This document shows positions 1 to 64,000 of a stretch of 64,000 nucleotides of DNA, piece by piece (the stretch's first letter is position 1; every line of letters starts with the position of its first letter). The position numbers were made by a program, and so were the translations under genes. This DNA comes from Streptomyces sp. NBC_01439 (lineage in GTDB: Bacteria; Actinomycetota; Actinomycetes; Streptomycetales; Streptomycetaceae): the NCBI RefSeq assembly GCF_036227605.1, contig NZ_CP109487.1, forward strand, positions 3,980,001 to 4,044,000, given 5' to 3'. The notes below the pieces were generated by a model that saw nothing but the letters and a program-made list of their open reading frames with translations, was not told the origin of the DNA and ran no database searches.

Positions 1-775
1 TGAGCATCGGGACGTCCGTCACCGTCGACTCGCGGGTCTCCGGGGAGGGCAGCTCGGCGCCGACCATCAGCTCGGCGAGCTGCTTGGTCGTGATGTTCGC
101 CGGGTCCGCCGTACCGACCGTCGTGCCGCGCCGGATGACGGTGATGTCGTCGGCGACCGACAGGACCTCGCCCAGCTTGTGCGAGATGAAGATGACGGTG
201 AGGCCCTCGGCCTTGAGCTCGCGGAGGTTGTCGAAGAGCGCGTCGACCTCCTGCGGGACCAGGACCGCGGTGGGCTCGTCGAGGATCAGCGTCCGGGCAC
301 CGCGGAACAGGACCTTGAGGATCTCCACACGCTGCCTGTCGGCCACACCGAGGTCCTCGACGAGGACGTCCGGGCGGACGCCCAGTCCGTACGCGTCCGA
401 GATTTCCTTGATCTTGGCGCGGGCCTTGTCGCCGATGCCGTACAGCTTCTCGGAGCCGAGGACGACGTTCTCGAGGACGGTGAGGTAGTCCGCGAGCATG
501 AAGTGCTGGTGCACCATGCCGACGCCGCGGTCGATGGCGTCGCCGGGGTCGTTGAAGACGACCTGCTCGCCGTCGACCGTGATGGTCCCCTCGTCCGGCT
601 TCTGCATGCCGTAGAGGATCTTCATCAAGGTCGACTTGCCCGCGCCGTTCTCGCCCACGAGGGCGTGCACGGTGCCGCGGCGCACGGTGATGTCGATGTC
701 GTGGTTGGCCACGACTCCGGGAAAACGCTTGGTGATGCCGCGGAGTTCTACGGCGTTGGGACTTGAGGCTTTGAT
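1..775 (-). CDS. BMP-type ABC importer ATP-binding protein (3' end outside window)
   Basis: ATPase subunit of a simple-sugar/nucleoside-type ABC importer; it would energise uptake of the ligand bound by the lipoprotein encoded just upstream (998-2044). About 258 residues of the first ATPase domain are visible out of roughly 500 expected: Walker A GENGAGKST, Q-loop MVHQHFM, signature LGVADRQRVE (in place of LSGGQ, usual in this subfamily), Walker B LILDEPTAVL and switch ISHKL. Homology begins at VELRGITKRFPG, close to the 5' end, yet that frame has no ATG, GTG or TTG between an upstream stop and the conserved region. The best initiation signal is GGAGAG, six bases, then ATC at 775-773. The first canonical in-frame codon (GTG about 710) would delete the first conserved strand. 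Function is firm; the start is inferred. Confidence 0.9.
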   Translation of the reverse strand, partial: MKASSPNAVELRGITKRFPGVVANHDIDITVRRGTVHALVGENGAGKSTLMKILYGMQKPDEGTITVDGEQVVFNDPGDAIDRGVGMVHQHFMLADYLTVLENVVLGSEKLYGIGDKARAKIKEISDAYGLGVRPDVLVEDLGVADRQRVEILKVLFRGARTLILDEPTAVLVPQEVDALFDNLRELKAEGLTVIFISHKLGEVLSVADDITVIRRGTTVGTADPANITTKQLAELMVGAELPSPETRESTVTDVPML

Positions 776-889
776 GGCGCACTCTCCAAGGAAGGGAGCG
801 TGGGAGGACGAGGCTGGACGGGGCTCGAACGAGGCGAGGAACGGGCAGAAACGCGGGCGCTGGTGGCGAAAGCTACCGTGCGACCAGAC

Positions 890-907
890 ATGCTACGCGC
901 GTAGCAT
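890..907. promoter_or_regulatory. 18-bp perfect palindrome upstream of the ABC ATPase gene
   Basis: ATGCTACGCGCGTAGCAT is a perfect 18-bp palindrome about 115 bp upstream of the ATPase start, between it and the BMP terminator. A related site with the same ACGCGCGTAG core lies upstream of the BMP gene (2103-2120). Placement suggests a shared operator for a dimeric repressor; the regulator is not identifiable in the window. Confidence 0.55.
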
Positions 908-946
908 TGGCAAAAATGTTCAACTGCCCGCATGCGTACACGGAAA

Positions 947-983
947 GGGGCCCGGAGTGTCGGCCGAAGCCGTTCCGGGCCCC
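947..983 (-). terminator. Terminator of the BMP lipoprotein gene
   Basis: Inverted repeat GGGGCCCGGA / TCCGGGCCCC (947-956 with 974-983) with a 17-nt loop, 14 bp past the stop of the BMP gene; on the minus strand it is followed by TTTCC. It separates the lipoprotein gene from the ATPase gene, which therefore probably has its own promoter. Confidence 0.75.
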
Positions 984-997
984 CAGTGTGACCCGTG

Positions 998-2044
998 TCA
1001 GAGGGTCGTGGCGACCTTGATCTGGCCGTCGACGATCTTCTTCTTGGCCTCGTCCAGCTGGGCCTGGATGTCCTTCAGGTGGTCACCCGTGGTCGTCAGC
1101 GAGACACCGTTCTCGGCGAGCGAGTAGGCGTGCGTGCCGGTCATCGGCTTGCCGTCCTGGACGGACTTGACGAGCTCGAAGACACCGGTGTCGACGTTCT
1201 TGACGACCGAGGTCAGGATGGAGCCGGCGTACTTGGACAGGGCCGGGTCCTTGGCCTGGTCCGAGTCGACGCCGATCGCCCACGCGCCCGGCTTGGCGGC
1301 GACGGCCTCGATGGCGCCGGCGCCGGAGCCGCCCGCGGCCGAGTAGACGACGTCGATGCCCTTGTCGAGCATGCCCTTGGCAGCGGCCTTGCCCTTGTCC
1401 GGGGCACCGAAGCCGGACATGTCCGTACCGGTGGACAGGTACTGGATCTGCACGTTGGCCTCGGGCTTGGTGTCCTTGACACCCTGCTGGAAGCCGGCGG
1501 CGAACTTCTTGATCAGGGGGATGTCCACACCACCGATGAAGCCGATCTGGCCGTCCTTGGACTTCAGCGCGGCAGCGACACCGGCGAGGTAGGAACCCTG
1601 CTCCTCGGTGAAGACGATCGAGGAGACGTTCGGCTTCTCGGAGACGGAGTCGACGAGACCGAAGGTGGTCTTCGGGTACTTGGCCGCGGCCTTCTCGAGC
1701 GCGTCCTTGTAGGCGAAGCCGACACCGATGACGGGGTTGTAGCCGCCCTCGGCGAGGGAGACGAGACGCTGCTCGCGGTCGGCCGGCGTCTCACCGGTCT
1801 TGGCGGTGAGCTCCTTGGTCTCGACACCGAGGTCCGCCTTGGCCTTGTCCAGGCCACGCGCGGCGGAGTCGTTGAAGGAGTTGTCGCCACGGCCGCCGAC
1901 GTCGTAGGCCATGCCGACCTTGACCTTGCCGTTGCCGTCGCCGGAGCCGGAGCTCTCGGTGGACGACTCACCGCAGGCGGTGGCGGAGAGGGCGAGAGCC
2001 GCAGTCACGATGGACGCGGAGACGATCTTAGATACCCGGCGCAA
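998..2044 (-). CDS. BMP family ABC transporter substrate-binding lipoprotein
   Basis: Extracytoplasmic ligand-binding lipoprotein of the BMP/PnrA (Med) family, which captures purine nucleosides or similar ligands for the importer whose ATPase follows at 1-775. The 348-aa product starts MRRVSKIVSA and has a lipobox LSATAC (Cys 24), a short Ser/Gly linker, then the family N-terminus KVGMAYDVGGRGDNSFND and internal IGFIGGVDIP and GAGAIEA segments. Length is typical. The gene has its own terminator, and an ACGCGCGTAG-core site lies about 60 bp upstream of the start. The ligand is inferred from the family; sugar binding cannot be excluded. Confidence 0.93.
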   Translation of the reverse strand: MRRVSKIVSASIVTAALALSATACGESSTESSGSGDGNGKVKVGMAYDVGGRGDNSFNDSAARGLDKAKADLGVETKELTAKTGETPADREQRLVSLAEGGYNPVIGVGFAYKDALEKAAAKYPKTTFGLVDSVSEKPNVSSIVFTEEQGSYLAGVAAALKSKDGQIGFIGGVDIPLIKKFAAGFQQGVKDTKPEANVQIQYLSTGTDMSGFGAPDKGKAAAKGMLDKGIDVVYSAAGGSGAGAIEAVAAKPGAWAIGVDSDQAKDPALSKYAGSILTSVVKNVDTGVFELVKSVQDGKPMTGTHAYSLAENGVSLTTTGDHLKDIQAQLDEAKKKIVDGQIKVATTL

Positions 2045-2102
2045 GAGGAGGGTCCCTTCGAGACTGACCGAAAGCGCCTCTTCCGGCGCTGGTTTCGCGG
2101 CG

Positions 2103-2120
2103 ATCGTAACGCGCGTAGAT
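2103..2120 (-). promoter_or_regulatory. Operator/promoter-like site upstream of the BMP gene
   Basis: On the minus strand this reads ATCTACGCGCGTTACGAT, sharing CTACGCGCGT with the perfect palindrome at 890-907. TACGAT can serve as a -10 with TTAACT 15 bp upstream, so the site overlaps a plausible promoter core. It supports co-regulation of the lipoprotein and ATPase genes. Confidence 0.45.
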
Positions 2121-2404
2121 GTCAGTTAAAGGCCCGTTCATCAGTCGTTATCGGATCGTCGCGAACCGGACAGTGACCGATCAGTGACGCCCGTACGCCC
2201 AGCCCTTGCGTCCCAAGGGCTGGACTCGCCTGCGCAACAGATCGTCGACGGTGTACCGAACCGGACCGCCGTACCGCGAATGCGGGCATTTACACGCTCG
2301 GATACGAGCACGGGCGCATCTGATCCGCCGCTGAGCCGGCTCCTTCCCGGCCGCAGTGTTCCAGTGCTGCGCACCGACGGGAAGGCGTGGCTCGCACCCA
2401 CCGG
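2121..2404. other. Non-coding interval between BMP gene and amidohydrolase
   Basis: About 280 bp with no convincing gene: short frames here lack start signals and recognisable protein sequence. It holds the upstream part of the BMP promoter region on the right side of 2044. No repeat was seen apart from the terminator that follows. Confidence 0.5.
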
Positions 2405-2433
2405 AGGGGCCGGGCGATGACGGCCCGGCCCCT
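2405..2433 (-). terminator. Terminator of the M20 amidohydrolase gene
   Basis: Arms AGGGGCCGGGC (2405-2415) and GCCCGGCCCCT (2423-2433) with a 7-nt loop lie a few bases past the stop codon of the gene ending at 2440. Confidence 0.75.
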
Positions 2434-2439
2434 CTTCGG

Positions 2440-3702
2440 TCAACGGTCGCCGACGGGCCTCGCGCGACGTCCGTCGAGCAGCGCGGCGGCCGTGAAGAAC
2501 TCCACGCCGATGCCGATCGCGGACTCGTCCACGTCGAAGTCGCCCCGGTGCAGGTCGCGCTTGGCGGTGTCACCGGGCGCACGGACCCCCAGCCGGGCCA
2601 TCGCGCCCGGAACGTGCTCCAGGTACCAAGAGAAGTCCTCCCCGCCCAGGCTCTGCTCGGTGTCTTCGACGGACTCCGCTCCGCAGCGGGCCCCCATCGC
2701 CTCGCGCAGCAGCTCGGTGATCACCGGGTCGTTGACCACCGGGGGCACCCCGCGCACGTGGTTGATCTCGAACTTGGCCCCGTGCATGGTCGCGATCTCG
2801 TCGATCGCGGCGTGGATCATGTCCGGCGCCTCGTGCCAGGCGTTCAGGTCCAGGCAGCGCACCGTTCCCGAGAGCTCGGCGTGCATCGGGATGACGTTGC
2901 AGGCGTGCCCGGCCTCGATCCGGCCCCAGGTGACGGACATGCCCGAGCGGGCGTCCATCCGGCGGGCCAGCAGGGCCGGGGCGTCGACGGCCACCCGGGC
3001 GGCGGCCGTCACCAGGTCGGTGGTCAGGTGCGGCCGCGCGGTGTGACCGCCGGGGCCGGAGAGGGTGACCTCCAGCCGGTCGCAGGCGGAGGTGATGGGG
3101 CCGGCCCGCAGCCCGATGCGGCCCGCGTCGACGCGGGGGTCGCAGTGCACGGCGACGATCCGCCCGACCCCGTCCAGGACCCCGGACTCGATGGCGTCGG
3201 TGGCTCCGCCCGGGAGCACCTCTTCGGCGGGCTGGAAGAGCAGCCGGACGGGGCGGGGCAGCAGGCCCTGCCGGTCGAGTTCGGCGAGGACCAGGCCGGC
3301 GCCGAGGACGACCGTGGTGTGCACGTCGTGGCCGCAGGCGTGGGCGCGGTCGGCGAAGGTCGAGCGGTACGGGACGTGCGTCTTGGCATCGGGAATGGGC
3401 AGGGCGTCGATGTCCGCGCGCAGGGCCAGCATCGGCCGGCCCCCGTCCCAGGTGCCCACGTCACAGATCAGGCCCGTACCGGACTTCAGCACCCGTGGTC
3501 GCAGGCCGGCTTTCTCCAACCGGGCCTTGATCGCCGCGGTGGTACGGAATTCCTGGTGTCCGAGCTCCGGGTGCATGTGCAAGTCCCGGCGGAAGGCGAT
3601 CAGTTCGGTACGCAGGTGGTCCGGAAGCTTGCCGGGCAGCTCGGGCCGGTCGGACGCGGCGGGCTGGGCGGTCTGGGACTCGCGGGACATCAACTGGTTC
3701 AC
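2440..3702 (-). CDS. M20 family amidohydrolase/metallopeptidase
   Basis: Zinc-dependent amidohydrolase of the M20 (AbgB/HipO/IAA-amino acid hydrolase-like) family, 420 aa, predicted cytoplasmic; the family cleaves N-acyl-amino acids or small peptides. Visible family features: FRRDLHMHPELGHQEF near residue 40, metal ligands in RADIDALPI and ACGHDVHTT, the acid pair in FQPAEE, and the C-terminal LGGEDFSWYL with its metal ligand. Translation appears to start at a GTG (3702); a second in-frame ATG four codons on is possible. It stands alone with its own terminator. Substrate cannot be read from sequence. Confidence 0.9.
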   Translation of the reverse strand: MNQLMSRESQTAQPAASDRPELPGKLPDHLRTELIAFRRDLHMHPELGHQEFRTTAAIKARLEKAGLRPRVLKSGTGLICDVGTWDGGRPMLALRADIDALPIPDAKTHVPYRSTFADRAHACGHDVHTTVVLGAGLVLAELDRQGLLPRPVRLLFQPAEEVLPGGATDAIESGVLDGVGRIVAVHCDPRVDAGRIGLRAGPITSACDRLEVTLSGPGGHTARPHLTTDLVTAAARVAVDAPALLARRMDARSGMSVTWGRIEAGHACNVIPMHAELSGTVRCLDLNAWHEAPDMIHAAIDEIATMHGAKFEINHVRGVPPVVNDPVITELLREAMGARCGAESVEDTEQSLGGEDFSWYLEHVPGAMARLGVRAPGDTAKRDLHRGDFDVDESAIGIGVEFFTAAALLDGRRARPVGDR

Positions 3703-3827
3703 CCGTTGAAGGGTAGGCCCACGGACGGGTCAACTGGCCGGGGATCACGAAAAGTTCATGCCGTTAGGGGAAAGAAACCCGGCCTCTGGACGCATGACCG
3801 GATGCACCCGGGGGTAAACTCGCGCGC

Positions 3828-5000
3828 TCATCCGGCCGTGGGAGCCGCCTGGGCAGGCAGTCTGCGCACATCACGGGCGGTGTCGGTGACCCCCGCGAGG
3901 AAGCTGCGGGCGCGCGGGGAGGCGGACCCGGTGAGCCAGGCGGGATCCACCTCGCACACCGCGACCGTGACACCGGTACCGGTCAGGGCGTACGGCAGGG
4001 TGTGGACGACGGTGGACGGAAAGCTGACGATCGTCCGGCCGACGGGCCCGCGCCGGGCGATCAGTTCCAGCGGCAGGTCCGGGCGCACGATCTCCAGTCC
4101 CGTCGCCCGGCTCAGGGCGCGCAGCTTCTCCGGGGACTCGCGGCGGTGGGCGAAGTAGCGGGTGGCTCCGTGTTCCAGGGTCAGGGCGCGCACCGCGTCC
4201 AGATAGCGGTCCGGGTCCACCACCCCGGTCTCCACGAGCGAGGTGCCAACCAGGTCGGTGCCCTTGGTCAGCCGGGGCGGGCCGAACCGGGCGCGGGTCC
4301 AGGCGAAGTCGTTGACGCGCAGCGTCATCCCGCCGTGGGCGGTGACGGGCATCGAGCTGAACACCTCGACGCGGTGGCCGCGGTGTGCGGCCGGGGTGAA
4401 GCGGCGGCGCGCGGTCGCCGAGACGGGTGCGTACGCCAGCTCGCGGACCCGGCCGGGCAGTCCGCCGCCGCCGACCCGGTGCCACCGTACGAGGCGTTCG
4501 CCGCGGGCGGTCTGGGCCATGAACTCCATGGTGGCGGTGCCGTCGTCGACCACCACGAGCTCCTCGGCGCGCACCAGGGTGAGCAGCAGCTGGACGTAGC
4601 GCGAGAAGGGGTCTCCGACGACGACCGTACGCGCGGCGCGCACGTCGCGCGCCAGCGCGGTGAGCGCCTTCAGCGGCGCGAACCGGCTCCCGCGCGCCTC
4701 CTGCCACCGGACCTCGTGTCCCTCGTCCCGCGCCAGCGCGGCCACCCGGCGCAGCTGGCCGCGGGACATCGGGTCGGTGGGCGGCAGGACGACGATCCGC
4801 AGGGGTGACGCCTCGCCGCCCGGCCGGGGGGCGGCGCCGGGTGGGTCCCCGCCGTCGCCGCGGCGGCCCCGCTGGCGCGGGACGCCGTCCAGCTGCGGCT
4901 GCCCTCCGGGCCGTGCGTACGCCCACTCCAGCACGTTCAGGAGCTGGACCGGACTCTCGACGAACGCCAGGGTGGGGGCGGAGGGGCTGGAGGGGGTCAC
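3828..5000 (-). CDS. Polysialyltransferase-like glycosyltransferase
   Basis: Probable cytoplasmic glycosyltransferase of the alpha-2,8-polysialyltransferase-like superfamily, 390 aa, last gene of the minus-strand arm of the glycan cluster. It opens with TLAFVESPVQLLN, followed by a Gly/Arg/Pro-rich stretch of about 40 residues that looks like a disordered insertion, then RIVVLPPTD. The acid-acid-Gly motif expected in bacterial sialyltransferases is present as VVVDDGTATM, and a later FAHRRESPEK may supply the catalytic-region His. Start choice: AAGGAG, six bases, GTG at 5000. The NeuA-NeuB frame ends 50 bp upstream, so they are likely co-transcribed. Donor is inferred to be a CMP-nonulosonate. 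Confidence 0.75.
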   Translation of the reverse strand: MTPSSPSAPTLAFVESPVQLLNVLEWAYARPGGQPQLDGVPRQRGRRGDGGDPPGAAPRPGGEASPLRIVVLPPTDPMSRGQLRRVAALARDEGHEVRWQEARGSRFAPLKALTALARDVRAARTVVVGDPFSRYVQLLLTLVRAEELVVVDDGTATMEFMAQTARGERLVRWHRVGGGGLPGRVRELAYAPVSATARRRFTPAAHRGHRVEVFSSMPVTAHGGMTLRVNDFAWTRARFGPPRLTKGTDLVGTSLVETGVVDPDRYLDAVRALTLEHGATRYFAHRRESPEKLRALSRATGLEIVRPDLPLELIARRGPVGRTIVSFPSTVVHTLPYALTGTGVTVAVCEVDPAWLTGSASPRARSFLAGVTDTARDVRRLPAQAAPTAG

Positions 5001-5050
5001 CACGTGCTCCTTGTCGGGGGACGGAACGCGTACGCGCCAGGCGGCGGGGC

Positions 5051-6751
5051 TCAGACGGCTGCCAGCTCGCCCCGGACGCGGCGGAGCTTCTTCATGGGGC
5101 CGAGCTCGGACTCGTAGACGCGCTTGACGCCGTCGCCGAGGGCGGTCTCGATGGTGCGGATGTCGCGGACGAGACGGGTGAGGCCGCCGGGCTCGACGGA
5201 GGCGGCCTGGTCGGAGCCCCACATCGCGCGGTCGAGGGTGATGTGGCGCTCGACGAAGGTGGCGCCGAGGGCGACGGCGGCGAGGGTGGTCTGCAGGCCC
5301 GTCTCGTGGCCGGAGTAGCCGATCGGGACGTTCGGGTACTCCTCCCGGAGGGTGTTGATCACCCGCAGGTTGAGCTCCTCAGCCTTGGCCGGGTACGTCG
5401 AAGTGGCGTGACAGAGAAGGATGTTGGCGCTGCCGAGGACCTCGACCGCGTGACGGATCTGCTGCGGTGTGGACATGCCGGTGGACAGGACGACGGTGCG
5501 GCCGGTGGCGCGCAGGGCGCGCAGCAGCTCGTCGTCGGTGAGGGAGGCGGAGGCCACCTTGTGGGCGGGGACGTCGAACTTCTCCAGGAAGGCGACGGCC
5601 TCGGTGTCCCACGGGGAGGCGAACCAGTCGATGCCGCGCTTGGCACAGTGATCGTCGATGGCGCGGTACTCGTCCTCGCCGAACTCGACCTTGTGGCGGT
5701 AGTCGATGTAGGTCATCCGGCCCCAGGGGGTGTCGCGTTCGATGTCCCACTGGTCGCGCGGGGTGCAGATCTCCGGGGTGCGCTTCTGGAACTTCACGGC
5801 GTCGCAGCCGGCTTCGGCGGCGGCGTCGATGAGGGCGAAGGCGTTGCCGAGGTCGCCGTTGTGGTTGATGCCGATCTCACCGACGACGTAGACGGGGCGG
5901 CCGGGGCCGGCGGTGCGGGGGCCGAAGCTGCGCAGGCGGGAGTCGGGGGTGGTCGTCATGGCAGGAGGCGTCCTTCGGTGCGGGGGTGTACGGGGCGTAC
6001 GGGGCGTGGGCTGCGGGTCGGGGTGTGCGTCCGGATCCGGGACGGGCCGTTCGGGGTGTGCGTCGGGGCGCGGGTCGAGCAGGGGGGCGAGCAGTCGGGC
6101 GCGGGCCAGGTCGTGCGGGTCGTCGATCTCCAGGACGCGCGCGGGGTCGGTGGCGACGGGGAGGGTGCGGCCGAAGAACCGGTGCCGGGCGCTGCGGAAG
6201 CCCGCGGCGTCCATGGCGTAGGCGGCGCCCGTCTCCAGCAGGTCCTGCGACCGGTCCTGGCGCCGGGGGCGGTGCGCCGCGTCGTGGTTGACGCCGGCCC
6301 CGCAGCCGTCGGCCCCCTCCCGCCAGAGGAACCCGTGGAACGGGGCCACCGTCAGGGCCGAGTCGGCCGACCCGGAGGCGACGGCCACGGCGACCGACTC
6401 GACGTCGGAGGTGGCGAGGAAGGGGCTGGTGCACTGGACGAGGAGGACCACGTCCACGACGAGGGAGTGCAGTTCTTCGAAGGCGGCGAGCGCGTGCAGG
6501 ACCGCGGCCTCGCTGCTCGCGGTGTCGCCGGAGATCGCGGTGGGGCGGGCGATGACGTCGGCCCCGGCGGCGCGGGCGGCGGCGGCGATCGCCTCGGAGT
6601 CGGTGGAGACCACCACGTCGGTGACGGTCGGTGCGGCCCGGCAGGCCAGGACGGCGCGGGCGACGAGCGGGGTGCCGGCGACCTCGGCGAGGTTCTTGCC
6701 GGGGACCCCCTTGGAGCCGCCGCGGGCCGGGATGACGGCGAGGACCCTCAC
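5051..6751 (-). CDS. CMP-nonulosonate synthetase (NeuA) / nonulosonate synthase (NeuB) in one open frame
   Basis: A single 566-aa frame carries two consecutive enzymes of sialic-acid-type sugar synthesis. Residues 1 to about 225 are a NeuA/KdsB-like cytidylyltransferase (VIPARGGSKGVPGKN nucleotide loop, DVVVSTDSE). Then comes a 40-residue Pro/Arg/His-rich linker, and from about 265 a NeuB-type synthase (VGEIGINHNG, AVKFQKRTPE, FASPWDTEA, STGMST, IGYSGHETG, GATFVERHITLDR). There is no stop between them: the junction is open at every codon. A separate NeuB start remains possible at ATG 5959, where GAAGGA lies 11 bases upstream. NeuB ends without the usual SAF (antifreeze-like) domain. The GTG start overlaps the preceding gene's stop by GTGA. 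From memory, homologous separate genes in S. coelicolor are linked to a Kdn-containing teichulosonic acid of the wall. Confidence 0.85.
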   Translation of the reverse strand: MRVLAVIPARGGSKGVPGKNLAEVAGTPLVARAVLACRAAPTVTDVVVSTDSEAIAAAARAAGADVIARPTAISGDTASSEAAVLHALAAFEELHSLVVDVVLLVQCTSPFLATSDVESVAVAVASGSADSALTVAPFHGFLWREGADGCGAGVNHDAAHRPRRQDRSQDLLETGAAYAMDAAGFRSARHRFFGRTLPVATDPARVLEIDDPHDLARARLLAPLLDPRPDAHPERPVPDPDAHPDPQPTPRTPRTPPHRRTPPAMTTTPDSRLRSFGPRTAGPGRPVYVVGEIGINHNGDLGNAFALIDAAAEAGCDAVKFQKRTPEICTPRDQWDIERDTPWGRMTYIDYRHKVEFGEDEYRAIDDHCAKRGIDWFASPWDTEAVAFLEKFDVPAHKVASASLTDDELLRALRATGRTVVLSTGMSTPQQIRHAVEVLGSANILLCHATSTYPAKAEELNLRVINTLREEYPNVPIGYSGHETGLQTTLAAVALGATFVERHITLDRAMWGSDQAASVEPGGLTRLVRDIRTIETALGDGVKRVYESELGPMKKLRRVRGELAAV

Positions 6752-8079
6752 AGCTCCCCCAACCTGCGGATCACCGGGGCCACGCGCTGCACGCCGTGCC
6801 GGTAGGCCCCGCGGGCGGCCTCGCGCAGGTGGCCGCGGAGCCTGCGGCGCAGCCGGGACTCCCCCGCGGCCGGGCGCACCGCGCCGGGCAGCGGGGTGCC
6901 GTCGGGTGCGAGGTGGTGGCGGGCGAGGATCCCGGGGAGGTATCCGGGTGCGGTGGTGCGCGTGTAGTAGGGGGCGGGCGAGGGCAGCCGGGCGGCGGCG
7001 AGCAGTCCGGCGACCTTGGCCCGGGCGACGGCGTGGGCGTCCGCGCCCGTGGCCGCGCCCCCACCCGTGTCCGCGGCGGGCAGGACGCCCTGCGCCGCCA
7101 ACCAGGCCGGGTCGCCCACCGGGAGGAGACCGGAGTCGATCTGGTCCCAGGAGGCCAGGCAGCCGGAGCCGAGGAAGTGGTGGTTGCCGAGGGCCTCGCG
7201 GATGCCGAGGTCGGTGAGGACGGCCGTCGGGATGGACCGGTGCAGGGATTCCAGGGCGGCCGTGGAGGAGACGGTGACGAGCAGGTCGGCGCCGTCCAGG
7301 ACCTCGCCCATGTTCCCGTACACCAGGCGGCAATTGGCGGGCAGTCCGCCCGGAACCTTCTCGGCGAGCCGCTGGTACGGCTGCTCCTCCAGGTGCGTGG
7401 TGTGTTCCCCGGGCTTGCTGCGCAGCTTGATCAGCACGTCCCGCTCGGGGTGCAGCCGGGCGTGTCCGACGGCCCGTTCCAGCAGGTAGGCGCGGTCGGC
7501 GCGGCTGTCAGGCACGGAGGGCTGAACGGCGAAGACCACCGTGCGGGCGCGGCTGACGGCCGGCTCGTACGGCGCTCCGCCCAGGAAGGGCAGGGCGGTC
7601 TCGGTGACGGCGGCGGCGTCCGCGCCGACGCCCTCGTACACGGCGCGGAACCGCTGCGCGTCGTGGCGGGAGTTGGCGAGGACGAGGTCGGCGCCGTGGC
7701 GCAGCAGCAGCCCGTCGGCGAGCTTCTCGTATACGACTCCGACGTATCCGGTGACGAGGACGGGGCGCCGGGCGGGGGCGGGCCACAGGGCGCGGGCCCC
7801 GTGCAGGACGGCCTGGACGGCCCCGCCGACGAGCGCGAGGACGACCACGTCGTAGCGCTCGCGTTCGATCTCGGCGAGGAACTCGGCGCAGGTCACCTCG
7901 GAGAGCCGGTCGGCCCGCACCCCCACCTCGCCGAGCTGGCGCGCGGTGGGCGTGGCCCGGCCGCGCAGCAGGAATCCGGTGAGTTGGTGGTCGGGTACGA
8001 GACGGCGGGCGGTGAGTGCGCCCCATTTCCATCGCGTATCGGAATCGGCGAGTACGGCGACGCGTTTGCGTTCTGGCAC
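6748..8079 (-). CDS. DUF6716-type putative glycosyltransferase
   Basis: 443-aa protein resembling the DUF6716 family of putative glycosyltransferases in actinobacterial surface-glycan clusters. Visible: N-terminal RVAVLADSDTRWKWG, a Rossmann-like VVVLALVGGAVQAVLHG, VLTGYVGVVYEKL, VLANSRHDAQRF, VLIKLRSKPGE, and the C-terminal VTVSSTAALESL, a nucleotide-sugar-binding signature common in GT-B and CMP-sialyl transferases. Probably cytoplasmic. It is the first gene of the minus arm; its stop overlaps the NeuA GTG. GTG 8079 is chosen because homology begins just after it; an earlier in-frame start near 8127 exists. Acceptor and donor are unknown. Confidence 0.7.
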   Translation of the reverse strand: MPERKRVAVLADSDTRWKWGALTARRLVPDHQLTGFLLRGRATPTARQLGEVGVRADRLSEVTCAEFLAEIERERYDVVVLALVGGAVQAVLHGARALWPAPARRPVLVTGYVGVVYEKLADGLLLRHGADLVLANSRHDAQRFRAVYEGVGADAAAVTETALPFLGGAPYEPAVSRARTVVFAVQPSVPDSRADRAYLLERAVGHARLHPERDVLIKLRSKPGEHTTHLEEQPYQRLAEKVPGGLPANCRLVYGNMGEVLDGADLLVTVSSTAALESLHRSIPTAVLTDLGIREALGNHHFLGSGCLASWDQIDSGLLPVGDPAWLAAQGVLPAADTGGGAATGADAHAVARAKVAGLLAAARLPSPAPYYTRTTAPGYLPGILARHHLAPDGTPLPGAVRPAAGESRLRRRLRGHLREAARGAYRHGVQRVAPVIRRLGEL

Positions 8080-8242
8080 GCGGCAGAAGCTATTCCGCGA
8101 TTTCGGTGATCGGCCCAACGACCGCACAACAGCGGGTTAACAACGCGTCGACTAAATGCGAAAGCGCACGGGTTAACTCGCCCGCCCCGCGCCGTTCACA
8201 TGGATTCCGCGTACGGGCCACAGTGAATGACGGGCGGCGCCC

Positions 8243-8248
8243 TAATGT
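8243..8248 (+). promoter_or_regulatory. -10 element (TAATGT) of a probable leaderless GT2 transcript
   Basis: TAATGT lies seven bases before the GTG at 8256 and no Shine-Dalgarno sequence precedes that codon. This spacing places transcription start at or next to the start codon, the usual arrangement for leaderless mRNAs in Streptomyces. Confidence 0.4.
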
Positions 8249-8255
8249 CTCGCAG

Positions 8256-9242
8256 GTGCCCAAGCTCTCTGTTGTCGTGCCGTTCTACAACGTGCAGACG
8301 TACGCACCGGACGCCCTGAGGAGTCTCGAACTCAATGCCCGGGAGGATTTCGAGTTCCTGCTCGTCGACGACTGCTCGACGGACGGGACGCCCGACCTGC
8401 TGGAACGGGCGGCGCGCGAGCTGCCGGGGGCGGTGCACCTCAGACACGAGCGCAACGGCGGCCTGGCCACCGCGCGGAACACCGGCCTGGACGCGGCCCG
8501 CGGCGAGTACCTGACCTTCTTGGACGGGGACGACTGGCTGGCGCCCGGCCACCTGGCCCGGACCTTGGCCGCCATAGAGTCCCTGAGCTGCGATTTCGTC
8601 CGTACCGACCATGTGCGGTGCACCGGCCGCACGCGGAGCGTGCAGCGCGTCCCCTACGGCCCGCAATCGGTGGTCGCCGCGCCGCGCGCCGCGATCCTGC
8701 CCGCCGACCGGGCCACCTCGGTGGACTATCCGTACGCCTGGGCCGGGATGTACCACCGGCGGCTGCTGGACCGCGGGGTGCTGCACTTCACCGACGGGCT
8801 GCGGACCGCGGAGGACCGGCCGTGGATCTGGCGGCTGCACCGGGAGGCGGAGTCGTTCGCCGCGGTCGGGCTGCCCGGTATCTTCTATCGGCGCGGGGTT
8901 TCCACTTCGTTGACGCAGGTGGGGGACGAACGGCAGCTCGATTTCATCCGCGCATTCGATCAAGTGCTCGCGGAGGTCATCGCCGATCGAGAATGCGATC
9001 GACTGCTCCCGAAAGCCGTCCGAACCTATTGTGCAATTATCGCCCACCATTTCGGGTCCATCGAAAGGTTCGAGCCGGACGTGGCCAAGAAACTCCGTCT
9101 CATGAGCTCGGCCGCGCTCGGCCGCATGCCGCAGGACGTACTGGACCAGGCCCTGGACTCGATGGACGTCGAACGCTCCACCGTGCTGCGCCGCCTGCGC
9201 ACCGGCCGCCGCCCCGCCCCGTCGGGAGCGGGTGCCCGATGA
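8256..9242 (+). CDS. Family 2 glycosyltransferase
   Basis: GT-A fold family 2 glycosyltransferase, 328 aa, first gene of the plus arm of the divergent glycan cluster. The opening KLSVVVPFYNVQTY, the nucleotide-binding FLLVDDCSTDGT, NGGLATARNTGLDAARGEYLTFLDGDDW (DxD-type motif) and the later RTAEDRPWIWR all fit the family. The family transfers a sugar from a nucleotide-sugar donor to a growing glycan at the cytoplasmic face. The start is uncertain: GTG 8256 fits a leaderless transcript, GTG 8223 is in frame upstream. It overlaps the next gene by ATGA, so translation is coupled. The last ~100 residues show no recognised domain. Confidence 0.85.
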   Translation: MPKLSVVVPFYNVQTYAPDALRSLELNAREDFEFLLVDDCSTDGTPDLLERAARELPGAVHLRHERNGGLATARNTGLDAARGEYLTFLDGDDWLAPGHLARTLAAIESLSCDFVRTDHVRCTGRTRSVQRVPYGPQSVVAAPRAAILPADRATSVDYPYAWAGMYHRRLLDRGVLHFTDGLRTAEDRPWIWRLHREAESFAAVGLPGIFYRRGVSTSLTQVGDERQLDFIRAFDQVLAEVIADRECDRLLPKAVRTYCAIIAHHFGSIERFEPDVAKKLRLMSSAALGRMPQDVLDQALDSMDVERSTVLRRLRTGRRPAPSGAGAR

Positions 9243-10585
9243 CCACCCAGATCTTCCTGGCCTCCACCCTCTACGGTGCGGCCACGCTCGCGGCGGGAAT
9301 CGACGCGGGATCCTTCCCGCCCGCCGGCCGCCGCATCCTGCTGACCAGCAACCACGCCGTCACGGCCGAGGTCACCCCGGGGGTCACGGACATGCCGGGC
9401 TTCGCCGCCCTGCGCCCCCGCTTCGACGAGGTCCTCGACTGGAACCGCGTCATCGAGCCGCAGCACCCGAGCACCTGGGCCCCGCGCGCGGAGGACGTCC
9501 CGATCTGGGAGCGGCAGCTGCGCACGCTGTGGAACCTGGGCGAGGACCGGGTCGAGCTGATCGTGGAGTCCCTCCAGGTCCCGCCGGCCCAGAGCCTGTG
9601 CCGGCTCTTCCCGGGCGCGGCCGTCGACGTCTACGCCGACGGGCTCATGAGCTACGGACCCACCCGCTTCCGCCTCGACCCCCAGCTCGGGATGCGGGTG
9701 CGGCGGGTGCTCCACCTGGACCTGGTGCCCGGGCTGGAGCCGCTGCTGCTGACGGAGTTCGGGGTGCGGGTGGAACTGGTGCCGACGCAGCCGTTCCTCA
9801 AGGTCCTCGCGGAGCTCGCCGATGCCACCGCGGACGGGGCACCCTGGCCCACCGACCCTCCGGCCCTCCTGCTGGGCCAGTACCTCTCCGCGCTCGACCT
9901 GATGACCCTGGCCGAGGAGGAGGAGCTGCACGTGTCGATGGTCCGGGGCGCGCACGCCCTCGGCCACCGGGAGCTGGTCTTCAAACCGCACCCCGGCGCC
10001 CCGGCCGCGTACTGGCGCCGGGCCGAGGAGGAGGCCGAGCGGCTCGGCGCCCGGCTGACCGTGATCGCCGCCCCGGTCCTGGCCGAGACCCTCTACCAGC
10101 GGCTGCGCCCCGCGCTGGTCGTCGGCTGCTTCTCCACCGGGCTGCTGACCGCCGCCACGCTGTACGGGCTCCCCGTCGCCCGGACCGGCACCGACGCGGT
10201 GCTGGCCGCCCTGACCCCGTACCCGAACAGCAACCGGGTCCCGCTGGCCCTGGTGGACGCGCTGCTTCCGGACCTCGCGGACGCCGGGGCCGTCCGCGCC
10301 TGGACGCCACCGACCCCCGAGCAGGTCCGGGCGGAGCCGGCCGCGCTGCTCACCGCCGTCGGGTTCACCATGCAGCCGCAGATCCTGGCCGCCCGCCGCC
10401 CGGCGGCCGAGGCCTACCTGGCCAAGCGCCTGACCCCGCACACCTGGCGGTACTTCACGCGCCGCCGGCTGACCGCGCTCGGCCTGCCGGGCGGCATCCC
10501 GGCGCAGCTGTCGTTCCTGCCGCGCAGCCGGGCGGTGCGCCGGGCCGTGCGGCGGATGGGATGGCTGCGCCGGGTCATCAGCTGA
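9239..10585 (+). CDS. Polysialyltransferase family glycosyltransferase
   Basis: 448-aa protein of the alpha-2,8-polysialyltransferase-like family. Features: N-terminal TTQIFLASTLYGAATLAAGI, an acid-Gly motif VDVYADGLMSYGPTRF, the HP motif ELVFKPHPGAP, and VVGCFSTGLLTAA matching the Ser/Thr motif of bacterial sialyltransferases. It would transfer a CMP-activated nonulosonic acid, presumably made by the NeuA-NeuB protein on the opposite arm, to a surface polymer. The C-terminus is strongly basic (RSRAVRRAVRRMGWLRR), suggesting membrane association. It starts inside the stop of the GT2 gene (ATGA) and its 3' end overlaps the convergent LysE gene by 8 bp. Confidence 0.85.
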   Translation: MTTQIFLASTLYGAATLAAGIDAGSFPPAGRRILLTSNHAVTAEVTPGVTDMPGFAALRPRFDEVLDWNRVIEPQHPSTWAPRAEDVPIWERQLRTLWNLGEDRVELIVESLQVPPAQSLCRLFPGAAVDVYADGLMSYGPTRFRLDPQLGMRVRRVLHLDLVPGLEPLLLTEFGVRVELVPTQPFLKVLAELADATADGAPWPTDPPALLLGQYLSALDLMTLAEEEELHVSMVRGAHALGHRELVFKPHPGAPAAYWRRAEEEAERLGARLTVIAAPVLAETLYQRLRPALVVGCFSTGLLTAATLYGLPVARTGTDAVLAALTPYPNSNRVPLALVDALLPDLADAGAVRAWTPPTPEQVRAEPAALLTAVGFTMQPQILAARRPAAEAYLAKRLTPHTWRYFTRRRLTALGLPGGIPAQLSFLPRSRAVRRAVRRMGWLRRVIS

Positions 10586-11228
10586 CGGCGAGCTTGGCCG
10601 CGAAGCCGAGGAAGAGCACGCCCGCCGCCGAGGTGGCCCCGGCCGACAGCCGCTTGCGGCGCCGGAAGGCCGCCGAGAGGCGGGTCCCGCCGAAGATCAG
10701 CATCGTCAGGTACAGGAAGCTGCCCGTCTGCAGCAGACCGCCCAGCAGCAGGAAGGACAGCGCCGGGTAGGCGTAGGACGGGTCCACGAACTGCACGAAG
10801 AAGGACATCAGGAAGAGGATGGCCTTCGGGTTGAGGAGGCTGATCAGCAGCGCCCTCCGGTAGGGCCGCTCGTTCTCGGCCGGATCGGCGGGGACGGCGG
10901 CCTCCGCCTCGGCCCGCTCGGCGCGCGTGCGCCACAGCGCCCAGGCACCCCGCATCATCCCCACGGCCAGCCAGGCCAGGTACCCGGCGCCGAGGAACTT
11001 CACCACGGTGAACACCAGTGGGCTCGCCCGCAGCAGCGCCCCGGCGCCCACGGCGGTCAGCAGCATGAGCACGGCATCGCCGGTGAACACCCCGGCGGCG
11101 GCCTTGTACCCGGTGCGCACCCCACGGCGAGCGGCCACGGAGAGCACGTAGAGGGAGTTCGGCCCCGGCAGCAAAATGATCAGCACCAGGCCGGCGAGAT
11201 AAGTCGGAAGATCTGTCACACCCAGCAT
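10578..11228 (-). CDS. LysE/RhtB family amino-acid exporter
   Basis: Inner-membrane exporter of the LysE/RhtB superfamily, 216 aa with about six hydrophobic segments. The diagnostic N-terminal LAGLVLIILLPGPNSLYVLS carries the GPN motif, and RALLISLLNPKAILFLMSFFVQF matches the second conserved block. Between helices 3 and 4 lies an acidic/Arg-rich loop (RAERAEAEAAV). No Shine-Dalgarno precedes the ATG at 11228; a GTG nine codons upstream (11255) is in frame, so the start is uncertain. The family exports amino acids or homoserine-like metabolites; the exact cargo is not determinable. Confidence 0.9.
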   Translation of the reverse strand: MLGVTDLPTYLAGLVLIILLPGPNSLYVLSVAARRGVRTGYKAAAGVFTGDAVLMLLTAVGAGALLRASPLVFTVVKFLGAGYLAWLAVGMMRGAWALWRTRAERAEAEAAVPADPAENERPYRRALLISLLNPKAILFLMSFFVQFVDPSYAYPALSFLLLGGLLQTGSFLYLTMLIFGGTRLSAAFRRRKRLSAGATSAAGVLFLGFAAKLAVS

Positions 11229-11273
11229 GCGCAGGAGTGTCCCATAGGGTTGCACCTGTCGCGCCAGTGTGTT

Positions 11274-12854
<1,581 letters not shown>

Positions 12855-13001
12855 GTGACGCAGTCCTCCGTCGAGCAAGCGGGCCCGGGACCGGCGGGAC
12901 CTCCCCGAGCCCCCGCTGGGGCGCCCCCAGCCGCGCATCGCTTCGCAAGGCTGCGGACGGCTGCCGGTCACAATGGCGCAACATCCCGGAGCCGAGCGCA
13001 A

Positions 13002-13032
13002 CTGTCCACGCACGCGGAGCATCACCTAGATA
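13002..13032 (+). promoter_or_regulatory. Candidate promoter of the L,D-transpeptidase gene
   Basis: CTGTCC (13002) and TAGATA (13027-13032) sit 28 bp before the ATG with 19-bp spacing; TAGATA is a good actinobacterial -10, the -35 is weak. A GGGGGGA ribosome-binding site follows five bases before the ATG. Confidence 0.4.
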
Positions 13033-13059
13033 CACGACGTAGAAACCGGGGGGACTGCA

Positions 13060-13950
13060 ATGCAGCGCCAGAGAGTCATAATCCGCACGATCGGGGTGGC
13101 AACCGCCGTCGCACTCGCCGCGACCGCCTGCGGATCGCAGAAGACGGAGCCCGTCGCCTCCGCCTCCTCGGTTCCGTCCTCGCCCACGGCGGGCAGCTCC
13201 CCCGAAGCGTCCCCCTCCACCGACAACAAGCCCGGCGAGGCCTCGGCGTCCCCGTCCGCCTCCGCCTCCGCCTCCTCCTCCGCGTCGGCCTCCCCCTCCT
13301 CCTCCCCTTCGCCGTCGGTGAAGCAGATCATGGCCAACGGCGACGAGAACGAGCAGGTGCGCGAGCTCCAGGCCCGGCTGCGCCAGCTCAAGCTGATGTC
13401 GGTCGCACCGACCGGCTTCTACGGTTCCAAGACGACCGCCGCGGTCAAGTCCTTCCAGTCGAAGCACGGGCTGAACGCGACCGGCTCGGTCGACGAGGCC
13501 AGCTGGAAGAAGATCCAGAGCGACAGCAAGAAGCCCACCGCCGACGAGCTGCGTCCGTCGACCGTCAACGAGGTCGACGCCCCGGACCCGCGCTGCATGC
13601 AGGGCCGCGTCATGTGCATCAGCAAGGAGAGCCGCACGCTCGCCTGGATGATCGACGGCAAGGTCGTCTCGACGATGGACGTGCGCTTCGGCTCCGAGAA
13701 CACCCCGACCCGCGAGGGCGTGTTCGACGTGGGCTGGAAGGCCAAGGAGTGGACGTCGACGATCTACCACACGCCGATGCCGTACGCGATGTTCTTCAGC
13801 GGCGGCCAGGCGGTGCACTTCTCGGCCGACTTCGCGGCCCGCGGCTACAACGGGGCCTCGCACGGCTGTGTGAACGTCCGGGACAAGGGGAAGCTCTCGG
13901 CGCTGTTCGACCAGGTGCGGGTCGGCGACAAGGTCGTCGTCTACTGGTGA
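13060..13950 (+). CDS. L,D-transpeptidase lipoprotein with peptidoglycan-binding domain
   Basis: Envelope lipoprotein that would make 3-3 cross-links in peptidoglycan, 296 aa. Order: signal peptide with lipobox LAATAC; a roughly 60-residue Ser/Pro/Ala linker; a PGBD repeat (VRELQARLRQLKLM, TGFYGSKTTAAVKSFQSKHGL, about residues 100-150); then a YkuD catalytic domain ending in SHGCVNVRDKGKL, where the Cys in SHGC is the nucleophile. Length and order are typical for Streptomyces. A purine-rich GGGGGGA five bases before the ATG supports the start. It is transcribed alone and ends at a bidirectional terminator. The enzyme is refractory to most beta-lactams by family knowledge. Confidence 0.93.
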   Translation: MQRQRVIIRTIGVATAVALAATACGSQKTEPVASASSVPSSPTAGSSPEASPSTDNKPGEASASPSASASASSSASASPSSSPSPSVKQIMANGDENEQVRELQARLRQLKLMSVAPTGFYGSKTTAAVKSFQSKHGLNATGSVDEASWKKIQSDSKKPTADELRPSTVNEVDAPDPRCMQGRVMCISKESRTLAWMIDGKVVSTMDVRFGSENTPTREGVFDVGWKAKEWTSTIYHTPMPYAMFFSGGQAVHFSADFAARGYNGASHGCVNVRDKGKLSALFDQVRVGDKVVVYW

Positions 13951-14058
13951 TGCCCGCCGGGGCGGGGGGGCGGGACCGCCGTCCGGTCCCGCGGTGCCCG
14001 AGACCGTGCCCGAGGCCGCACCCGCGCCCGGGCCCGCGACGGACAGGAAGCAAGCGAA

Positions 14059-14083
14059 AAGCCCGAGGCATCGCCTCGGGCTT
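14059..14083. terminator. Bidirectional terminator
   Basis: AAGCCCGAGGC / GCCTCGGGCTT with an ATC loop; T-rich tracts flank it on both strands (TTCTT on plus, TTTTCGCTT on minus). It serves the L,D-transpeptidase gene and the convergent gene ending at 14269. Confidence 0.8.
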
Positions 14084-14268
14084 CTTCGGTTCCCGGTCCG
14101 AACGTAATGGGCGCGGGCAGGGCCGGGGGAACGTGCCCCGCCCGCGCCGGTTGCGCAGAGCCCAGGGGTACGGGGGGAACCCCGGCTCATGCGCGGCCGA
14201 TGACCAGTCGGCTCGATATGTACTGCGCCACCGGTTCGAAAAGTGTTACAGGCAGGTCAGCACATGCA

Positions 14269-15318
14269 TCAACGGCCGGTGCGCAGGTCGACCGAACCCC
14301 GCGGAATCGCCGGCGTCAGGGTCGGCGCCCTGAGCGTCCCGCCCTCCAGGGTGCCGCTGCGCTTGCCGCCGGAGCTCCCGTCGTCGAGCACCGACTTGCA
14401 GTAGTCCGGGATCCGGGTGAGGCCGTTGGCCAGGCGCGAGAGCCGCTCGCGGCGGGTCTCGTCGAGCCGGCCCGCTTTGAACTCCGTGCAGAGGTCAGCG
14501 ACCTTGAGACGGTTCTCGCCTTCGCGGTCCCGGTCCTTGCCGGCCGTGTCGCCGCCACCGAAGGTGTCCCGGTCGCCGTCCTTGCTGCCCGTACTGCCCG
14601 TGCCGCCCGAGGCCGCCGCGCCGCTCTGGAGGTCCTTGCCCGAGCCGGTCGTCGCCGACGAGCCCGAGGAGGTGCCGTCGCCCGCGCCGGTCCCGGGCGT
14701 CGCGGCAGGCCCGTCCGTACCGGGCGGCTGCGCCGTACCGGGGGCGTGCGTCGGATTCGAGCCACTCGGCAGTGAGGTGGGCGTGGGCTTCGGACTGGCG
14801 CTCGGAGCTCCGCTGCCGATGCCCAGGGCCGGGTCCTCGCCGGCACTCACGGACATCGCCGGACCGGGTCCCGCGCTGTCGTGCCGGGACCGCTCCAGCA
14901 GCCCGGCGCCCGCCGCGGCGGCCAGTCCGCCGACGGCGACACTGGCCAGGGCCGCCGCCAGGCCGAAGCTCACGGCCCGGCCGCGCCGGGGCGCGGGCGG
15001 AGGCACGATGCGGCCGAGGTCGACCAGGGGTTCGGCGGACACGGCCGTCACGGGAAACGCCCCGGAAGGAATCGCGGACGGGCGCGCGCCGCCGCGCGCC
15101 GTACGGAAGGCGGCCACCGCCGCGTCCTCACCGGGCAGTTCCGTGCCCGCGGGCAGCGGACCTTTCACGCCACCGAGGGCGTCCAGGGCGGCACGCAGCC
15201 GCGCGGCCTCGTTCCGGGCACGCTGATCGGCGGCCGGCCCCACAGGTTCCACCGGTTCGCCGCGCAGCAGTTTTTCCGCAGCGGCTTCGTCCAGCCACCT
15301 GTTGCGCTCGTCGGCCAT
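14269..15318 (-). CDS. Membrane protein downstream of sigma factor (anti-sigma-like)
   Basis: 349-aa single-span membrane protein with a cytosolic N-terminus of about 115 residues (MADERNRWLDEAAAEKLLRG, then RNEAARLRAALDAL), one transmembrane segment (VSFGLAAALASVAVGG), a long Ser/Thr/Pro/Gly-rich extracytoplasmic stretch, and a C-terminal conserved-looking LCTEFKAGRLDETRRERLSRLA with two cysteines. Its ATG overlaps the stop of the sigma gene (TGATG), and GAAGGA lies six bases upstream. Position and topology fit an anti-sigma factor, but no ZAS/HxxxCxxC zinc motif is visible, so the role is inferred from context. Confidence 0.7.
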   Translation of the reverse strand: MADERNRWLDEAAAEKLLRGEPVEPVGPAADQRARNEAARLRAALDALGGVKGPLPAGTELPGEDAAVAAFRTARGGARPSAIPSGAFPVTAVSAEPLVDLGRIVPPPAPRRGRAVSFGLAAALASVAVGGLAAAAGAGLLERSRHDSAGPGPAMSVSAGEDPALGIGSGAPSASPKPTPTSLPSGSNPTHAPGTAQPPGTDGPAATPGTGAGDGTSSGSSATTGSGKDLQSGAAASGGTGSTGSKDGDRDTFGGGDTAGKDRDREGENRLKVADLCTEFKAGRLDETRRERLSRLANGLTRIPDYCKSVLDDGSSGGKRSGTLEGGTLRAPTLTPAIPRGSVDLRTGR

Positions 15319-16079
15319 CACATGTCCTTCTGCGTCCGCCAACGTGAATCCGTCACACCGGTTTGTTCTACGAAGCCCCCGCTCCGGCCACGCTGCGCGG
15401 GTACGGCGTCGAGATCCCTCCCGCCCCCGCCGCCCCATGCCTGGCCACGGGCATTATGGCCGACCGTCGGAGCCGGATCCGATCCGGTGTCCGGGTCCGG
15501 TTCGAAGCCACCCTCCGTACCGAGCAGCTCGGCCAGCTTCTTCAGGCCCCGGTGGGCCGCGGTCCGTACGGCACCGGGCCGCTTGCCCAGGGTCTCGGCC
15601 GCGCTCTTGGCGTCCAGCCCGACCACGACGCGCAGGACGACGGCCTCGGCCTGGTCCTGCGGCAGCTGCGCGATGAGCGCCATGGTGCGCCCGGTGTCGA
15701 GGGACTCCATGGCCGCGCCCGCGGTGTCGCACTCGGCGGCCCAACTCGTCAGCTCGGTGTCGTCGCCGCCGATGGCGGGGCGGCGGCCGCGCATGCGGAT
15801 GTGGTCGAGGGCGCGGTTGCGGGCGATGCGGGCCGCCCAGCCGCGGAAGCGGTCGGCGTCGCCCGTGAAGGAGTCGAGGTCGCGGGCGATCTGCAGCCAG
15901 GCTTCCGAGGTCACGTCCTCCGCGTCGCCGTCCCCGACGAGCGTGCGTACGTATCCCAGCAGCCGTGGGTGCACGGCGCGGTACACAGCACGGAACGCGT
16001 TCTCGTCGCCGTCCTGTGCCGCGAGCACCGCGGCGGTCAGCTCCGCGTCGTCCCCCAGCAAAGTCCCCAACCCGTTCAC
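15318..16079 (-). CDS. ECF-type sigma-70 family RNA polymerase sigma factor
   Basis: Group 4 sigma factor, 253 aa. Region 2: ENAFRAVYRAVHPRLLGYVRTLVGDGDAEDVTSEAWLQIARDL (shown in part), with WAARIARNRALDHIR closing it. Region 4: LPQDQAEAVVLRVVVGLDAKSAAETLG followed by GAVRTAAHRGLKKL, a recognisable helix-turn-helix. A 60-residue Gly/Asp-rich tail follows, longer than most family members. GTG 16079 gives the conserved N-terminus; a TTG at 16100 is in frame. It is translationally coupled to the downstream membrane protein, its probable regulator. Promoter target unknown. Confidence 0.88.
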   Translation of the reverse strand: MNGLGTLLGDDAELTAAVLAAQDGDENAFRAVYRAVHPRLLGYVRTLVGDGDAEDVTSEAWLQIARDLDSFTGDADRFRGWAARIARNRALDHIRMRGRRPAIGGDDTELTSWAAECDTAGAAMESLDTGRTMALIAQLPQDQAEAVVLRVVVGLDAKSAAETLGKRPGAVRTAAHRGLKKLAELLGTEGGFEPDPDTGSDPAPTVGHNARGQAWGGGGGRDLDAVPAQRGRSGGFVEQTGVTDSRWRTQKDM

Positions 16080-16373
16080 TGTCCTGTACGTGTGGCGCAA
16101 ATCAGCACGTTACGGCTTTCAAGCACCTCTCGTCCACGAGTGATACAACGCGCAACCAATCCTGTGCGGAGCGAGGTGTGACAGAAAACGCACCCGAGGC
16201 GCTGACAGGGGTACGGGCTTGTCGCACGAGCCCGTGACGGACGGCGACCGGGGCCTCTCCTGTGGGGGGTGGCGGCCTCGGTCGCCCTCCCCTTCCCGGG
16301 GCCCTCACCCTGCCCGTCCGTGGCGCTCACGTCATCCTTTCGACTCACTTCCGGGTGAAATCCCCGAATCGGT

Positions 16374-16403
16374 ACGACACACCCTGCCCTGCGTCGATAG
16401 CGT
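16374..16403 (+). promoter_or_regulatory. Promoter of the OHCU decarboxylase gene
   Basis: ACGACA (16374-16379), 18 bp, TAGCGT (16398-16403). TAGCGT is a strong Streptomyces -10. Initiation about 7 bp downstream would leave a short leader carrying GAGGAG at 16428-16433. The rest of the 16080-16440 divergent interval (about 360 bp) holds the sigma-gene promoter region and no other recognisable feature. Confidence 0.5.
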
Positions 16404-16440
16404 GGCGGTACACCCCCGCCGCGCCCCGAGGAGCCCCCTG

Positions 16441-17034
16441 CTGTCCAGCCACCTTCCGGCACAGGCCCCAGGGCGCACCTCCCGGACCGGATCCACGGGA
16501 AGCTCCGCCCCTCCTCACGGATTCGGACTGGCCCGGTTCAACGCCCTGTCCCCCGAAGCCGCCCGGGCCGTCCTGCTGCACTGCTGCGGAAGCCGCCGCT
16601 GGGCGCACCGGGTGGCGGCGCACCGCCCCTACCCGGACTCCGCGACCCTGCTCGCCGCCGCCGACGAGGCCTCGTACGACCTCTCGCAGGGCGACCTGAC
16701 CGAGGCCCTGGCCGCGGAGTGCTCGGCGGAGCTGGACCACGGGGCTCCGTACGCCGCCCTGCTGGCCCTCGACGCGGCCCACGCGGAGTACGAACGAAAG
16801 TTCGGCCACGCCTTCGTGATCTGCCTCGACGGGCACCCGCCGGAGGAGCAGGCCGACCAGTTGCTGGGCGCGATCCGCCGCAGGATGGGCCACGAGGTCG
16901 ACGAGGAGCGCTCGATCTCCGCTGACGAGCTGCGTCGTGTCGCTCAGGCCCGGCTCCGGGATCTGACACGCTGGCTGACCTCTCCGGATGGGCTGACTGC
17001 CACGGAAATCGGGCTATTCGCCCCTGTGGGATAG
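16441..17034 (+). CDS. 2-oxo-4-hydroxy-4-carboxy-5-ureidoimidazoline decarboxylase (OHCU family)
   Basis: Enzyme of the uric acid to allantoin branch of purine catabolism, decarboxylating OHCU to S-allantoin; cytoplasmic. About 30 variable N-terminal residues precede the family core: ARFNALSPEAARAVLLHCCGS, AHRPYPD, the later ALDAAHAEYERKFGHAFVICLDG and RMGHEVDEERSISADELRRVA, all matching OHCU positions. No ATG is available. GTG 16402 lies inside the -10 element and cannot begin this transcript, whereas GAGGAG followed by seven bases leads to CTG 16441, in frame. A CTG start is therefore proposed. The sdh operon follows 150 bp downstream, with its own ribosome-binding site. Confidence 0.8.
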   Translation: MSSHLPAQAPGRTSRTGSTGSSAPPHGFGLARFNALSPEAARAVLLHCCGSRRWAHRVAAHRPYPDSATLLAAADEASYDLSQGDLTEALAAECSAELDHGAPYAALLALDAAHAEYERKFGHAFVICLDGHPPEEQADQLLGAIRRRMGHEVDEERSISADELRRVAQARLRDLTRWLTSPDGLTATEIGLFAPVG

Positions 17035-17186
17035 CCCGTACGTGCCTGTTTGATCACACCGATGGACCCCGCGCAAGGGAACCGACAAAGCGTCGCTACG
17101 ATGTCCGGGGCCGGAGGACCGTACCCGGCCGGGCCCGACCGACAAAGAAGCCGGCTGGCCCCCGCCCCGCTTCCGGAGGGTTTTCC

Positions 17187-17567
17187 GTGCCGGCTGGAAC
17201 GTTGTACCGCGGCCGGGAAGGAATGTGGTCCTGGGTGGCTCATCGAGTCACCGGCGTCCTCATCTTCTTCTTCCTGTTCGTACACGTCCTCGACACCGCT
17301 CTCGTCCGCGTCTCCCCCGAGGCGTACGACGATGTCGTGGCTACCTACAAGACTCCGATCGTCGCGCTGCTGGAGTACGGCCTCGTCGCCGCCATCCTGT
17401 TCCACGCGCTCAACGGTCTCCGTGTCATCGCCGTGGACTTCTGGTCCAAGGGCCCGCGCTACCAGAAGCAGATGCTCTGGACCGTCGTGGGCATCTGGGT
17501 CGTGATGATGGCCCTGGCCCTGTACCCCGTACTGGGCCACGCCTACCTTGAACTGTTCGGGAAGTGA
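17187..17567 (+). CDS. sdhC: Succinate dehydrogenase cytochrome b556 subunit
   Basis: Membrane anchor of succinate dehydrogenase (respiratory complex II), 126 aa with three hydrophobic helices. The family signature YRGREGMWSWVAHRVTGVLIFFFLFVHVLD covers the quinone-binding Ser/Arg and a haem-ligand His (FVHVLD); LFHALNGLRVIAVDF follows in helix 2. GTG start with GGAGGG eight bases upstream. First gene of sdhCDAB; sdhD begins 5 bp after its stop. It anchors the SdhAB dimer and passes electrons to menaquinone. Confidence 0.95.
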   Translation: MPAGTLYRGREGMWSWVAHRVTGVLIFFFLFVHVLDTALVRVSPEAYDDVVATYKTPIVALLEYGLVAAILFHALNGLRVIAVDFWSKGPRYQKQMLWTVVGIWVVMMALALYPVLGHAYLELFGK

Positions 17568-17572
17568 CACGC

Positions 17573-18055
17573 ATGTCTTCTGACACTTCTTTCGAAAAGG
17601 GCGTCGGCGACGTGGAGGGCGTTTCCCTCTACGACGTGGACAACCCGGCGCCTTACATCGAGGCCCCGCGCAAGCGGACCGGCAAGACCCCGCGCTCGAC
17701 CCGCGGCAACTTCGAGATGGTCGCGTGGCTCTTCATGCGCCTCTCGGGCATCGTGCTCGTCGTCCTGGTCATCGGCCACCTCGTGATCCAGCTGGTGCTC
17801 GACGGCGGCGTGTCCAAGATCGGCTTCGCCTTCGTGGCCGGCCGCTGGGCCTCCCCGTTCTGGCAGGTCTGGGACCTGCTGATGCTGTGGCTGGCCATGC
17901 TGCACGGCGCCAACGGCCTGCGTACCGTCATCAACGACTACGCGGAGCGTGCCAACACGCGGCTGTGGCTGAAGGGCCTGCTCTACACCGCCACGGTGTT
18001 CACCATCCTTCTGGGCACGCTGGTGATCTTCACCTTCGACCCGAACATCCGCTAG
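17573..18055 (+). CDS. sdhD: Succinate dehydrogenase hydrophobic membrane anchor
   Basis: Second membrane subunit of complex II, 160 aa: a polar N-terminal extension of about 45 residues, then three helices (MVAWLFMRLSGIVLVVLVIGHL, LLMLWLAMLHGANGLRTVINDYAE, LLYTATVFTILLGTLVIFTF). The His in VIGHL and in MLHGANGL are candidate haem ligands. ATG 17573 with GGGAAG eight bases upstream; a GTG nine bases earlier overlaps sdhC and is an alternative. Part of sdhCDAB. Confidence 0.94.
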   Translation: MSSDTSFEKGVGDVEGVSLYDVDNPAPYIEAPRKRTGKTPRSTRGNFEMVAWLFMRLSGIVLVVLVIGHLVIQLVLDGGVSKIGFAFVAGRWASPFWQVWDLLMLWLAMLHGANGLRTVINDYAERANTRLWLKGLLYTATVFTILLGTLVIFTFDPNIR

Positions 18056-18078
18056 GCAACGGGGCTGAGGCGAAACCA

Positions 18079-19833
18079 ATGAAGATCCACAAGTACGACA
18101 CCGTCATCGTCGGCGCCGGTGGCGCGGGCATGCGCGCCGCCATCGAGTCGACGAAGCGCAGCCGCACCGCCGTGCTGACGAAGCTGTACCCCACCCGCTC
18201 CCACACGGGCGCCGCGCAGGGCGGCATGGCCGCCGCGCTGGCCAACGTGGAAGAGGACAACTGGGAGTGGCACACCTTCGACACGGTCAAGGGCGGTGAC
18301 TACCTGGTCGACCAGGACGCCGCCGAGATCCTGGCGAAGGAGGCCATCGACGCCGTCCTCGACCTGGAGAAGATGGGCCTGCCGTTCAACCGCACCCCGG
18401 ACGGCACCATCGACCAGCGCCGCTTCGGCGGCCACTCGCGCAACCACGGCGAGGCCCCGGTCCGCCGGTCCTGCTACGCCGCGGACCGCACCGGTCACAT
18501 GATCCTCCAGACGCTGTACCAGAACTGCGTCAAGGAGGGCGTGGAGTTCTTCAACGAGTTCTACGTCCTGGACCAGCTCCTGGTCGAGGAGGACGGCGTC
18601 AAGAAGTCGGCCGGTGTGGTCGCGTACGAGCTCGCCACCGGCGAGATCCACGTGTTCCAGGCCAAGGCCGTCATCTACGCCTCCGGCGGCACCGGCAAGT
18701 TCTTCAAGGTGACCTCCAACGCGCACACCCTCACGGGTGACGGCCAAGCGGCCTGCTACCGCCGCGGCCTGCCGCTGGAGGACATGGAGTTCTTCCAGTT
18801 CCACCCGACGGGCATCTGGCGCATGGGCATCCTGCTGACGGAGGGCGCCCGCGGTGAGGGCGGCATCCTCCGCAACAAGGACGGCGAGCGCTTCATGGAG
18901 AAGTACGCGCCGGTCATGAAGGACCTCGCGTCCCGTGACGTCGTCTCGCGCTCCATCTACACCGAGATCCGTGAGGGCCGCGGCTGCGGTCCGGCCGGTG
19001 ACCACGTGTACCTGGACCTCACGCACCTGCCGCCGGAGCAGCTCGACGCGAAGCTCCCGGACATCACCGAGTTCGCGCGCACCTACCTGGGCATCGAGCC
19101 GTACACGGACCCGATCCCGATCCAGCCCACCGCGCACTACGCCATGGGCGGCATCCCGACCAACGTCGAGGGTGAGGTCCTGTCGGACAACACCACCGTC
19201 GTCCCGGGCCTGTACGCGGCCGGCGAGGTCGCGTGCGTGTCGGTGCACGGCGCGAACCGCCTGGGCACCAACTCGCTGCTGGACATCAACGTCTTCGGCA
19301 AGCGCTCCGGCATCGCCGCCGCCAAGTACTCCCAGGAGAACGACTTCGTCGAGCTCCCGGAGAACCCGGCGCAGCAGGTGGCCGACCTCGTCGAGCACCT
19401 ACGCAACTCCACGGGCAACGAGCGGGTCGCCGACCTGCGTCTGGAGCTCCAGGAGACGATGGACGCGTGCGTGATGGTGTTCCGTACGGAGCAGACCATC
19501 AAGACCGCGGTCGAGAAGATCGCGGAGCTGCGCGAGCGCTACAAGAACGTGTCCGTCCAGGACAAGGGCAAGCGCTTCAACACGGACCTGCTGGAGGCCA
19601 TCGAGCTGGGCAACCTGCTCGACCTGGCCGAGGTCATGGCCGTGTCCGCCCTGGCGCGCAAGGAGTCCCGCGGCGGTCACTACCGCGAGGACTACCCGAA
19701 CCGCGACGACGTCAACTTCATGCGCCACACCATGGCGTACCGCGAGGTCGGCGACGACGGCAAGGACTCCGTCCGGCTGGACTACAAGCCCGTCGTCGTC
19801 ACCCGCTACCAGCCGATGGAGCGTAAGTACTGA
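18079..19833 (+). CDS. sdhA: Succinate dehydrogenase flavoprotein subunit
   Basis: Catalytic flavoprotein of complex II, 584 aa, oxidising succinate to fumarate on the cytoplasmic face. FAD-binding Rossmann motif VIVGAGGAGMRAA at the N-terminus; SHTGAAQGGMAA with the His that covalently carries FAD; GGHSRNHGEAPVRR; catalytic Arg region RGEGGILRN; HYAMGGIPTN and HGANRLGTNSLLD near the C-terminus of the FAD domain. Its last base pairs overlap the sdhB start (TGATG), giving coupled translation. Full length for the family. Confidence 0.97.
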   Translation: MKIHKYDTVIVGAGGAGMRAAIESTKRSRTAVLTKLYPTRSHTGAAQGGMAAALANVEEDNWEWHTFDTVKGGDYLVDQDAAEILAKEAIDAVLDLEKMGLPFNRTPDGTIDQRRFGGHSRNHGEAPVRRSCYAADRTGHMILQTLYQNCVKEGVEFFNEFYVLDQLLVEEDGVKKSAGVVAYELATGEIHVFQAKAVIYASGGTGKFFKVTSNAHTLTGDGQAACYRRGLPLEDMEFFQFHPTGIWRMGILLTEGARGEGGILRNKDGERFMEKYAPVMKDLASRDVVSRSIYTEIREGRGCGPAGDHVYLDLTHLPPEQLDAKLPDITEFARTYLGIEPYTDPIPIQPTAHYAMGGIPTNVEGEVLSDNTTVVPGLYAAGEVACVSVHGANRLGTNSLLDINVFGKRSGIAAAKYSQENDFVELPENPAQQVADLVEHLRNSTGNERVADLRLELQETMDACVMVFRTEQTIKTAVEKIAELRERYKNVSVQDKGKRFNTDLLEAIELGNLLDLAEVMAVSALARKESRGGHYREDYPNRDDVNFMRHTMAYREVGDDGKDSVRLDYKPVVVTRYQPMERKY

Positions 19834-20591
19834 TGGCCACCCCCACCCTGGACAAGATGGAGGCGGCGGCCGCCGCCTCGCCGTTCATCACGGTCACCTT
19901 CCGGATCCGCCGCTTCAACCCGGAGATCTCCGAGGAGTCGACCTGGCAGGACTTCCAGGTCGAGATCGACCCGAAGGAGCGCGTGCTCGACGGTCTCCAC
20001 AAGATCAAGTGGGACCTCGACGGCACGCTGACCTTCCGTCGCTCGTGCGCGCACGGCATCTGCGGCTCCGACGCGATGCGGATCAACGGCAAGAACAGGC
20101 TCGCCTGCAAGACGCTGATCAAGGACATCAACCCGGAGAAGCCGATCACCGTCGAGGCCATCAAGGGCCTCACGGTGATGAAGGACCTCGTGGTCGACAT
20201 GGAGCCCTTCTTCCAGGCCTACCGCGACGTCATGCCGTTCCTGGTCACCAAGGGCAACGAGCCGACGCGCGAGCGCCTGCAGTCCGCCGAGGACCGCGAG
20301 CGCTTCGACGACACCACCAAGTGCATCCTGTGCGCCGCGTGCACGTCCTCGTGCCCGGTGTTCTGGAACGACGGCCAGTACTTCGGCCCGGCGGCGATCG
20401 TCAACGCGCACCGCTTCATCTTCGACTCGCGCGACGAGGCCGGCGAGCAGCGGCTGGAGATCCTGAACGACAAGGACGGCGTGTGGCGCTGCCGCACGAC
20501 CTTCAACTGCACCGACGCGTGCCCGCGTGGCATCGAGGTCACGAAGGCGATCCAGGAAGTCAAGCGTGCGCTGATCACGCGCCGCTTCTGA
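19833..20591 (+). CDS. sdhB: Succinate dehydrogenase iron-sulfur subunit
   Basis: Electron-transfer subunit of complex II, 252 aa. The plant-type [2Fe-2S] ligands lie in RSCAHGICGSDAM and RLACKT; the [4Fe-4S] and [3Fe-4S] ligands in CILCAACTSSCPVFW and CRTTFNCTDACPRGI. Starts inside the sdhA stop codon and is followed 20 bp later by a strong terminator, so the operon ends here. Confidence 0.97.
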   Translation: MATPTLDKMEAAAAASPFITVTFRIRRFNPEISEESTWQDFQVEIDPKERVLDGLHKIKWDLDGTLTFRRSCAHGICGSDAMRINGKNRLACKTLIKDINPEKPITVEAIKGLTVMKDLVVDMEPFFQAYRDVMPFLVTKGNEPTRERLQSAEDRERFDDTTKCILCAACTSSCPVFWNDGQYFGPAAIVNAHRFIFDSRDEAGEQRLEILNDKDGVWRCRTTFNCTDACPRGIEVTKAIQEVKRALITRRF

Positions 20592-20610
20592 CCTTCCGGT
20601 CCGAGTGCGA

Positions 20611-20645
20611 AGGCCCCGTCCCCGGTTCGCCCGGGGGCGGGGCCT
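20611..20645 (+). terminator. sdhCDAB: sdhCDAB terminator
   Basis: Stem AGGCCCCGTCCCCGG / CCGGGGGCGGGGCCT (one G:U) with loop TTCGC, followed by CGTCGTTC. Very stable; defines the operon's 3' end. Confidence 0.85.
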
Positions 20646-20734
20646 CGTCGTTCCCCCGCAGATCATGGCGCATTGGTGTCTCGCGGCTCGTGTGCGCCGC
20701 GGATACCGTCCGGCAAGGAACCGGGGAGGGATCC

Positions 20735-21037
20735 GTGGAGGAGACGGCCGCATACGAGGTCTGGCACGGCGACACCTTGGTCGGTGCGCTCTGGGACGTG
20801 CATGTCGATCAACCGTGGTTCCTCTGCCGTTTCGTGCCGGCAGCCGGCTGGGATGAGCTCGGTCCGCTCTTCGCCGCTCAGGAGGAGGCACGACGTGAGC
20901 GCTTTCCCGAGCACCTGATCGGCGCGCTCGCCGCTGTGCGAGAACTCGGTGTGGAACTGCGGCCTGTGGTGGGCGGTGAGCCGATCCGCCCGTGGATGAT
21001 CTATCTCAGCGAGGGGCGGTCAAGCTTTCGGTACTGA
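20735..21037 (+). CDS. Small hypothetical protein
   Basis: 100-aa acidic cytoplasmic protein of unknown function with no signal peptide or membrane helix. It contains YEVWHGDTLVGALWDVHVDQPWFLCRFVPAAGWDELGPLF, an aromatic-rich block that looks like a compact alpha/beta fold, and ends IRPWMIYLSEGRSSFRY. GTG start with GGGAGGG six bases upstream, which makes coding very likely. Not recognised; it follows the sdh terminator and appears monocistronic. Confidence 0.65.
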   Translation: MEETAAYEVWHGDTLVGALWDVHVDQPWFLCRFVPAAGWDELGPLFAAQEEARRERFPEHLIGALAAVRELGVELRPVVGGEPIRPWMIYLSEGRSSFRY

Positions 21038-21226
21038 CCCTCGTCGTCACCCCTTGTGCACGCGCGAAGTCGGGCCAAGCCCGGGGACCGCTCTGTCCCC
21101 GCCTCCCGGCAAGCACGGAGGGCGAGTTGGTGCGCAAGCACGTCACGGCCCCGGTCGGTGCGGCGCTCTGACCTGGGTTGGGGAGCGGGGGTACGGGGCG
21201 GGGGTCCCTGTGGAAGGATCGACTGC

Positions 21227-21787
21227 ATGAGCGAGCAGCAGCCGAATCCGTACACGAGCGACCCCGCCGGCCAGGGCGGTCAGCCGGGCACGCCCGCCAC
21301 GCCCGGTCAGGGTGACTACAAGTGGGGTCCCGGCGAAGCCAGTTACGGCTACCCGCAGCCCTACCCGACGGCGCCGGCCTACCAGCCGACCATCGGCGGC
21401 GCCGGCTTTCCGACCCCCGCCTACAGCACCGCCGTTCCGGTCGGCGGAGCCGGTCTGTCCCTCGGTGACATCACCGTCGCCGGGGACCAGATCATCACCC
21501 CGTCGGGCAACATGCCGCTCCGGGGCGCGATGTGGAACGCGACCGATTTCTCGCGCACCGAGGAGAAGATCCCGCCGCACGCGATCGTGCTCGCGATCAT
21601 CTTCTTCCTCTTCTGCCTGCTCGGACTGCTCTTCCTGCTGATGAAGCAGAAGACCACCACCGGCTACATCCAGGTCACGGTCACCAGCGGTGGCCGCCAC
21701 CACTCCACGATGATCCCGGCGGTGGACGCGTACACCTACCAGTGGGTGATGTCCCAGGTGAGCTACGCGCGGTCGCTGAGCATGTGA
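21227..21787 (+). CDS. Single-span membrane protein with Pro/Gly/Tyr-rich N-terminus
   Basis: 186-aa protein of unknown function. Residues 1-70 are a low-complexity Pro/Gly/Gln/Tyr segment (PNPYTSDPAGQGG, YGYPQPYPTAPAYQP), followed by VAGDQIITPSGNMPL, a conserved-looking strand, one strong transmembrane helix (AIVLAIIFFLFCLLGLLFLL) and a 45-residue polar tail with ample strand character (TTTGYIQVTVTSGGRHHSTMIP). GGAAGGA eight bases before ATG. The same design recurs at 49276-49947, a common Streptomyces type. Its 3' end overlaps the ECF-recombinase fusion by 25 bp. Confidence 0.75.
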   Translation: MSEQQPNPYTSDPAGQGGQPGTPATPGQGDYKWGPGEASYGYPQPYPTAPAYQPTIGGAGFPTPAYSTAVPVGGAGLSLGDITVAGDQIITPSGNMPLRGAMWNATDFSRTEEKIPPHAIVLAIIFFLFCLLGLLFLLMKQKTTTGYIQVTVTSGGRHHSTMIPAVDAYTYQWVMSQVSYARSLSM

Positions 21788-23775
21788 GGCCCGCGCTCCG
21801 CCGGGCGGGGCCTGAGCCGGCCCAGCGTGTAGCCGCCGGCCGCCGGATCCAGGGAGCGGGTGGCCTCTTTGAAGAGGTACTCGGCCCGCTCGTAGGAGAG
21901 GCGGCGCCGGCCCGTGTCCGGGCAGAGGTCGGCCGGTGCGGGCGTCCGACCCGGTCCGGGCCGCCGGTCAGAGAGGAACACCGGGCCCCGGGTCCGGCCG
22001 GCCAGCAGCCCGGGTAGGAGACGGGCGGTCCCCGAGCGCCAGCTCACCCAGGTGCGGCCGGCCGGAGCCCGGCGGTCCGCGAGGTCGAGGTCCTCGACGT
22101 TCAGTGAGAGGACCGCCTTCACCCCGGCCCCCGACTCGAACAGGAGCCGCCACAGCGTCCGTTCGCGCAGCGGCAGGTCCGGACGGCCGCAGAGCGCGTC
22201 GAGCTGGGCGGGGCCCAGCGCCGGCGCCCGGGAGCCGGTCTCCTCCGCGCGCCGCTCCAGCCCTGCCGCGAGGTCGCCCAGGTCGGCCCAGGAGCCGAAG
22301 GACCGCACGGCCGAGCGGTGCCGGTTCCAGGTCCTGGCCGCCGCCCCGCCCCAGGCCGCCCTGACGACGCCGGCCACCTGGTCGGCCGTCAGGGAGGCCA
22401 GCGGTCGCCGGTCGCCGAGGTCCAGGAGCAGCCTGCGGAGGGTCTGTCCGTAGGAGCGGACCGTCGCCGGGTCCAGCTCGTCGCGGGCGAGGAAGTCGCG
22501 GGCGGCCTCCCCGAGCGTGGGTCCGTGACCGGTCGGGTCCGTGCCGGCGATCGCGTCCGCGCGCCGCTCCAGGAAGGCGCGCTCGGCGGCGTTGCGGGTG
22601 AGTGCTGCCGCCCGGTGGAACTCCAGCCGCGCTTCCTGCTGCCGGTCGAGGCGCACCAGCAGGTCTCCCCTGACGCTCGGCAGGAGGTGGTAGTCGCGCA
22701 GTGCGGGATCGGCGGCCAGGGAGTCGACCAGATCCAGACCGACCCGGGGGCCGTGGGCCATCCCGAGCGACACGGCCCGGTTGAGCTGGACGACCGGTGT
22801 CGGCAGCAGCTGCGCCAAGGCCCCGTACAGGCCGGCAATCCGGGCCCAGTCGGTGTCCTCGGCGGTGGTGGCCTGCGCATGGCACACGGCTATCGCCGCC
22901 TGGAGGAGGTACGGGCCGGGCGACGTACCGCCGACCTGCCGGGCGCGCAGCATGGCGGTGAACCCGCGGCGGATGAGCAGCTGGTCCCAGCGTCCGCGGT
23001 TCTGCTCGTGCAGCTGTACGGGCTCGCCCGACGGGCCGGTGCGGGCGGCCGAGCGGGAGGCCTGGATCTCCATCAGGGCCACGAGTGCGTGCGCCTCGGC
23101 CTCCTGTGGCGCCAGTTCCGCCAGCAGCCGGCCCAGCCGCAGGGCTTCGAGGCAGAGCCCGGGCCGCATCAGGTCGTCGCCCGAGGTCGCCGAGTAACCC
23201 TCGTTGAAGATCAGGTAGATGACCTCCAGGACGGACGAGAGGCGTTCGGGCAGTTCGGCTTCGTCCGGCAGGTCGAAGGGCACGCGCTGCTCGGCCAGCG
23301 TCCGCTTGGCGGCGGCGATGCGCTGGGCGATGGCGGGCCCGGTGACGAGGAAGGCGCGGGCGATCTCCTCGGCCGTCAGGCCGCCGAGCAGCCGGAGCGT
23401 CAGTGCGGCCCTGGCCCCGGTCGGCAGGACGGGGTGGCAGGAGATGAGCATCAGCCGCAGGACGTCGTCCTGTTCGGGTTCCCGCTGCTGTTCCAGCTCG
23501 TGGGCGAGCTGTTCCTGCTTGTGCGCCAGCCGCCGGTCGCGCCGGATGTGGTCGACCGCCCGCCGTTTGGCCGTGGTCGTCAGCCAGGCGCCGGGGTTGT
23601 CGGGGACGCCCGTGACGGGCCACTGTTCGAGTGCGGCGACGAGCGCGTCCTGGGCCAGTTCCTCGGCGAGGCCGACGTCGTGGACCATCCGCGTGAGCCC
23701 GGCGATGATCTTCGCGGACTCGAGCTTCCAGACGGCGTCGATCGTGCGATGGGTGTCCGGCACGGGCACGATCAC
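21763..23775 (-). CDS. ECF42-like sigma factor fused to a degenerate tyrosine-recombinase domain
   Basis: 670-aa protein. Residues 1 to about 405 are an ECF42-type sigma factor: THRTIDAVWKLESAKIIAGL, region 2 up to TAKRRAVDHIRRDRR, region 4 GLTAEEIARAFLVTGPAIAQRI, then the long helical/TPR-like extension (YLIFNEGYSATSG to AERAFLERRADA). From about 415 the same frame continues into a phage-integrase-like protein: core-binding DPATVRSYGQTLRRLLLDLG and ARTWNRHRSAVRSFGSWA, then catalytic-domain LRERTLWRLLFESGAGVKAVLSL, VEDLDLADRR, TARLLPGLLAGRTRGPVFLSDRRP and RLSYERAEYLFKEA. The usual catalytic Arg after GA is replaced, the HLRHS box is reduced to TLGRLRPRP and the Tyr end is missing. It lies 60 bp after the DGPF/YCII gene, the hallmark partner of ECF42. 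The start is one of three in-frame GTGs (23775, 23769, 23763). Confidence 0.85.
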   Translation of the reverse strand: MIVPVPDTHRTIDAVWKLESAKIIAGLTRMVHDVGLAEELAQDALVAALEQWPVTGVPDNPGAWLTTTAKRRAVDHIRRDRRLAHKQEQLAHELEQQREPEQDDVLRLMLISCHPVLPTGARAALTLRLLGGLTAEEIARAFLVTGPAIAQRIAAAKRTLAEQRVPFDLPDEAELPERLSSVLEVIYLIFNEGYSATSGDDLMRPGLCLEALRLGRLLAELAPQEAEAHALVALMEIQASRSAARTGPSGEPVQLHEQNRGRWDQLLIRRGFTAMLRARQVGGTSPGPYLLQAAIAVCHAQATTAEDTDWARIAGLYGALAQLLPTPVVQLNRAVSLGMAHGPRVGLDLVDSLAADPALRDYHLLPSVRGDLLVRLDRQQEARLEFHRAAALTRNAAERAFLERRADAIAGTDPTGHGPTLGEAARDFLARDELDPATVRSYGQTLRRLLLDLGDRRPLASLTADQVAGVVRAAWGGAAARTWNRHRSAVRSFGSWADLGDLAAGLERRAEETGSRAPALGPAQLDALCGRPDLPLRERTLWRLLFESGAGVKAVLSLNVEDLDLADRRAPAGRTWVSWRSGTARLLPGLLAGRTRGPVFLSDRRPGPGRTPAPADLCPDTGRRRLSYERAEYLFKEATRSLDPAAGGYTLGRLRPRPAERGPHMLSDRA
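21787..21813 (+). terminator. Probable terminator of the 21227-21787 gene
   Basis: AGGCCCGC ... GCGGGGCCT imperfect stem immediately after the TGA at 21785. It also encodes, on the minus strand, the last residues of the truncated recombinase domain. Confidence 0.45.
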
Positions 23776-23837
23776 AACACCGGCCCCGGCTCGCACGCAA
23801 GCCGGGGCCGGATACGGGGCGCCACGGCGCCGGCGGG

Positions 23838-24161
23838 TCAGGGGCCGAAGACCTGCTGGACCACGCTCTCGCCGTCACCGACGATCCTGCGGAAGCGGCG
23901 GGCCAGTTCGATCGCCTCCTCCTTGGAGCGGACCTCGATCAGGGCGAAACCGGCCACGGCCTCCTTGGCCTCGGCGAACGGCCCGTCCGTCACGGTGATC
24001 TCGTCCCCGAGCGACGTCACCAGGACACCGCCCGGCTCCAGGCCGCCGGTCGCCAACAGGACACCGGCCGCCGACAGTTCCTCGATGAACCGGCCCATCT
24101 CCGCGTACAGGTTCTCGTCGGGGGCGGTGTCGGAAGGCCGGGTGGTCATCAGGTAGCGCAT
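23838..24161 (-). CDS. YCII-related (DGPF) domain protein
   Basis: 107-aa cytoplasmic protein of the YciI/YCII-related (DGPF) family. It shows MRYLMTTRPSDTAPDE, GRFIEELSAAGVLLATGGL, the diagnostic TDGPFAEAKEAVAGFALIEVRSKEEAIELARRF, and a C-terminal IVGDGESVVQQVFGP. Family knowledge: DGPF genes sit beside ECF42 sigma genes and are their regulatory targets; their biochemical role is unknown. A strong GAGGAGAGGGA precedes the ATG. Its promoter region is the left half of a mirror-image intergenic repeat (24162-24304). Likely in one operon with the ECF42 fusion. Confidence 0.88.
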   Translation of the reverse strand: MRYLMTTRPSDTAPDENLYAEMGRFIEELSAAGVLLATGGLEPGGVLVTSLGDEITVTDGPFAEAKEAVAGFALIEVRSKEEAIELARRFRRIVGDGESVVQQVFGP

Positions 24162-24304
24162 GGGGTCCCTCTCCTCGGTCGTGCGGTGCTTGCGACACCA
24201 CGTCGAACGGGGCGGTGTGACAGGGAACGGTCGCCGTTCCCTGTCACACCGCCGGATCGACGTGTCGGCGAGAACCGGAAACGACCGAGCAGAGAGGCAC
24301 CCAC
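24162..24304. promoter_or_regulatory. Mirror-image divergent promoter region with 43-bp palindrome
   Basis: The whole space between the divergent YCII and DUF998 genes is an inverted duplication. Its centre is a perfect stem of 20 bp (GGCGGTGTGACAGGGAACGG, 24211-24230) with a TCG loop and its complement at 24234-24253. Outside it both arms carry TCGACG, exactly 19 bases, then CGACCGAG-AGAG and a start codon about 20 bases on. The conserved TGTCG and CGACC elements resemble what is known of ECF42 target promoters, so both genes probably answer to the same sigma factor. Confidence 0.7.
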
Positions 24305-24982
24305 ATGACCACCACCACAGCCGCCACCACCACCGCCCCCGCGACCCGATCCCGCACCCGGGCCGCCACCCGCTCCCTGCTCGCCTGTGCGGTCGCGGCG
24401 ACCCCGCTGTGGGTGGCCGTGGCCCTGCCCCAGGCCGCCCTCCGCGAGGGCTTCGACATCACCCGCCACCCGCTGAGCGCCCTGAGCAACGGATCCCTGG
24501 GGTGGCTCCAGATCACCAACTTCCTGATCGTCGGAGTGCTGCTCGCCGTGGGAGCGACCGGCCTGCGCCGGGCCCTGCACGGCGGACCCGGAGGCATCTG
24601 GGCGCCGCGACTGGTGCGCGCCGCCGGTGTCGGCATGATCGCCGCGGGCGCGTTCGTCATGGACCCGGCCGACGGCTTCCCCGCGGGTACCCCCTACGGG
24701 CAGCCCGCCGCCCTCACCTGGCACAGCTACGCCCACTTCGCCGCGGGATCGATCACCTTCCTCTCGCTGATCGCCGCCTGCTACGTCCTGGGCCGTCGCT
24801 TCGGCCGCGCCGGTGAGCGTCGGTACGCCCTGCTCGCCCGGGTCGGCGGCACCGCCCTCCTGCTCGGCAACGGCTGGGCCATGGGCGGCGGCAGGGCCGG
24901 CACGCTCACCCTGGCCGTCGGCGTGATCACCGCGATGCTCTCGATCTCCTTGATCGCGAACCGCTTCCGCAGTGCCCGCTGA
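24305..24982 (+). CDS. DUF998 family membrane protein
   Basis: 225-aa integral membrane protein with about six helices, DUF998 type. After a Thr/Ala-rich N-terminus come LLACAVAATPLWVAVALPQA, the family-typical REGFDITRHPLSALSNGSLGWLQITNF (including HPLS), MIAAGAFVMDPADGFPAG, HSYAHFAAGSITFLSLIAACYVL and LLLGNGWAM. The family's role is unknown. It is transcribed divergently from the YCII/ECF42 operon from a near-identical promoter arm, which places it in the presumed ECF42 regulon. Confidence 0.82.
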   Translation: MTTTTAATTTAPATRSRTRAATRSLLACAVAATPLWVAVALPQAALREGFDITRHPLSALSNGSLGWLQITNFLIVGVLLAVGATGLRRALHGGPGGIWAPRLVRAAGVGMIAAGAFVMDPADGFPAGTPYGQPAALTWHSYAHFAAGSITFLSLIAACYVLGRRFGRAGERRYALLARVGGTALLLGNGWAMGGGRAGTLTLAVGVITAMLSISLIANRFRSAR

Positions 24983-24989
24983 ACATCGC

Positions 24990-25050
24990 TTGAACTTGTT
25001 CAAAAAGGGGTCTACAGTCACCCTCGTCAGCAAGTTTGAACACGTTCAAA
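24990..25050 (+). promoter_or_regulatory. TetR-type double operator over the promoter of the 25064 operon
   Basis: Two matching palindromes, TTGAACTTGTTCAA (24990-25003) and TTTGAACACGTTCAAA (25035-25050), flank a promoter TTGAAC-17 bp-TACAGT (24990-24995, 25013-25018). The first operator covers the -35, the second lies just beyond the expected start site: a classic repression layout. The TetR-family gene at 25918 is the obvious candidate regulator. Confidence 0.7.
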
Positions 25051-25063
25051 GGGGTTGGGGAAC

Positions 25064-25468
25064 ATGGACCTCACCGTCGTCACGTACGTCATCTACCTGC
25101 TCATCAGCATCGCCCTCACCATCTGGGTGGCCCGCACGCTCAGCCGCAACGGCCGTGTGTTCATCGGTGACGTCCTGCACGGGAACGAGAAGCTCGCAGA
25201 CGCCGTCAACCAGCTCCTCGTGGTCGGCTTCTACCTCGTGAACATCGGCTTCGTGACCCTCTACCTCCGGTCGAGCCAGGAGATCCGGACCCCCCGCGCC
25301 CTCTTCGAGGCGCTCTCGGTCAAGCTCGGCGTCGTCCTGCTGGTCCTCGGTGTCATGCACCTCGGGAACGTGTGGGTGCTGAACAAGATGCGCCGCCGCG
25401 GGATCATGGAGCGCCAGCAGACCCCGCCCGTCCCCCCGCAGGCGTGGACCGCACCGGTCGGAGCCTGA
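25064..25468 (+). CDS. Small integral membrane protein
   Basis: 134-aa membrane protein with three helices (VVTYVIYLLISIALTIWVA, LLVVGFYLVNIGFVTLYL, LGVVLLVLGVMHLGNVWVL) separated by short polar loops such as RTLSRNGRVFIGDVLHGNEKLADAVNQ. No enzymatic motif. It is the first gene after a TetR-type double operator and is followed 3 bp later by the DCC-family gene, with which it forms an operon. Function unknown; GGGGTTGGGG supplies the ribosome-binding region. Confidence 0.75.
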   Translation: MDLTVVTYVIYLLISIALTIWVARTLSRNGRVFIGDVLHGNEKLADAVNQLLVVGFYLVNIGFVTLYLRSSQEIRTPRALFEALSVKLGVVLLVLGVMHLGNVWVLNKMRRRGIMERQQTPPVPPQAWTAPVGA

Positions 25469-25471
25469 GCC

Positions 25472-25906
25472 GTGACGACCGCCGCCGCCACCGCGCCCGT
25501 GCGGAACCTGACCGTCCTCTACGACGCCGGCTGCCCGTTCTGCGTGCACATCCGGCACTGGCTGCTCGCGCAGCGGTGGCTGGTCCCGCTCGCCCTGGTC
25601 CCCGCCGCCTCCTGGGAAGCGCGGCGGCGGTTCCCCCGCCTCGACCACGCGTCGACGCTGCGGGAGATCACCGTCATCGGGGACACGGGGCAGGTGTGGA
25701 CCGGGACCGACGCCTTCATCGTGTGCCTGTGGGCGCTGGTCGAACACCGGCCGAAGGCGAACTGGCTGGCCACCCCGGCCGGCCGGCCCTTCGCCCGGGC
25801 GGCGATGCACACGGCCTCCGCCTGGCGGCGGGCCGTACGTACCGAGGGTTACCCGGAGGCCGCCGAGGGACCGGCCTGTGACGACGAGTGTTCCGTCCCC
25901 CGATAG
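25472..25906 (+). CDS. DCC family (DUF393) thiol-disulfide oxidoreductase-like protein
   Basis: 144-aa DUF393 protein. The N-terminal LTVLYDAGCPFCVHIRHWLL contains the family CPFC motif after DxxC-like DAGC, in a thioredoxin-like context; WTGTDAFIVCLWALVEHRP is also typical. Predicted cytoplasmic or membrane-associated; redox function is inferred. GTG start 3 bp after the preceding stop, so co-expressed with the membrane protein. The C-terminus is Cys/Asp/Glu-rich (ACDDECSVPR). Confidence 0.85.
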   Translation: MTTAAATAPVRNLTVLYDAGCPFCVHIRHWLLAQRWLVPLALVPAASWEARRRFPRLDHASTLREITVIGDTGQVWTGTDAFIVCLWALVEHRPKANWLATPAGRPFARAAMHTASAWRRAVRTEGYPEAAEGPACDDECSVPR

Positions 25907-25917
25907 GCTCATACATC

Positions 25918-26670
25918 GTGACTGATCAGAAGGCTCCCAAGAGCGAGCAGACCCGCACGCTCATCCTCGAAACCGCGCTCCGCCTCTTCCAGGAACGCGG
26001 CTTCGACAAGACGACCATGCGGGGCATCGCGAAGGAGGCCGGCGTCTCGGTCGGCAACGCCTACTACTACTTCGAATCGAAGGAACACCTGGTCCAGGGG
26101 TTCTACGATCGGATCGGCGCCGCCCACCAAGCCGCGGTACGGCCCATCCTGGACAACGAGACCGATCTGCAGAAGCGGTACGCGGGCGTGTTGACGGCCT
26201 GGCTGGACATCGCGGCCCCGTACCACGAGTTCGCCTCCCAGTTCTTCAAGAACGCGGCGGATCCCGAGAGTCCGCTCAGCCCGTTCTCGCCGGAGTCCGA
26301 GCAGGCGCGGCAGGCCGCGATCCGCATCCACCGCGAAGTGCTGGCCGGCGCGAAGACCAAGGTGCCGGCCGAGCTGGCCGACGTACTGCCCGAGCTGATG
26401 TGGCTCGCGCAAATGGGCCTGGTCCTGTACTGGGTCTTCGACCGCTCGCCGAACAGCGAGAAGACGCGGCGGCTCGCGGAGCGCGGTGCGCAGCTGACGA
26501 CGCGGGGCATCGTGCTGGCCCGCTTCCGGGTGCTGCGGCCGCTGGTGCGGGAAGTCCACGAGCTGTTCGCGGACTTCCTGCCGGGCATGGCCCAGACGGC
26601 CACGGCGGGGGCCCGGCGCCGGGCCTCGGACCCGTACCCGGGGACGGGGACGGGGACGGACCCCGCGTAG
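25918..26670 (+). CDS. TetR/AcrR family transcriptional regulator
   Basis: 250-aa TetR-family repressor. The helix-turn-helix spans residues about 10-60: SEQTRTLILETALRLFQERGFDKTTMRGIAKEAGVSVGNAYYYFESKEHL. The C-terminal ligand/dimer domain is not recognised at family level, and the last 25 residues are Gly/Thr-rich. TAGGCT at 25904, eight bases before GTG 25918, overlaps the preceding stop codon and suggests an internal promoter making a leaderless transcript. Likely binds the paired TTGAAC-GTTCAA operators at 24990-25050, thus repressing its own operon; the ligand is unknown. Confidence 0.9.
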   Translation: MTDQKAPKSEQTRTLILETALRLFQERGFDKTTMRGIAKEAGVSVGNAYYYFESKEHLVQGFYDRIGAAHQAAVRPILDNETDLQKRYAGVLTAWLDIAAPYHEFASQFFKNAADPESPLSPFSPESEQARQAAIRIHREVLAGAKTKVPAELADVLPELMWLAQMGLVLYWVFDRSPNSEKTRRLAERGAQLTTRGIVLARFRVLRPLVREVHELFADFLPGMAQTATAGARRRASDPYPGTGTGTDPA

Positions 26671-26688
26671 CCGCCGGGAACGCGACGG

Positions 26689-28245
26689 CTACAGCCAGTC
26701 GAGTTCCCACAGGCGCCAGACGCCGGTGCCGTCGGACAGGTACTGGGCTCCGGTGACGTCCTCGCGGGACATCACGTAGTCCTTCTTCTGCCAGATCGGC
26801 ACCATCGGGGCCTGCTGGGCGACCAGCTGCTGGAGGTCGCGGAACTCCGTGGCCGCCTCGCTCCGCTCCGCGTGGGACTGGGTACGGGTGATCAGCTCGT
26901 CGACGCGCTTGTCCGAGAAGCCGTTGTTCATGGACGAATCGGCACCGACGAGCGGGGCGAGGAAGTTGTCCGCGTCCGGGAAGTCCGCGATCCAGCCGAT
27001 GGTGTAGGCGTCGAACTCGCCCGCCGCGTACGCCTTCTGGAAGTCGCTCCACACGTCGACCGGCTTGATCGTCACCTGGAAGAGGCCGGTGGCCTCCAGC
27101 TGGCGCTTGAGCTCCTCGGCTTCGGGCAGGTTCGCGCCGCGCACGTTCACGCCGAGGTTGAGGCGGACGGGGCCGGTGATCCCGGCGTCCTTGAAGAGCT
27201 TCTTGGCGGTCGCCTGGTTCGGGGCCGGGTAGGCGTCGAAGAACGGCGTGCTGTGGCCGGCGATGCCCGCCGGGACCAGGGAGTACAGCGGGGTGACGGT
27301 CCCCAGGTGGACCTCGACGGCCACCTTGGCGCGGTCCAGGACGGCGGCGACGGCCTGGCGGACGGCGAGCGGGGCCGCGGTGGAGCCGGGGCGGACGTTG
27401 AAGACGATGGAGCGGGTCTCGCTGCCGCCGGAGGCCTGGTAGCGGGTGTCCTTCAGGCCCGGGTTGAGGCCGGCGAGCACGGCGGGCGGCATGTCCCGGT
27501 GCGCGACGTCGATCTGGCGGGCCTTCCAGGCCTGGTCGAGCTGTTCGGAGTCCTTGAAGTACTTGACGGTGACCGGCGTGTGGGCCGGCTTGCCCTGGCC
27601 CTTGTACGAGTTGTTGGGCTTGAGCTCGACGCTCGTGCCGGCCTTGTAGCCGCCCAGCGTGTACGGGCCGGACCCGTCCGCCTTGCCGTCCTCGCGCAGG
27701 GACTTCGCCGGGTACTTGTCCTTGTCGACGATCGAGGCGGCGCCCGTCGCGATCTTGAAGGGGAAGGTGGAGTCGCCGGCGGAGAGGTTGAAGGTGACGG
27801 TCCGTCCCTCGGCCTTGACCGACTCCAGGGTGTTGAAGAGCGGAGCCGGCCCCTGGTCGGAGTTGATCGCCTTGATGCGGTCGAAGGAGTGCTTGACGTC
27901 CTCGGCGGTGATGGTGCGGCCGCCCGCGAACTTCACGTCGGGGCGGAGCTCGCACGTGTAGACGGTGAGCTTCTGGCCCACGAAACCGCAGGAGGCGGCG
28001 GCGTCCGGCACGGGGGCGTCGGAGCCGGGCTTGATGGTCAGCAGCGACTGGTAGATGTTGCTGAACAGGGCCCAGGAACCGGCGTCGTACGCCCCGGCGG
28101 GGTCGAGGGAGGAGACGACGTCGCTCGTACCCACCCGGACGGCACCGCGGCCGCCGCCGTCCTCGGGCAGCAACTGCCAGGCACCCACGCCGACCACGCC
28201 GAGGACCAGCCCGGCCGCGATTATCTTCGAGCGGACAGACCGCAT
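26689..28245 (-). CDS. ABC transporter substrate-binding protein, family 5
   Basis: 518-aa solute-binding protein of the oligopeptide/dipeptide (SBP_bac_5) class, exported and probably held by an uncleaved N-terminal anchor: IIAAGLVLGVVGVGAWQLL, with no lipobox Cys. Features: VGTSDVVSSLDPAGAYD, LRPDVKFAGGRTITAEDVKHSFDRI, SGPYTL, SIVFNVRPGS, and late FDAYTIGWIADFPDADNFL. No permease or ATPase gene is adjacent, so it is an orphan receptor here. ATG 28245 is chosen because the signal anchor follows directly. Peptide binding is inferred. Confidence 0.9.
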   Translation of the reverse strand: MRSVRSKIIAAGLVLGVVGVGAWQLLPEDGGGRGAVRVGTSDVVSSLDPAGAYDAGSWALFSNIYQSLLTIKPGSDAPVPDAAASCGFVGQKLTVYTCELRPDVKFAGGRTITAEDVKHSFDRIKAINSDQGPAPLFNTLESVKAEGRTVTFNLSAGDSTFPFKIATGAASIVDKDKYPAKSLREDGKADGSGPYTLGGYKAGTSVELKPNNSYKGQGKPAHTPVTVKYFKDSEQLDQAWKARQIDVAHRDMPPAVLAGLNPGLKDTRYQASGGSETRSIVFNVRPGSTAAPLAVRQAVAAVLDRAKVAVEVHLGTVTPLYSLVPAGIAGHSTPFFDAYPAPNQATAKKLFKDAGITGPVRLNLGVNVRGANLPEAEELKRQLEATGLFQVTIKPVDVWSDFQKAYAAGEFDAYTIGWIADFPDADNFLAPLVGADSSMNNGFSDKRVDELITRTQSHAERSEAATEFRDLQQLVAQQAPMVPIWQKKDYVMSREDVTGAQYLSDGTGVWRLWELDWL

Positions 28246-28367
28246 CCCCTGAACCCCACCCCATGACCGAAGACAGCGACCTGCTGTCCGATTAACGGTC
28301 ATCCCATCACGGAATTCTGGCCTCCGGAAGGTCAGTTGGGGCGGATGCTCCGGGCGCTTGACGCCGA

Positions 28368-29633
28368 TCAGGCCTGAAATGAGGCGAGTTCGACGACCGT
28401 GATGTCGGACGGCGCCCCAACTCGGACCGGCGGCCCCCACGCTCCGGCCCCGCGGGACACGTAGAGCTGGGTGTCTCCGTAGCGTTCCAGGCCCGCGACG
28501 GTGGGGTTGGCGAGCTCCGCGAGGTAGTTGCCGGGCCAGAGCTGGCCGCCGTGGGTGTGGCCGGAGAGCTGGAGGTCGACGCCGTGCCGGACGGCGTCGT
28601 GGATCACGACGGGCTGGTGCGCGAGGAGCACGGCGGCCCGCGTCCGGTCCCGGTCGCCGAGGGCCGCCCGGAAGTCGGGGCCGCTCCCCTCCCGCTCCCC
28701 CTGGATGTCGTTGACCCCGGCGAGGTCGAAGTACGGCAGCTCGCGGCGGGCGTTCTCCAGCGGGTTCAGCCCCAGCTCGCGGACGTGGTCGATCCACTGC
28801 TGGGCGCCCGAGAAGTACTCGTGGTTCCCGGTGACGAAGTACGAGCCGTGGCGGGCGGCGAGCCGGCGCAGCGGCTCCGCGGCGGGCCCGAGGTCGGGGA
28901 CGCTGCCGTCGACGAGGTCGCCGACGATGGCGATGAGGTCGGGCTGGGTGCGGTTGACGGTGTCCACGATGCGTTGGGTGTGGGCGCGGCCGAGCACCGG
29001 GCCGAGGTGGACGTCGCTGACGACGGCGATCCGGAAACCGTGTGCCGCGCGCGGCAGTTTGGCGAGGGGGACCCGCACCCGCTTCACGCTCGGCCCGCGC
29101 AGGACCCCGTGGGTCCCGGCCCCGACCGTGCCGAGGGCCACGGCGGCGGCCGTCCCGCCGACCGTACGGGCGACGAACCGGCGGCGGCTCAGCCCGTCGC
29201 CCGCGGCGGGCCGCTCGGCGGCGGCCGGGGCGGCCGGGGCGGCCGCGGGCGCAGCCGCGGCGGGCACCTCCACGGGCTCGGGCCGGTCGGCCACCGATCC
29301 GGCGGAATCACGGTGGGCCAGACGGCGCAGCGACAGCGCGCGGATCGGCTCCGCGACCAGCATCGTCAGGGTCAGGTACAGGAGTACCGCGAGCCAGAGG
29401 TACCCGGGCCAGGCCACCGTCTGCTGGAGCCAGAAGGGCGCGCCCGCGCGACCCGTGGTGAGCGCGGCCACAGAGAGGAGGGGCAGGGCGATGGCCAAGG
29501 CCGTGCCGATGCGCCGGGTCCGGCCGCCGGGGGCGGTGGTGTCGCGGACCAGGCGGATCCAGAGCCAGCGGTGGACCAGGACCAGGAGGGCGCAGACCGC
29601 CAGGGCGACGAGCGCGAAGACCAGGACCGTCAT
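28368..29633 (-). CDS. Membrane-anchored metallophosphoesterase
   Basis: 421-aa calcineurin-like phosphoesterase with an N-terminal membrane part. Three helices occupy residues 1-100, a Pro/Ala-rich linker follows, then a Tat-like SRRRFVARTVGGTAAAVALG before the catalytic domain. Metal-binding motifs: VVSDVHLGP (DxH), VGDLVDGS (GDxxD), VTGNHEYFSG (GNHE), LAHQP and SGHTHGGQLWPG (GHxH). Similar to YkuE/YaeI-type enzymes acting on lipid-linked or nucleotide phosphodiesters; substrate unknown. Starts inside the stop of the small membrane protein gene (ATGA). Confidence 0.9.
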   Translation of the reverse strand: MTVLVFALVALAVCALLVLVHRWLWIRLVRDTTAPGGRTRRIGTALAIALPLLSVAALTTGRAGAPFWLQQTVAWPGYLWLAVLLYLTLTMLVAEPIRALSLRRLAHRDSAGSVADRPEPVEVPAAAAPAAAPAAPAAAERPAAGDGLSRRRFVARTVGGTAAAVALGTVGAGTHGVLRGPSVKRVRVPLAKLPRAAHGFRIAVVSDVHLGPVLGRAHTQRIVDTVNRTQPDLIAIVGDLVDGSVPDLGPAAEPLRRLAARHGSYFVTGNHEYFSGAQQWIDHVRELGLNPLENARRELPYFDLAGVNDIQGEREGSGPDFRAALGDRDRTRAAVLLAHQPVVIHDAVRHGVDLQLSGHTHGGQLWPGNYLAELANPTVAGLERYGDTQLYVSRGAGAWGPPVRVGAPSDITVVELASFQA

Positions 29634-29932
29634 GCCGGTGCGCCCCGGTCCGGACGGTCCGTTCCGTCCGTACGCTCCACACCGTCCGCACGTGACGAAC
29701 GCCGCAGGGCGAGGACGCTGCGCAACCCGATCAGACCGACCGCCGTCCCCAGGAGAAAGGACGTCACCGCGAGCGTCAGGTGCACCCAGAAGTAGGAAGT
29801 GGGATCGCCGGCCGCATCGAAGGCAAGACCACTGCCGTTCTTCCACAGGTTCCGGACGAAAGACACCCAGATGAACCAGCTCCACACTCCGAAGGCGAGC
29901 AGGAACCAGGAGGCGGTACGGCTGAGTCTCAT
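29630..29932 (-). CDS. SCO4848-family small membrane protein
   Basis: 100-aa protein with two helices (TASWFLLAFGVWSWFIWVSFV and FWVHLTLAVTSFLLGTAVGLIGLRSVL) joined by a loop containing NLWKNGSGLAFDAAGDPTSY; the tail is charged. It matches the Streptomyces SCO4848 family of unknown function. Stop overlaps the phosphoesterase ATG, so the two are coupled and may act together. No Shine-Dalgarno at a proper distance; possibly leaderless. Confidence 0.85.
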   Translation of the reverse strand: MRLSRTASWFLLAFGVWSWFIWVSFVRNLWKNGSGLAFDAAGDPTSYFWVHLTLAVTSFLLGTAVGLIGLRSVLALRRSSRADGVERTDGTDRPDRGAPA

Positions 29933-30053
29933 GCCTTCAGTATCGGATTCGTCCCCGGGACGGACGCGCCGGGGTGGGCTGTCCCGGGGTTGGTTGCCCG
30001 GAATTGGCCGGTCCGCTGCGCTCTCCAGCTCATCGGGAGGTACTTTCACCTGC

Positions 30054-31301
30054 GTGTCTGCCAAGACGACCGCGCTGACGGTCCTTTCCGCCGCGTTGCT
30101 GGTGCCCGCCCTGTTGGTGGCCCCCGCTCACGCCGCGCCGGCCCCGCCGGCCGACGCGAAGGGCCAGCCGCCCCAGGCCGCGGCCCCCGCACCGGCACCG
30201 CCCGTCTCGATGTCCACGGTCGGCGGATCGCTGCTCGGCCAGCCGGGGACCCAGGTGAACCTGCTACCGGGTGCTCCGGCGCTGCCTGCGACCCTGACCG
30301 GGCGGTCGTGGATCGTGGCGGACGCCGAATCCGGTGAGGTACTGGCCGCGCACAACGCGCACTGGCAGCTGCCCCCGGCCTCGACCATGAAGATGCTCTT
30401 CGCGGACACCGTGCTGCCGAGCCTGCCCAAGGACCAGATCCACCAGGTCACCGACAAGGACATGGAGGGCGTGGGCCCGGGCAGCAGCATGGTCGGGGTC
30501 AAGGAGCACCTCGAATACTCGGTCCACGACCTGTGGCTCGGCGTGTTCCTCAAGTCCGGCAACGACGCCGTGCACGTGCTTTCGGCCATGAACGGCGGCA
30601 TCGACAAGACCGTCAAGGACATGCAGGCGCACGCCGAGGAGCTCCAGGCACTGGACACCCACGTCGTGTCCCCCGACGGGTACGACGCCCCGGGACAGGT
30701 GTCGAGCGCGTACGACCTCACGCTGTTCGCCCGCTCCGGACTGCAGAAGCAGGACTTCAGGGAGTACTGCGGCACGGTGAGCGCGAAGTTCCCCGGGCTG
30801 CAGGAGCCCGGGAAGCCGCGCGAGTACTTCGAGATCGCGAACACCAACCGGCTGCTCACGGGCGCGGCCGGGATCGCCCCGTACAAGGGCATGGCGGGGG
30901 TGAAGAACGGCAACACCTCGATGGCCGGGGCCACCTTCACCGGCGCCGCCCAGCAGGGTTCCCGGAAGCTCCTGGTCACGGTGATGAACCCGGACGGGGG
31001 CGGGGCGAACCAGGTGTACGAGCAGACCGCCGCGCTCCTGGACTGGGGTTTCGCGGCGGCCGGGAAGGTCAAGCCGGTGGGTGAACTGGTGCCGCCGAAG
31101 AGCGCGGACACCTCCTCCCACGGCTCCCCTGCGCAGTCGCACGAGAACGACCCGGCGGCGGCCGGCAAGGACTCGGGCGGCGGCGCGGGCACCGCGCTGG
31201 CCGTCGCCGGCGGTGTGCTGGCCGTCCTGGCGGGCGGCGCCTTCGCGGTCAACCGCCGCTGGCCCCGCGGACGCCGCGGCCGGGGCGAAGAGCTGGTCTG
31301 A
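30054..31301 (+). CDS. D-alanyl-D-alanine carboxypeptidase (low-molecular-weight PBP)
   Basis: 415-aa exported serine peptidase of the S11 family, trimming the terminal D-Ala of peptidoglycan stem peptides. Signal peptide VLSAALLVPALLVAPAHAA; catalytic SxxK as PASTMKML; SxN as LKSGNDAV; third motif as GVKNGNTSM, i.e. KNG where many PBPs have KTG. A C-terminal transmembrane helix (TALAVAGGVLAVLAGGAFAV) and an Arg-rich tail anchor it. From memory, the syntenic S. coelicolor protein (SCO4847) has been connected to the same cell-wall glycopolymer as the Kdn genes. TACTTT seven bases before GTG 30054 suggests a leaderless transcript; GGGAGG sits 13 bases away. Confidence 0.92.
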   Translation: MSAKTTALTVLSAALLVPALLVAPAHAAPAPPADAKGQPPQAAAPAPAPPVSMSTVGGSLLGQPGTQVNLLPGAPALPATLTGRSWIVADAESGEVLAAHNAHWQLPPASTMKMLFADTVLPSLPKDQIHQVTDKDMEGVGPGSSMVGVKEHLEYSVHDLWLGVFLKSGNDAVHVLSAMNGGIDKTVKDMQAHAEELQALDTHVVSPDGYDAPGQVSSAYDLTLFARSGLQKQDFREYCGTVSAKFPGLQEPGKPREYFEIANTNRLLTGAAGIAPYKGMAGVKNGNTSMAGATFTGAAQQGSRKLLVTVMNPDGGGANQVYEQTAALLDWGFAAAGKVKPVGELVPPKSADTSSHGSPAQSHENDPAAAGKDSGGGAGTALAVAGGVLAVLAGGAFAVNRRWPRGRRGRGEELV

Positions 31302-31435
31302 GACCGCCGGAGACGGAGCCGCGCTAGCCCGGTTCCGGCAACCGCACCACCTAGTAACTCACAGGTTCACCGGAGGGCCTCGGCAGGGTTTGCTCGCTCC
31401 CGTCGGCACGAAGCCGGCGGGAAGGGGGTCCTCCC

Positions 31436-32350
31436 ATGCGGAGGAGATGGTCGGCCGTCGTCTTGGTGGCCTGTGCGGTCGTGGTGGCCTGCGGCGCACT
31501 GCTCGCCGTGGCGGCCCGGACCGCTCTCCCGGCCGACGGCGCCGGCCGGCGGACCCCGCCGCGCGCCCTGGAGGCCGCCGAGCTGGACGTGCTCCACACC
31601 GCGGGAGAACTGCTCGTACGGGACTGCATGCGGGCGCAGGGATTCTCGTACTGGCCGGTCCCGCGCGTGCCGCACCCGGATTGGCGGGACTTCCCGTACG
31701 GCGTGGACGACGTGGACTGGGCCCGCAGCCACGGGTTCGGGCGCCGGATCGAGCGGCAGCTGGACGAGGAGGCGGCTTCGGGGCCGCGCGCCCAGTACCA
31801 GAGCGGGCTCTCCGCACAGCGGCTGCAGGCTCTCGGGGTGGCCCTCATGGGGCCCGATGCGACGGGGCTGGCGGTCGAGAACCCCGGCGGGGGCACGCTG
31901 AGCCACAGCGACCGGGGCTGCATCACGGCGTCGTGGCGGCAGCTCTACGGGGACGTCCGCCTGTGGTACGGCTCCAGCGAGACCGTGAAGCAGCTCGGCG
32001 CGGTGCGCACCGGCCGGGTCAACCAGGACCCCGCCTTCCGAACGGCGCTGGCCGGGTGGAGCGAGTGCGTCGGACGGCGCGGTTTCCCGGCCGCGCACCC
32101 GGTCCGGCAGCGCGACGAACAACTGGCACGGACCGGTCCGGCCGCCGAGGCCGAGGACGTGCCGATGGCGAGCGCCCAGGCCGAGTGCGCCCGCTCGACC
32201 GGGCTCGCCGACACCGCGCAGGACCTGCACCGGCGCTTTTCGGACGTGATCCGCGCCGAGAACGGGGCCGCTTTCGACGCCGTGCGTCGGTTGCAGGTGG
32301 CGGCCCTGCCCACAGCTCGCGATGTGGTCGCCCGGCACACCGGGAGCTGA
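31436..32350 (+). CDS. Exported hypothetical protein (possible lipoprotein)
   Basis: 304-aa protein with an N-terminal signal/anchor VVLVACAVVVACGALLAVAA; VVAC followed by Gly could be a lipobox. The mature part contains four cysteines in sequence contexts LVRDCMRAQGF, RGCITASW, WSECVGRRGF and AECARSTGL, suggesting two disulfides outside the cell. The first two resemble an actinobacterial exported-protein repeat seen in many uncharacterised lipoproteins. No catalytic motif recognised. It lies downstream of the carboxypeptidase in the same direction, 134 bp apart. Confidence 0.7.
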   Translation: MRRRWSAVVLVACAVVVACGALLAVAARTALPADGAGRRTPPRALEAAELDVLHTAGELLVRDCMRAQGFSYWPVPRVPHPDWRDFPYGVDDVDWARSHGFGRRIERQLDEEAASGPRAQYQSGLSAQRLQALGVALMGPDATGLAVENPGGGTLSHSDRGCITASWRQLYGDVRLWYGSSETVKQLGAVRTGRVNQDPAFRTALAGWSECVGRRGFPAAHPVRQRDEQLARTGPAAEAEDVPMASAQAECARSTGLADTAQDLHRRFSDVIRAENGAAFDAVRRLQVAALPTARDVVARHTGS

Positions 32351-32409
32351 CGTCGCGTACCGCCGAACGGCGGTGAACCATGTACGGCACTCATTGGGAG
32401 GGACCCCAG

Positions 32410-32838
32410 ATGAACAAGCTCAGGACGCTCCTCGCGGGGCTCGCGATCGCCGGTGCGGCGGTGGTGGCCGTTCCGACCGCGGCGCAGGCCGACGGCGGCT
32501 GCGGATACACGAACTTCTGTGCCTACTCGGACGATTACAACTACCTCTACCAGAACGCCGGCAACTCCAACGACTGGCCCTACCAGGTCAAGAACAAGGT
32601 CGACTGGGTCCGCAACAGCGGCAGCGCCGGCGGCCGCGACCACGTCAACATCTACTACAACGAGAACAACACCGGCGCCTACGCCTGCATCGGCTACGGC
32701 ACCGAATGGAACCTGCGGGGCAACGCGCAGTCGTTCAACTGGACCCGCAACGGCGACGCCAGCGGTCAGTGGAAGGCGGTCCACGACAACGCCGCCTCGC
32801 ACCGGTGGGTGTACGGCTGCGGCAACGGCACCTGGTAG
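32410..32838 (+). CDS. Small secreted protein, peptidase inhibitor I36-like
   Basis: 142-aa secreted protein. Signal peptide LLAGLAIAGAAVVAVPTAAQA with likely cleavage after AQA, then a 115-residue mature domain rich in Tyr, Asn, Trp and Gly with four Cys (GGCGYTNFCAYSDD, YACIGYG, WVYGCGNGTW). The pattern suggests a small crystallin-like, disulfide-bonded fold as in family I36 (SMPI-type) inhibitors; that assignment is tentative. GGGAGGG seven bases before ATG. Two back-to-back terminators follow. Confidence 0.65.
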   Translation: MNKLRTLLAGLAIAGAAVVAVPTAAQADGGCGYTNFCAYSDDYNYLYQNAGNSNDWPYQVKNKVDWVRNSGSAGGRDHVNIYYNENNTGAYACIGYGTEWNLRGNAQSFNWTRNGDASGQWKAVHDNAASHRWVYGCGNGTW

Positions 32839-32859
32839 AGCTTCCCTCCGGCACCACCC

Positions 32860-32936
32860 GGTGGCGCACCGGGCCCCACACCGGTGCGCCACCGGCGCGT
32901 TCCCCCAGGGGTGGCACCCCGGGGGGAACGCGCCGG
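32860..32936. terminator. Tandem terminators between convergent genes
   Basis: Hairpin 1: GGTGGCGCACCGG / CCGGTGCGCCACC (32860-32872, 32881-32893). Hairpin 2: CCGGCGCGTTCCCCC / GGGGGAACGCGCCGG (32892-32906, 32922-32936). Both perfect; they share two bases, so only one can form fully at a time. They insulate the small secreted protein gene from the convergent YihY gene. Confidence 0.8.
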
Positions 32937-32937
32937 C

Positions 32938-33873
32938 TCAGCGGCCGGCGGAGGGCTCCGGCGCGCCGGCCGGCGGGGCGGTCGGCGGAGCGGCCGGAGG
33001 GTCTTCCGCGCCGTCGCCGTCCGCATCGTCGCGCGTGGCCGTCCAGGAGGAGACGTACAGCAGCAGTTTCGCCGTGAAGTTGATCCAGAGCAGCAGGGCG
33101 ATCGGTACGCCGAAGGCTCCGTACATGCTCTTCCCGGCGACCTCCCGCATATAGCCGCTGAGCAGCAGTTTCAGCAGCTCAAAGCCGGCCGCGCCGATGA
33201 GGGCCGCCTGGATCAGTCGGCCGCGCGGCGGTTCGACGCCCGGGAGCAGGGTCAGCACGTAGAGCAGCAGCAGGAAGGCGGCCACGACGCCGACGAGGAA
33301 GGCGAGGGAGCGCAGCAGCGCGCCGCCCGCGCCCTCGCGGGGGATGTCCAGCCATTCGGCGGTCTTCCCGACCGCGCTGGATCCGAGGATGGAGGCGGCG
33401 GCGGAGGCCAGGCCCACACCGCCGAGGCCGATGAGGACGAGCGTGTCCTTGCCCTTGCGGGCGATCGGGTTCCCGTCGTCCTCGTCGTCCTTCTCCCAGA
33501 CCGCGCGCAGGCAGTCCCGCATGGAGCCGACCCAGCTGACACCGGTCACGAGCAGGAGGGCGCCGGCGACGAGACCGACCGTGGCGGCGTTGGCGACGAG
33601 CCCCTCGATGTTGAGCTGGTCGGAGATGCCGGGGACCTGTTCGGAGAGGTTCTTCTCCAGCCGGTCCAGCTGCTCCGGGCTGAGCAGCGCCGCGCCGATC
33701 GCGGCGGCCACGGTGATCAGGGGGAAGAGCGCGAGGAAGCTGATGAAGGTGATGGCGGCGGCGAGGCGGGTCCAGTGCACGCGGTCGAGACGTTGGTACG
33801 AACGCCACGCGTGCGTCCGCATCAGCCGGGCCGCGAGGGGCCCGATCACCGGGAGTTTCGTCAGCCAGTCCAT
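32938..33873 (-). CDS. YihY/BrkB family membrane protein
   Basis: 311-aa integral membrane protein of the YihY/virulence factor BrkB family with six helices: TRLAAAITFISFLALFPLITVAAAIG, VGLVAGALLLVTGVSWVGSM, VLIGLGGVGLASAAASIL, SLAFLVGVVAAFLLLLYVLTLL, AALIGAAGFELLKLLLSGYM and VPIALLLWINFTAKLLLYVSS. The family's transported substrate is unknown. The tail is Asp/Pro-rich. ATG 33873; stop lies next to the second terminator hairpin. Confidence 0.92.
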   Translation of the reverse strand: MDWLTKLPVIGPLAARLMRTHAWRSYQRLDRVHWTRLAAAITFISFLALFPLITVAAAIGAALLSPEQLDRLEKNLSEQVPGISDQLNIEGLVANAATVGLVAGALLLVTGVSWVGSMRDCLRAVWEKDDEDDGNPIARKGKDTLVLIGLGGVGLASAAASILGSSAVGKTAEWLDIPREGAGGALLRSLAFLVGVVAAFLLLLYVLTLLPGVEPPRGRLIQAALIGAAGFELLKLLLSGYMREVAGKSMYGAFGVPIALLLWINFTAKLLLYVSSWTATRDDADGDGAEDPPAAPPTAPPAGAPEPSAGR

Positions 33874-34075
33874 GGGGTCACCGTAATTCAGCTCACGGAA
33901 ATAGCCGTGATTGTCCGCTCCGGCCGCTACGGTCGTCGATTGTGACTTTTCCCGAAACGCGCCCTACGGGTCGCCCGTTCCACACCCTGGTCCTGCGAAG
34001 GCTGAGATTCCGTGCCCGGCGCATCGCCCGGCTCCCCCTGACCCTGCTGTTGCCCCCGGCCCCGCGCCAGCTCCG

Positions 34076-34699
34076 TCAGGACGGCGGTACGGTCGCCCCG
34101 GCGGCTCCGGCCGTCCCGGCCGCCCCGGCGGCCTGGTCGGCGGGTGAGCCGGCCTGCGCCGGGACACAGTTCGGCCCGCTCCCGAACGGGTACTCGCGCA
34201 GCTTGCGCCAGACCCCGTCCGAGCCCTGCTCGTAGAGCGCGAAGCCCTCGCAGACCCACTCGGCGTCGTACGCGGCGAGGGTCGTGAACGCCAGGTCCAT
34301 CGCCTCCTCGGAGATCCCGTGGGCGACCGTGACGTGCGGGTGGTACGGGAACGCCAGCTCCCGGTCGAGCGGCCCCTGGGGGTCGCGGACCTCGTTCTGG
34401 AGGCGGGTGCAGCCCGCCACCCCTTCGGCGATCTTGACGAAGACGACCGGCGAGAGGGGGCGGAAGGTTCCCGTGCCCGCCAGCCGCATCCGGAAGGCCC
34501 GGAAGGCGGCCGCGACCTCGACCAGGTGGGCCCTGATCGCGGGAAGCCGTTCCGCTTCCACCTCGGTGGGCGGGACGAGGGTGACGTGCGTGGGGATGCC
34601 GTACGCGGCAGCGTCCCCGAAGCCCGCGCGCAGCTCCTGGAGCTGGCTGCCGTACGGCTCCGGGACCGCGATCGAAACGCCGAGCGTTACGGTCCCCAC
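34076..34699 (-). CDS. 2'-5' RNA ligase family (2H phosphoesterase) protein
   Basis: 207-aa member of the 2H phosphoesterase superfamily (LigT/2'-5' RNA ligase-like). The two catalytic HxT motifs are IPTHVTLVPP near residue 37 and PYHPHVTVAHG near 120. The rest follows the LigT layout: TLGVSIAVPEPYGSQLQELRAGFGD opening and FALYEQGSDGVWRKLREYPFG at the end. The final 30 residues are Ala/Gly/Pro low complexity. Probably cytoplasmic, acting on RNA or small cyclic phosphodiesters; substrate unknown. About 200 bp to its 3' side, before the YihY gene, hold no convincing gene. Confidence 0.87.
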   Translation of the reverse strand: MGTVTLGVSIAVPEPYGSQLQELRAGFGDAAAYGIPTHVTLVPPTEVEAERLPAIRAHLVEVAAAFRAFRMRLAGTGTFRPLSPVVFVKIAEGVAGCTRLQNEVRDPQGPLDRELAFPYHPHVTVAHGISEEAMDLAFTTLAAYDAEWVCEGFALYEQGSDGVWRKLREYPFGSGPNCVPAQAGSPADQAAGAAGTAGAAGATVPPS

Positions 34700-34728
34700 G
34701 TATCTCTCCTCCGCTTGTCGCTGTGGAC

Positions 34729-34754
34729 TGCTGCCGCCCAGTGTGGCGGCAGCA
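34729..34754 (-). terminator. trpS terminator
   Basis: TGCTGCCGCC / GGCGGCAGCA hairpin (34729-34738, 34745-34754) about 40 bp past the trpS stop, with a run of C/T next to it on the coding strand. Confidence 0.55.
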
Positions 34755-34795
34755 CCCCCCTTCGTGCCAGGGCTCTCTGTCCGTAGTTGCGTTCG

Positions 34796-35809
34796 TCAGT
34801 GCTTGGCGGGCAGCAGACCGAGGCGGTCGTAGGCCTGTGCGAGCGTCTCGGCGGCGACCGCGCGGGCCTTCTCCGCGCCCTTGGCCAGGAGGGAGTCCAG
34901 CGTCTCCGGGTCGTCCAGGTATTCCTGGGTCCGCTTCTTGAACGGTGTGACGAAATCGACCATCACGCCGGCCAGGTCGGTCTTCAGTGCGCCGTAGCCC
35001 TTGCCCTCGTACTTGGCCTCCAGCTCGGCGATGGTCTCGCCCGTGAGGGTGGAGTAGATCGTGAGCAGGTTGCTGACGCCGGGCTTCTTCTCGGAGTCGA
35101 AGCGGATCTCGGCCTCGGTGTCGGTGACCGCGCTCTTGATCTTCTTCTCGGTGACCTTGGGCTCGTCGAGGAGGTTGATCAGGCCCTTGGGGGACGACGC
35201 GGACTTCGACATCTTGATCGCCGGGTCCTGGAGGTCGTAGATCTTCGCGACCTCCTTGACGATGTGCGCGGCGGGTAGGGTGAAGGTCCGGCCGTAGCGC
35301 TGGTTGAAGCGCTCCGCCAGGTCGCGGGTCAGCTCGATGTGCTGGCGCTGGTCCTCGCCTACGGGGACGGCGTTCGCCTGGTAGAGCAGGATGTCGGCGA
35401 CCTGGAGGATCGGGTACGTGAACAGGCCGACGCTGGCGCTGTTGACGCCGCCCTTGGCGGACTTGTCCTTGAACTGGGTCATCCGGCTGGCCTCACCGAA
35501 CCCGGTGATGCAGTTCATGACCCAGCCGAGCTGCGCGTGCTCCGGCACGTGGCTCTGGACGAAGAGCGTGCAGCGCTCGGGGTCCAGGCCGGCGGCCAGC
35601 AGCTGGGCGGCGGAGAGGCGGGTGTTCGCGCGCAGATCCTTCGGATCCTGCGGCATGGTGATCGCGTGCAGGTCGACCACCATGTAGAAGGCGTCGTGCG
35701 TCTCCTGCAGGGCGACGTACTGGCGGATGGCTCCGAGGTAGTTCCCGAGGTGGAACGAACCGGAGGTGGGCTGGATGCCGGAGAGCGCGCGAGGACGATC
35801 AGAAGCCAT
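34796..35809 (-). CDS. trpS: Tryptophan--tRNA ligase
   Basis: Class I tryptophanyl-tRNA synthetase, 337 aa, cytoplasmic. HIGH-type motif as [25 protein letters not shown] at the N-terminus, [21 protein letters not shown] for amino acid/ATP binding, and KMSKS exactly as [11 protein letters not shown]. Length is normal for bacterial enzymes. It charges tRNA-Trp. Streptomyces often carry two trpS genes; this looks like the housekeeping copy, since it sits next to glyA as in S. coelicolor. Confidence 0.96.
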
Positions 35810-35876
35810 GGCTTCATTCTCTCAGGTGCGGGGGCGGGCCCGTGCCCGCCGCCGGCCGGATCCCCCACCCGCGCCT

Positions 35877-35919
35877 CGATCGCAGGCGGGGCCGGAATTT
35901 CCGGCCCCGCCTGCGATCG
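35877..35919 (-). terminator. glyA terminator (43-bp near-perfect palindrome)
   Basis: Two 21-nt arms, 35877-35897 and 35899-35919, are perfectly complementary around a single T; GC core GGCGGGGCCGG. Located between the glyA stop and the trpS start, 19 bp past the glyA stop. Confidence 0.8.
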
Positions 35920-35937
35920 GGGCGATCGGGCCGCCGG

Positions 35938-37206
<1,269 letters not shown>

Positions 37207-37240
37207 GGCGGGCTCCTCCGGGGTCGATGTGATCGGTACC

Positions 37241-37331
37241 CCGCGAGGCCCAGGCGAGCGGCCCTGTATGCGGTCGAGCGCGCACGACTCCCCCGGAGTT
37301 GGTTCTCCGTACGCCAGTCGCCGTGCGTACC
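37241..37331 (-). promoter_or_regulatory. ZTP (pfl-type) riboswitch in the glyA leader
   Basis: On the minus strand the leader contains ACTGGCG, a GGAG...CTCC hairpin, CCGGGGGAGTCG, then after a variable loop CCGCTCGCCTGGGC: the conserved order of the ZTP-sensing pfl motif, known to precede glyA and folate/purine genes. TAAGGT at 37341-37336 fits a -10 that would start the RNA near 37330. Downstream, GGGGT and ACCCC can pair next to the GGAGGAG, a possible translational switch. Read by eye, not modelled. Confidence 0.7.
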
Positions 37332-37463
37332 GGACACCTTAGCGGGCGCGCCGGGAGAGAGGTTTCTGCGTCCGCGATACGAGCGACGATAAGAAGGTGA
37401 CGCCACCCTCGTCACCGCTGCACCCGGCGCTTCATCCCGCCCGGACGGACGATCGGAGACCCC

Positions 37464-38669
37464 GTGTCGACAACTGCTGATGCCATCCGCTCCGCCGACG
37501 CGCACAGTGCGCACAATTACCACCCGCTGCCCCTGGTCGTCGCGTCGGCGGAAGGCGCCTGGATGACCGATGTCGAGGGCCGCAGATACCTCGACATGCT
37601 CGCCGGGTACTCGGCCCTCAACTTCGGGCACGGCAACCGCCGTCTGATCGACGCGGCCCACGCCCAGTTGGAGCGGGTCACGCTCACCTCGCGCGCCTTC
37701 CACCACGACCGGTTCGCCGACTTCTGTACCGAGCTCGCCGCGCTGTGCGGCAAGGAGATGGTGCTCCCCATGAACACGGGGGCGGAGGCCGTGGAGACGG
37801 CGGTGAAGACCGCCCGCAAGTGGGGTTACGAGGTCAAGGGCGTCCCGGACGGGCACGCCAAGATCGTGGTCGCCGCCGACAACTTCCACGGGCGGACCAC
37901 GACCGTCGTCTCCTTCTCCACGGACCACGACGCCCGCGACCACTTCGGCCCGTACACGCCGGGCTTCGAGATCGTTCCGTACGGGGACCTCACCGCGCTG
38001 TCCCACGCCGTCACCGAGAACACGGTGGCCGTGCTGCTGGAGCCGATCCAGGGCGAGGCGGGGGTGCTGGTGCCGCCCGCCGGGTACCTGAGCGGCGTAC
38101 GGGAGCTGACCCGCGAGCGGAACGTCCTGTTCATGGCGGACGAGATCCAGTCGGGGCTGGGGCGGACCGGCCGGACCTTCGCGTGCGAGCACGAGGGCGT
38201 CGTCCCGGACGTCTACATCCTCGGCAAGGCGCTCGGCGGCGGCGTGGTGCCGGTGTCCGCCGTGGTCGCCGACCGCGACGTGCTCGGGGTGTTCCGGCCC
38301 GGGCAGCACGGATCCACCTTCGGCGGGAACCCGCTCGCGTGCGCGGTCGCGCTGGAGGTCATCGCGATGCTCCGGACCGGCGAGTTCCAGGGCCGCGCCA
38401 CCGAGCTGGGCGAGCACCTGCACCGGGAACTGAACCTGCTGGTCGGCGGGGGCGCGGTGACCGCGGTGCGCGGCCGCGGGCTGTGGGCGGGCGTCGACAT
38501 CGACCCCTCGCGCGGCACCGGCCGGGAGATCTCCGAGAAGCTGATGGAGCTCGGGGTGCTGGTGAAGGACACCCACGGGTCGACGATCCGGATCGCCCCG
38601 CCGCTGGTGATCAGCAAGGAGGACCTGGACTGGGGCCTGGCCCAGCTCCGCTCGGTGCTCGGCGCTTAG
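37464..38669 (+). CDS. rocD: Ornithine--oxo-acid transaminase
   Basis: Class III PLP aminotransferase, 401 aa, converting ornithine to glutamate semialdehyde in arginine catabolism. Markers: SAHNYHPLPLVVASAEGAWM at the N-terminus, YSALNFGHGNRRL, LPMNTGAEAVETAVKTARKWGY, FHGRT, MADEIQSGLGRTG and the PLP lysine in YILGKALGGG. These match the ornithine aminotransferase subgroup rather than acetylornithine transaminase. GTG start with CGGAGA upstream. It stands alone, convergent with the ATP-grasp gene 15 bp beyond its stop. Confidence 0.92.
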   Translation: MSTTADAIRSADAHSAHNYHPLPLVVASAEGAWMTDVEGRRYLDMLAGYSALNFGHGNRRLIDAAHAQLERVTLTSRAFHHDRFADFCTELAALCGKEMVLPMNTGAEAVETAVKTARKWGYEVKGVPDGHAKIVVAADNFHGRTTTVVSFSTDHDARDHFGPYTPGFEIVPYGDLTALSHAVTENTVAVLLEPIQGEAGVLVPPAGYLSGVRELTRERNVLFMADEIQSGLGRTGRTFACEHEGVVPDVYILGKALGGGVVPVSAVVADRDVLGVFRPGQHGSTFGGNPLACAVALEVIAMLRTGEFQGRATELGEHLHRELNLLVGGGAVTAVRGRGLWAGVDIDPSRGTGREISEKLMELGVLVKDTHGSTIRIAPPLVISKEDLDWGLAQLRSVLGA

Positions 38670-38684
38670 GGTCGCCCGGTCCGG

Positions 38685-39887
38685 TCAGAGGATGACGTGG
38701 GGCAGGAAGCGGGCGTACTCGTCCGTGACCGGCCCCGCCGATTCGCGGATGCCGAGCCCCGCCGCCTCGTCCTCGACGACCCATGCACCGAGCACCACCC
38801 GGTTGCCGTCGAAGTCGGGCAGCGGGGCCAGGCCCTGGAAGCAGTACCGCTCCCCGTCCTGCGGTACGAACGGCTCGTCGCCCCCGCCCGCCCCGTGCAG
38901 GGTGACCCCCGCGCCCTCACGGCCGAGGAGGGGCTTGGCCACGTAGCCGGCGGACCCGGGCTCGGCGAGCTCGCGCGGGCCGTCGAGGTAGGCGGGCAGC
39001 AGGTTGGGGTGCTCCGGGAAGAGCTCCCACAGGATCGCGAGCAGCGCCTTGTTGGACAGCAGCATCTTCCACAGCGGCTCGATCCAGCAGGTGGAGCCGG
39101 AGCCGCCGCCGTGGTCGTACGTGCCGAGGACGTGCGGGCCGAACTCGTCCTCGGCCAGCCACTCCCACGGGTAGAGCTTGAAGCAGGAGCGGATGAAGCG
39201 GAGCTTCTCGTCCACGAACCGGCCGGACAGGCTGTCCCAGCCGATCTGCTCGACGGACAGGGCCTGGGTGTCCAGGCCGGCCTGCTCGGCGGTCTCCTGG
39301 AGGTAGGCGACCGTCATCAGGTCCTCGCCGAGCTCGTCGGCTTCGGAGTGCGCGAAGTGCAGCGGGCCGGGCGGGAGCAGCTCGGCCTGGCGCCGCCAGG
39401 CGTCGACAAGCCGCTCGTGGAGGGAGTTCCACTGGTCGGCGCCGGGGAAGCGTTCCTCCATCCAGAACCACTGCGGGCTGGCCGCCTCCACCAGGGAGGT
39501 GGGGGTGTCGGCGTTGTACTCCAGCATCTTGGCCGGGCTGCCGGTGCCGTCGTAGCGCAGGTCGAAACGGCCGTACAGGGAGGGCTGTTCGGCGCGGCGC
39601 CGCCAGGACTCGGCGATCTGCGCGGCGAGCCCGGGGTCGGTGATGCCGAGGTCGGCGAAGCGGTCGTGCTCGACGATGTGCGCTGCCGCGGCCAGGCACA
39701 TGGCGTGCAGCTCCTCGACCACGTTCTCCAGGGCCTCGACCTCGGGGAGCGAGAAGGAGTAGTACGCGCTCTCGTCCCAGTAGGGGCGCAGGGAGTCGTC
39801 GGGGTAACGGGTCAGGGGGTAGATCACCCCCTGCTCCTCGACGATCTTCTGCCAGTCGGGACGGGGCTCGATGGTGTGCCGCTCCAT
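38685..39887 (-). CDS. Glutathionylspermidine synthase family (ATP-grasp, YgiC-like) protein
   Basis: 400-aa ATP-grasp ligase domain of the glutathionylspermidine synthase family, without an amidase half. Visible: PYWDESAYYSFSLPEVEALE, YGRFDLRYDGTGSPAKMLEYNADTPTSLVEA, FKLYPWEWLAEDEFG, IEPLWKMLLSNKALLAILWELFPEHPNLLPA, KPLLGREGAGV and ENxxx-like ends. Lys, Glu and Asn residues in YNADTP and KPLLGREG fit nucleotide binding. Peptide substrate unknown. Begins 7 bp after the lipoprotein gene's stop, like E. coli ygiB-ygiC. Confidence 0.88.
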   Translation of the reverse strand: MERHTIEPRPDWQKIVEEQGVIYPLTRYPDDSLRPYWDESAYYSFSLPEVEALENVVEELHAMCLAAAAHIVEHDRFADLGITDPGLAAQIAESWRRRAEQPSLYGRFDLRYDGTGSPAKMLEYNADTPTSLVEAASPQWFWMEERFPGADQWNSLHERLVDAWRRQAELLPPGPLHFAHSEADELGEDLMTVAYLQETAEQAGLDTQALSVEQIGWDSLSGRFVDEKLRFIRSCFKLYPWEWLAEDEFGPHVLGTYDHGGGSGSTCWIEPLWKMLLSNKALLAILWELFPEHPNLLPAYLDGPRELAEPGSAGYVAKPLLGREGAGVTLHGAGGGDEPFVPQDGERYCFQGLAPLPDFDGNRVVLGAWVVEDEAAGLGIRESAGPVTDEYARFLPHVIL

Positions 39888-39894
39888 GGTGCGA

Positions 39895-40194
39895 TCAGCC
39901 GCCGCTGGAGCCGGAGGTGTTCCCGCCGATGCCGCCCCGGGTGACGGCGGACTTCTCGAAGCTGCCGCCGGCGACCTTGCCGGCGGCCACGTAGCCGCCG
40001 TAGTAGTACGAGCCGCGGCCGCCGCTCTTGCACTCCTTGTTGTTCAGGTGCTGCAGCGTGGAGCGGGAGGCGCAGCGCTTGTCGGGCTCGTCGCTGCTGC
40101 CGCAGGCCACGAGGGTGGCCGCGAGCAGGCCCATGCCGCCGAGGGCGACGGCGCCGGAACGCATGCGTCGCTGATTGGTGCTGCTGCTGTCCAT
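39895..40194 (-). CDS. Small putative lipoprotein upstream of the ATP-grasp gene
   Basis: 99-aa exported protein: basic start, hydrophobic segment AVALGGMGLLAATLVACGSS with lipobox LVAC, then a Gly/Ser-rich mature part carrying NNKECKSGGRGSYYYGGYVAAG and TRGGIGGNTSGSSGG. The low-complexity Gly-rich tail recalls YgiB/DUF1190. It shares an operon with the YgiC-like ligase and may be its substrate or partner; that is inference from gene order. Confidence 0.7.
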   Translation of the reverse strand: MDSSSTNQRRMRSGAVALGGMGLLAATLVACGSSDEPDKRCASRSTLQHLNNKECKSGGRGSYYYGGYVAAGKVAGGSFEKSAVTRGGIGGNTSGSSGG

Positions 40195-40286
40195 GTCTGC
40201 TGCTCCCCCTGGGGCCTCGCGTGCTGCCGACAGAGTAGAGCGGGGGCACCGGCCGATGGAATCCGGCCGCTGTGAGATCCGTGACC

Positions 40287-40292
40287 TAGAGT
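40287..40292 (+). promoter_or_regulatory. -10 element of a leaderless DMT transporter transcript
   Basis: TAGAGT with six bases before GTG 40299 and no Shine-Dalgarno sequence, so transcription should begin at the start codon. Confidence 0.45.
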
Positions 40293-40298
40293 CAGTTC

Positions 40299-41144
40299 GT
40301 GCTGATTGGGATGATTTGCGCGCTCGGTGCGGCGGTCTGCTTCGGTACGGCCTCGGTCCTGCAGGCGGTCGCGGCGCGGGCGGCGGAGCCCGGCAGCGGG
40401 TCCGGAGTGGACACGGCGCTGTTCCTGCGGGCCGTGCGGCAGTGGCGGTACCTGGCGGGTCTGGCCCTCGACGGAGCCGGCTTCGTGCTCCAGATCATCG
40501 CCCTGCGGCACGTCCCGATCTACGCGGTGGGGGCGGCGCTGGCGGCCAGCCTGGCGGTGACGGCGGTGGTCGCGGCGCGGCTGCTGCGGGCGCGGCTGTC
40601 CCGGACCGAATGGGGCGCGGTGGCGGTGGTGTGCGCGGGGCTGCTGATGCTGGGGCTCTCCGCCGGGGAGGAGGGCACGGGTACCGGGTCGGCGGCGCTG
40701 GAAGTGGGAATGCTGGCGGTGGCCGGACTGGTGCTGCTGGTCGGCGTGGTCGCGGGCCGGCTCCCGGACGGCCCGCGCGCGCTGGTGCTCGGCCTCGCGG
40801 CGGGGACGGGCTTCGGGGTGGTGGAGGTCTCGGTACGGCTCATCGACTCGCCGTGGGACCTGCGCAACCCGGCCCTGTACGCCCTCCTGCTGGGCGGCGG
40901 CGCGGCCTTCCTGCTCCTCACCTCGGCCCTGGCGCGCGGCTCGGTGACGGTGGCGACGGCGGGCATGGTGATCGGCGAGACGATCGGCCCGGCGGTGGTG
41001 GGCGTGGTCTGGCTCGGCGACAGCACCCGCGAGGGCCTGGCCTGGCTGGCGGTGACGGGCTTCGCGGTGGCCGTGGCCGGCTCCCTGGCCCTGGCCCGCT
41101 TCGGCGAACCCCCGACCCCGGCGGAGCCCGACCCGGCCGGCTGA
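40299..41144 (+). CDS. DMT-superfamily (EamA-like) membrane protein
   Basis: 281-aa membrane protein with nine or ten helices. Opening MLIGMICALGAAVCFGTASVLQAVAARA and LALDGAGFVLQIIALRHVPIYAVGAALAASLAVTAV are typical of EamA/DMT transporters, duplicated in a second half ending ATAGMVIGETIGPAVVGVVWLGD. The transported compound is unknown. Starts at a GTG directly after a -10 element (probable leaderless transcript) and is divergent from the lipoprotein/ATP-grasp operon, 105 bp apart. Confidence 0.87.
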   Translation: MLIGMICALGAAVCFGTASVLQAVAARAAEPGSGSGVDTALFLRAVRQWRYLAGLALDGAGFVLQIIALRHVPIYAVGAALAASLAVTAVVAARLLRARLSRTEWGAVAVVCAGLLMLGLSAGEEGTGTGSAALEVGMLAVAGLVLLVGVVAGRLPDGPRALVLGLAAGTGFGVVEVSVRLIDSPWDLRNPALYALLLGGGAAFLLLTSALARGSVTVATAGMVIGETIGPAVVGVVWLGDSTREGLAWLAVTGFAVAVAGSLALARFGEPPTPAEPDPAG

Positions 41145-41189
41145 ACAGGGCCGACCCGGCGCCCGGCTCCCGACCACTCCGCCGCGATC

Positions 41190-41281
41190 TTCCAGCCCCG
41201 CCAGGGGGCACCTCCCAGCGGTAGCTGGGGGAGATTGAGGCGCGGGGGTCCGGGGGCGGCGCCCCCGGCAACGGCGCCGCA
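41190..41281 (+). repeat. Streptomyces intergenic REP-like element, copy 1
   Basis: Starts TTCCAGCCCCGCC, ends CAACGGCGCCGCA, with internal hairpins CTCCCAGC-GCTGGGGGAG and GGGGGCG-CGCCCCC. Same element as 53088-53175 and 59926-60013. The distal end lies 9 bp from the stop of the minus-strand MocR gene. Confidence 0.75.
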
Positions 41282-41290
41282 GGGCACGCG

Positions 41291-42691
41291 TCACGGCAGT
41301 GCCGCCGACAGGGCCGCCAGCGTCGGGGACCACGCGCTGTCCGACGGCGTCCCGTAGCCGACGACCAGCGCGTCCCGCGGCGCGAACTCGGCCTGCGGGT
41401 GGCGGAAGGCGGAGAGCCCGTGCAACGCCAGGTCCTGCCAGGCCGCCGACTGCAGGACCGACCGCTCCAGCCCCTCCGGGAGGTCCAGCACCGCGTGTAG
41501 CCCCGCCGCGATCCCCGACACGCCCACCCGGTCCCCCACCGCCGCCACCAGCTCGTCCCGGCGCCGCCGGTACCGCAGCCGCATCCCGCGCACGTGCCGG
41601 TCGTAGGCCCCGGAGGTGAGGAACTCCGCCAGCGTGAGCTGATCCAGCGCGCTGGTGGCCCAGTCCGTGGGGCCCTTGGCGGCCAGCACCTCCTCCAGCA
41701 GCCCCGGCGGGACCACCATCCAGCCCATCCGCAGCCCGGGCGCCAGCGACTTGCTGGCCGTCCCGAGGTACACCACCCGGTCCGGGTCCAGGCCCTGCAG
41801 CGCGCCGACCGGCTGGCGGTCGTAGCGGAACTCCCCGTCGTAGTCGTCCTCCAGGATGAGCCCGCCCGTGGTCCGGGCCCAGTCGACCGCGGCCGCCCGT
41901 CGGGCCGGGGTCAGGGCGACGCCCGTCGGGAACTGGTGCGCCGGGGTCAGCAGCACCGCTCCCGCCGCCGCGGTCAGCTCCCCCGTCCGGGCCCCCTCCC
42001 CGTCCACGCCGAGCGGGCTCGTCCGCAGCCCCGCCCGCACCAGCTCGTCCCGGTGGAAGTCCAGGCCGTAGCCCTCCACCGCCACCTCGCGCACCCGCCG
42101 CGCCCTCAGCACCGCCGCGAGCAGCTTCAGCCCGTGCAGGAAGCCCGCGCACAGCACGATCCGGTCGGGATCCGCGTACACCCCGCGCGCCCGCGCCAGG
42201 TATCCGGCCAGCGCCTGCCGCAGCTCGATGCGGCCGCGCGGGTCGGCCGCGTACCCGAAGGCCTCGTTCGGCGCATCGGTCAGCGCGCGCCGGGCCGCTG
42301 ACAGCCAGGCCGCGCGCGGGAAGCCGCCCAGGTCCGGGGAGCCGGGGATCAGGCTGTACGCGGGCCCCTTGCGCGCGGGGCGCCGTACGGGGGCGGCGGC
42401 CGCGGACCGGCGCGGGCGGGCCCGTTCGGCGACGCGGGTGCCGGAACCCTGGCGGGCCGTCAGCCAGCCCTCGGCGACGAGCTCGGCGTACGACTCGGCG
42501 ACCGTGTTCCGGGCGATGCCCAGGTCGGCGGCGAGGGTGCGGGACGACGGCAGCCGGGTGCCGGCCGCCAGCCGTCCGCTGCGCGCGGCTTCGCGCAGGG
42601 CCTCGGTCAGACCGGCCCGCAGGCCGCGTCCGGCGGTGAGGTCCAGGTGCAGATGCAGGTCGGCACCGAAAGTGGCCCACGATTCCGTCAT
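41291..42691 (-). CDS. MocR/PdxR-type GntR-aminotransferase regulator
   Basis: 466-aa regulator with a winged helix (about residues 20-90: LTEALREAARSGRLAAGTRLPSSRTLAADLGIARNTVAESYAEL, then EGWLTARQGSGT) and a fold-type I aminotransferase-like domain. The latter keeps the PLP lysine in YLGTASKSLAPGLRMGW and the LEDDYDGEFRYDRQP block. Such proteins sense PLP or amino-acid external aldimines. A 15-bp palindrome (42693-42707) lies directly before the ATG and overlaps the -35 region of the divergent AhpD-like gene, its probable target. Confidence 0.93.
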   Translation of the reverse strand: MTESWATFGADLHLHLDLTAGRGLRAGLTEALREAARSGRLAAGTRLPSSRTLAADLGIARNTVAESYAELVAEGWLTARQGSGTRVAERARPRRSAAAAPVRRPARKGPAYSLIPGSPDLGGFPRAAWLSAARRALTDAPNEAFGYAADPRGRIELRQALAGYLARARGVYADPDRIVLCAGFLHGLKLLAAVLRARRVREVAVEGYGLDFHRDELVRAGLRTSPLGVDGEGARTGELTAAAGAVLLTPAHQFPTGVALTPARRAAAVDWARTTGGLILEDDYDGEFRYDRQPVGALQGLDPDRVVYLGTASKSLAPGLRMGWMVVPPGLLEEVLAAKGPTDWATSALDQLTLAEFLTSGAYDRHVRGMRLRYRRRRDELVAAVGDRVGVSGIAAGLHAVLDLPEGLERSVLQSAAWQDLALHGLSAFRHPQAEFAPRDALVVGYGTPSDSAWSPTLAALSAALP

Positions 42692-42692
42692 G

Positions 42693-42707
42693 GATATGGA
42701 CCATATC
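42693..42707. promoter_or_regulatory. Operator between the MocR and AhpD-like genes
   Basis: GATATGGACCATATC, a perfect odd palindrome centred on an A, 2 bp from the mocR-like ATG and about 18 bp upstream of TACGGT (42726-42731), the -10 of the divergent gene. Suited to simultaneous control of both genes. Confidence 0.5.
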
Positions 42708-42738
42708 GGTGGGCCGCCTGCGTCCTACGGTGGATCAC

Positions 42739-43230
42739 ATGACGATCACGAACGAACACGCCCCCGAGCACACCCCGCGCATCCACATGGCCAAGCTCGC
42801 CCCCGAGGTCTACAAGGCCGTCCTCGCCCTGGAGATCGCCTCCAAGAAGGGTCTGGATCCCTCCCTGGTCGAACTCGTCAAGATCCGGGCCTCCCAGCTC
42901 AACCACTGCGCCTTCTGCCTCGACATGCACACCAAGGACGCGATCGCCGCCGGTGAGAGCGTCGAACGCATCATCCAGCTGGGCGCCTGGGAGGAGTCGC
43001 GGCACTTCTACACCGAGAAGGAGCTCGCCGCGATCGAGCTCACCGAGGCCGTCACCGTCCTGACGGACGGCTTCGTGCCCGACGAGGTCTACGAGAAGGC
43101 CGCCGAGCAGTTCGAGGAGCGCGAGCTCGCCCAGCTGATCGCCGTCATCGCGACGATCAACGTCTGGAACCGCATCGGTGTCACCACCCGCATGGTGCCG
43201 GGCCACTACACCCCGGGCATGTACAAGTAG
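42739..43230 (+). CDS. Carboxymuconolactone decarboxylase/AhpD-like protein
   Basis: 163-aa CMD-family protein with the AhpD-type redox motif LNHCAFCLDMHTKDA (CxxC plus His), expected to reduce peroxides or to act as a disulfide-active scaffold. Helical throughout: YKAVLALEIASKKGLDPSLVELVKIRAS and RELAQLIAVIATINVWNRIGVTTRM. TACGGT lies seven bases before the ATG, giving a leaderless transcript. Divergent from the MocR gene, which likely regulates it. Confidence 0.9.
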   Translation: MTITNEHAPEHTPRIHMAKLAPEVYKAVLALEIASKKGLDPSLVELVKIRASQLNHCAFCLDMHTKDAIAAGESVERIIQLGAWEESRHFYTEKELAAIELTEAVTVLTDGFVPDEVYEKAAEQFEERELAQLIAVIATINVWNRIGVTTRMVPGHYTPGMYK

Positions 43231-43250
43231 GACCGGTCGTTCCGGCCGGG

Positions 43251-44066
43251 TCATTCCGGCCTGAAAGACTCCACGGCCGCCGTCAGGTTCGCGCGCACCG
43301 TCGTGCCGTCGGCGGCCGGTCCGGCCGCCAGCAGCGCCCACCGCCGACCGTCCGGGGCGACGGTGATCCGCTCGATCGCGCGGCGACGGCCGTGCGACTC
43401 CTCGTTGTCGTACTCGTACACCAGCTCGCAGGACCCACCGGACACCGGATCGAGGGAGACCTCCCGGTAGCCGGGACGGCTTCCGAGGGCTTGCGAGGAG
43501 GTCCGCAGCAGCTCGCACGCTCCGACGCCGTCCGGCTCGGCGACGCGGAAGATCTGGACCAGCGCGCTGCGGTCCCCGGGCCGCCGGTAGAAGGAACCGC
43601 TGCCGGTCTCGTCGTGGCTGCGCTCCCAGCCCGTGGGGACCGCGACCGAGAAGCCGCCGTCGTCGCGCACCACCGAGTACGCCGGCGGGACCGAGGGCGA
43701 CGCGGAGGAGGAGACGGAGACGGAGGGGGGCGGGTACGGGGACGCGTCCGGCCCCGTACCGGACGGCGGGGCCGGCGTGCCCGGAGCCGACGGGGCTGCG
43801 GCAGGTGCCTTCGGCTCCCCGCCGCCCAGTACGAACCATCCCGCCACGGCGCAGCCACCCAGCACCGCCGCCCCGAGGGCCACCAGCAGCGGGCCCCGCC
43901 ACGAGCGTTCCCGGCCCGGGTCGGCCTGCCCACCCGGGCCTCCCGGGCCGCCCCCTGGTGGGCGGGGCGGGTACGAGGGCGGGGGCGGTGGGGGCGGCGG
44001 GGGCTGCTCCGTCCGCTCCCAGCGCTGCGACTGCGGATTCCAGTGGGCACCGCCACCCGTGGCCAC
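43251..44066 (-). CDS. Membrane protein with Pro-rich N-terminus and extracytoplasmic domain
   Basis: 271-aa protein: WNPQSQRWE (a short WxxxxxxWE element), a run of nine prolines and a Gly/Pro stretch, one helix (PLLVALGAAVLGGCAVAGWFVLG), a Ser/Pro linker, then a roughly 130-residue extracytoplasmic domain (YSVVRDDGGFSVAVPTGWERS ... YRRPGDRSALVQIFRVAEP) similar to domains trailing actinobacterial protein kinases and membrane proteins. Role unknown. GTG start three bases after the upstream gene's stop region; last gene of the 43251-46150 operon. Confidence 0.78.
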   Translation of the reverse strand: MATGGGAHWNPQSQRWERTEQPPPPPPPPPSYPPRPPGGGPGGPGGQADPGRERSWRGPLLVALGAAVLGGCAVAGWFVLGGGEPKAPAAAPSAPGTPAPPSGTGPDASPYPPPSVSVSSSASPSVPPAYSVVRDDGGFSVAVPTGWERSHDETGSGSFYRRPGDRSALVQIFRVAEPDGVGACELLRTSSQALGSRPGYREVSLDPVSGGSCELVYEYDNEESHGRRRAIERITVAPDGRRWALLAAGPAADGTTVRANLTAAVESFRPE

Positions 44067-44069
44067 CGG

Positions 44070-44444
44070 TCAGCTCCCCAGCGAGGCGAGCAGCCCTCCG
44101 AGGGCGGCGGCCGCGTTCACCGAGTCCACCAGCGGGGCCCAGCGCTGGAGCGCACCCCTGAGCCGGGCGGGCAGGCCGGGCCGGATCTCCCCGGCCTCCT
44201 CCAGCTCGCCGGCGGCTTCGTCCAGTTCGGCGTCGAGCGCCGACCGGTCGGCGCTGCGGGGCAGGCGGACGAGGGCGATGCGCAGCTCCCGTACGGCCTC
44301 CAGCAGTTCCGCCGCGCCCGGGGCGCCCGCCCCCGTACCGCCTTGGTGGATCGTGGTGTTGGTGTTGTTGGTGCCGCCGATGCTGAAGGCGCTGCCTTCG
44401 ATGCGGTTGATCCGCACTTCCCCGGCTCCCCCGTCTTGCGTCAC
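44070..44444 (-). CDS. Small helical protein with N-terminal Gly/Asn-rich motif
   Basis: 124-aa protein of unknown function. The N-terminus carries NRIEGSAFSIGGTNNTNTT followed by IHQGGTG, closely matching the C-terminal tail of the upstream gene's product (SHSAFSVGGSGHHNQTSHH). The rest is helical and acidic (AELLEAVRELRIALVRLP, ALDAELDEAAGELEEAGEI, RLRGALQRWAPLVDSVNAAAA), resembling the DUF5955-type small proteins of Streptomyces. GTG start with GGGGAG seven bases upstream; overlaps the previous stop by GTGA. The motif pair resembles bacterial amyloid-signalling partners (inference). Confidence 0.7.
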   Translation of the reverse strand: MTQDGGAGEVRINRIEGSAFSIGGTNNTNTTIHQGGTGAGAPGAAELLEAVRELRIALVRLPRSADRSALDAELDEAAGELEEAGEIRPGLPARLRGALQRWAPLVDSVNAAAALGGLLASLGS

Positions 44445-46150
44445 TGCCGGTCTCCCCTGCCTGTGTGGTGGCTCGTCTGGTTGTGGTGCCCGCTGCCGCC
44501 CACGCTGAACGCGCTGTGGCTCACCGACTGGATGTACACCCCGCCCTCCGCGACGGTGACCGCCCGCTGCGCGAACTCCTGCGTGTGCCAGCCCGCTTCG
44601 TGCAGGGCGAGGGTCACACCGCCGACGATCCGGTCCTGAATGGTCTTCAAGTACCGGTCCAGGTCCATCAGCTGGAAGAGGGAGGCGTCCTCCTGCGCCG
44701 CCAGCTCGCGCACGGACACGGCCGGACCGGCCGGGAGCGCGCCGCCGTGACCCTCCGTGGCGATCTGCCACGGGCCACGGCTGCCGCCCGCGAGGGCGGT
44801 GAGCGCCTTGGTGAGCGAGCGCGGGGCGTGCTTGAGCGCCCAGACCGTCTTGGCGAAGGGGTTGTTCCGCAGGTGGCGCCGGGCCACGTCGTCGGCCTCC
44901 TGGAACCGGGGCCGTACGGGCAGCAGCACGTGCGGCGCCACCTCCAGCATCAGCATCCCGCCCTGGGTGTGGACGCGTACGAAGACGGTGACGACGAGGT
45001 TCTCGTCCCAGCCGCCGACCCGTACCCGCAGGAAGTGGCGGCGGCGCTCCCCGCCCTCCTCCACCGCTGCGGCCCGGTGCGCCTCGAACGCCCGGTCCGA
45101 GAGGTCCGGTTCGTGCGCCGCGGGCAGCCCGGACGCCGGCAGGAACACGCACTCGTCGATGACCAGTTCCCGCAGCCGGTCCAGTACGGCCTGCTCGGCC
45201 TCCGGCGAGCCGTGCGGCGACGGGACGCGCAGCGCCTCCAGCCGCGGCCGGATCCGGGCCATGATCCGCTCGTTGTCCAGCGGTTCGGGATCGACCCCCT
45301 CCGCGCGCGGGCGCAGCTCGACCGACAGGTGCCAGGGGCGGTAGGGCGCGCCGGCGCCGCAGAACGGATCGTCGACGTCGTAGATGACCAGGCGGCTGTG
45401 CTGCGTCCGCAGGATCCGGTCGCGGATCCTGGCGAACCGGCGGCCGGAGGCGGGGTCGGCGTTCGGGTCGGCGTACCGCGTCCGGCTGAGCGAGGTGCTG
45501 ATGACGCGGGCGAAGTGGCCCCGCTGGAGGCCGACGACCAGGGTCAACAGGGCGAAGACGATCAGGGCGGTCCAGGCGTAGTCGCTCGCGATCGCGGCGC
45601 CGAACACGGGCAGCGCCAAGAAGGTGTCGAACGGCGCCAGCTCGAACGCCCGCTGCATGACCTTGAAGGTCAGGGCCGAATCGTCGGTCCCTCCCACGCC
45701 CGTTTGACCGTCGATCGCACCGGCCAGCAGGCCCAGACCGACGTCGAGGAGCAGCAGGTAGCCGCAGCCGCGCAGGAGGAGTTCGAAGAACCGGCTGCCG
45801 CGCCCCGTCTTCTTCCGGCGGCGCGCGATCCGCCCGGCACCGCTCAGGAAGGCGGCCGGGAGGAGCAGGAAGAGCATGAGCGGCTGGGCCAGCAACAGCC
45901 CGAGGCCCCACACCGCCAGGACGGCCGAGGCCCAGGCCGCTTCGGCACGGCGGGCCTGGAGCGCGTGGGCGAGGACGCGGGAGGCGTCGAAGCCGTAGGA
46001 GGGCGCGACGTAGCGCTCCTCGTGGACGTAGAGCTCCTGGATCACCCGGTCGCGGTACGCGGCGTCGAGATAGCTGCCGGCACACAACAGTCGGCCCGCT
46101 TCGCTGAGCGAAGGGTGCACCGGAGTTCTGTCGTCCGCGGTGCCTGTCAC
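44441..46150 (-). CDS. Large membrane protein of unknown function
   Basis: 569-aa protein. An N-terminal cytosolic segment (SLSEAGRLLCAGSYLDAAYRDRVIQELYVHEERYVAPSYG) precedes helices around residues 75-120 (LAVWGLGLLLAQPLMLFLLLPAAFL), 145-165, 195-215 and 225-245. A roughly 300-residue cytosolic region follows, with SRLVIYDVDDPFCGAG, RELVIDECVFLPASG and FLRVRVGGWDENLVVTVFVRVHTQGG. The tail YIQSVSHSAFSVGGSGHHNQT matches the start of the next protein. GGGGGA four bases before GTG 46150. Not recognised as any named family; heads a three-gene operon. Confidence 0.75.
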   Translation of the reverse strand: MTGTADDRTPVHPSLSEAGRLLCAGSYLDAAYRDRVIQELYVHEERYVAPSYGFDASRVLAHALQARRAEAAWASAVLAVWGLGLLLAQPLMLFLLLPAAFLSGAGRIARRRKKTGRGSRFFELLLRGCGYLLLLDVGLGLLAGAIDGQTGVGGTDDSALTFKVMQRAFELAPFDTFLALPVFGAAIASDYAWTALIVFALLTLVVGLQRGHFARVISTSLSRTRYADPNADPASGRRFARIRDRILRTQHSRLVIYDVDDPFCGAGAPYRPWHLSVELRPRAEGVDPEPLDNERIMARIRPRLEALRVPSPHGSPEAEQAVLDRLRELVIDECVFLPASGLPAAHEPDLSDRAFEAHRAAAVEEGGERRRHFLRVRVGGWDENLVVTVFVRVHTQGGMLMLEVAPHVLLPVRPRFQEADDVARRHLRNNPFAKTVWALKHAPRSLTKALTALAGGSRGPWQIATEGHGGALPAGPAVSVRELAAQEDASLFQLMDLDRYLKTIQDRIVGGVTLALHEAGWHTQEFAQRAVTVAEGGVYIQSVSHSAFSVGGSGHHNQTSHHTGRGDRQ

Positions 46151-46226
46151 CGAATCCCCCTTTCGGTGTGCGGAGGGAAACGATAAGGCGATCACCGGGG
46201 GCGCGACAGGCTCGATCGCGCCAAAA

Positions 46227-46251
46227 GGCCCCGGCGCAATGCGCCGGGGCC
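46227..46251 (-). terminator. mdh terminator
   Basis: GGCCCCGGCGC / GCGCCGGGGCC with loop AAT; on the minus strand followed by TTTTGG. 35 bp past the mdh stop. Confidence 0.85.
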
Positions 46252-46284
46252 CTTCGGACGTGCGGATCGAGTCGGGTGACCGGA

Positions 46285-47397
<1,113 letters not shown>

Positions 47398-47469
47398 CTA
47401 ACCCCCGGGTCCGTGTGGTGCACGGCACACGGACCCCGGCGTTCGAAGGTTCGACCGGTCCTCGGACCG

Positions 47470-47560
47470 CTATTCGACCAGGAAGGCCCGGCCCGTCCGG
47501 TGTCCTTCGACCGACTTGACGTAGGCGTTCGCCGCGCGGGCCACGGGCACGGCGTCGAAT
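47470..47560 (-). pseudogene. Possible remnant of an SDR-type gene 3' end
   Basis: About 30 codons ending ARAANAYVKSVEGHRTGRAFLVE and a TAG, between DUF3017 and mdh, with no start codon or ribosome-binding site of their own. The string looks like the last strand of a short-chain dehydrogenase. If real it is the decayed 3' end of a lost gene. Weak evidence by eye only. Confidence 0.25.
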
Positions 47561-47612
47561 CCCGCGGAGGCCGCGCTCGCTTCGCCCGCGTCGCCCGCGT
47601 CACGCGCGCCGC

Positions 47613-48179
47613 TCACCGCACGGTGAAGCGGACCGCACTCTCCATGAACGGGAGCACCAGCCACGGCTTGGGCGCTGCCATCACCAGCGCGAGCAGCGTG
47701 ATCGCCACGCCCAGCAGCCCGTAGGTGATCATGTCGGTGAAACGGGAGCGCACCGCGAGCATGCCCACCGAGGGCAGCACGCGCCGCATCACCGAGGCCG
47801 CGATCAGGGCCAGGCCGATGGCCAGGCAGCCGACCCGCGGGTGCCCGAAGGCCGTGGCCAACAGTCCGACCGCCGTCGCGGTGAGCACGCTGAGCATCGG
47901 CCACTGACGGGCCGGCGTGGACACGGCCCCCGGAACGGCCCGGCCGCTGCCCTCGGGGCGCGCGGTGTCCCGGGTGATGGAGGGGAAGCGGCGGGACCTG
48001 ACCGGCGCCTCGGCGCCGGCCTTGGCGGGACCGGCCGCGACGGGACCGGCCGCGACGGGACCGGCCGCGACGGGACCGGCCCCGACGGGCGTCGCGGGCA
48101 CGACCGGAGCGACGGGGGTGCCGTTCGTCCGGGCCGCGCCGCCGCCCGTCGCGTTCTCCGCGTCCGACTCAGCCTGCAC
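47613..48179 (-). CDS. DUF3017 domain membrane protein
   Basis: 188-aa protein. The first 90 residues are low complexity, including a tandem [12 protein letters not shown] repeat, followed by the DUF3017 part with three helices: [39 protein letters not shown] and [20 protein letters not shown]. Role unknown; DUF3017 genes follow folD throughout Streptomyces. GTG 48179 overlaps the folD stop by 11 bp, so translation is coupled. Confidence 0.85.
48027..48087. repeat. 15-bp tandem repeat inside the DUF3017 gene
   Basis: Four consecutive copies of a 15-bp unit (GGGACCGGCCGCGAC, last copy with one change) encoding GPVAA repeats. Copy number is likely variable between strains through slippage. Confidence 0.75.
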
Positions 48180-49029
48180 TGGTGGTCCGTTCCGCCGCCT
48201 CGACGACATTGACGAGCAGCTGGGCGCGGGTCATCGGGCCGACCCCGCCCGGGTTCGGCGAGATCCACGCGGCCACCTCGGCCACGCCGGGGTGCACATC
48301 GCCGACGATCTTCCCTTCCCCGTCGCGGCTGACGCCCACGTCGAGCACGGCCGCGCCCGGCTTCACGTCCTCCGGCTTGACCAGGTGCGGGACACCGGCC
48401 GCCGCGACGATGATGTCCGCCTGGCGCAGCTGCGCGGAGAGGTCGCGCGTACCGGTGTGGCAGAGCGTCACGGTGGCGTTCTCGGACTTGCGGGTCAGCA
48501 ACAGGCCGATGGAGCGCCCGACGGTGATCCCGCGGCCGAGGACGACGACGTGCGCGCCGTTGATGCCGACGTCGTGGTGGCGCAGCAGTTCGACGATCCC
48601 GTACGGGGTGCAGGGCAGCGGTCCCGGCTCGTTCAGCACCAGTCGGCCGAGCGACATCGGGTGCAGACCGTCGGCGTCCTTCAGCGGATCCATCAGCTCC
48701 AGGACCCGGTTGGTGTCGATGCCCTTGGGGAGCGGGAGTTGGACGATGTAGCCGGTGCACTCCGGGTTGGCGTTGAGCTCCCGGACGACCGCCTCGATGT
48801 CTTCCTGGGAGGCCGTCCCGGGCAGTTCGCGCTGGATGGAGGCGATGCCGACCTCGGCACAGTCCTTGTGCTTGCCGTTCACGTACCAGCGGCTGCCCGG
48901 ATCGTCACCGACCAGGAGGGTGCCGAGGCCGGGGGTGATGCCCCGGGCCTTCAGGGCCGCCACGCGGGCGGTCAGTTCGGACTTGATCGCTGCGGCGGTG
49001 GCCTTGCCATCGAGAATCTGGGCGGTCAT
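48169..49029 (-). CDS. folD: Bifunctional methylenetetrahydrofolate dehydrogenase/cyclohydrolase
   Basis: 286-aa FolD interconverting 5,10-methylene-THF, 5,10-methenyl-THF and 10-formyl-THF, supplying formyl groups to PurN and PurH encoded 2 kb away. Motifs: [11 protein letters not shown] with the catalytic Lys, [33 protein letters not shown] for NADP and GGVGPMT near the end. Full length. Upstream, 49095-49108 carries TTGCACTTGCACAA, a short repeat of unknown meaning in the divergent promoter region. Confidence 0.97.
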
Positions 49030-49275
49030 GCCCCCATCCTCCCGGATGAGGCGGCCCCGGTTCCAGTCAAGGCACTCGCAGGGGCTCAGGGTTCATTGCA
49101 CTTGCACAACAAGTCACCGGCCGTAACCTAACCGACTGGACAAGCCCGGGCCCGCCGGACCACGATGAATCGACTGATGTACCGCGGGCAGTGCCGGGGG
49201 GCGGGACCGCACCGTGCAAGGATTCCTCCGTGCTCAGCCGTGCGTCCCCGCACTTCCACGGAGGAACACCCCAAC

Positions 49276-49947
49276 ATGAGCTTCGGCGAACCGCAGAACC
49301 CGTACGGACAGCAGCCGCCGCCGCAGGGGCAGCCCGGCTACGGCTACCCCCAGCAGGCACCCCAGGGCATTCCTCCGCAGAGCGGCTACGCCTACCCGCA
49401 GCAGGCCCCGCAGGGCTACCCGGGCGGTCCCGGCGGGTACCCGGGTGCGCACATGGAGATGCCGGGCGGTGCGAAGGCGGCCCGCGTCATCCTCTTCATC
49501 GTGGGCGCTCTGCAGGTGCTGGGCGGCCTGTTCGCGATCATCGGGGGCGCCGTGTTCGCCGCGGTGCTCGCGGAGGCCGGCTCCTCCAGCTCCTCGAGCT
49601 CCTCCAGCTCCTCCGCGGAGGAGCTGAGCGCCGTCGCCGGCACCGTGGGCGTCGTCATCGGAATCGTCTTCATCGGCCTGTCCCTGTGGCCCATCCTGAC
49701 CGCGGCCAAGATGGCCAAGGGTCGGGGCGGCGTCCGTGTCTCCGGCATCATCTACGGATCGCTGCAGACCTTCTTCGCCGCTTTCGGCGTCCTGGCGAAC
49801 CTGATCACTCTCGGCACCGACGAGCACGTCCCGGTCGGATTCGGCGTGGTCGCCTCACTGCCGTCCCTGATCTCCCTCGCCCTCGGCCTCACCATCGTCA
49901 TCGGCCTCGCCAAGGCCGGGGACTACTTCCGCCGTCCCCAGTACTGA
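49276..49947 (+). CDS. Membrane protein with Pro/Gln/Tyr-rich N-terminus
   Basis: 223-aa integral membrane protein. Residues 1-65 are low complexity with repeats of YPQQAPQG; four helices follow: ARVILFIVGALQVLGGLFAIIGGAVFAAVL, AVAGTVGVVIGIVFIGLSLWPIL, SLQTFFAAFGVLANLI and SLPSLISLALGLTIVIGLA. Between helices 1 and 2 lies a run of 11 serines. Unknown role; sequence style resembles 21227-21787. ACGGAGGA precedes the ATG. Convergent with purH across a bidirectional terminator. Confidence 0.82.
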   Translation: MSFGEPQNPYGQQPPPQGQPGYGYPQQAPQGIPPQSGYAYPQQAPQGYPGGPGGYPGAHMEMPGGAKAARVILFIVGALQVLGGLFAIIGGAVFAAVLAEAGSSSSSSSSSSSAEELSAVAGTVGVVIGIVFIGLSLWPILTAAKMAKGRGGVRVSGIIYGSLQTFFAAFGVLANLITLGTDEHVPVGFGVVASLPSLISLALGLTIVIGLAKAGDYFRRPQY

Positions 49948-49962
49948 CCGTCCCGTACGCAT

Positions 49963-50007
49963 ACGGCGAAGGCCGCGTCCCGTAGTACGGGGCGCGGCCT
50001 TCGCCGT
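49963..50007. terminator. Bidirectional terminator, purH / 49276 gene
   Basis: ACGGCGAAGGCCGCG and CGCGGCCTTCGCCGT (49963-49977, 49993-50007) with an inner CCG-TAGTA-CGG; symmetrical between convergent stops. Confidence 0.8.
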
Positions 50008-50025
50008 GTGTCAGACGGGCCGGAC

Positions 50026-51630
50026 TCAGTGGAAGAAGTGCCGGGTCCCGGTGAAGTACATGGTCACGCCGGCCTTCTGCGCCGCCTCGATGACCTGCTC
50101 GTCACGGACCGAACCGCCCGGCTGGACCACGGCCTTGATGCCCGCGGCCGTCAGGATCTCCAGCCCGTCCGGGAACGGGAAGAAGGCGTCGGACGCGGCG
50201 TACGCGCCCTGCGCGCGCTCGGCGCCCGCCCGCTCGACGGCGAGCTTCGCGGAGTCGACACGGTTGACCTGGCCCATGCCGACGCCGACCGAGGCGCCGT
50301 CCTTGGCGAGCAGGATCGCGTTGGACTTGACGGCCCGGCAGGCCTTCCACGCGAAGGCCAGCTCGGCGAGCTCCGCCGGGGACAGGGCGTCGCCGGTGGC
50401 CAGGGTCCAGTTGGCCGGATCGTCGCCCTCGGCCTGGAAGAGGTCGCTCTGCTGGAGCAGCGCACCGCCGGAGATGGGCTTGAGGTCGCCCGGCTGGTGC
50501 GGGGTGCCGTCCACCTTCAGGACGCGGATGTTCTTCTTCTTGGCCAGGATCTCGACCGCGCCGTCCTCGTAGGCGGGGGCGGCGATGACCTCGGTGAAGA
50601 TCTCCGCGACCTGCTCGGCGAGCTCGACGGTCACCGGACGGTTGACGGCGATGACGCCGCCGAAGGCCGACAGCGGGTCGCAGGCGTGCGCCTTGCGGTG
50701 GGCCGCGGCGACGTCCGCGTCGACCGCGATGCCGCACGGGTTGGCGTGCTTGATGATCGCGACGCAGGGCTCGTCGTGGTCGTAGGCGGCGCGGCGCGCG
50801 GCCTCGGTGTCCACGTAGTTGTTGAAGGACATCTCCTTGCCGTGCAGCTGCTCGGCGTTGGCGAGTCCGCCCGGCTGTCCGTCCGTGTAGAGGGCGGCGG
50901 CCTGGTGCGGGTTCTCGCCGTAGCGCAGGGTCGACTTGCGCTCCCAGGCGCCGGCCAGGAACTCGGGCAGCGCCGCGGCGTCGTCCTCGGGGGCTTCCGG
51001 GGCGTAGGCGTTCGTGAACCAGGAGGCCACGGCCACGTCGTAGGCGGCGGTGTGCTGGAAGGCCTCCGCCGCGAGCCGCTTGCGGGCGGTGAGGTCGAAG
51101 CCGCCGCCCTGGGCCGCCGCGATGACGTCGGCGTAGCGGGCCGGGCTGGTGACGACCGCGACCGAAGGGTGGTTCTTGGCGGCGGCGCGGACCATCGACG
51201 GGCCGCCGATGTCGATCTGCTCCACGCACTCGTCGGGCGTGGCGCCCGACTGGACGGTCGCCAGGAAGGGGTAGAGGTTGACGACCACCAGGTCGAAGGG
51301 CTCGACGCCCAGCTCGGCGAGCTGGTTGCGGTGGTCCTCCAGGCGCAGGTCGGCGAGGATGCCGGCGTGCACGCGCGGGTGCAGGGTCTTGACCCGGCCG
51401 TCCAGGCACTCGGGGAAGCCGGTCAGCTCCTCCACCTTGGTGACGGGCACCCCGGCGGCGGCGATCTTCGAGGCGGTGGAGCCGGTGGAGACGAGCGCGA
51501 CGCCCGCCCCGTGCAGCCCGAGGGCCAGCTCTTCCAGTCCCGTCTTGTCGTAGACGCTGATGAGCGCACGCCGGATCGGCCGCTGGGTCGTGGTCGGGTC
51601 GTTGCTCGCTGCGGTGTCTGCGGCGGTCAC
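50026..51630 (-). CDS. purH: AICAR transformylase/IMP cyclohydrolase
   Basis: 534-aa bifunctional enzyme for the last two steps of IMP synthesis. N-terminal MGS-like cyclohydrolase domain ([39 protein letters not shown]) and C-terminal transformylase domain ([50 protein letters not shown]). GTG start overlaps the purN stop by four bases (GTGA). Uses 10-formyl-THF from FolD. Confidence 0.97.
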
Positions 51631-52250
51631 TGGATTGTTACCTTTCGTCCCTCAATGCGGTAGCCGTGCCGGGCCAGGCGCCCCACGACATCGACGAGCA
51701 GCTGGCGCTCGACTTCCTTGATGCGCTCATGGAGAGCGGCTTCGTCGTCCTCGTCCCGGACCTCGACCACACCCTGGGCGATGATCGGACCGGTGTCCAC
51801 GCCGCTGTCCACGAAGTGGACCGTGCAGCCGGTGACCTTCGCGCCGTAGGCGAGGGCGTCCCGTACGCCGTGCGCACCCGGGAAGGCGGGGAGGAGGGCG
51901 GGGTGGGTGTTGATGAACCGGCCGCCGAAGCGGTCGATGAACACCTTGCCCACGATCTTCATGAATCCCGCGGACACCACGAGGTCCGGCGCGTACGCGT
52001 CGGTCGCCTCGGTGAGGGCGACGTCCCACTCCGCGCGGCTGTCGTAGCCCTTGACCGGGCAGACGAAGGTGGGGATCCCCGCCTTCTCCGCCCGCTCCAG
52101 GCCGGCGATGTTCTCGCGGTCGGCTCCCACGGCGACGACTTCGGCACCGAAGCCCTCGGATCCGCCGGGGTGGGCGTCGATGGCATCGAGCAGGGCCTGG
52201 AGGTTGGTGCCGGAACCGGAGACCAGCACGACCAGGCGGGAGGCGGCCAT
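51627..52250 (-). CDS. purN: Phosphoribosylglycinamide formyltransferase
   Basis: 207-aa GAR transformylase, third step of purine synthesis. [17 protein letters not shown] binds the phosphate of GAR; the catalytic [20 protein letters not shown] contains the conserved Asn-His and [13 protein letters not shown] the Asp. Slightly long for the family at both loops but intact. Coupled to purH. The 240-bp divergent upstream region (52251-52493) holds an AT-rich CCATATATCGG promoter-like stretch. Confidence 0.96.
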
Positions 52251-52493
52251 GGGAGGCCCTTTCTCGCGGGATTGCGGTGTTCGTCTTGTGTGGTCGTACG
52301 AAACTTCGGGGTACCGATATATGGGGAACCATACGAAGCAACGGACCGCCTGCAACGATACCGGTACACGGGACGGCCCCCGAGGGACGGGGGGACGGCC
52401 GGGCGGTAGCGTCTGGCGTACAAGCCACGAACTGGCCTCACCTCGCCACGACGTCCCCGCGACGTCCATGACACAGGGGAAGAAACACACCCG

Positions 52494-53078
52494 ATGCCGG
52501 ACCGCCGTCAGCCCGACTCCCCCACCGACGACAACCCCTTCGCGGCTCCGCCGGAAGGCCGGCCCGACCAGCCGTGGCAGCCGCGCAGCGGCGGTGGCGG
52601 CGGGAACGGCGACGGCCAGAAGGACTCGGACGGCCAGCGGGGTCCGGCGCGATGGGACCCGACGGACCCAATCCAGCGCCGTGCGCGCTACGCGCTGCTG
52701 GCCGGCATGTGGGGCTCCTTCTTCGGGATCTTCCAGATCCCGTCGGTCGCACTGCTGCTCGGGGTGCTCGCCCTCTACTGGGGCATCAGCGCGCTGCGCG
52801 GCAAGCCCGCCGCGGCGACCGCCGAGGGCGCCCCGGCGGCACCGTCCGGCCTGGACGCCCTGGGCCCGGCGGCCCGCCCCCAGCGCACCGCGGCGGTGAG
52901 CGGCCTGGTCACGGCCTCCCTGGCGATCCTGCTGGCGTTCGGCTCGTACGCCCTGCAACTCGCCTACAAGGACTTCTACGTCTGCCGCGACGACGCCCTC
53001 ACCCAGTCGGCGGAACTCCAGTGCAACACCCTCCTCCCGAACAACCTGGTGGGCAACATCCTGAAGGTCCGCCAGTAG
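52494..53078 (+). CDS. Two-helix membrane protein, DUF4190-like
   Basis: 194-aa protein: disordered Pro/Gly/Asp-rich N-terminus of about 65 residues, then ARYALLAGMWGSFFGIFQIPSVALLLGVLALYWGISALRG, an Ala/Pro linker, TAAVSGLVTASLAILLAFGSYAL and a C-terminal extracytoplasmic-type tail with two cysteines (YVCRDDALTQSAELQCNTLLP). Unknown function; such proteins sit next to purN in Streptomyces. Divergent from purNH. GGGAAG ten bases before the ATG. Confidence 0.8.
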   Translation: MPDRRQPDSPTDDNPFAAPPEGRPDQPWQPRSGGGGGNGDGQKDSDGQRGPARWDPTDPIQRRARYALLAGMWGSFFGIFQIPSVALLLGVLALYWGISALRGKPAAATAEGAPAAPSGLDALGPAARPQRTAAVSGLVTASLAILLAFGSYALQLAYKDFYVCRDDALTQSAELQCNTLLPNNLVGNILKVRQ

Positions 53079-53087
53079 GCGCCCTCC

Positions 53088-53175
53088 CCAGCCCCGCCGG
53101 CGCTTGAGGCACCCTTCCAGCCCCGCCGGCGTTTGAGGCGCGGGGTCTGGGGCGGAGCCCCAGCGGCGGCGCCGC
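53088..53175 (+). repeat. Streptomyces intergenic REP-like element, copy 2
   Basis: Contains the 5' module CAGCCCCGCCGGCG(C/T)TTGAGG twice in tandem, then GCGCGGGGTCTGGGGCGGAG, CCCCAGCGGCGGCGCCGCA. Ends 11 bp from the stop of the DUF6350 gene. Confidence 0.75.
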
Positions 53176-53186
53176 ACCCGAACGGC

Positions 53187-54845
53187 CTACTCCGGTGGCG
53201 GCTTCCGCCGGGCCAGCACCCGCGCCCCAACCACCTGCGGAGCCAACGGCACTGACACCGCCTCGGCCACCTCGGCCACCTCAGCCGCGCCGGCCACGCC
53301 ACCCGGCCCGGCCAGCAGACCAGGATCCAGATCCAGCCCGGACACCACGGTCACGGCCCGCCGCGCCCGCCCCCCGGGCACACCCGCAGGAACCCCAGGA
53401 ACCCCAGGAACCGCAGGAACCGCAGGAACCGCAGGAACCGCAGGAGGTACCGGTACCGGGGGAACCGCAATGTCCGGAATCAGCGCCCCCGCAGCCTGCC
53501 GCATCGCCGCCCACCGGACCTCCCGCACCCCGCTGTCGTGCCACCCGTCGTCCACGGCCACCGCTTCATCGGCGTCCAGGGCGGACGGCCCGATGGCCGG
53601 GCGGGTCCGCCACGCGTGCACCGCCACCGCGACCGGCACGGCCAGTACCGCCGTCCAGACGAAGGCCGCCACCCCGGTGGTCCACCACACCGGCCCGAAT
53701 TCCGACAGCAGCCGCGAGCCCAGCGGCCCCGCCGAGGCCGCCGCGAGCCCGGCCATCGCCAGACCGCACACCACCGCACCGAGGGCCGCCGTGAGCGCGG
53801 TCTCCCCGTACGAGACCTCGCGTGCCCGGCGTACCGCGAACCAGCCCACCGCGAGCCCGGCGACCACCGGAACCCCGGCGACCGCCCAGGTCAACGGGGT
53901 TCCGGGGCCCTCGGCCGGGAGCGCCGCCAGCAGCGGGAAGCGGGGCAGTCCCGGCGCGCCCGGGAAACCGAGCGGGGTAGCCGTCGCGTCGGCGCCCAGG
54001 GCGAAGCCGGGCCCGAGCGCGTAGGCCGCTCCCCAGACCATGGCGTTGGGGATCAGGGTGAGTGCGAGCAGCAGGACGGCGAAGCGGCCCGACCAGACCC
54101 CGGTCAGCGACAGGAAGGAGGACTGGACCTCGGCGCCGTGCCACGCGAGCGAGGCGCCGACGACGAGCGCGCCGCCGCCCAGGAGCACCAGGGCGCCGCC
54201 CGCGCCCGCCCGGAGCGCCAGCGCGTAGCGGGGGCGCACGGCAGCCTTCCGTACGCACCCGGGCAGCCAGGACGGCAGCGGTCCGAGCGGACGCCCCCGG
54301 GCCCCCCACACCCCGGTTGCGGCGGCGAGTACGGCCACCAGCGGGATGTGCCAGGCCGCACTGATGGGGTCGGCCGACAGCGGGCCGCCGGCGGCGTACA
54401 CCGTGACGAGGGCCCCGACCGCGAGATAGCCGCAGAGCACGGCCGAGAACACGGCTCCGGCGGGCAGCACCTCCTCGTCGTCGTCCTCGGTGGCGCTCCC
54501 CAGCCGGGCGGCCCGCCGCATGAGCAGCACGGGCAGCACGACGAGGAGCAGGGGCGTCATGCCGACGGGTGCGGGGACGCCGGAGAGGGTGTCGTAGCGC
54601 ACCAGCTCCGTCCCGTGGGCGAGCAGCCACAGCCCGGCGGCCAGGTGCAGGGCCCCACCGGGGCCGCTGTCGGGGTAGGGGGAACTGATCCACAGCACGA
54701 TGACGAGCACGGCGAGGAAGCCGAGCCCGAGTCCGGCCGCCACGGCTCCGCCCACGACGCATGCGGCGGCGGCCGGTGAACGGCGCCGCACGCCGGCTCG
54801 CGGGGCCGCTGACAACGGGGTCCCGCGTTCGGTCACTTGGGTCAC
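53187..54845 (-). CDS. DUF6350 family membrane protein
   Basis: 552-aa polytopic membrane protein with roughly ten helices ([73 protein letters not shown] and others), matching the DUF6350 family found next to purN/sucCD in Streptomyces. The C-terminal 130 residues are a Pro/Val/Ala low-complexity tail with [16 protein letters not shown] repeats, reading in part as a 9-bp tandem repeat. Function unknown. Two in-frame GTGs (54845, 54836) could start it. Confidence 0.85.
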
Positions 54846-54964
54846 CCCGCCATGGTGCCAACGACACGCGCTATGGACTGGTAACAGGCGAATGCCCGTG
54901 GTGTCGCTCAATATACGTTTATGTACTTTTTCGCCCAGATCGTCCAGTTTGCGGGGAGTGTGGC

Positions 54965-56218
54965 ATGACACCAAGCGTCGAGACGACCTCCCCAGAGGAC
55001 TCGGAGCTGAGCCTGCCCGCCCCCAAGGAGCGCCGCAGACTGCGCGAGGCGGCGGAACTGACGCACGATGAGGTCGCCTCGGCCGTGGGCGTCACCGCGG
55101 CGACCGTCCGCTCCTGGGAATCGGGCCGCACGGACCCCCGCGGGCGCAAGCGCGAGCTGTACATGCAGTTCCTGGGGCACCTGGCCGCCCTGCCGCAGGA
55201 GGCCGGTCCCGCCGGGGCGCCCGGAGAGGCGAAGCAGGCGAAGGCCGCCGCCGAGGAACCCGCCGCGGACCCACCCGCCCCGGACGGACCCGCCGCGGAC
55301 GGACCGTCCGCGGACGCGCGGACCGAGCCCGCCGAGCTCCCCGTCGATGCCTCCGTCGAGACCCCCGTCGAGGCCCCCGTCGAGGCCCCCGCGAGGGTCC
55401 CCGCGCCGGGGCCCGCCGAGGCCTTCGACGCCCTCTACGCCCACGCCGCCCACGACCTCGCCCGGCAGGCCTACCTGCTCACCGGCCGCCGGTCACTCGC
55501 CCTGGAGGCCGTGGAGAAGGCCTTCGTCCAGGCCTGGGACCGGTGGCCCGAGGTGGCCGCCGACCCGGACCCGGTGGGCTGGGTGCGCGCGATCGCGTAC
55601 GAGTACGCGCTCTCCCCCTGGCACCGGTTCCGGCGCGCCCACCGCCATCTCGACAAGCCGCCCGCCGAACCCTCCGACCGGATCCTGCTCGACGCCCTGC
55701 TCGCGCTCTCCCCCGCGAACCGCCGTACCGTCCTGCTCTACGACGGCGTCGGCCTCGACCTCCCCGACACCGCCGCCGAGACCGAGGCGACCACGCCCAC
55801 CGCGGGCAACCGGCTCGTGCACGCGCACGCCGACCTCGCCGACCGGATCCCCGAACTGGCCGACGTACCGCTCGAAAAGCAGTCGGCGCTGCTGCGCGAC
55901 CTGCTCACCGCGCTACGACCGGCCGTCGACCTCGACCTGCGCCCGGCGGTCGCCGTCCGCGGCGGCGGGGAGCGGCGCACCCGGATGTGGACCCGCGCGA
56001 CCCTCAGCCTGACGGCGATGATCGCCGTCTCGACGGCCTACACGGTCATGACCGCGCCCACCCACTACGAGCCCCCGCTGGCGCCCGGCGAGAGCGTCTC
56101 CGGCGTGCCCCCGCTCGCCGGACCCCAGCAACTCACCGAACGGAGCAAACAGCTCCACGACAAACTGCTCGCCGACCCGGAGGCCGGACCGGCACGGATC
56201 GCCCCGAAGGTCGAATGA
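54965..56218 (+). CDS. XRE-type HTH, sigma2-like domain and transmembrane helix in one protein
   Basis: 417-aa protein of unknown role, conserved-looking. Residues about 20-75 form a Cro/CI-type HTH ([37 protein letters not shown]). An Ala/Pro/Val linker follows to about 150, then a region resembling ECF sigma region 2: [47 protein letters not shown] with [17 protein letters not shown], and a region-4-like [22 protein letters not shown] single helix ([18 protein letters not shown]) lies near residue 350, then a 45-residue tail. GGGGAG six bases before ATG 54965. Possibly a membrane-tethered regulator. Confidence 0.75.
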
Positions 56219-56228
56219 GCCGATGAGA

Positions 56229-56272
56229 ACGGGCGTGGCCCGCACCCCCCGAGGGGTGCGGGCCACGCCCGT
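56229..56272. terminator. Terminator between 54965 gene and sucD
   Basis: Two perfect 20-nt arms (56229-56248, 56253-56272) with loop CCGA; works for both convergent genes. Confidence 0.85.
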
Positions 56273-56289
56273 GCAGTGTCGCGTCCCGC

Positions 56290-57177
56290 TTACTTGGCGG
56301 CGAGGATCTCGCGCGCCAGCTTCGCGGTCTCGGTCGGCGTCTTGCCGACCTTCACGCCGGCGGCCTCGAGGGCCTCCTTCTTGGCCTGCGCCGTGCCGGA
56401 GGAGCCGGAGACGATGGCGCCCGCGTGGCCCATGGTCTTGCCCTCGGGGGCGGTGAAGCCCGCGACGTAGCCGACGACCGGCTTGGTGACGTTCTTCGCG
56501 ATGAAGTCCGCCGCACGCTCCTCGGCGTCGCCGCCGATCTCGCCGATCATGACGATCAGCTCGGTCTCCGGGTCGGCCTCGAAGGCCTCCAGGGCGTCGA
56601 TGTGCGTGGTGCCGATGACCGGGTCGCCACCGATGCCGACGGCGGAGGTGAAGCCGATGTCACGGAGCTCGTACATCATCTGGTAGGTCAGCGTGCCCGA
56701 CTTGGACACGAGACCGATCTTGCCGGGCTTGGTGATGTCACCCGGGATGATGCCGGCGTTGGACTGGCCGGGGGTGATCAGACCCGGGCAGTTCGGGCCG
56801 ATGATCCGGGTCTTGTTGCCCTTGGCGGTCGCGTACGCCCAGAAGGCGGCGGAGTCGTGCACCGCGATGCCCTCGGTGATGACGACGGCCAGCGGGATCT
56901 CGGCGTCGATCGCCTCGACCACGGCGGCCTTGGAGAAGGCCGGCGGGACGAAGAGGACGGAGACGTTGGCGCCCGTCTTCTCCATCGCCTCGGCGACGGA
57001 GCCGAAGACCGGGACCTCGGTGCCGTCGAAGTCGACGGTGGTGCCGGCCTTGCGCGGGTTCACGCCGCCGACGATGTTGGTGCCGTCAGCCAGCATCAGC
57101 TTGGTGTGCTTCATGCCCGTGGCACCGGTCATGCCCTGGACGATGACCTTGCTGTCCTTGTTGAGGAAGATAGCCAT
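56290..57177 (-). CDS. sucD: Succinyl-CoA synthetase alpha subunit
   Basis: 295-aa alpha subunit; carries the CoA site ([20 protein letters not shown]) and the phosphohistidine in [15 protein letters not shown], with [18 protein letters not shown] and [19 protein letters not shown]. Converts succinyl-CoA to succinate with NDP phosphorylation. It begins 21 bp after the sucC stop; the pair is the sucCD operon. Confidence 0.97.
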
Positions 57178-57198
57178 GTGAGTCTGTGACCTCTGCCC

Positions 57199-58377
57199 TT
57201 ACTTCGCAGCCGCGAGCTCGGCGGCCTTGTCGGCCGCGCCGTCCATGGTGTCCACGCGCTGCACCAGCGGGTGGTTGGCGTCCGAGAGGATCTTGCGACC
57301 CAGCTCGGCGTTGTTGCCGTCGAGACGGACGACCAGCGGCTTGGTGACCGCCTCGCCCTTGTCCTCGAGCAGCTGGAGCGCCTGGACGATGCCGTTGGCG
57401 ACCTCGTCACAGGCGGTGATGCCACCGAAGACGTTGACGAAGACGGACTTGACGTCCGGGTCGCCGAGGATGATCTCGAGACCGTTGGCCATGACGGCGG
57501 CGGAGGCGCCACCGCCGATGTCCAGGAAGTTGGCGGGCTTGACGCCACCGTGGTTCTCGCCGGCGTAGGCGACGACGTCGAGGGTGCTCATGACGAGACC
57601 CGCGCCGTTGCCGATGATGCCGACCTCACCGTCGAGCTTGACGTAGTTGAGGTTCTTCGCCTTGGCGGCGGCCTCGAGCGGGTTCGCGGCCGCGTGGTCC
57701 ACGAACTCCTCGTGACCCGGCTGGCGGAACTCGGCGTTCTCGTCGAGCGAGACCTTGCCGTCGAGCGCGATGACGTCGCCGCTGGCGACCTTCGCGAGCG
57801 GGTTGACCTCGACGAGGAGCGCGTCCTCGGCGATGAAGGTCGCCCACAGGGTCACGAGGACCTCGGCGACCTTCTCGGCGACCTCGGCCGGGAACTGCGC
57901 CAGCGCGACGATCTCGCGGGCCTTCTCGATGGTCACGCCCTCGTTGGCGTTCACCGGTACCTTGGCGAGCTTCTCCGGGGTCTCCTCGGCGACCTGCTCG
58001 ATGTCCATGCCGCCCGCGACGGACGCCATGGCGAGGAAGGTGCGGTTGGTCCGGTCGAGGAGGTACGAGACGTAGTACTCCTCCAGGATCTCCGGAGCCG
58101 TCTCGGCGATCATCACCTTGTGGACCGTGTGGCCCTTGATGTCCATGCCGAGGATGTCGGTCGCCCGGGCGACTGCCTCGTCCGGGGTGGCGGCCAGCTT
58201 CACGCCACCGGCCTTGCCGCGGCCGCCGACCTTCACCTGCGCCTTGACGACCGACTTGCCGCCCAGCCGCTCGGTGGCCTCGCGAGCCGCCTCAGGCGTG
58301 TCGATGACTTCACCGGCCAGCACCGGTACACCGTGCTTGGCGAAGAGGTCCCTCGCCTGGTACTCGAACAGGTCCAC
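57199..58377 (-). CDS. sucC: ADP/GDP-forming succinyl-CoA synthetase beta subunit
   Basis: 392-aa beta subunit, ATP-grasp fold: [22 protein letters not shown] at the N-terminus, [18 protein letters not shown] for nucleotide binding, [22 protein letters not shown] and FLDIGGGA. First gene of sucCD. Standard length. The 280-bp leader/promoter region contains a CRP-like site (58573-58588). Confidence 0.97.
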
Positions 58378-58657
58378 GCGCGTCCGTCCCTTGTCTTTTT
58401 AAAGATTCGCAGTGATTCGCGGTTATCTGCTATCTGCGTGGGCGTGCCGCGGAGGGCAACGTGACGGCGCTGTCACAAGGAAGGCGCACACGGTGACCGT
58501 GGACGCGGCATGTCCGTCCCGCAGGTTATCCCCGAGGGACGTGGGACCCTAAATCGCAGATCACACCTGAGCGGTGATACCTGTCACAGAACGCCTCACG
58601 GTTGAACTGGAAGTTCGTGTGATTCACCGATTCACAGCAAAGCCCGGGACGCGGCCG
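58378..58657. other. sucC promoter region with CRP/FNR-like palindrome
   Basis: About 280 bp without a gene and less GC-rich than its surroundings. On the minus strand TGTGACAGGTATCACC (58588-58573) differs from TGTGA-N6-TCACA in one base; further TCAC/GTGA half-sites flank it (58559-58566, 58619-58626). No -10/-35 can be chosen with confidence. Confidence 0.5.
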
Positions 58658-59851
58658 TCAGGGTGTCGGCAGGGGGCGTTTCTCCAGCGCCGCGGCCATC
58701 ACGTCCGGGAACAGGTCCGGAGTGCAGGCGAAGGCCGGCGCCCCGAGCGCCGCAAGGGCTGCGGCGTGTTCGCGGTCGTAGGCCGGGGCTCCCTCGTCGG
58801 ACAGGGCCAGCAGGGTCACGAACTCCACGCCCGCAGCCTTCATCGCGGCGACCCGCTTCAGCATCTCGTTGCGGATACCGCCCTCGTAGAGGTCGCTGAT
58901 CAGGACGACGACGGTGTCGGCGGGCCGGGTGATCTTCGACTGGCAGTAGGCGAGGGCGCGGTTGATGTCGGTGCCACCGCCCAATTGGGTACCGAAGAGG
59001 ACGTCGACCGGGTCGTCGAGCTGGTCGGTCAGATCGACGATCGCGGTGTCGAAGACGACCAGACGGGTGGCGATCGAGCGCATCGAGGCGAGGACCGCAC
59101 CGAAGACGGAGGCGTAGACGACGGAGGCCGCCATCGAACCCGACTGGTCGATGCAGAGGATCACCTCCTTCTTCACCGCTTGCGCCGCCCGGCCGTAGCC
59201 GATCAGCCGCTCGGGAACGACGGTGCGGTACTCGGGCAGGTAGTTCTTGAGGTTGGCCCGGATCGTGCGGTCCCAGTCGATGTCGCGGTGGCGCGGACGG
59301 CTGATCCGCGCGGACCGGTCCAGGGCGCCGGTCAGTGTCGCCCGGGTCCGCGCCGCAAGCTTCTTCTCCAGTTGCTCGACCACCTTGCGGACCACGGCCC
59401 GCGCCGTCTCCTTCGTCGTCTCGGGCATCGCCTTGTTCAGGGAGAGCAGGGTGCCGACGAGGTGCACGTCCGGTTCGACGGCCTCCAGCATCTCCGGTTC
59501 CAGCAGCAGGGCGGCCAGGCCCAGCCGCTCGATGGCATCGCGCTGCATGACCTGGACCACGGAGCTCGGGAAGTACGTACGGATGTCCCCGAGCCAGCGG
59601 GCCACGTTCGGCGCGGACCCGCCGAGCCCGGCCGACCGTGCCCCCGACGTCCTGCGGGACCCCGCCTCGCCGCCCCCGCCGTACAGGGCGCCGAGCGCGG
59701 CGTCCATCGCCGCGTCCCGCCCGGTCAGCGCGCAGCCGGTGCCATCGGCCTCTCCCCCGCCGAGCACCATCCGCCACCGCCTGAGCCGTTCGCCTCCGGC
59801 GGGGTCTGCGGTTTCGTGTCGTACCCCCGCGTCCATGTCCTTGCCGCCCAT
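58658..59851 (-). CDS. VWA (CoxE-like) domain protein
   Basis: 397-aa cytoplasmic protein. A helical N-terminal half (VQVMQRDAIERLGLAALLLEPEMLEAVEP, ETTKETARAVVRKVVEQLEKKL) leads to a von Willebrand A domain with a complete MIDAS: VILCIDQSGSMAASVVYASVFG (DxSxS), the Thr in GGTDINRALAY, and VVVLISDLYEGGI. Such proteins partner with MoxR-type AAA ATPases in metal-ion insertion or complex assembly. Last gene of the AAA/DUF5682/VWA operon, separated from DUF5682 by a REP-like element. Confidence 0.88.
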   Translation of the reverse strand: MGGKDMDAGVRHETADPAGGERLRRWRMVLGGGEADGTGCALTGRDAAMDAALGALYGGGGEAGSRRTSGARSAGLGGSAPNVARWLGDIRTYFPSSVVQVMQRDAIERLGLAALLLEPEMLEAVEPDVHLVGTLLSLNKAMPETTKETARAVVRKVVEQLEKKLAARTRATLTGALDRSARISRPRHRDIDWDRTIRANLKNYLPEYRTVVPERLIGYGRAAQAVKKEVILCIDQSGSMAASVVYASVFGAVLASMRSIATRLVVFDTAIVDLTDQLDDPVDVLFGTQLGGGTDINRALAYCQSKITRPADTVVVLISDLYEGGIRNEMLKRVAAMKAAGVEFVTLLALSDEGAPAYDREHAAALAALGAPAFACTPDLFPDVMAAALEKRPLPTP

Positions 59852-59925
59852 CCGTCCGTCCCCCTGCACTCGTCGTGTTCCCTCTGTAAAACCCGCCGTA
59901 AAACCCGGCGCCGATTGAGGCGCTC

Positions 59926-60013
59926 TTCCAGCCCCGTCAGGGGCACCTCCCGGCGGTAGCCGGGGGAGCCTGAGGCGCGGGGTCCGGGGCGCAGCCCCGG
60001 CAACGGCGCCGCA
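59926..60013 (+). repeat. Streptomyces intergenic REP-like element, copy 3
   Basis: TTCCAGCCCCGTCAGGGGCACCTCCCGGCGGTAGCCGGGGGAG, then GGTCCGGGGCGCAGCCCCGG and CAACGGCGCCGCA (shown in parts). Closest to copy 1. It sits inside the operon, 3 bp after the DUF5682 stop, and could lower read-through into the VWA gene. Confidence 0.75.
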
Positions 60014-60015
60014 CC

Positions 60016-62283
60016 TCACGCGGCGAGCAGCATCCGCACCAGCCCCACCACCGCGTCCGCCCGCACCGAATCCAGCTCGGGGGCGAAGCCCGCCGGGGCC
60101 GAGGACGCCGAGGCCGCGGCGACCGCACCGCCGGGGCCACGTCGCACCAACTCGCCCAGGGACCGCTTCACGCCCGGCTCGTACGCCCCGAACGTCCGCC
60201 GCAGGAGCGGGAGCACGTCGGTGAACGCGCGCTCCGGGACCCCCACCAGCCAGGTGTCGATCAGGCCCAGCAGCCGGTCGTCGTGGAGCAGCAGAGTGCC
60301 CCCGCCCGAACTCCCGCCGGCGAAGCCCTCGATCCAGCCCGCCGCATCGGCCGGGGAGGACGCCGGGGAGAGGGCGAGCCCCATCAGCCGGGCCGTCTCC
60401 TCGGCCGGCAGCCGACCGTCGTCGAGGAGCAGCCGGGCCGCCCGGCCGCGGATCAGGCCGGGCACGGTGTCCCGGCCGGCCAGCGTGGCGAGCACCGCGG
60501 ACCAGCGCTCCCGCAGCCCCTCGTCGGCGTCCGCCAGCAGGCCGATCGCTCCGTGCACCCCGTCCACGTGACCGCGCATCTCCGCCGCCGCGTCGGCGTC
60601 CAACCCGGCCGTGCAGGCCGACGGCAGTGCCACGCATATCCGCTCGGCGAGCCCGGCCGCCACGGCGCCGAGCGCCGTCGCGTCGGTGCCCCGGACGTCC
60701 CCGTACCGCAGCGAACGGGCCAGGGCCGGCAGGGCCTTGGCGAGCCGCGCCACGTCGGTGTCCAACGCGGCCCGGTCCGCGAGGGCCCGCAGTACGGCGG
60801 GCAGCGCCTGCGCGAGCCCGGCCAGCAGGCACTGCTCGGCCAGGGCCGTCACCTCGCCCAGCTCCTCGGCCCCGACGGCGTCCGCCTCGGCCTTGGCGGT
60901 GGCCGCGCCGAGGACGGTGGTCCCCCATATCCCGGCCTCGGCGATCCGCACCGACAGCTCCGGCTCCCACCGCAGCCGCCAGGTCTCCCGGAAGGTTCCG
61001 GTGCCGGCCCGGGAGGCGGTCGGCGTGCCCCAGCCGATGCCGAGCAGTCGCAGCCGGTGCAGCAGCAGGGACTTCGCGGTGTCGGTGTCCTTGCGCAGGT
61101 CCAGTTCCAGCTCGCGGTCCTGCGCCTCGGCCTTGAGCCGCAGCGTGCGCTGCTGTCGTGTCAGGTCGCGCTGGAGGGGTACGACGGGGGCTCCGTCCGG
61201 GACCTCGCCGAGCACGTCACCGACGACGAGCCGGTCCTCGATCAGTGCGAGCGGTACGTCGGAGCCGTCGCACATCACCGCCCGGACCGCTTCCAGGGTC
61301 TCCGTCAGCCCGGGCAGCGGCCGGCCCCGCATCGCGGCGAGGGTCTCGGCCAGCCGGACCGCCTCGATGACGTGTGCCGAGGAGACCTGTCGGTCCTCCT
61401 CGCGCAGCAGGCCGGCGACCTTGGTCAGCCACCGCTCGACGGGTCGGTCCCGGGCGGAGAAGAGGTGGGCGTACCAGCCGGGCGAGGTGATCCCCGCGCC
61501 GTACCCGCCGGCCCGGGCCAGCCTGCGGTGGGTCCAGGGCACCCAGGTGGTCTCCACCTTGACCTTGGGCAGGCCGCTCAGCAGGGCCTTGTCGGCGGCC
61601 ACGGTGGCCTTGGCGCGCAGCGCGGGGACGTGCCAGGCTCCGCACACCACGGCGTAGGCGTCGCCGAACTCCCGGCGGGCGGCCCGCATCCGCTGGCGCA
61701 TGTACGCCTCGCGCACGAGGTCGCGCTGGTGGCCGCCGTCGCCGTACGCCTCGCGCAGGGCTCCCATGGCCTCCTCGAGCGCCTCGAAGGCGCCGAGCAC
61801 GTCCTCCCTCACGCCCCCGGCGCCGCGGTGCTCGACCACGTCCTCCCACCAGCGCTCGGGGTCGTCGTACCCGGCGGTCTCGGCCAGCACGGCCAGGGGG
61901 TCCAGCCGGACGGCATCGGGCCCGGCCCCTTCCTGTCCGTCCCCTGCGGCGGCGAGCGAGTGCGCCGCCGGGAGGTCGATGAACCGGACCGGAACGTCGT
62001 GCTCCTGGGCCCAGCGGATGGCCACCCACTCGGGTGAGAACCCGGCCAGCGGCCAGAACGCGGCCCGGCCCGGGTCGTCCGCCGCGTGCGCGAGGAGCGC
62101 GACGGGCGGCCGCATCCCCTCCTCGGCGGCGAGCGGCAACAGCGCGTCCCCCTCGGGCGGGCCCTCGATCAGCACCGCTTCGGGCCGAGCCGTCTCCAGG
62201 GCCGCCCGCACGGCACGGGCCGATCCCGGCCCGTGGTGCCGTACGCCCAGCAGCAGCGGACCCTTCGTCGGGCTCGGGCTCAT
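60016..62283 (-). CDS. DUF5682 family protein
   Basis: 755-aa protein matching DUF5682. The N-terminal LLLGVRHHGPGSARAVRAALE, AVLIEGPPEGDALLPLA and VPVRFIDLPAAHSL resemble the EreA/ChaN-TraB-like enzyme superfamily, with His-His and Glu-Gly-Pro as candidate catalytic residues; FGDAYAVVCGAWHVPALRAK is a further conserved block. The C-terminal half is helical and repeat-like. Function unknown; invariably linked to MoxR/VWA genes. ATGA overlap with the AAA gene, GGGAGG upstream. Confidence 0.82.
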   Translation of the reverse strand: MSPSPTKGPLLLGVRHHGPGSARAVRAALETARPEAVLIEGPPEGDALLPLAAEEGMRPPVALLAHAADDPGRAAFWPLAGFSPEWVAIRWAQEHDVPVRFIDLPAAHSLAAAGDGQEGAGPDAVRLDPLAVLAETAGYDDPERWWEDVVEHRGAGGVREDVLGAFEALEEAMGALREAYGDGGHQRDLVREAYMRQRMRAARREFGDAYAVVCGAWHVPALRAKATVAADKALLSGLPKVKVETTWVPWTHRRLARAGGYGAGITSPGWYAHLFSARDRPVERWLTKVAGLLREEDRQVSSAHVIEAVRLAETLAAMRGRPLPGLTETLEAVRAVMCDGSDVPLALIEDRLVVGDVLGEVPDGAPVVPLQRDLTRQQRTLRLKAEAQDRELELDLRKDTDTAKSLLLHRLRLLGIGWGTPTASRAGTGTFRETWRLRWEPELSVRIAEAGIWGTTVLGAATAKAEADAVGAEELGEVTALAEQCLLAGLAQALPAVLRALADRAALDTDVARLAKALPALARSLRYGDVRGTDATALGAVAAGLAERICVALPSACTAGLDADAAAEMRGHVDGVHGAIGLLADADEGLRERWSAVLATLAGRDTVPGLIRGRAARLLLDDGRLPAEETARLMGLALSPASSPADAAGWIEGFAGGSSGGGTLLLHDDRLLGLIDTWLVGVPERAFTDVLPLLRRTFGAYEPGVKRSLGELVRRGPGGAVAAASASSAPAGFAPELDSVRADAVVGLVRMLLAA

Positions 62284-63386
62284 ACGGTCACCTCCCGGCA
62301 GGCCCGGTAGAAGTCCTTCCAGCCGTCGCGCTCGCGGACCACTGCCTCGAGGTACTCCTGCCAGACCACCTTGTCGGCCGCCGGGTCCCGGACCACGGCG
62401 CCGAGGATCCCGGCGGCCACGTCGGAGGGGCGCAGGACGCCGTCCCCGAAGTGGGCGGCCAGGGCCAGGCCGCCGGTGACGACGGAGATGGCCTCTGCGG
62501 TGGACAGCGTGCCGCTGGGCGACTTCACCTTCGTACGGCCGTCGTCGGTGACGCCGTCGCGCAGCTCGCGGAAGACGGTGACGACGCGGCGGATCTCCTC
62601 CAGGCCCTCGGGCGCGGCCGGCAGGTCGAGGGCGCGGCCCATCTGGTCGACGCGGCGGGCGACGATGTCGACCTCGGCGTCGGCGGTGGCGGGCAGGGGC
62701 AGCACCACGGTGTTGAAGCGGCGGCGCAGTGCGCTGGAGAGCTCGTTCACCCCGCGGTCGCGGTCGTTGGCGGTGGCAATGAGGTTGAAGCCGCGCACGG
62801 CCTGCACCTCTTCGCCGAGCTCCGGTATCGGGAGGGTCTTCTCGGACAGGACGGTGATGAGGGTGTCCTGGACGTCGGCGGGGATGCGGGTGAGCTCCTC
62901 GACGCGGGCGGTCATGCCGTCGGCCATCGCCCGCATGACCGGGCTGGGGACGAGCGCCTCGCGGCTGGGGCCGTGGGCGAGCAGCCGGGCGTAGTTCCAG
63001 CCGTACCGGATGGCTTCCTCGGGGGTGCCGGCGGTGCCCTGGACGAGGAGGGTGGAGTCTCCGCTGACGGCGGCCGCGAGGTGTTCGGACACCCAGGTCT
63101 TGGCGGTGCCGGGGACGCCCAGAAGGAGCAGGGCGCGGTCGGTGGCCAGGGTGGTGACGGCCACTTCGACGATGCGGCGCGGCCCCACGTACTTGGGGGT
63201 GATCACCGTGCCGTCGTCGAGCGTGCCGCCGAGCAGGTACGTGGCGACGGCCCACGGGGAGAGCTTCCAGCGGGTCGGGCGGGGCCGGTCGTCGGCGGCC
63301 GCCAGGGCTTTCAGTTCGTGTGCGAAGGCGTCTTCGGCGTGCGGTCGCAGAGCCTCTGCTCGCTGCTCGTTCTCGGGCGTGGTCAT
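62280..63386 (-). CDS. MoxR-type AAA ATPase
   Basis: 368-aa AAA+ ATPase. Walker A LLLGVPGTAKTWVSEHLAAA; Walker B-like region EELTRIPADVQDTLITVLSEKTL; sensor 1 FNLIATANDRDRGVNELSSALRRRFN with arginine finger; lid with SPSGTLSTAEAISVVTG. MoxR-family members act as chaperones with VWA proteins. First gene of the operon; GGAGGGGGG precedes the ATG. Confidence 0.9.
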   Translation of the reverse strand: MTTPENEQRAEALRPHAEDAFAHELKALAAADDRPRPTRWKLSPWAVATYLLGGTLDDGTVITPKYVGPRRIVEVAVTTLATDRALLLLGVPGTAKTWVSEHLAAAVSGDSTLLVQGTAGTPEEAIRYGWNYARLLAHGPSREALVPSPVMRAMADGMTARVEELTRIPADVQDTLITVLSEKTLPIPELGEEVQAVRGFNLIATANDRDRGVNELSSALRRRFNTVVLPLPATADAEVDIVARRVDQMGRALDLPAAPEGLEEIRRVVTVFRELRDGVTDDGRTKVKSPSGTLSTAEAISVVTGGLALAAHFGDGVLRPSDVAAGILGAVVRDPAADKVVWQEYLEAVVRERDGWKDFYRACREVTV

Positions 63387-63441
63387 GGTCCCCCTCCAAA
63401 GCTCGGCAGCCGCTCCCGACTGCTGACTCCACGGTGCACCA

Positions 63442-63502
63442 CGCCACTGACAACGGACCCTGCCGATAGCGTTGTTGCTGGTCAGAGCGATTGTCAGTGG
63501 CG
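63442..63502. promoter_or_regulatory. Inverted repeat between AAA and SWIM genes
   Basis: CGCCACTGACAA (63442-63453) and its complement TTGTCAGTGGCG (63491-63502) lie 37 bp apart in the divergent promoter region. TTGTCA on each outward strand lies near the TSS region of its gene. Possible operator shared by both transcripts. Confidence 0.5.
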
Positions 63503-63520
63503 GTCTCTACGGTTGTTCAC

Positions 63521-64000
63521 ATGACTGATCAGGGGGACCGCTGGACAGCGGAGCAGGTATTGGATCTGGCTCCTGACGATGCCTCACGCAAGGCGGGGGG
63601 CAGACTCGGCGGGGCGGGACCGTGGTCGCAGATCGGAGGTTCCGCTTCCGGTTCTGTGTGGGGCTTGTGCAAGGGCAGCGGCAGCAAGCCGTACCGCACG
63701 GTCGTGGACCTCACGGGCCCCGCGTACAAGTGCTCCTGCCCGAGCCGGAAGTTCCCCTGCAAGCACGCCCTGGGGCTGTTGCTGCTCTGGTCGGCCGAGG
63801 GGGTCGGCGAGCCGGGCGAGGCTCCGGAGTGGGCCGCGCAGTGGCTGGCGGACCGGGCGGCCAAGGCCGCTCGGCCGCTCGGCGGGAGGGCCGCGCCGGT
63901 CGACGAGGAGGGGGCCCGGAAGCGGGCCGAGCGGCGGGCGGCGCGCGTCGGCGCGGGCGTCGCCGAGCTGGAACAGCGGCTGGCCGATCTACTGCGCGGC
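63521..64000 (+). CDS. SWIM zinc-finger protein (3' end outside window)
   Basis: First 160 residues of a SWIM-domain protein. WTAEQVLDLAPDDASRKAGGRL precedes the zinc finger KCSCPSRKFPCKHALGLLLLW (CxC...CxH). Then a basic, Ala-rich helical region. SWIM proteins of this type accompany MoxR/VWA/DUF5682 operons. TACGGT seven bases before ATG 63521 suggests a leaderless transcript. Continues beyond 64000. Confidence 0.85.
   Translation, partial: MTDQGDRWTAEQVLDLAPDDASRKAGGRLGGAGPWSQIGGSASGSVWGLCKGSGSKPYRTVVDLTGPAYKCSCPSRKFPCKHALGLLLLWSAEGVGEPGEAPEWAAQWLADRAAKAARPLGGRAAPVDEEGARKRAERRAARVGAGVAELEQRLADLLRG

Follow-up and report, generated by a model that had tools for sequence, protein, structure and literature searches.

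Sigma factors define bacterial promoters. In the ECF42 group, which includes Sven_0747, Sven_4377 and Sven_7131, P. putida ECF-10 and S. meliloti RpoE10, sigma regions 2 and 4 are followed by a DUF6596/TPR-like extension, and a YCII-type gene is found directly upstream of the sigma gene. In the unfused ECF42 operons compared here, the promoter consists of TGTCGA, 17 nt and then CGAC or CGTC, with the GTCGA form present in 51 of 64. The promoters listed for S. meliloti RpoE10 targets in the part of PMC6180224 available to us fit a TGTCGA-type pattern, the spacing being our own reading.

The gene described here lies in a window of 64,000 nucleotides (the whole stretch of Streptomyces DNA analysed) and has the same sigma regions, extension and upstream YCII-type gene as described ECF42 systems, but its product differs from them in an additional recombinase-derived tail, and the clade to which it belongs lacks the TGTCGA -35 element and has a decayed region-4 recognition helix (Table 1). 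It is fairly likely that in this system -35 recognition has been handed to a domesticated tyrosine recombinase, and that the promoter consists of a half-site once used in recombination, followed by an ECF -10 element.

Table 1. Features of the fused gene and of its divergent promoter region (positions in the window).
Feature	Position	Strand	Basis or remark
Fused gene, ECF42 sigma factor plus recombinase-derived tail	21763..23763	-	666 aa, GTG start
Truncated recombinase catalytic region and C-terminus	21766..22251	-	alignment; boundary approximate
Recombinase core-binding domain (Phage_int_SAM_1)	22285..22479	-	Pfam, residues 440-504
DUF6596, the ECF42 C-terminal extension	22942..23244	-	Pfam, residues 185-285
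Sigma region 4 (Sigma70_r4_2)	23296..23454	-	Pfam; recognition helix decayed in window clade
Sigma region 2 (Sigma70_r2)	23530..23697	-	Pfam, residues 34-89 of P0001
YCII (DGPF-type) gene	23838..24161	-	PF03795 above cut-off; 74 bp before sigma gene
CGACG, part of ECF42-like -10 element of YCII-sigma operon	24201..24205	-	sequence
Half-site TTCCCTGTCACA facing YCII-sigma operon, at -35 position	24216..24227	-	sequence match
Second half-site, inverted, facing DUF998 gene	24237..24248	+	sequence match
CGACG, -10-like element on DUF998 side	24258..24262	+	sequence
Divergent gene, DUF998 family	24305..24982	+	Pfam

The minus-strand reading frame 23796-21763 is uninterrupted from end to end, and the database form of the protein (P0002, 666 aa) begins at the GTG at 23763. 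Four Pfam domains are each matched above cut-off in the order Sigma70_r2, Sigma70_r4_2, DUF6596 and Phage_int_SAM_1, with DUF6596 scoring 121.5 bits against a cut-off of 27, and TPR models match weakly. The preliminary description had read this single frame as an ECF42 sigma factor joined to a core-binding domain and part of a catalytic domain, and the open frame, the Pfam domains and the alignment of relatives all agree with it; the tail was also rightly placed past the TPR-like end at which an ordinary ECF42 protein stops, since about 255 extra residues follow DUF6596 beyond the TPR region. In profile searches, the recombinase assignment held for the core-binding domain (PF02899, 31.6 bits against a cut-off of 22.3), while the catalytic-domain model PF00589 gave no match on the fused gene; elsewhere in the 9.58-Mb genome, the same model was listed at 17 places. 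Only when aligned to intact relatives can the partial catalytic region be recognised, and the tail comprises the core-binding domain and the catalytic domain up to box II. Third-position GC is 0.93 in the tail frame and 0.94 in the sigma part. A sequence search with the tail returned no relatives among solved structures at E up to 1, and a profile of the whole protein matched only sigma factors there.

Searching with the tail region yielded 629 proteins at E up to 1e-3 among 8000 scored candidates. Among the 120 tail relatives listed, 112 are at least 600 aa long (111 besides the window's own protein) and align over their whole length, with no sign of the stop or frameshift near 22530 that had been considered a possible flaw of the junction. 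Because at least 111 other long, near-full-length proteins have the same fusion, which the preliminary description had proposed to look for in other genomes, an assembly error or junction frameshift is ruled out, and the ECF42-recombinase fusion is confirmed as real and no accident of one genome. In the whole-length alignment of 113 sequences of at least 600 aa, two of which are the window's own, mean column conservation is 0.82-0.83 in the tail and 0.84 in the sigma part, and within the partial catalytic region conservation reaches 98% or more at 58 of 150 positions. The majority consensus of this alignment ends GYTLRQLKPRP, and the last residues of the window protein are unlike those of most relatives. 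At its 3' end, the fused gene overlaps the end of a convergent gene (21227-21787) by 25 bp (window 21763-21787).

In the window tail, Gly occupies both the Arg I and the box II His positions and the box II Arg is kept, while Lys, the second His and Tyr are missing, the protein ending after box II. The free-standing relatives L164, L166 and L167 keep all six catalytic positions. From these lost residues the window tail is predicted to be catalytically dead, and an active recombinase is ruled out for the window on the same ground. Among the other fused proteins, L159 (genome G788) retains Arg I, His, Arg, His and Tyr; lysines are present in its hairpin region, and its catalytic domain is above the Pfam cut-off (scored as L183). 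A long catalytic domain is also found in 19 further fused entries, some of them from one genome fetched twice, in which Tyr is replaced by Phe (17) or Leu (2) and Arg I by Pro. The Tyr region is absent from 49 of 69 fused entries, and Arg I is still present in two of these (L048, L121). Genome G788 holds two fused frames (contigs C62 and C295), the catalytically complete one accompanied by direct half-sites and the other by an inverted pair upstream.

Most of the evidence for the role of the fusion sits in the DNA upstream of the operon, beyond the view of the preliminary description. The YCII gene is present at 60 of 60 fused loci, and the named fused loci have a common (G/A)TTCCCTGTCACAT upstream of it, often as an inverted pair. 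Searched for within 450 nt at up to two mismatches, the 12-bp half-site TTCCCTGTCACA precedes 59 of 60 fused operons, compared with 0.95 of 60 in a shuffled-sequence control under that mismatch limit. In the one exception, G004, the dyad adjoins the DUF998 gene and is separated from YCII by 2.9 kb, as an insertion of DNA might leave it. At unfused ECF42 operons the half-site was found in none of 64 at up to one mismatch and in 3 of 64 at up to two. In the window genome the exact 12-mer occurs twice, both times in this divergent promoter, with ten one-mismatch sites elsewhere (the reversed control pattern gave 14 matches).

The fused loci sampled numbered 61 (the window, 16 named among 80, four from another fetch and 40 chosen from listings), from which the duplicate L247, identical to L047, was removed; they fall into two classes, assigned from promoters alone, with L234 fitting neither. 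In class A (22 loci), the GTCGA -35 element is kept and the half-sites lie farther upstream, as two in direct orientation at 17 loci and one at 5. The nearer half-site is 41-42 bp (7 loci) or 52-55 bp (10 loci) from the -35 element, about one helical turn apart; these distances refer to the 17 loci with a scripted -35, four loci having given none and L257 (65) having been dropped because the pattern had matched beside the -10. Class A promoters (e.g. L184, L241 and L264) also have a conserved CCWGGTC between half-site and -35. In class B (37 loci including the window), the normal -35 element is gone and the half-site occupies its position, starting 21-22 nt before CGACG in 35 of 35 loci with a plus arm, and at the same distance on the other strand in 26 of 31 loci with a minus arm. 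The canonical GTCGA promoter was found in 22/22 class A loci and 2/37 class B loci, both of the latter being off-promoter matches, and the TGTCGA-type -35 is absent from the window promoter, which is therefore that of an ECF42 derivative with a changed promoter, and from 35 of 37 class B loci. Of the class B loci, 28 of 37 encode a DUF998 relative in the fetched stretch, as do 14 of 22 in class A; the orientation of this gene was read in the window.

Sigma region 4 differs between the same classes. In region 4.2, V150 and R151 are invariant in 64/64 unfused and 22/22 class A proteins, whereas in class B residue 150 is Ala in 37/37 and residue 151 is Arg in one of 37, Lys in two, and A, G, D, E, T, S or Q in the rest. 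In the window protein the invariant Arg is replaced by Ala (residue 151 of P0002), and Arg 151 appears once in the 113-sequence set. At the two class B loci with Lys 151, L046 and L088, the arm towards the other gene is the only one present. Averaged over the recognition helix, entropy is 0.35 bits in unfused, 0.38 in class A and 1.12 in class B proteins, while the values for region 2 are 0.71, 0.28 and 0.52 bits, respectively. On the trees the class B switch looks like one event, after which residue 151 would have diverged in many ways, and the link between promoter and Arg 151 therefore has one independent instance.

The half-site is also found beside free-standing relatives of the tail (family f17), where 21 of 26 have it as an inverted repeat that always precedes the recombinase gene; its arms, matched at up to five mismatches in total, are separated by 7 bp in 9 loci and by 6 bp in 12, and no such repeat was found in the other 5 of 26. 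Core sites of tyrosine recombinases are built in this way, as inverted repeats spaced by 6-7 bp. Given its position upstream of 21 of these 26 genes, the TTCCCTGTCACA repeat probably represents the core site of the ancestral recombinase. The two arms are farther apart in class B promoters, at 8 bp (19 loci), 9 bp (8) or 10 bp (2), than in the free-standing sites. A sigma gene was looked for in the 12-18 kb fetched around the six closest free-standing relatives, and none was found. When eight genomes were scanned at up to one mismatch, all exact sites but one, in G872, were beside such a recombinase or belonged to a fused operon; the second place in G788 is its second fused frame. Another 24 loci, most of them more distant, were compared: three have the half-site inverted repeat and five an inverted repeat of other sequence with a 7-bp spacer upstream; the remaining 16 showed nothing comparable upstream, bar an 8-bp-spaced repeat in L146, and the free search for inverted repeats also returned downstream or other-spacer repeats in several loci. 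Inverted repeats of other sequence with 7-bp spacers lie upstream in L132, L026, L033, L037, L038 and L223, which belong to other recombinase groups, and this comparison suggests that each recombinase group may have its own core site. In six loci (L182, L206, L209, L215, L134 and L136), a third, direct half-site is placed 73-78 bp beyond the inverted pair, towards the recombinase gene, by which the free-standing recombinases perhaps regulate themselves.

Across 35 carrier genomes, the fused operon accounts for 51 of 55 exact matches to RTTCCCTGTCACAY, including the displaced G004 pair (our own count); four of the 35 carriers have no exact RTTCCCTGTCACAY, and a reversed control had no match. 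Because 51 of 55 matches sit there, the system would act essentially on one locus, and since half-site/-10 units are usually present as two back to back, the holoenzyme would have essentially one target locus in most genomes examined. Of the four remaining matches, two make up a dyad in G697; this dyad (L297, about 5205-5236) is perfect and lies about 0.7 kb before a second, unfused ECF42-YCII operon, whose sigma part is 41% identical, and cross-regulation is possible. In 35 genomes picked as non-carriers there were 3 RTTCCCTGTCACAY matches. One (G679) is at a decayed fused operon (L302, 4810-6212), with YCII in two frames, sigma factor and tail partly matched and the half-sites kept; the other two are in the same context as an extra match in G279. 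A sequence, ATGACGRTTCCCTGTCACATCCGG, is common to three genomes (L298, L300 and L301) in another context, unrelated to the fused operon.

The fused frame is present in at least 16 of 295 genomes of the genus, the prevalence counts being lower bounds because the genome searches scored part of the candidates only, and named carriers belong to the Streptomycetaceae, Streptosporangiaceae, Micromonosporaceae and Pseudonocardiaceae. All 61 fused entries form one side of a branch (support 100/98) in a tree of 90 tails, from which identical sequences, second frames of one locus and the broken or misframed L025, L032, L034, L138, L139 and L141 were left out. L139 had been taken as another long fusion and was dropped, its N-terminal part having the look of a non-coding open frame. 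The 67 fused entries in a tree of 131 sigma parts likewise group together (98), beside four unfused Actinomadura proteins. Both trees fit a single old fusion event for the sampled forms, kept across four actinobacterial families, and the recombinase was probably captured by ECF42 once, in an actinobacterial lineage near the Streptosporangiaceae. Comparison with the outgroup identifies the normal -35 element and Arg 151 as the earlier condition. Class B and G004 correspond to a 38-entry clade of the tail tree (100/96), as matched by locus numbers. The placement of class A differs between the trees: in the tail tree L159 and the long tails branch first, while in the sigma tree A and B are sister clades, which gives no support to class A as a stage towards B. 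Living relatives appear to keep different states, namely the apparently intact L159, long inactivated tails, short tails with upstream sites, and the putative -35 takeover.

These comparisons document the fusion, the lost catalytic residues, the common half-site, the promoter change and the decay of the region-4 helix; from them we infer binding of the half-site by the tail, in place of the region-4 contacts. In the proposed mechanism, an ECF42 sigma factor would have captured a tyrosine recombinase, which lost catalysis but retained recognition of TTCCCTGTCACA, the core half-site that it once used. In class A, where the promoter is of the normal ECF42 type, the tail would act much as a built-in activator by binding the half-sites farther upstream. 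In class B, with the half-site at -35, the tail would supply -35 recognition, releasing sigma region 4 from this job while region 2 would still read the -10. The window protein would mainly control its own operon and the DUF998 neighbour, because the exact half-site occurs in the window genome only in their divergent promoter. We give a probability of roughly 70% to this takeover of -35 recognition by the recombinase-derived tail, reading the half-site in place of region 4; it counts against the tail as reader that truncation has removed half of the clamp that grips DNA in a recombinase. One of the two possibilities raised in the preliminary description was a DNA-binding extension retargeting the sigma factor, and the comparison favours it, as the half-site tracks the fusion and lies at -35 in the window clade.

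It could instead be that region 4 has changed specificity and reads TTCCCTG as a new -35, with the tail serving stability or autoinhibition. The half-site does start at the right distance from the -10, and region 4.2 did change, through V150 to Ala in all 37 class B proteins. However, class B proteins vary in the recognition helix whereas their site stays the same, and because a constant site is unlikely to be read by a helix varying at an otherwise invariant position, the tail appears the likelier reader. The site is moreover 12 bp long, and it also occurs 41-55 bp upstream of the class A -35 and beside recombinases without a sigma gene, all of which makes this reading unlikely. A separate regulator that reads the half-site, leaving the tail as a protein-binding or autoinhibitory extension, would agree with the view, taken in the part of PMC8999054 available to us, that ECF42 extensions work by protein contact. 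Yet fused operons and free-standing recombinases both have the site, and the recombinase domain is their common part, while unfused operons lack it at up to one mismatch; we regard such a regulator as quite improbable.

The preliminary description had also offered the scar of a gene fusion, and the loss of catalytic residues and of the C-terminal part could be expected of a neutral scar. In 12 pairs compared by a simple counting method, dN/dS is 0.23-0.63 in the tail and 0.13-0.47 in the sigma part, the tail value being the higher in 11 of 12, which again leans towards a scar. The tail values themselves, together with the near-invariant 58 of 150 positions of the partial catalytic region, nevertheless point to purifying selection on the tail, and with a single old event kept in four actinobacterial families a neutral scar is very improbable.

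If the tail has indeed taken over -35 recognition, a natural, fused foreign DNA-binding domain that replaces -35 reading, with other states of the fused family still alive in related genomes, would show how promoter specificity can be rebuilt. It would also provide a model, open to testing, of how RNA polymerase can be directed to a single locus, and would exemplify the joint domestication of a recombinase and its DNA site. In a literature search, no title or abstract described an ECF42-recombinase fusion, although key ECF42 and ECF-classification papers could mention one; the word 'integrase' is absent from the available parts of PMC8999054, PMC8103513, PMC11256431 and PMC9205884.

The protein is an ECF42 variant, and its mechanism, if proved, would be of a new kind. 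Tyrosine recombinases (XerC/XerD-like, including L164, L166 and L167, which are 57-59% identical to the long tail of L125) have the same core-binding fold and the same DNA half-site, and the sharing of this half-site with free-standing relatives points indirectly to possible binding of the core half-site by the tail. They differ in that the window tail is without Arg I, the box II His and Tyr, ends after box II and is joined to a sigma factor. In the dCas12f-sigma E system, a dead, mobile-element-derived DNA-targeting protein brings a sigma factor to its promoter, but there the target is picked by guide RNA in a separate protein, as opposed to the fused protein domain found here. Domesticated Crypton recombinases are transposon-derived eukaryotic genes, and are like the present case in that a mobile-element tyrosine recombinase was taken over by its host, although in that system no sigma factor is involved.
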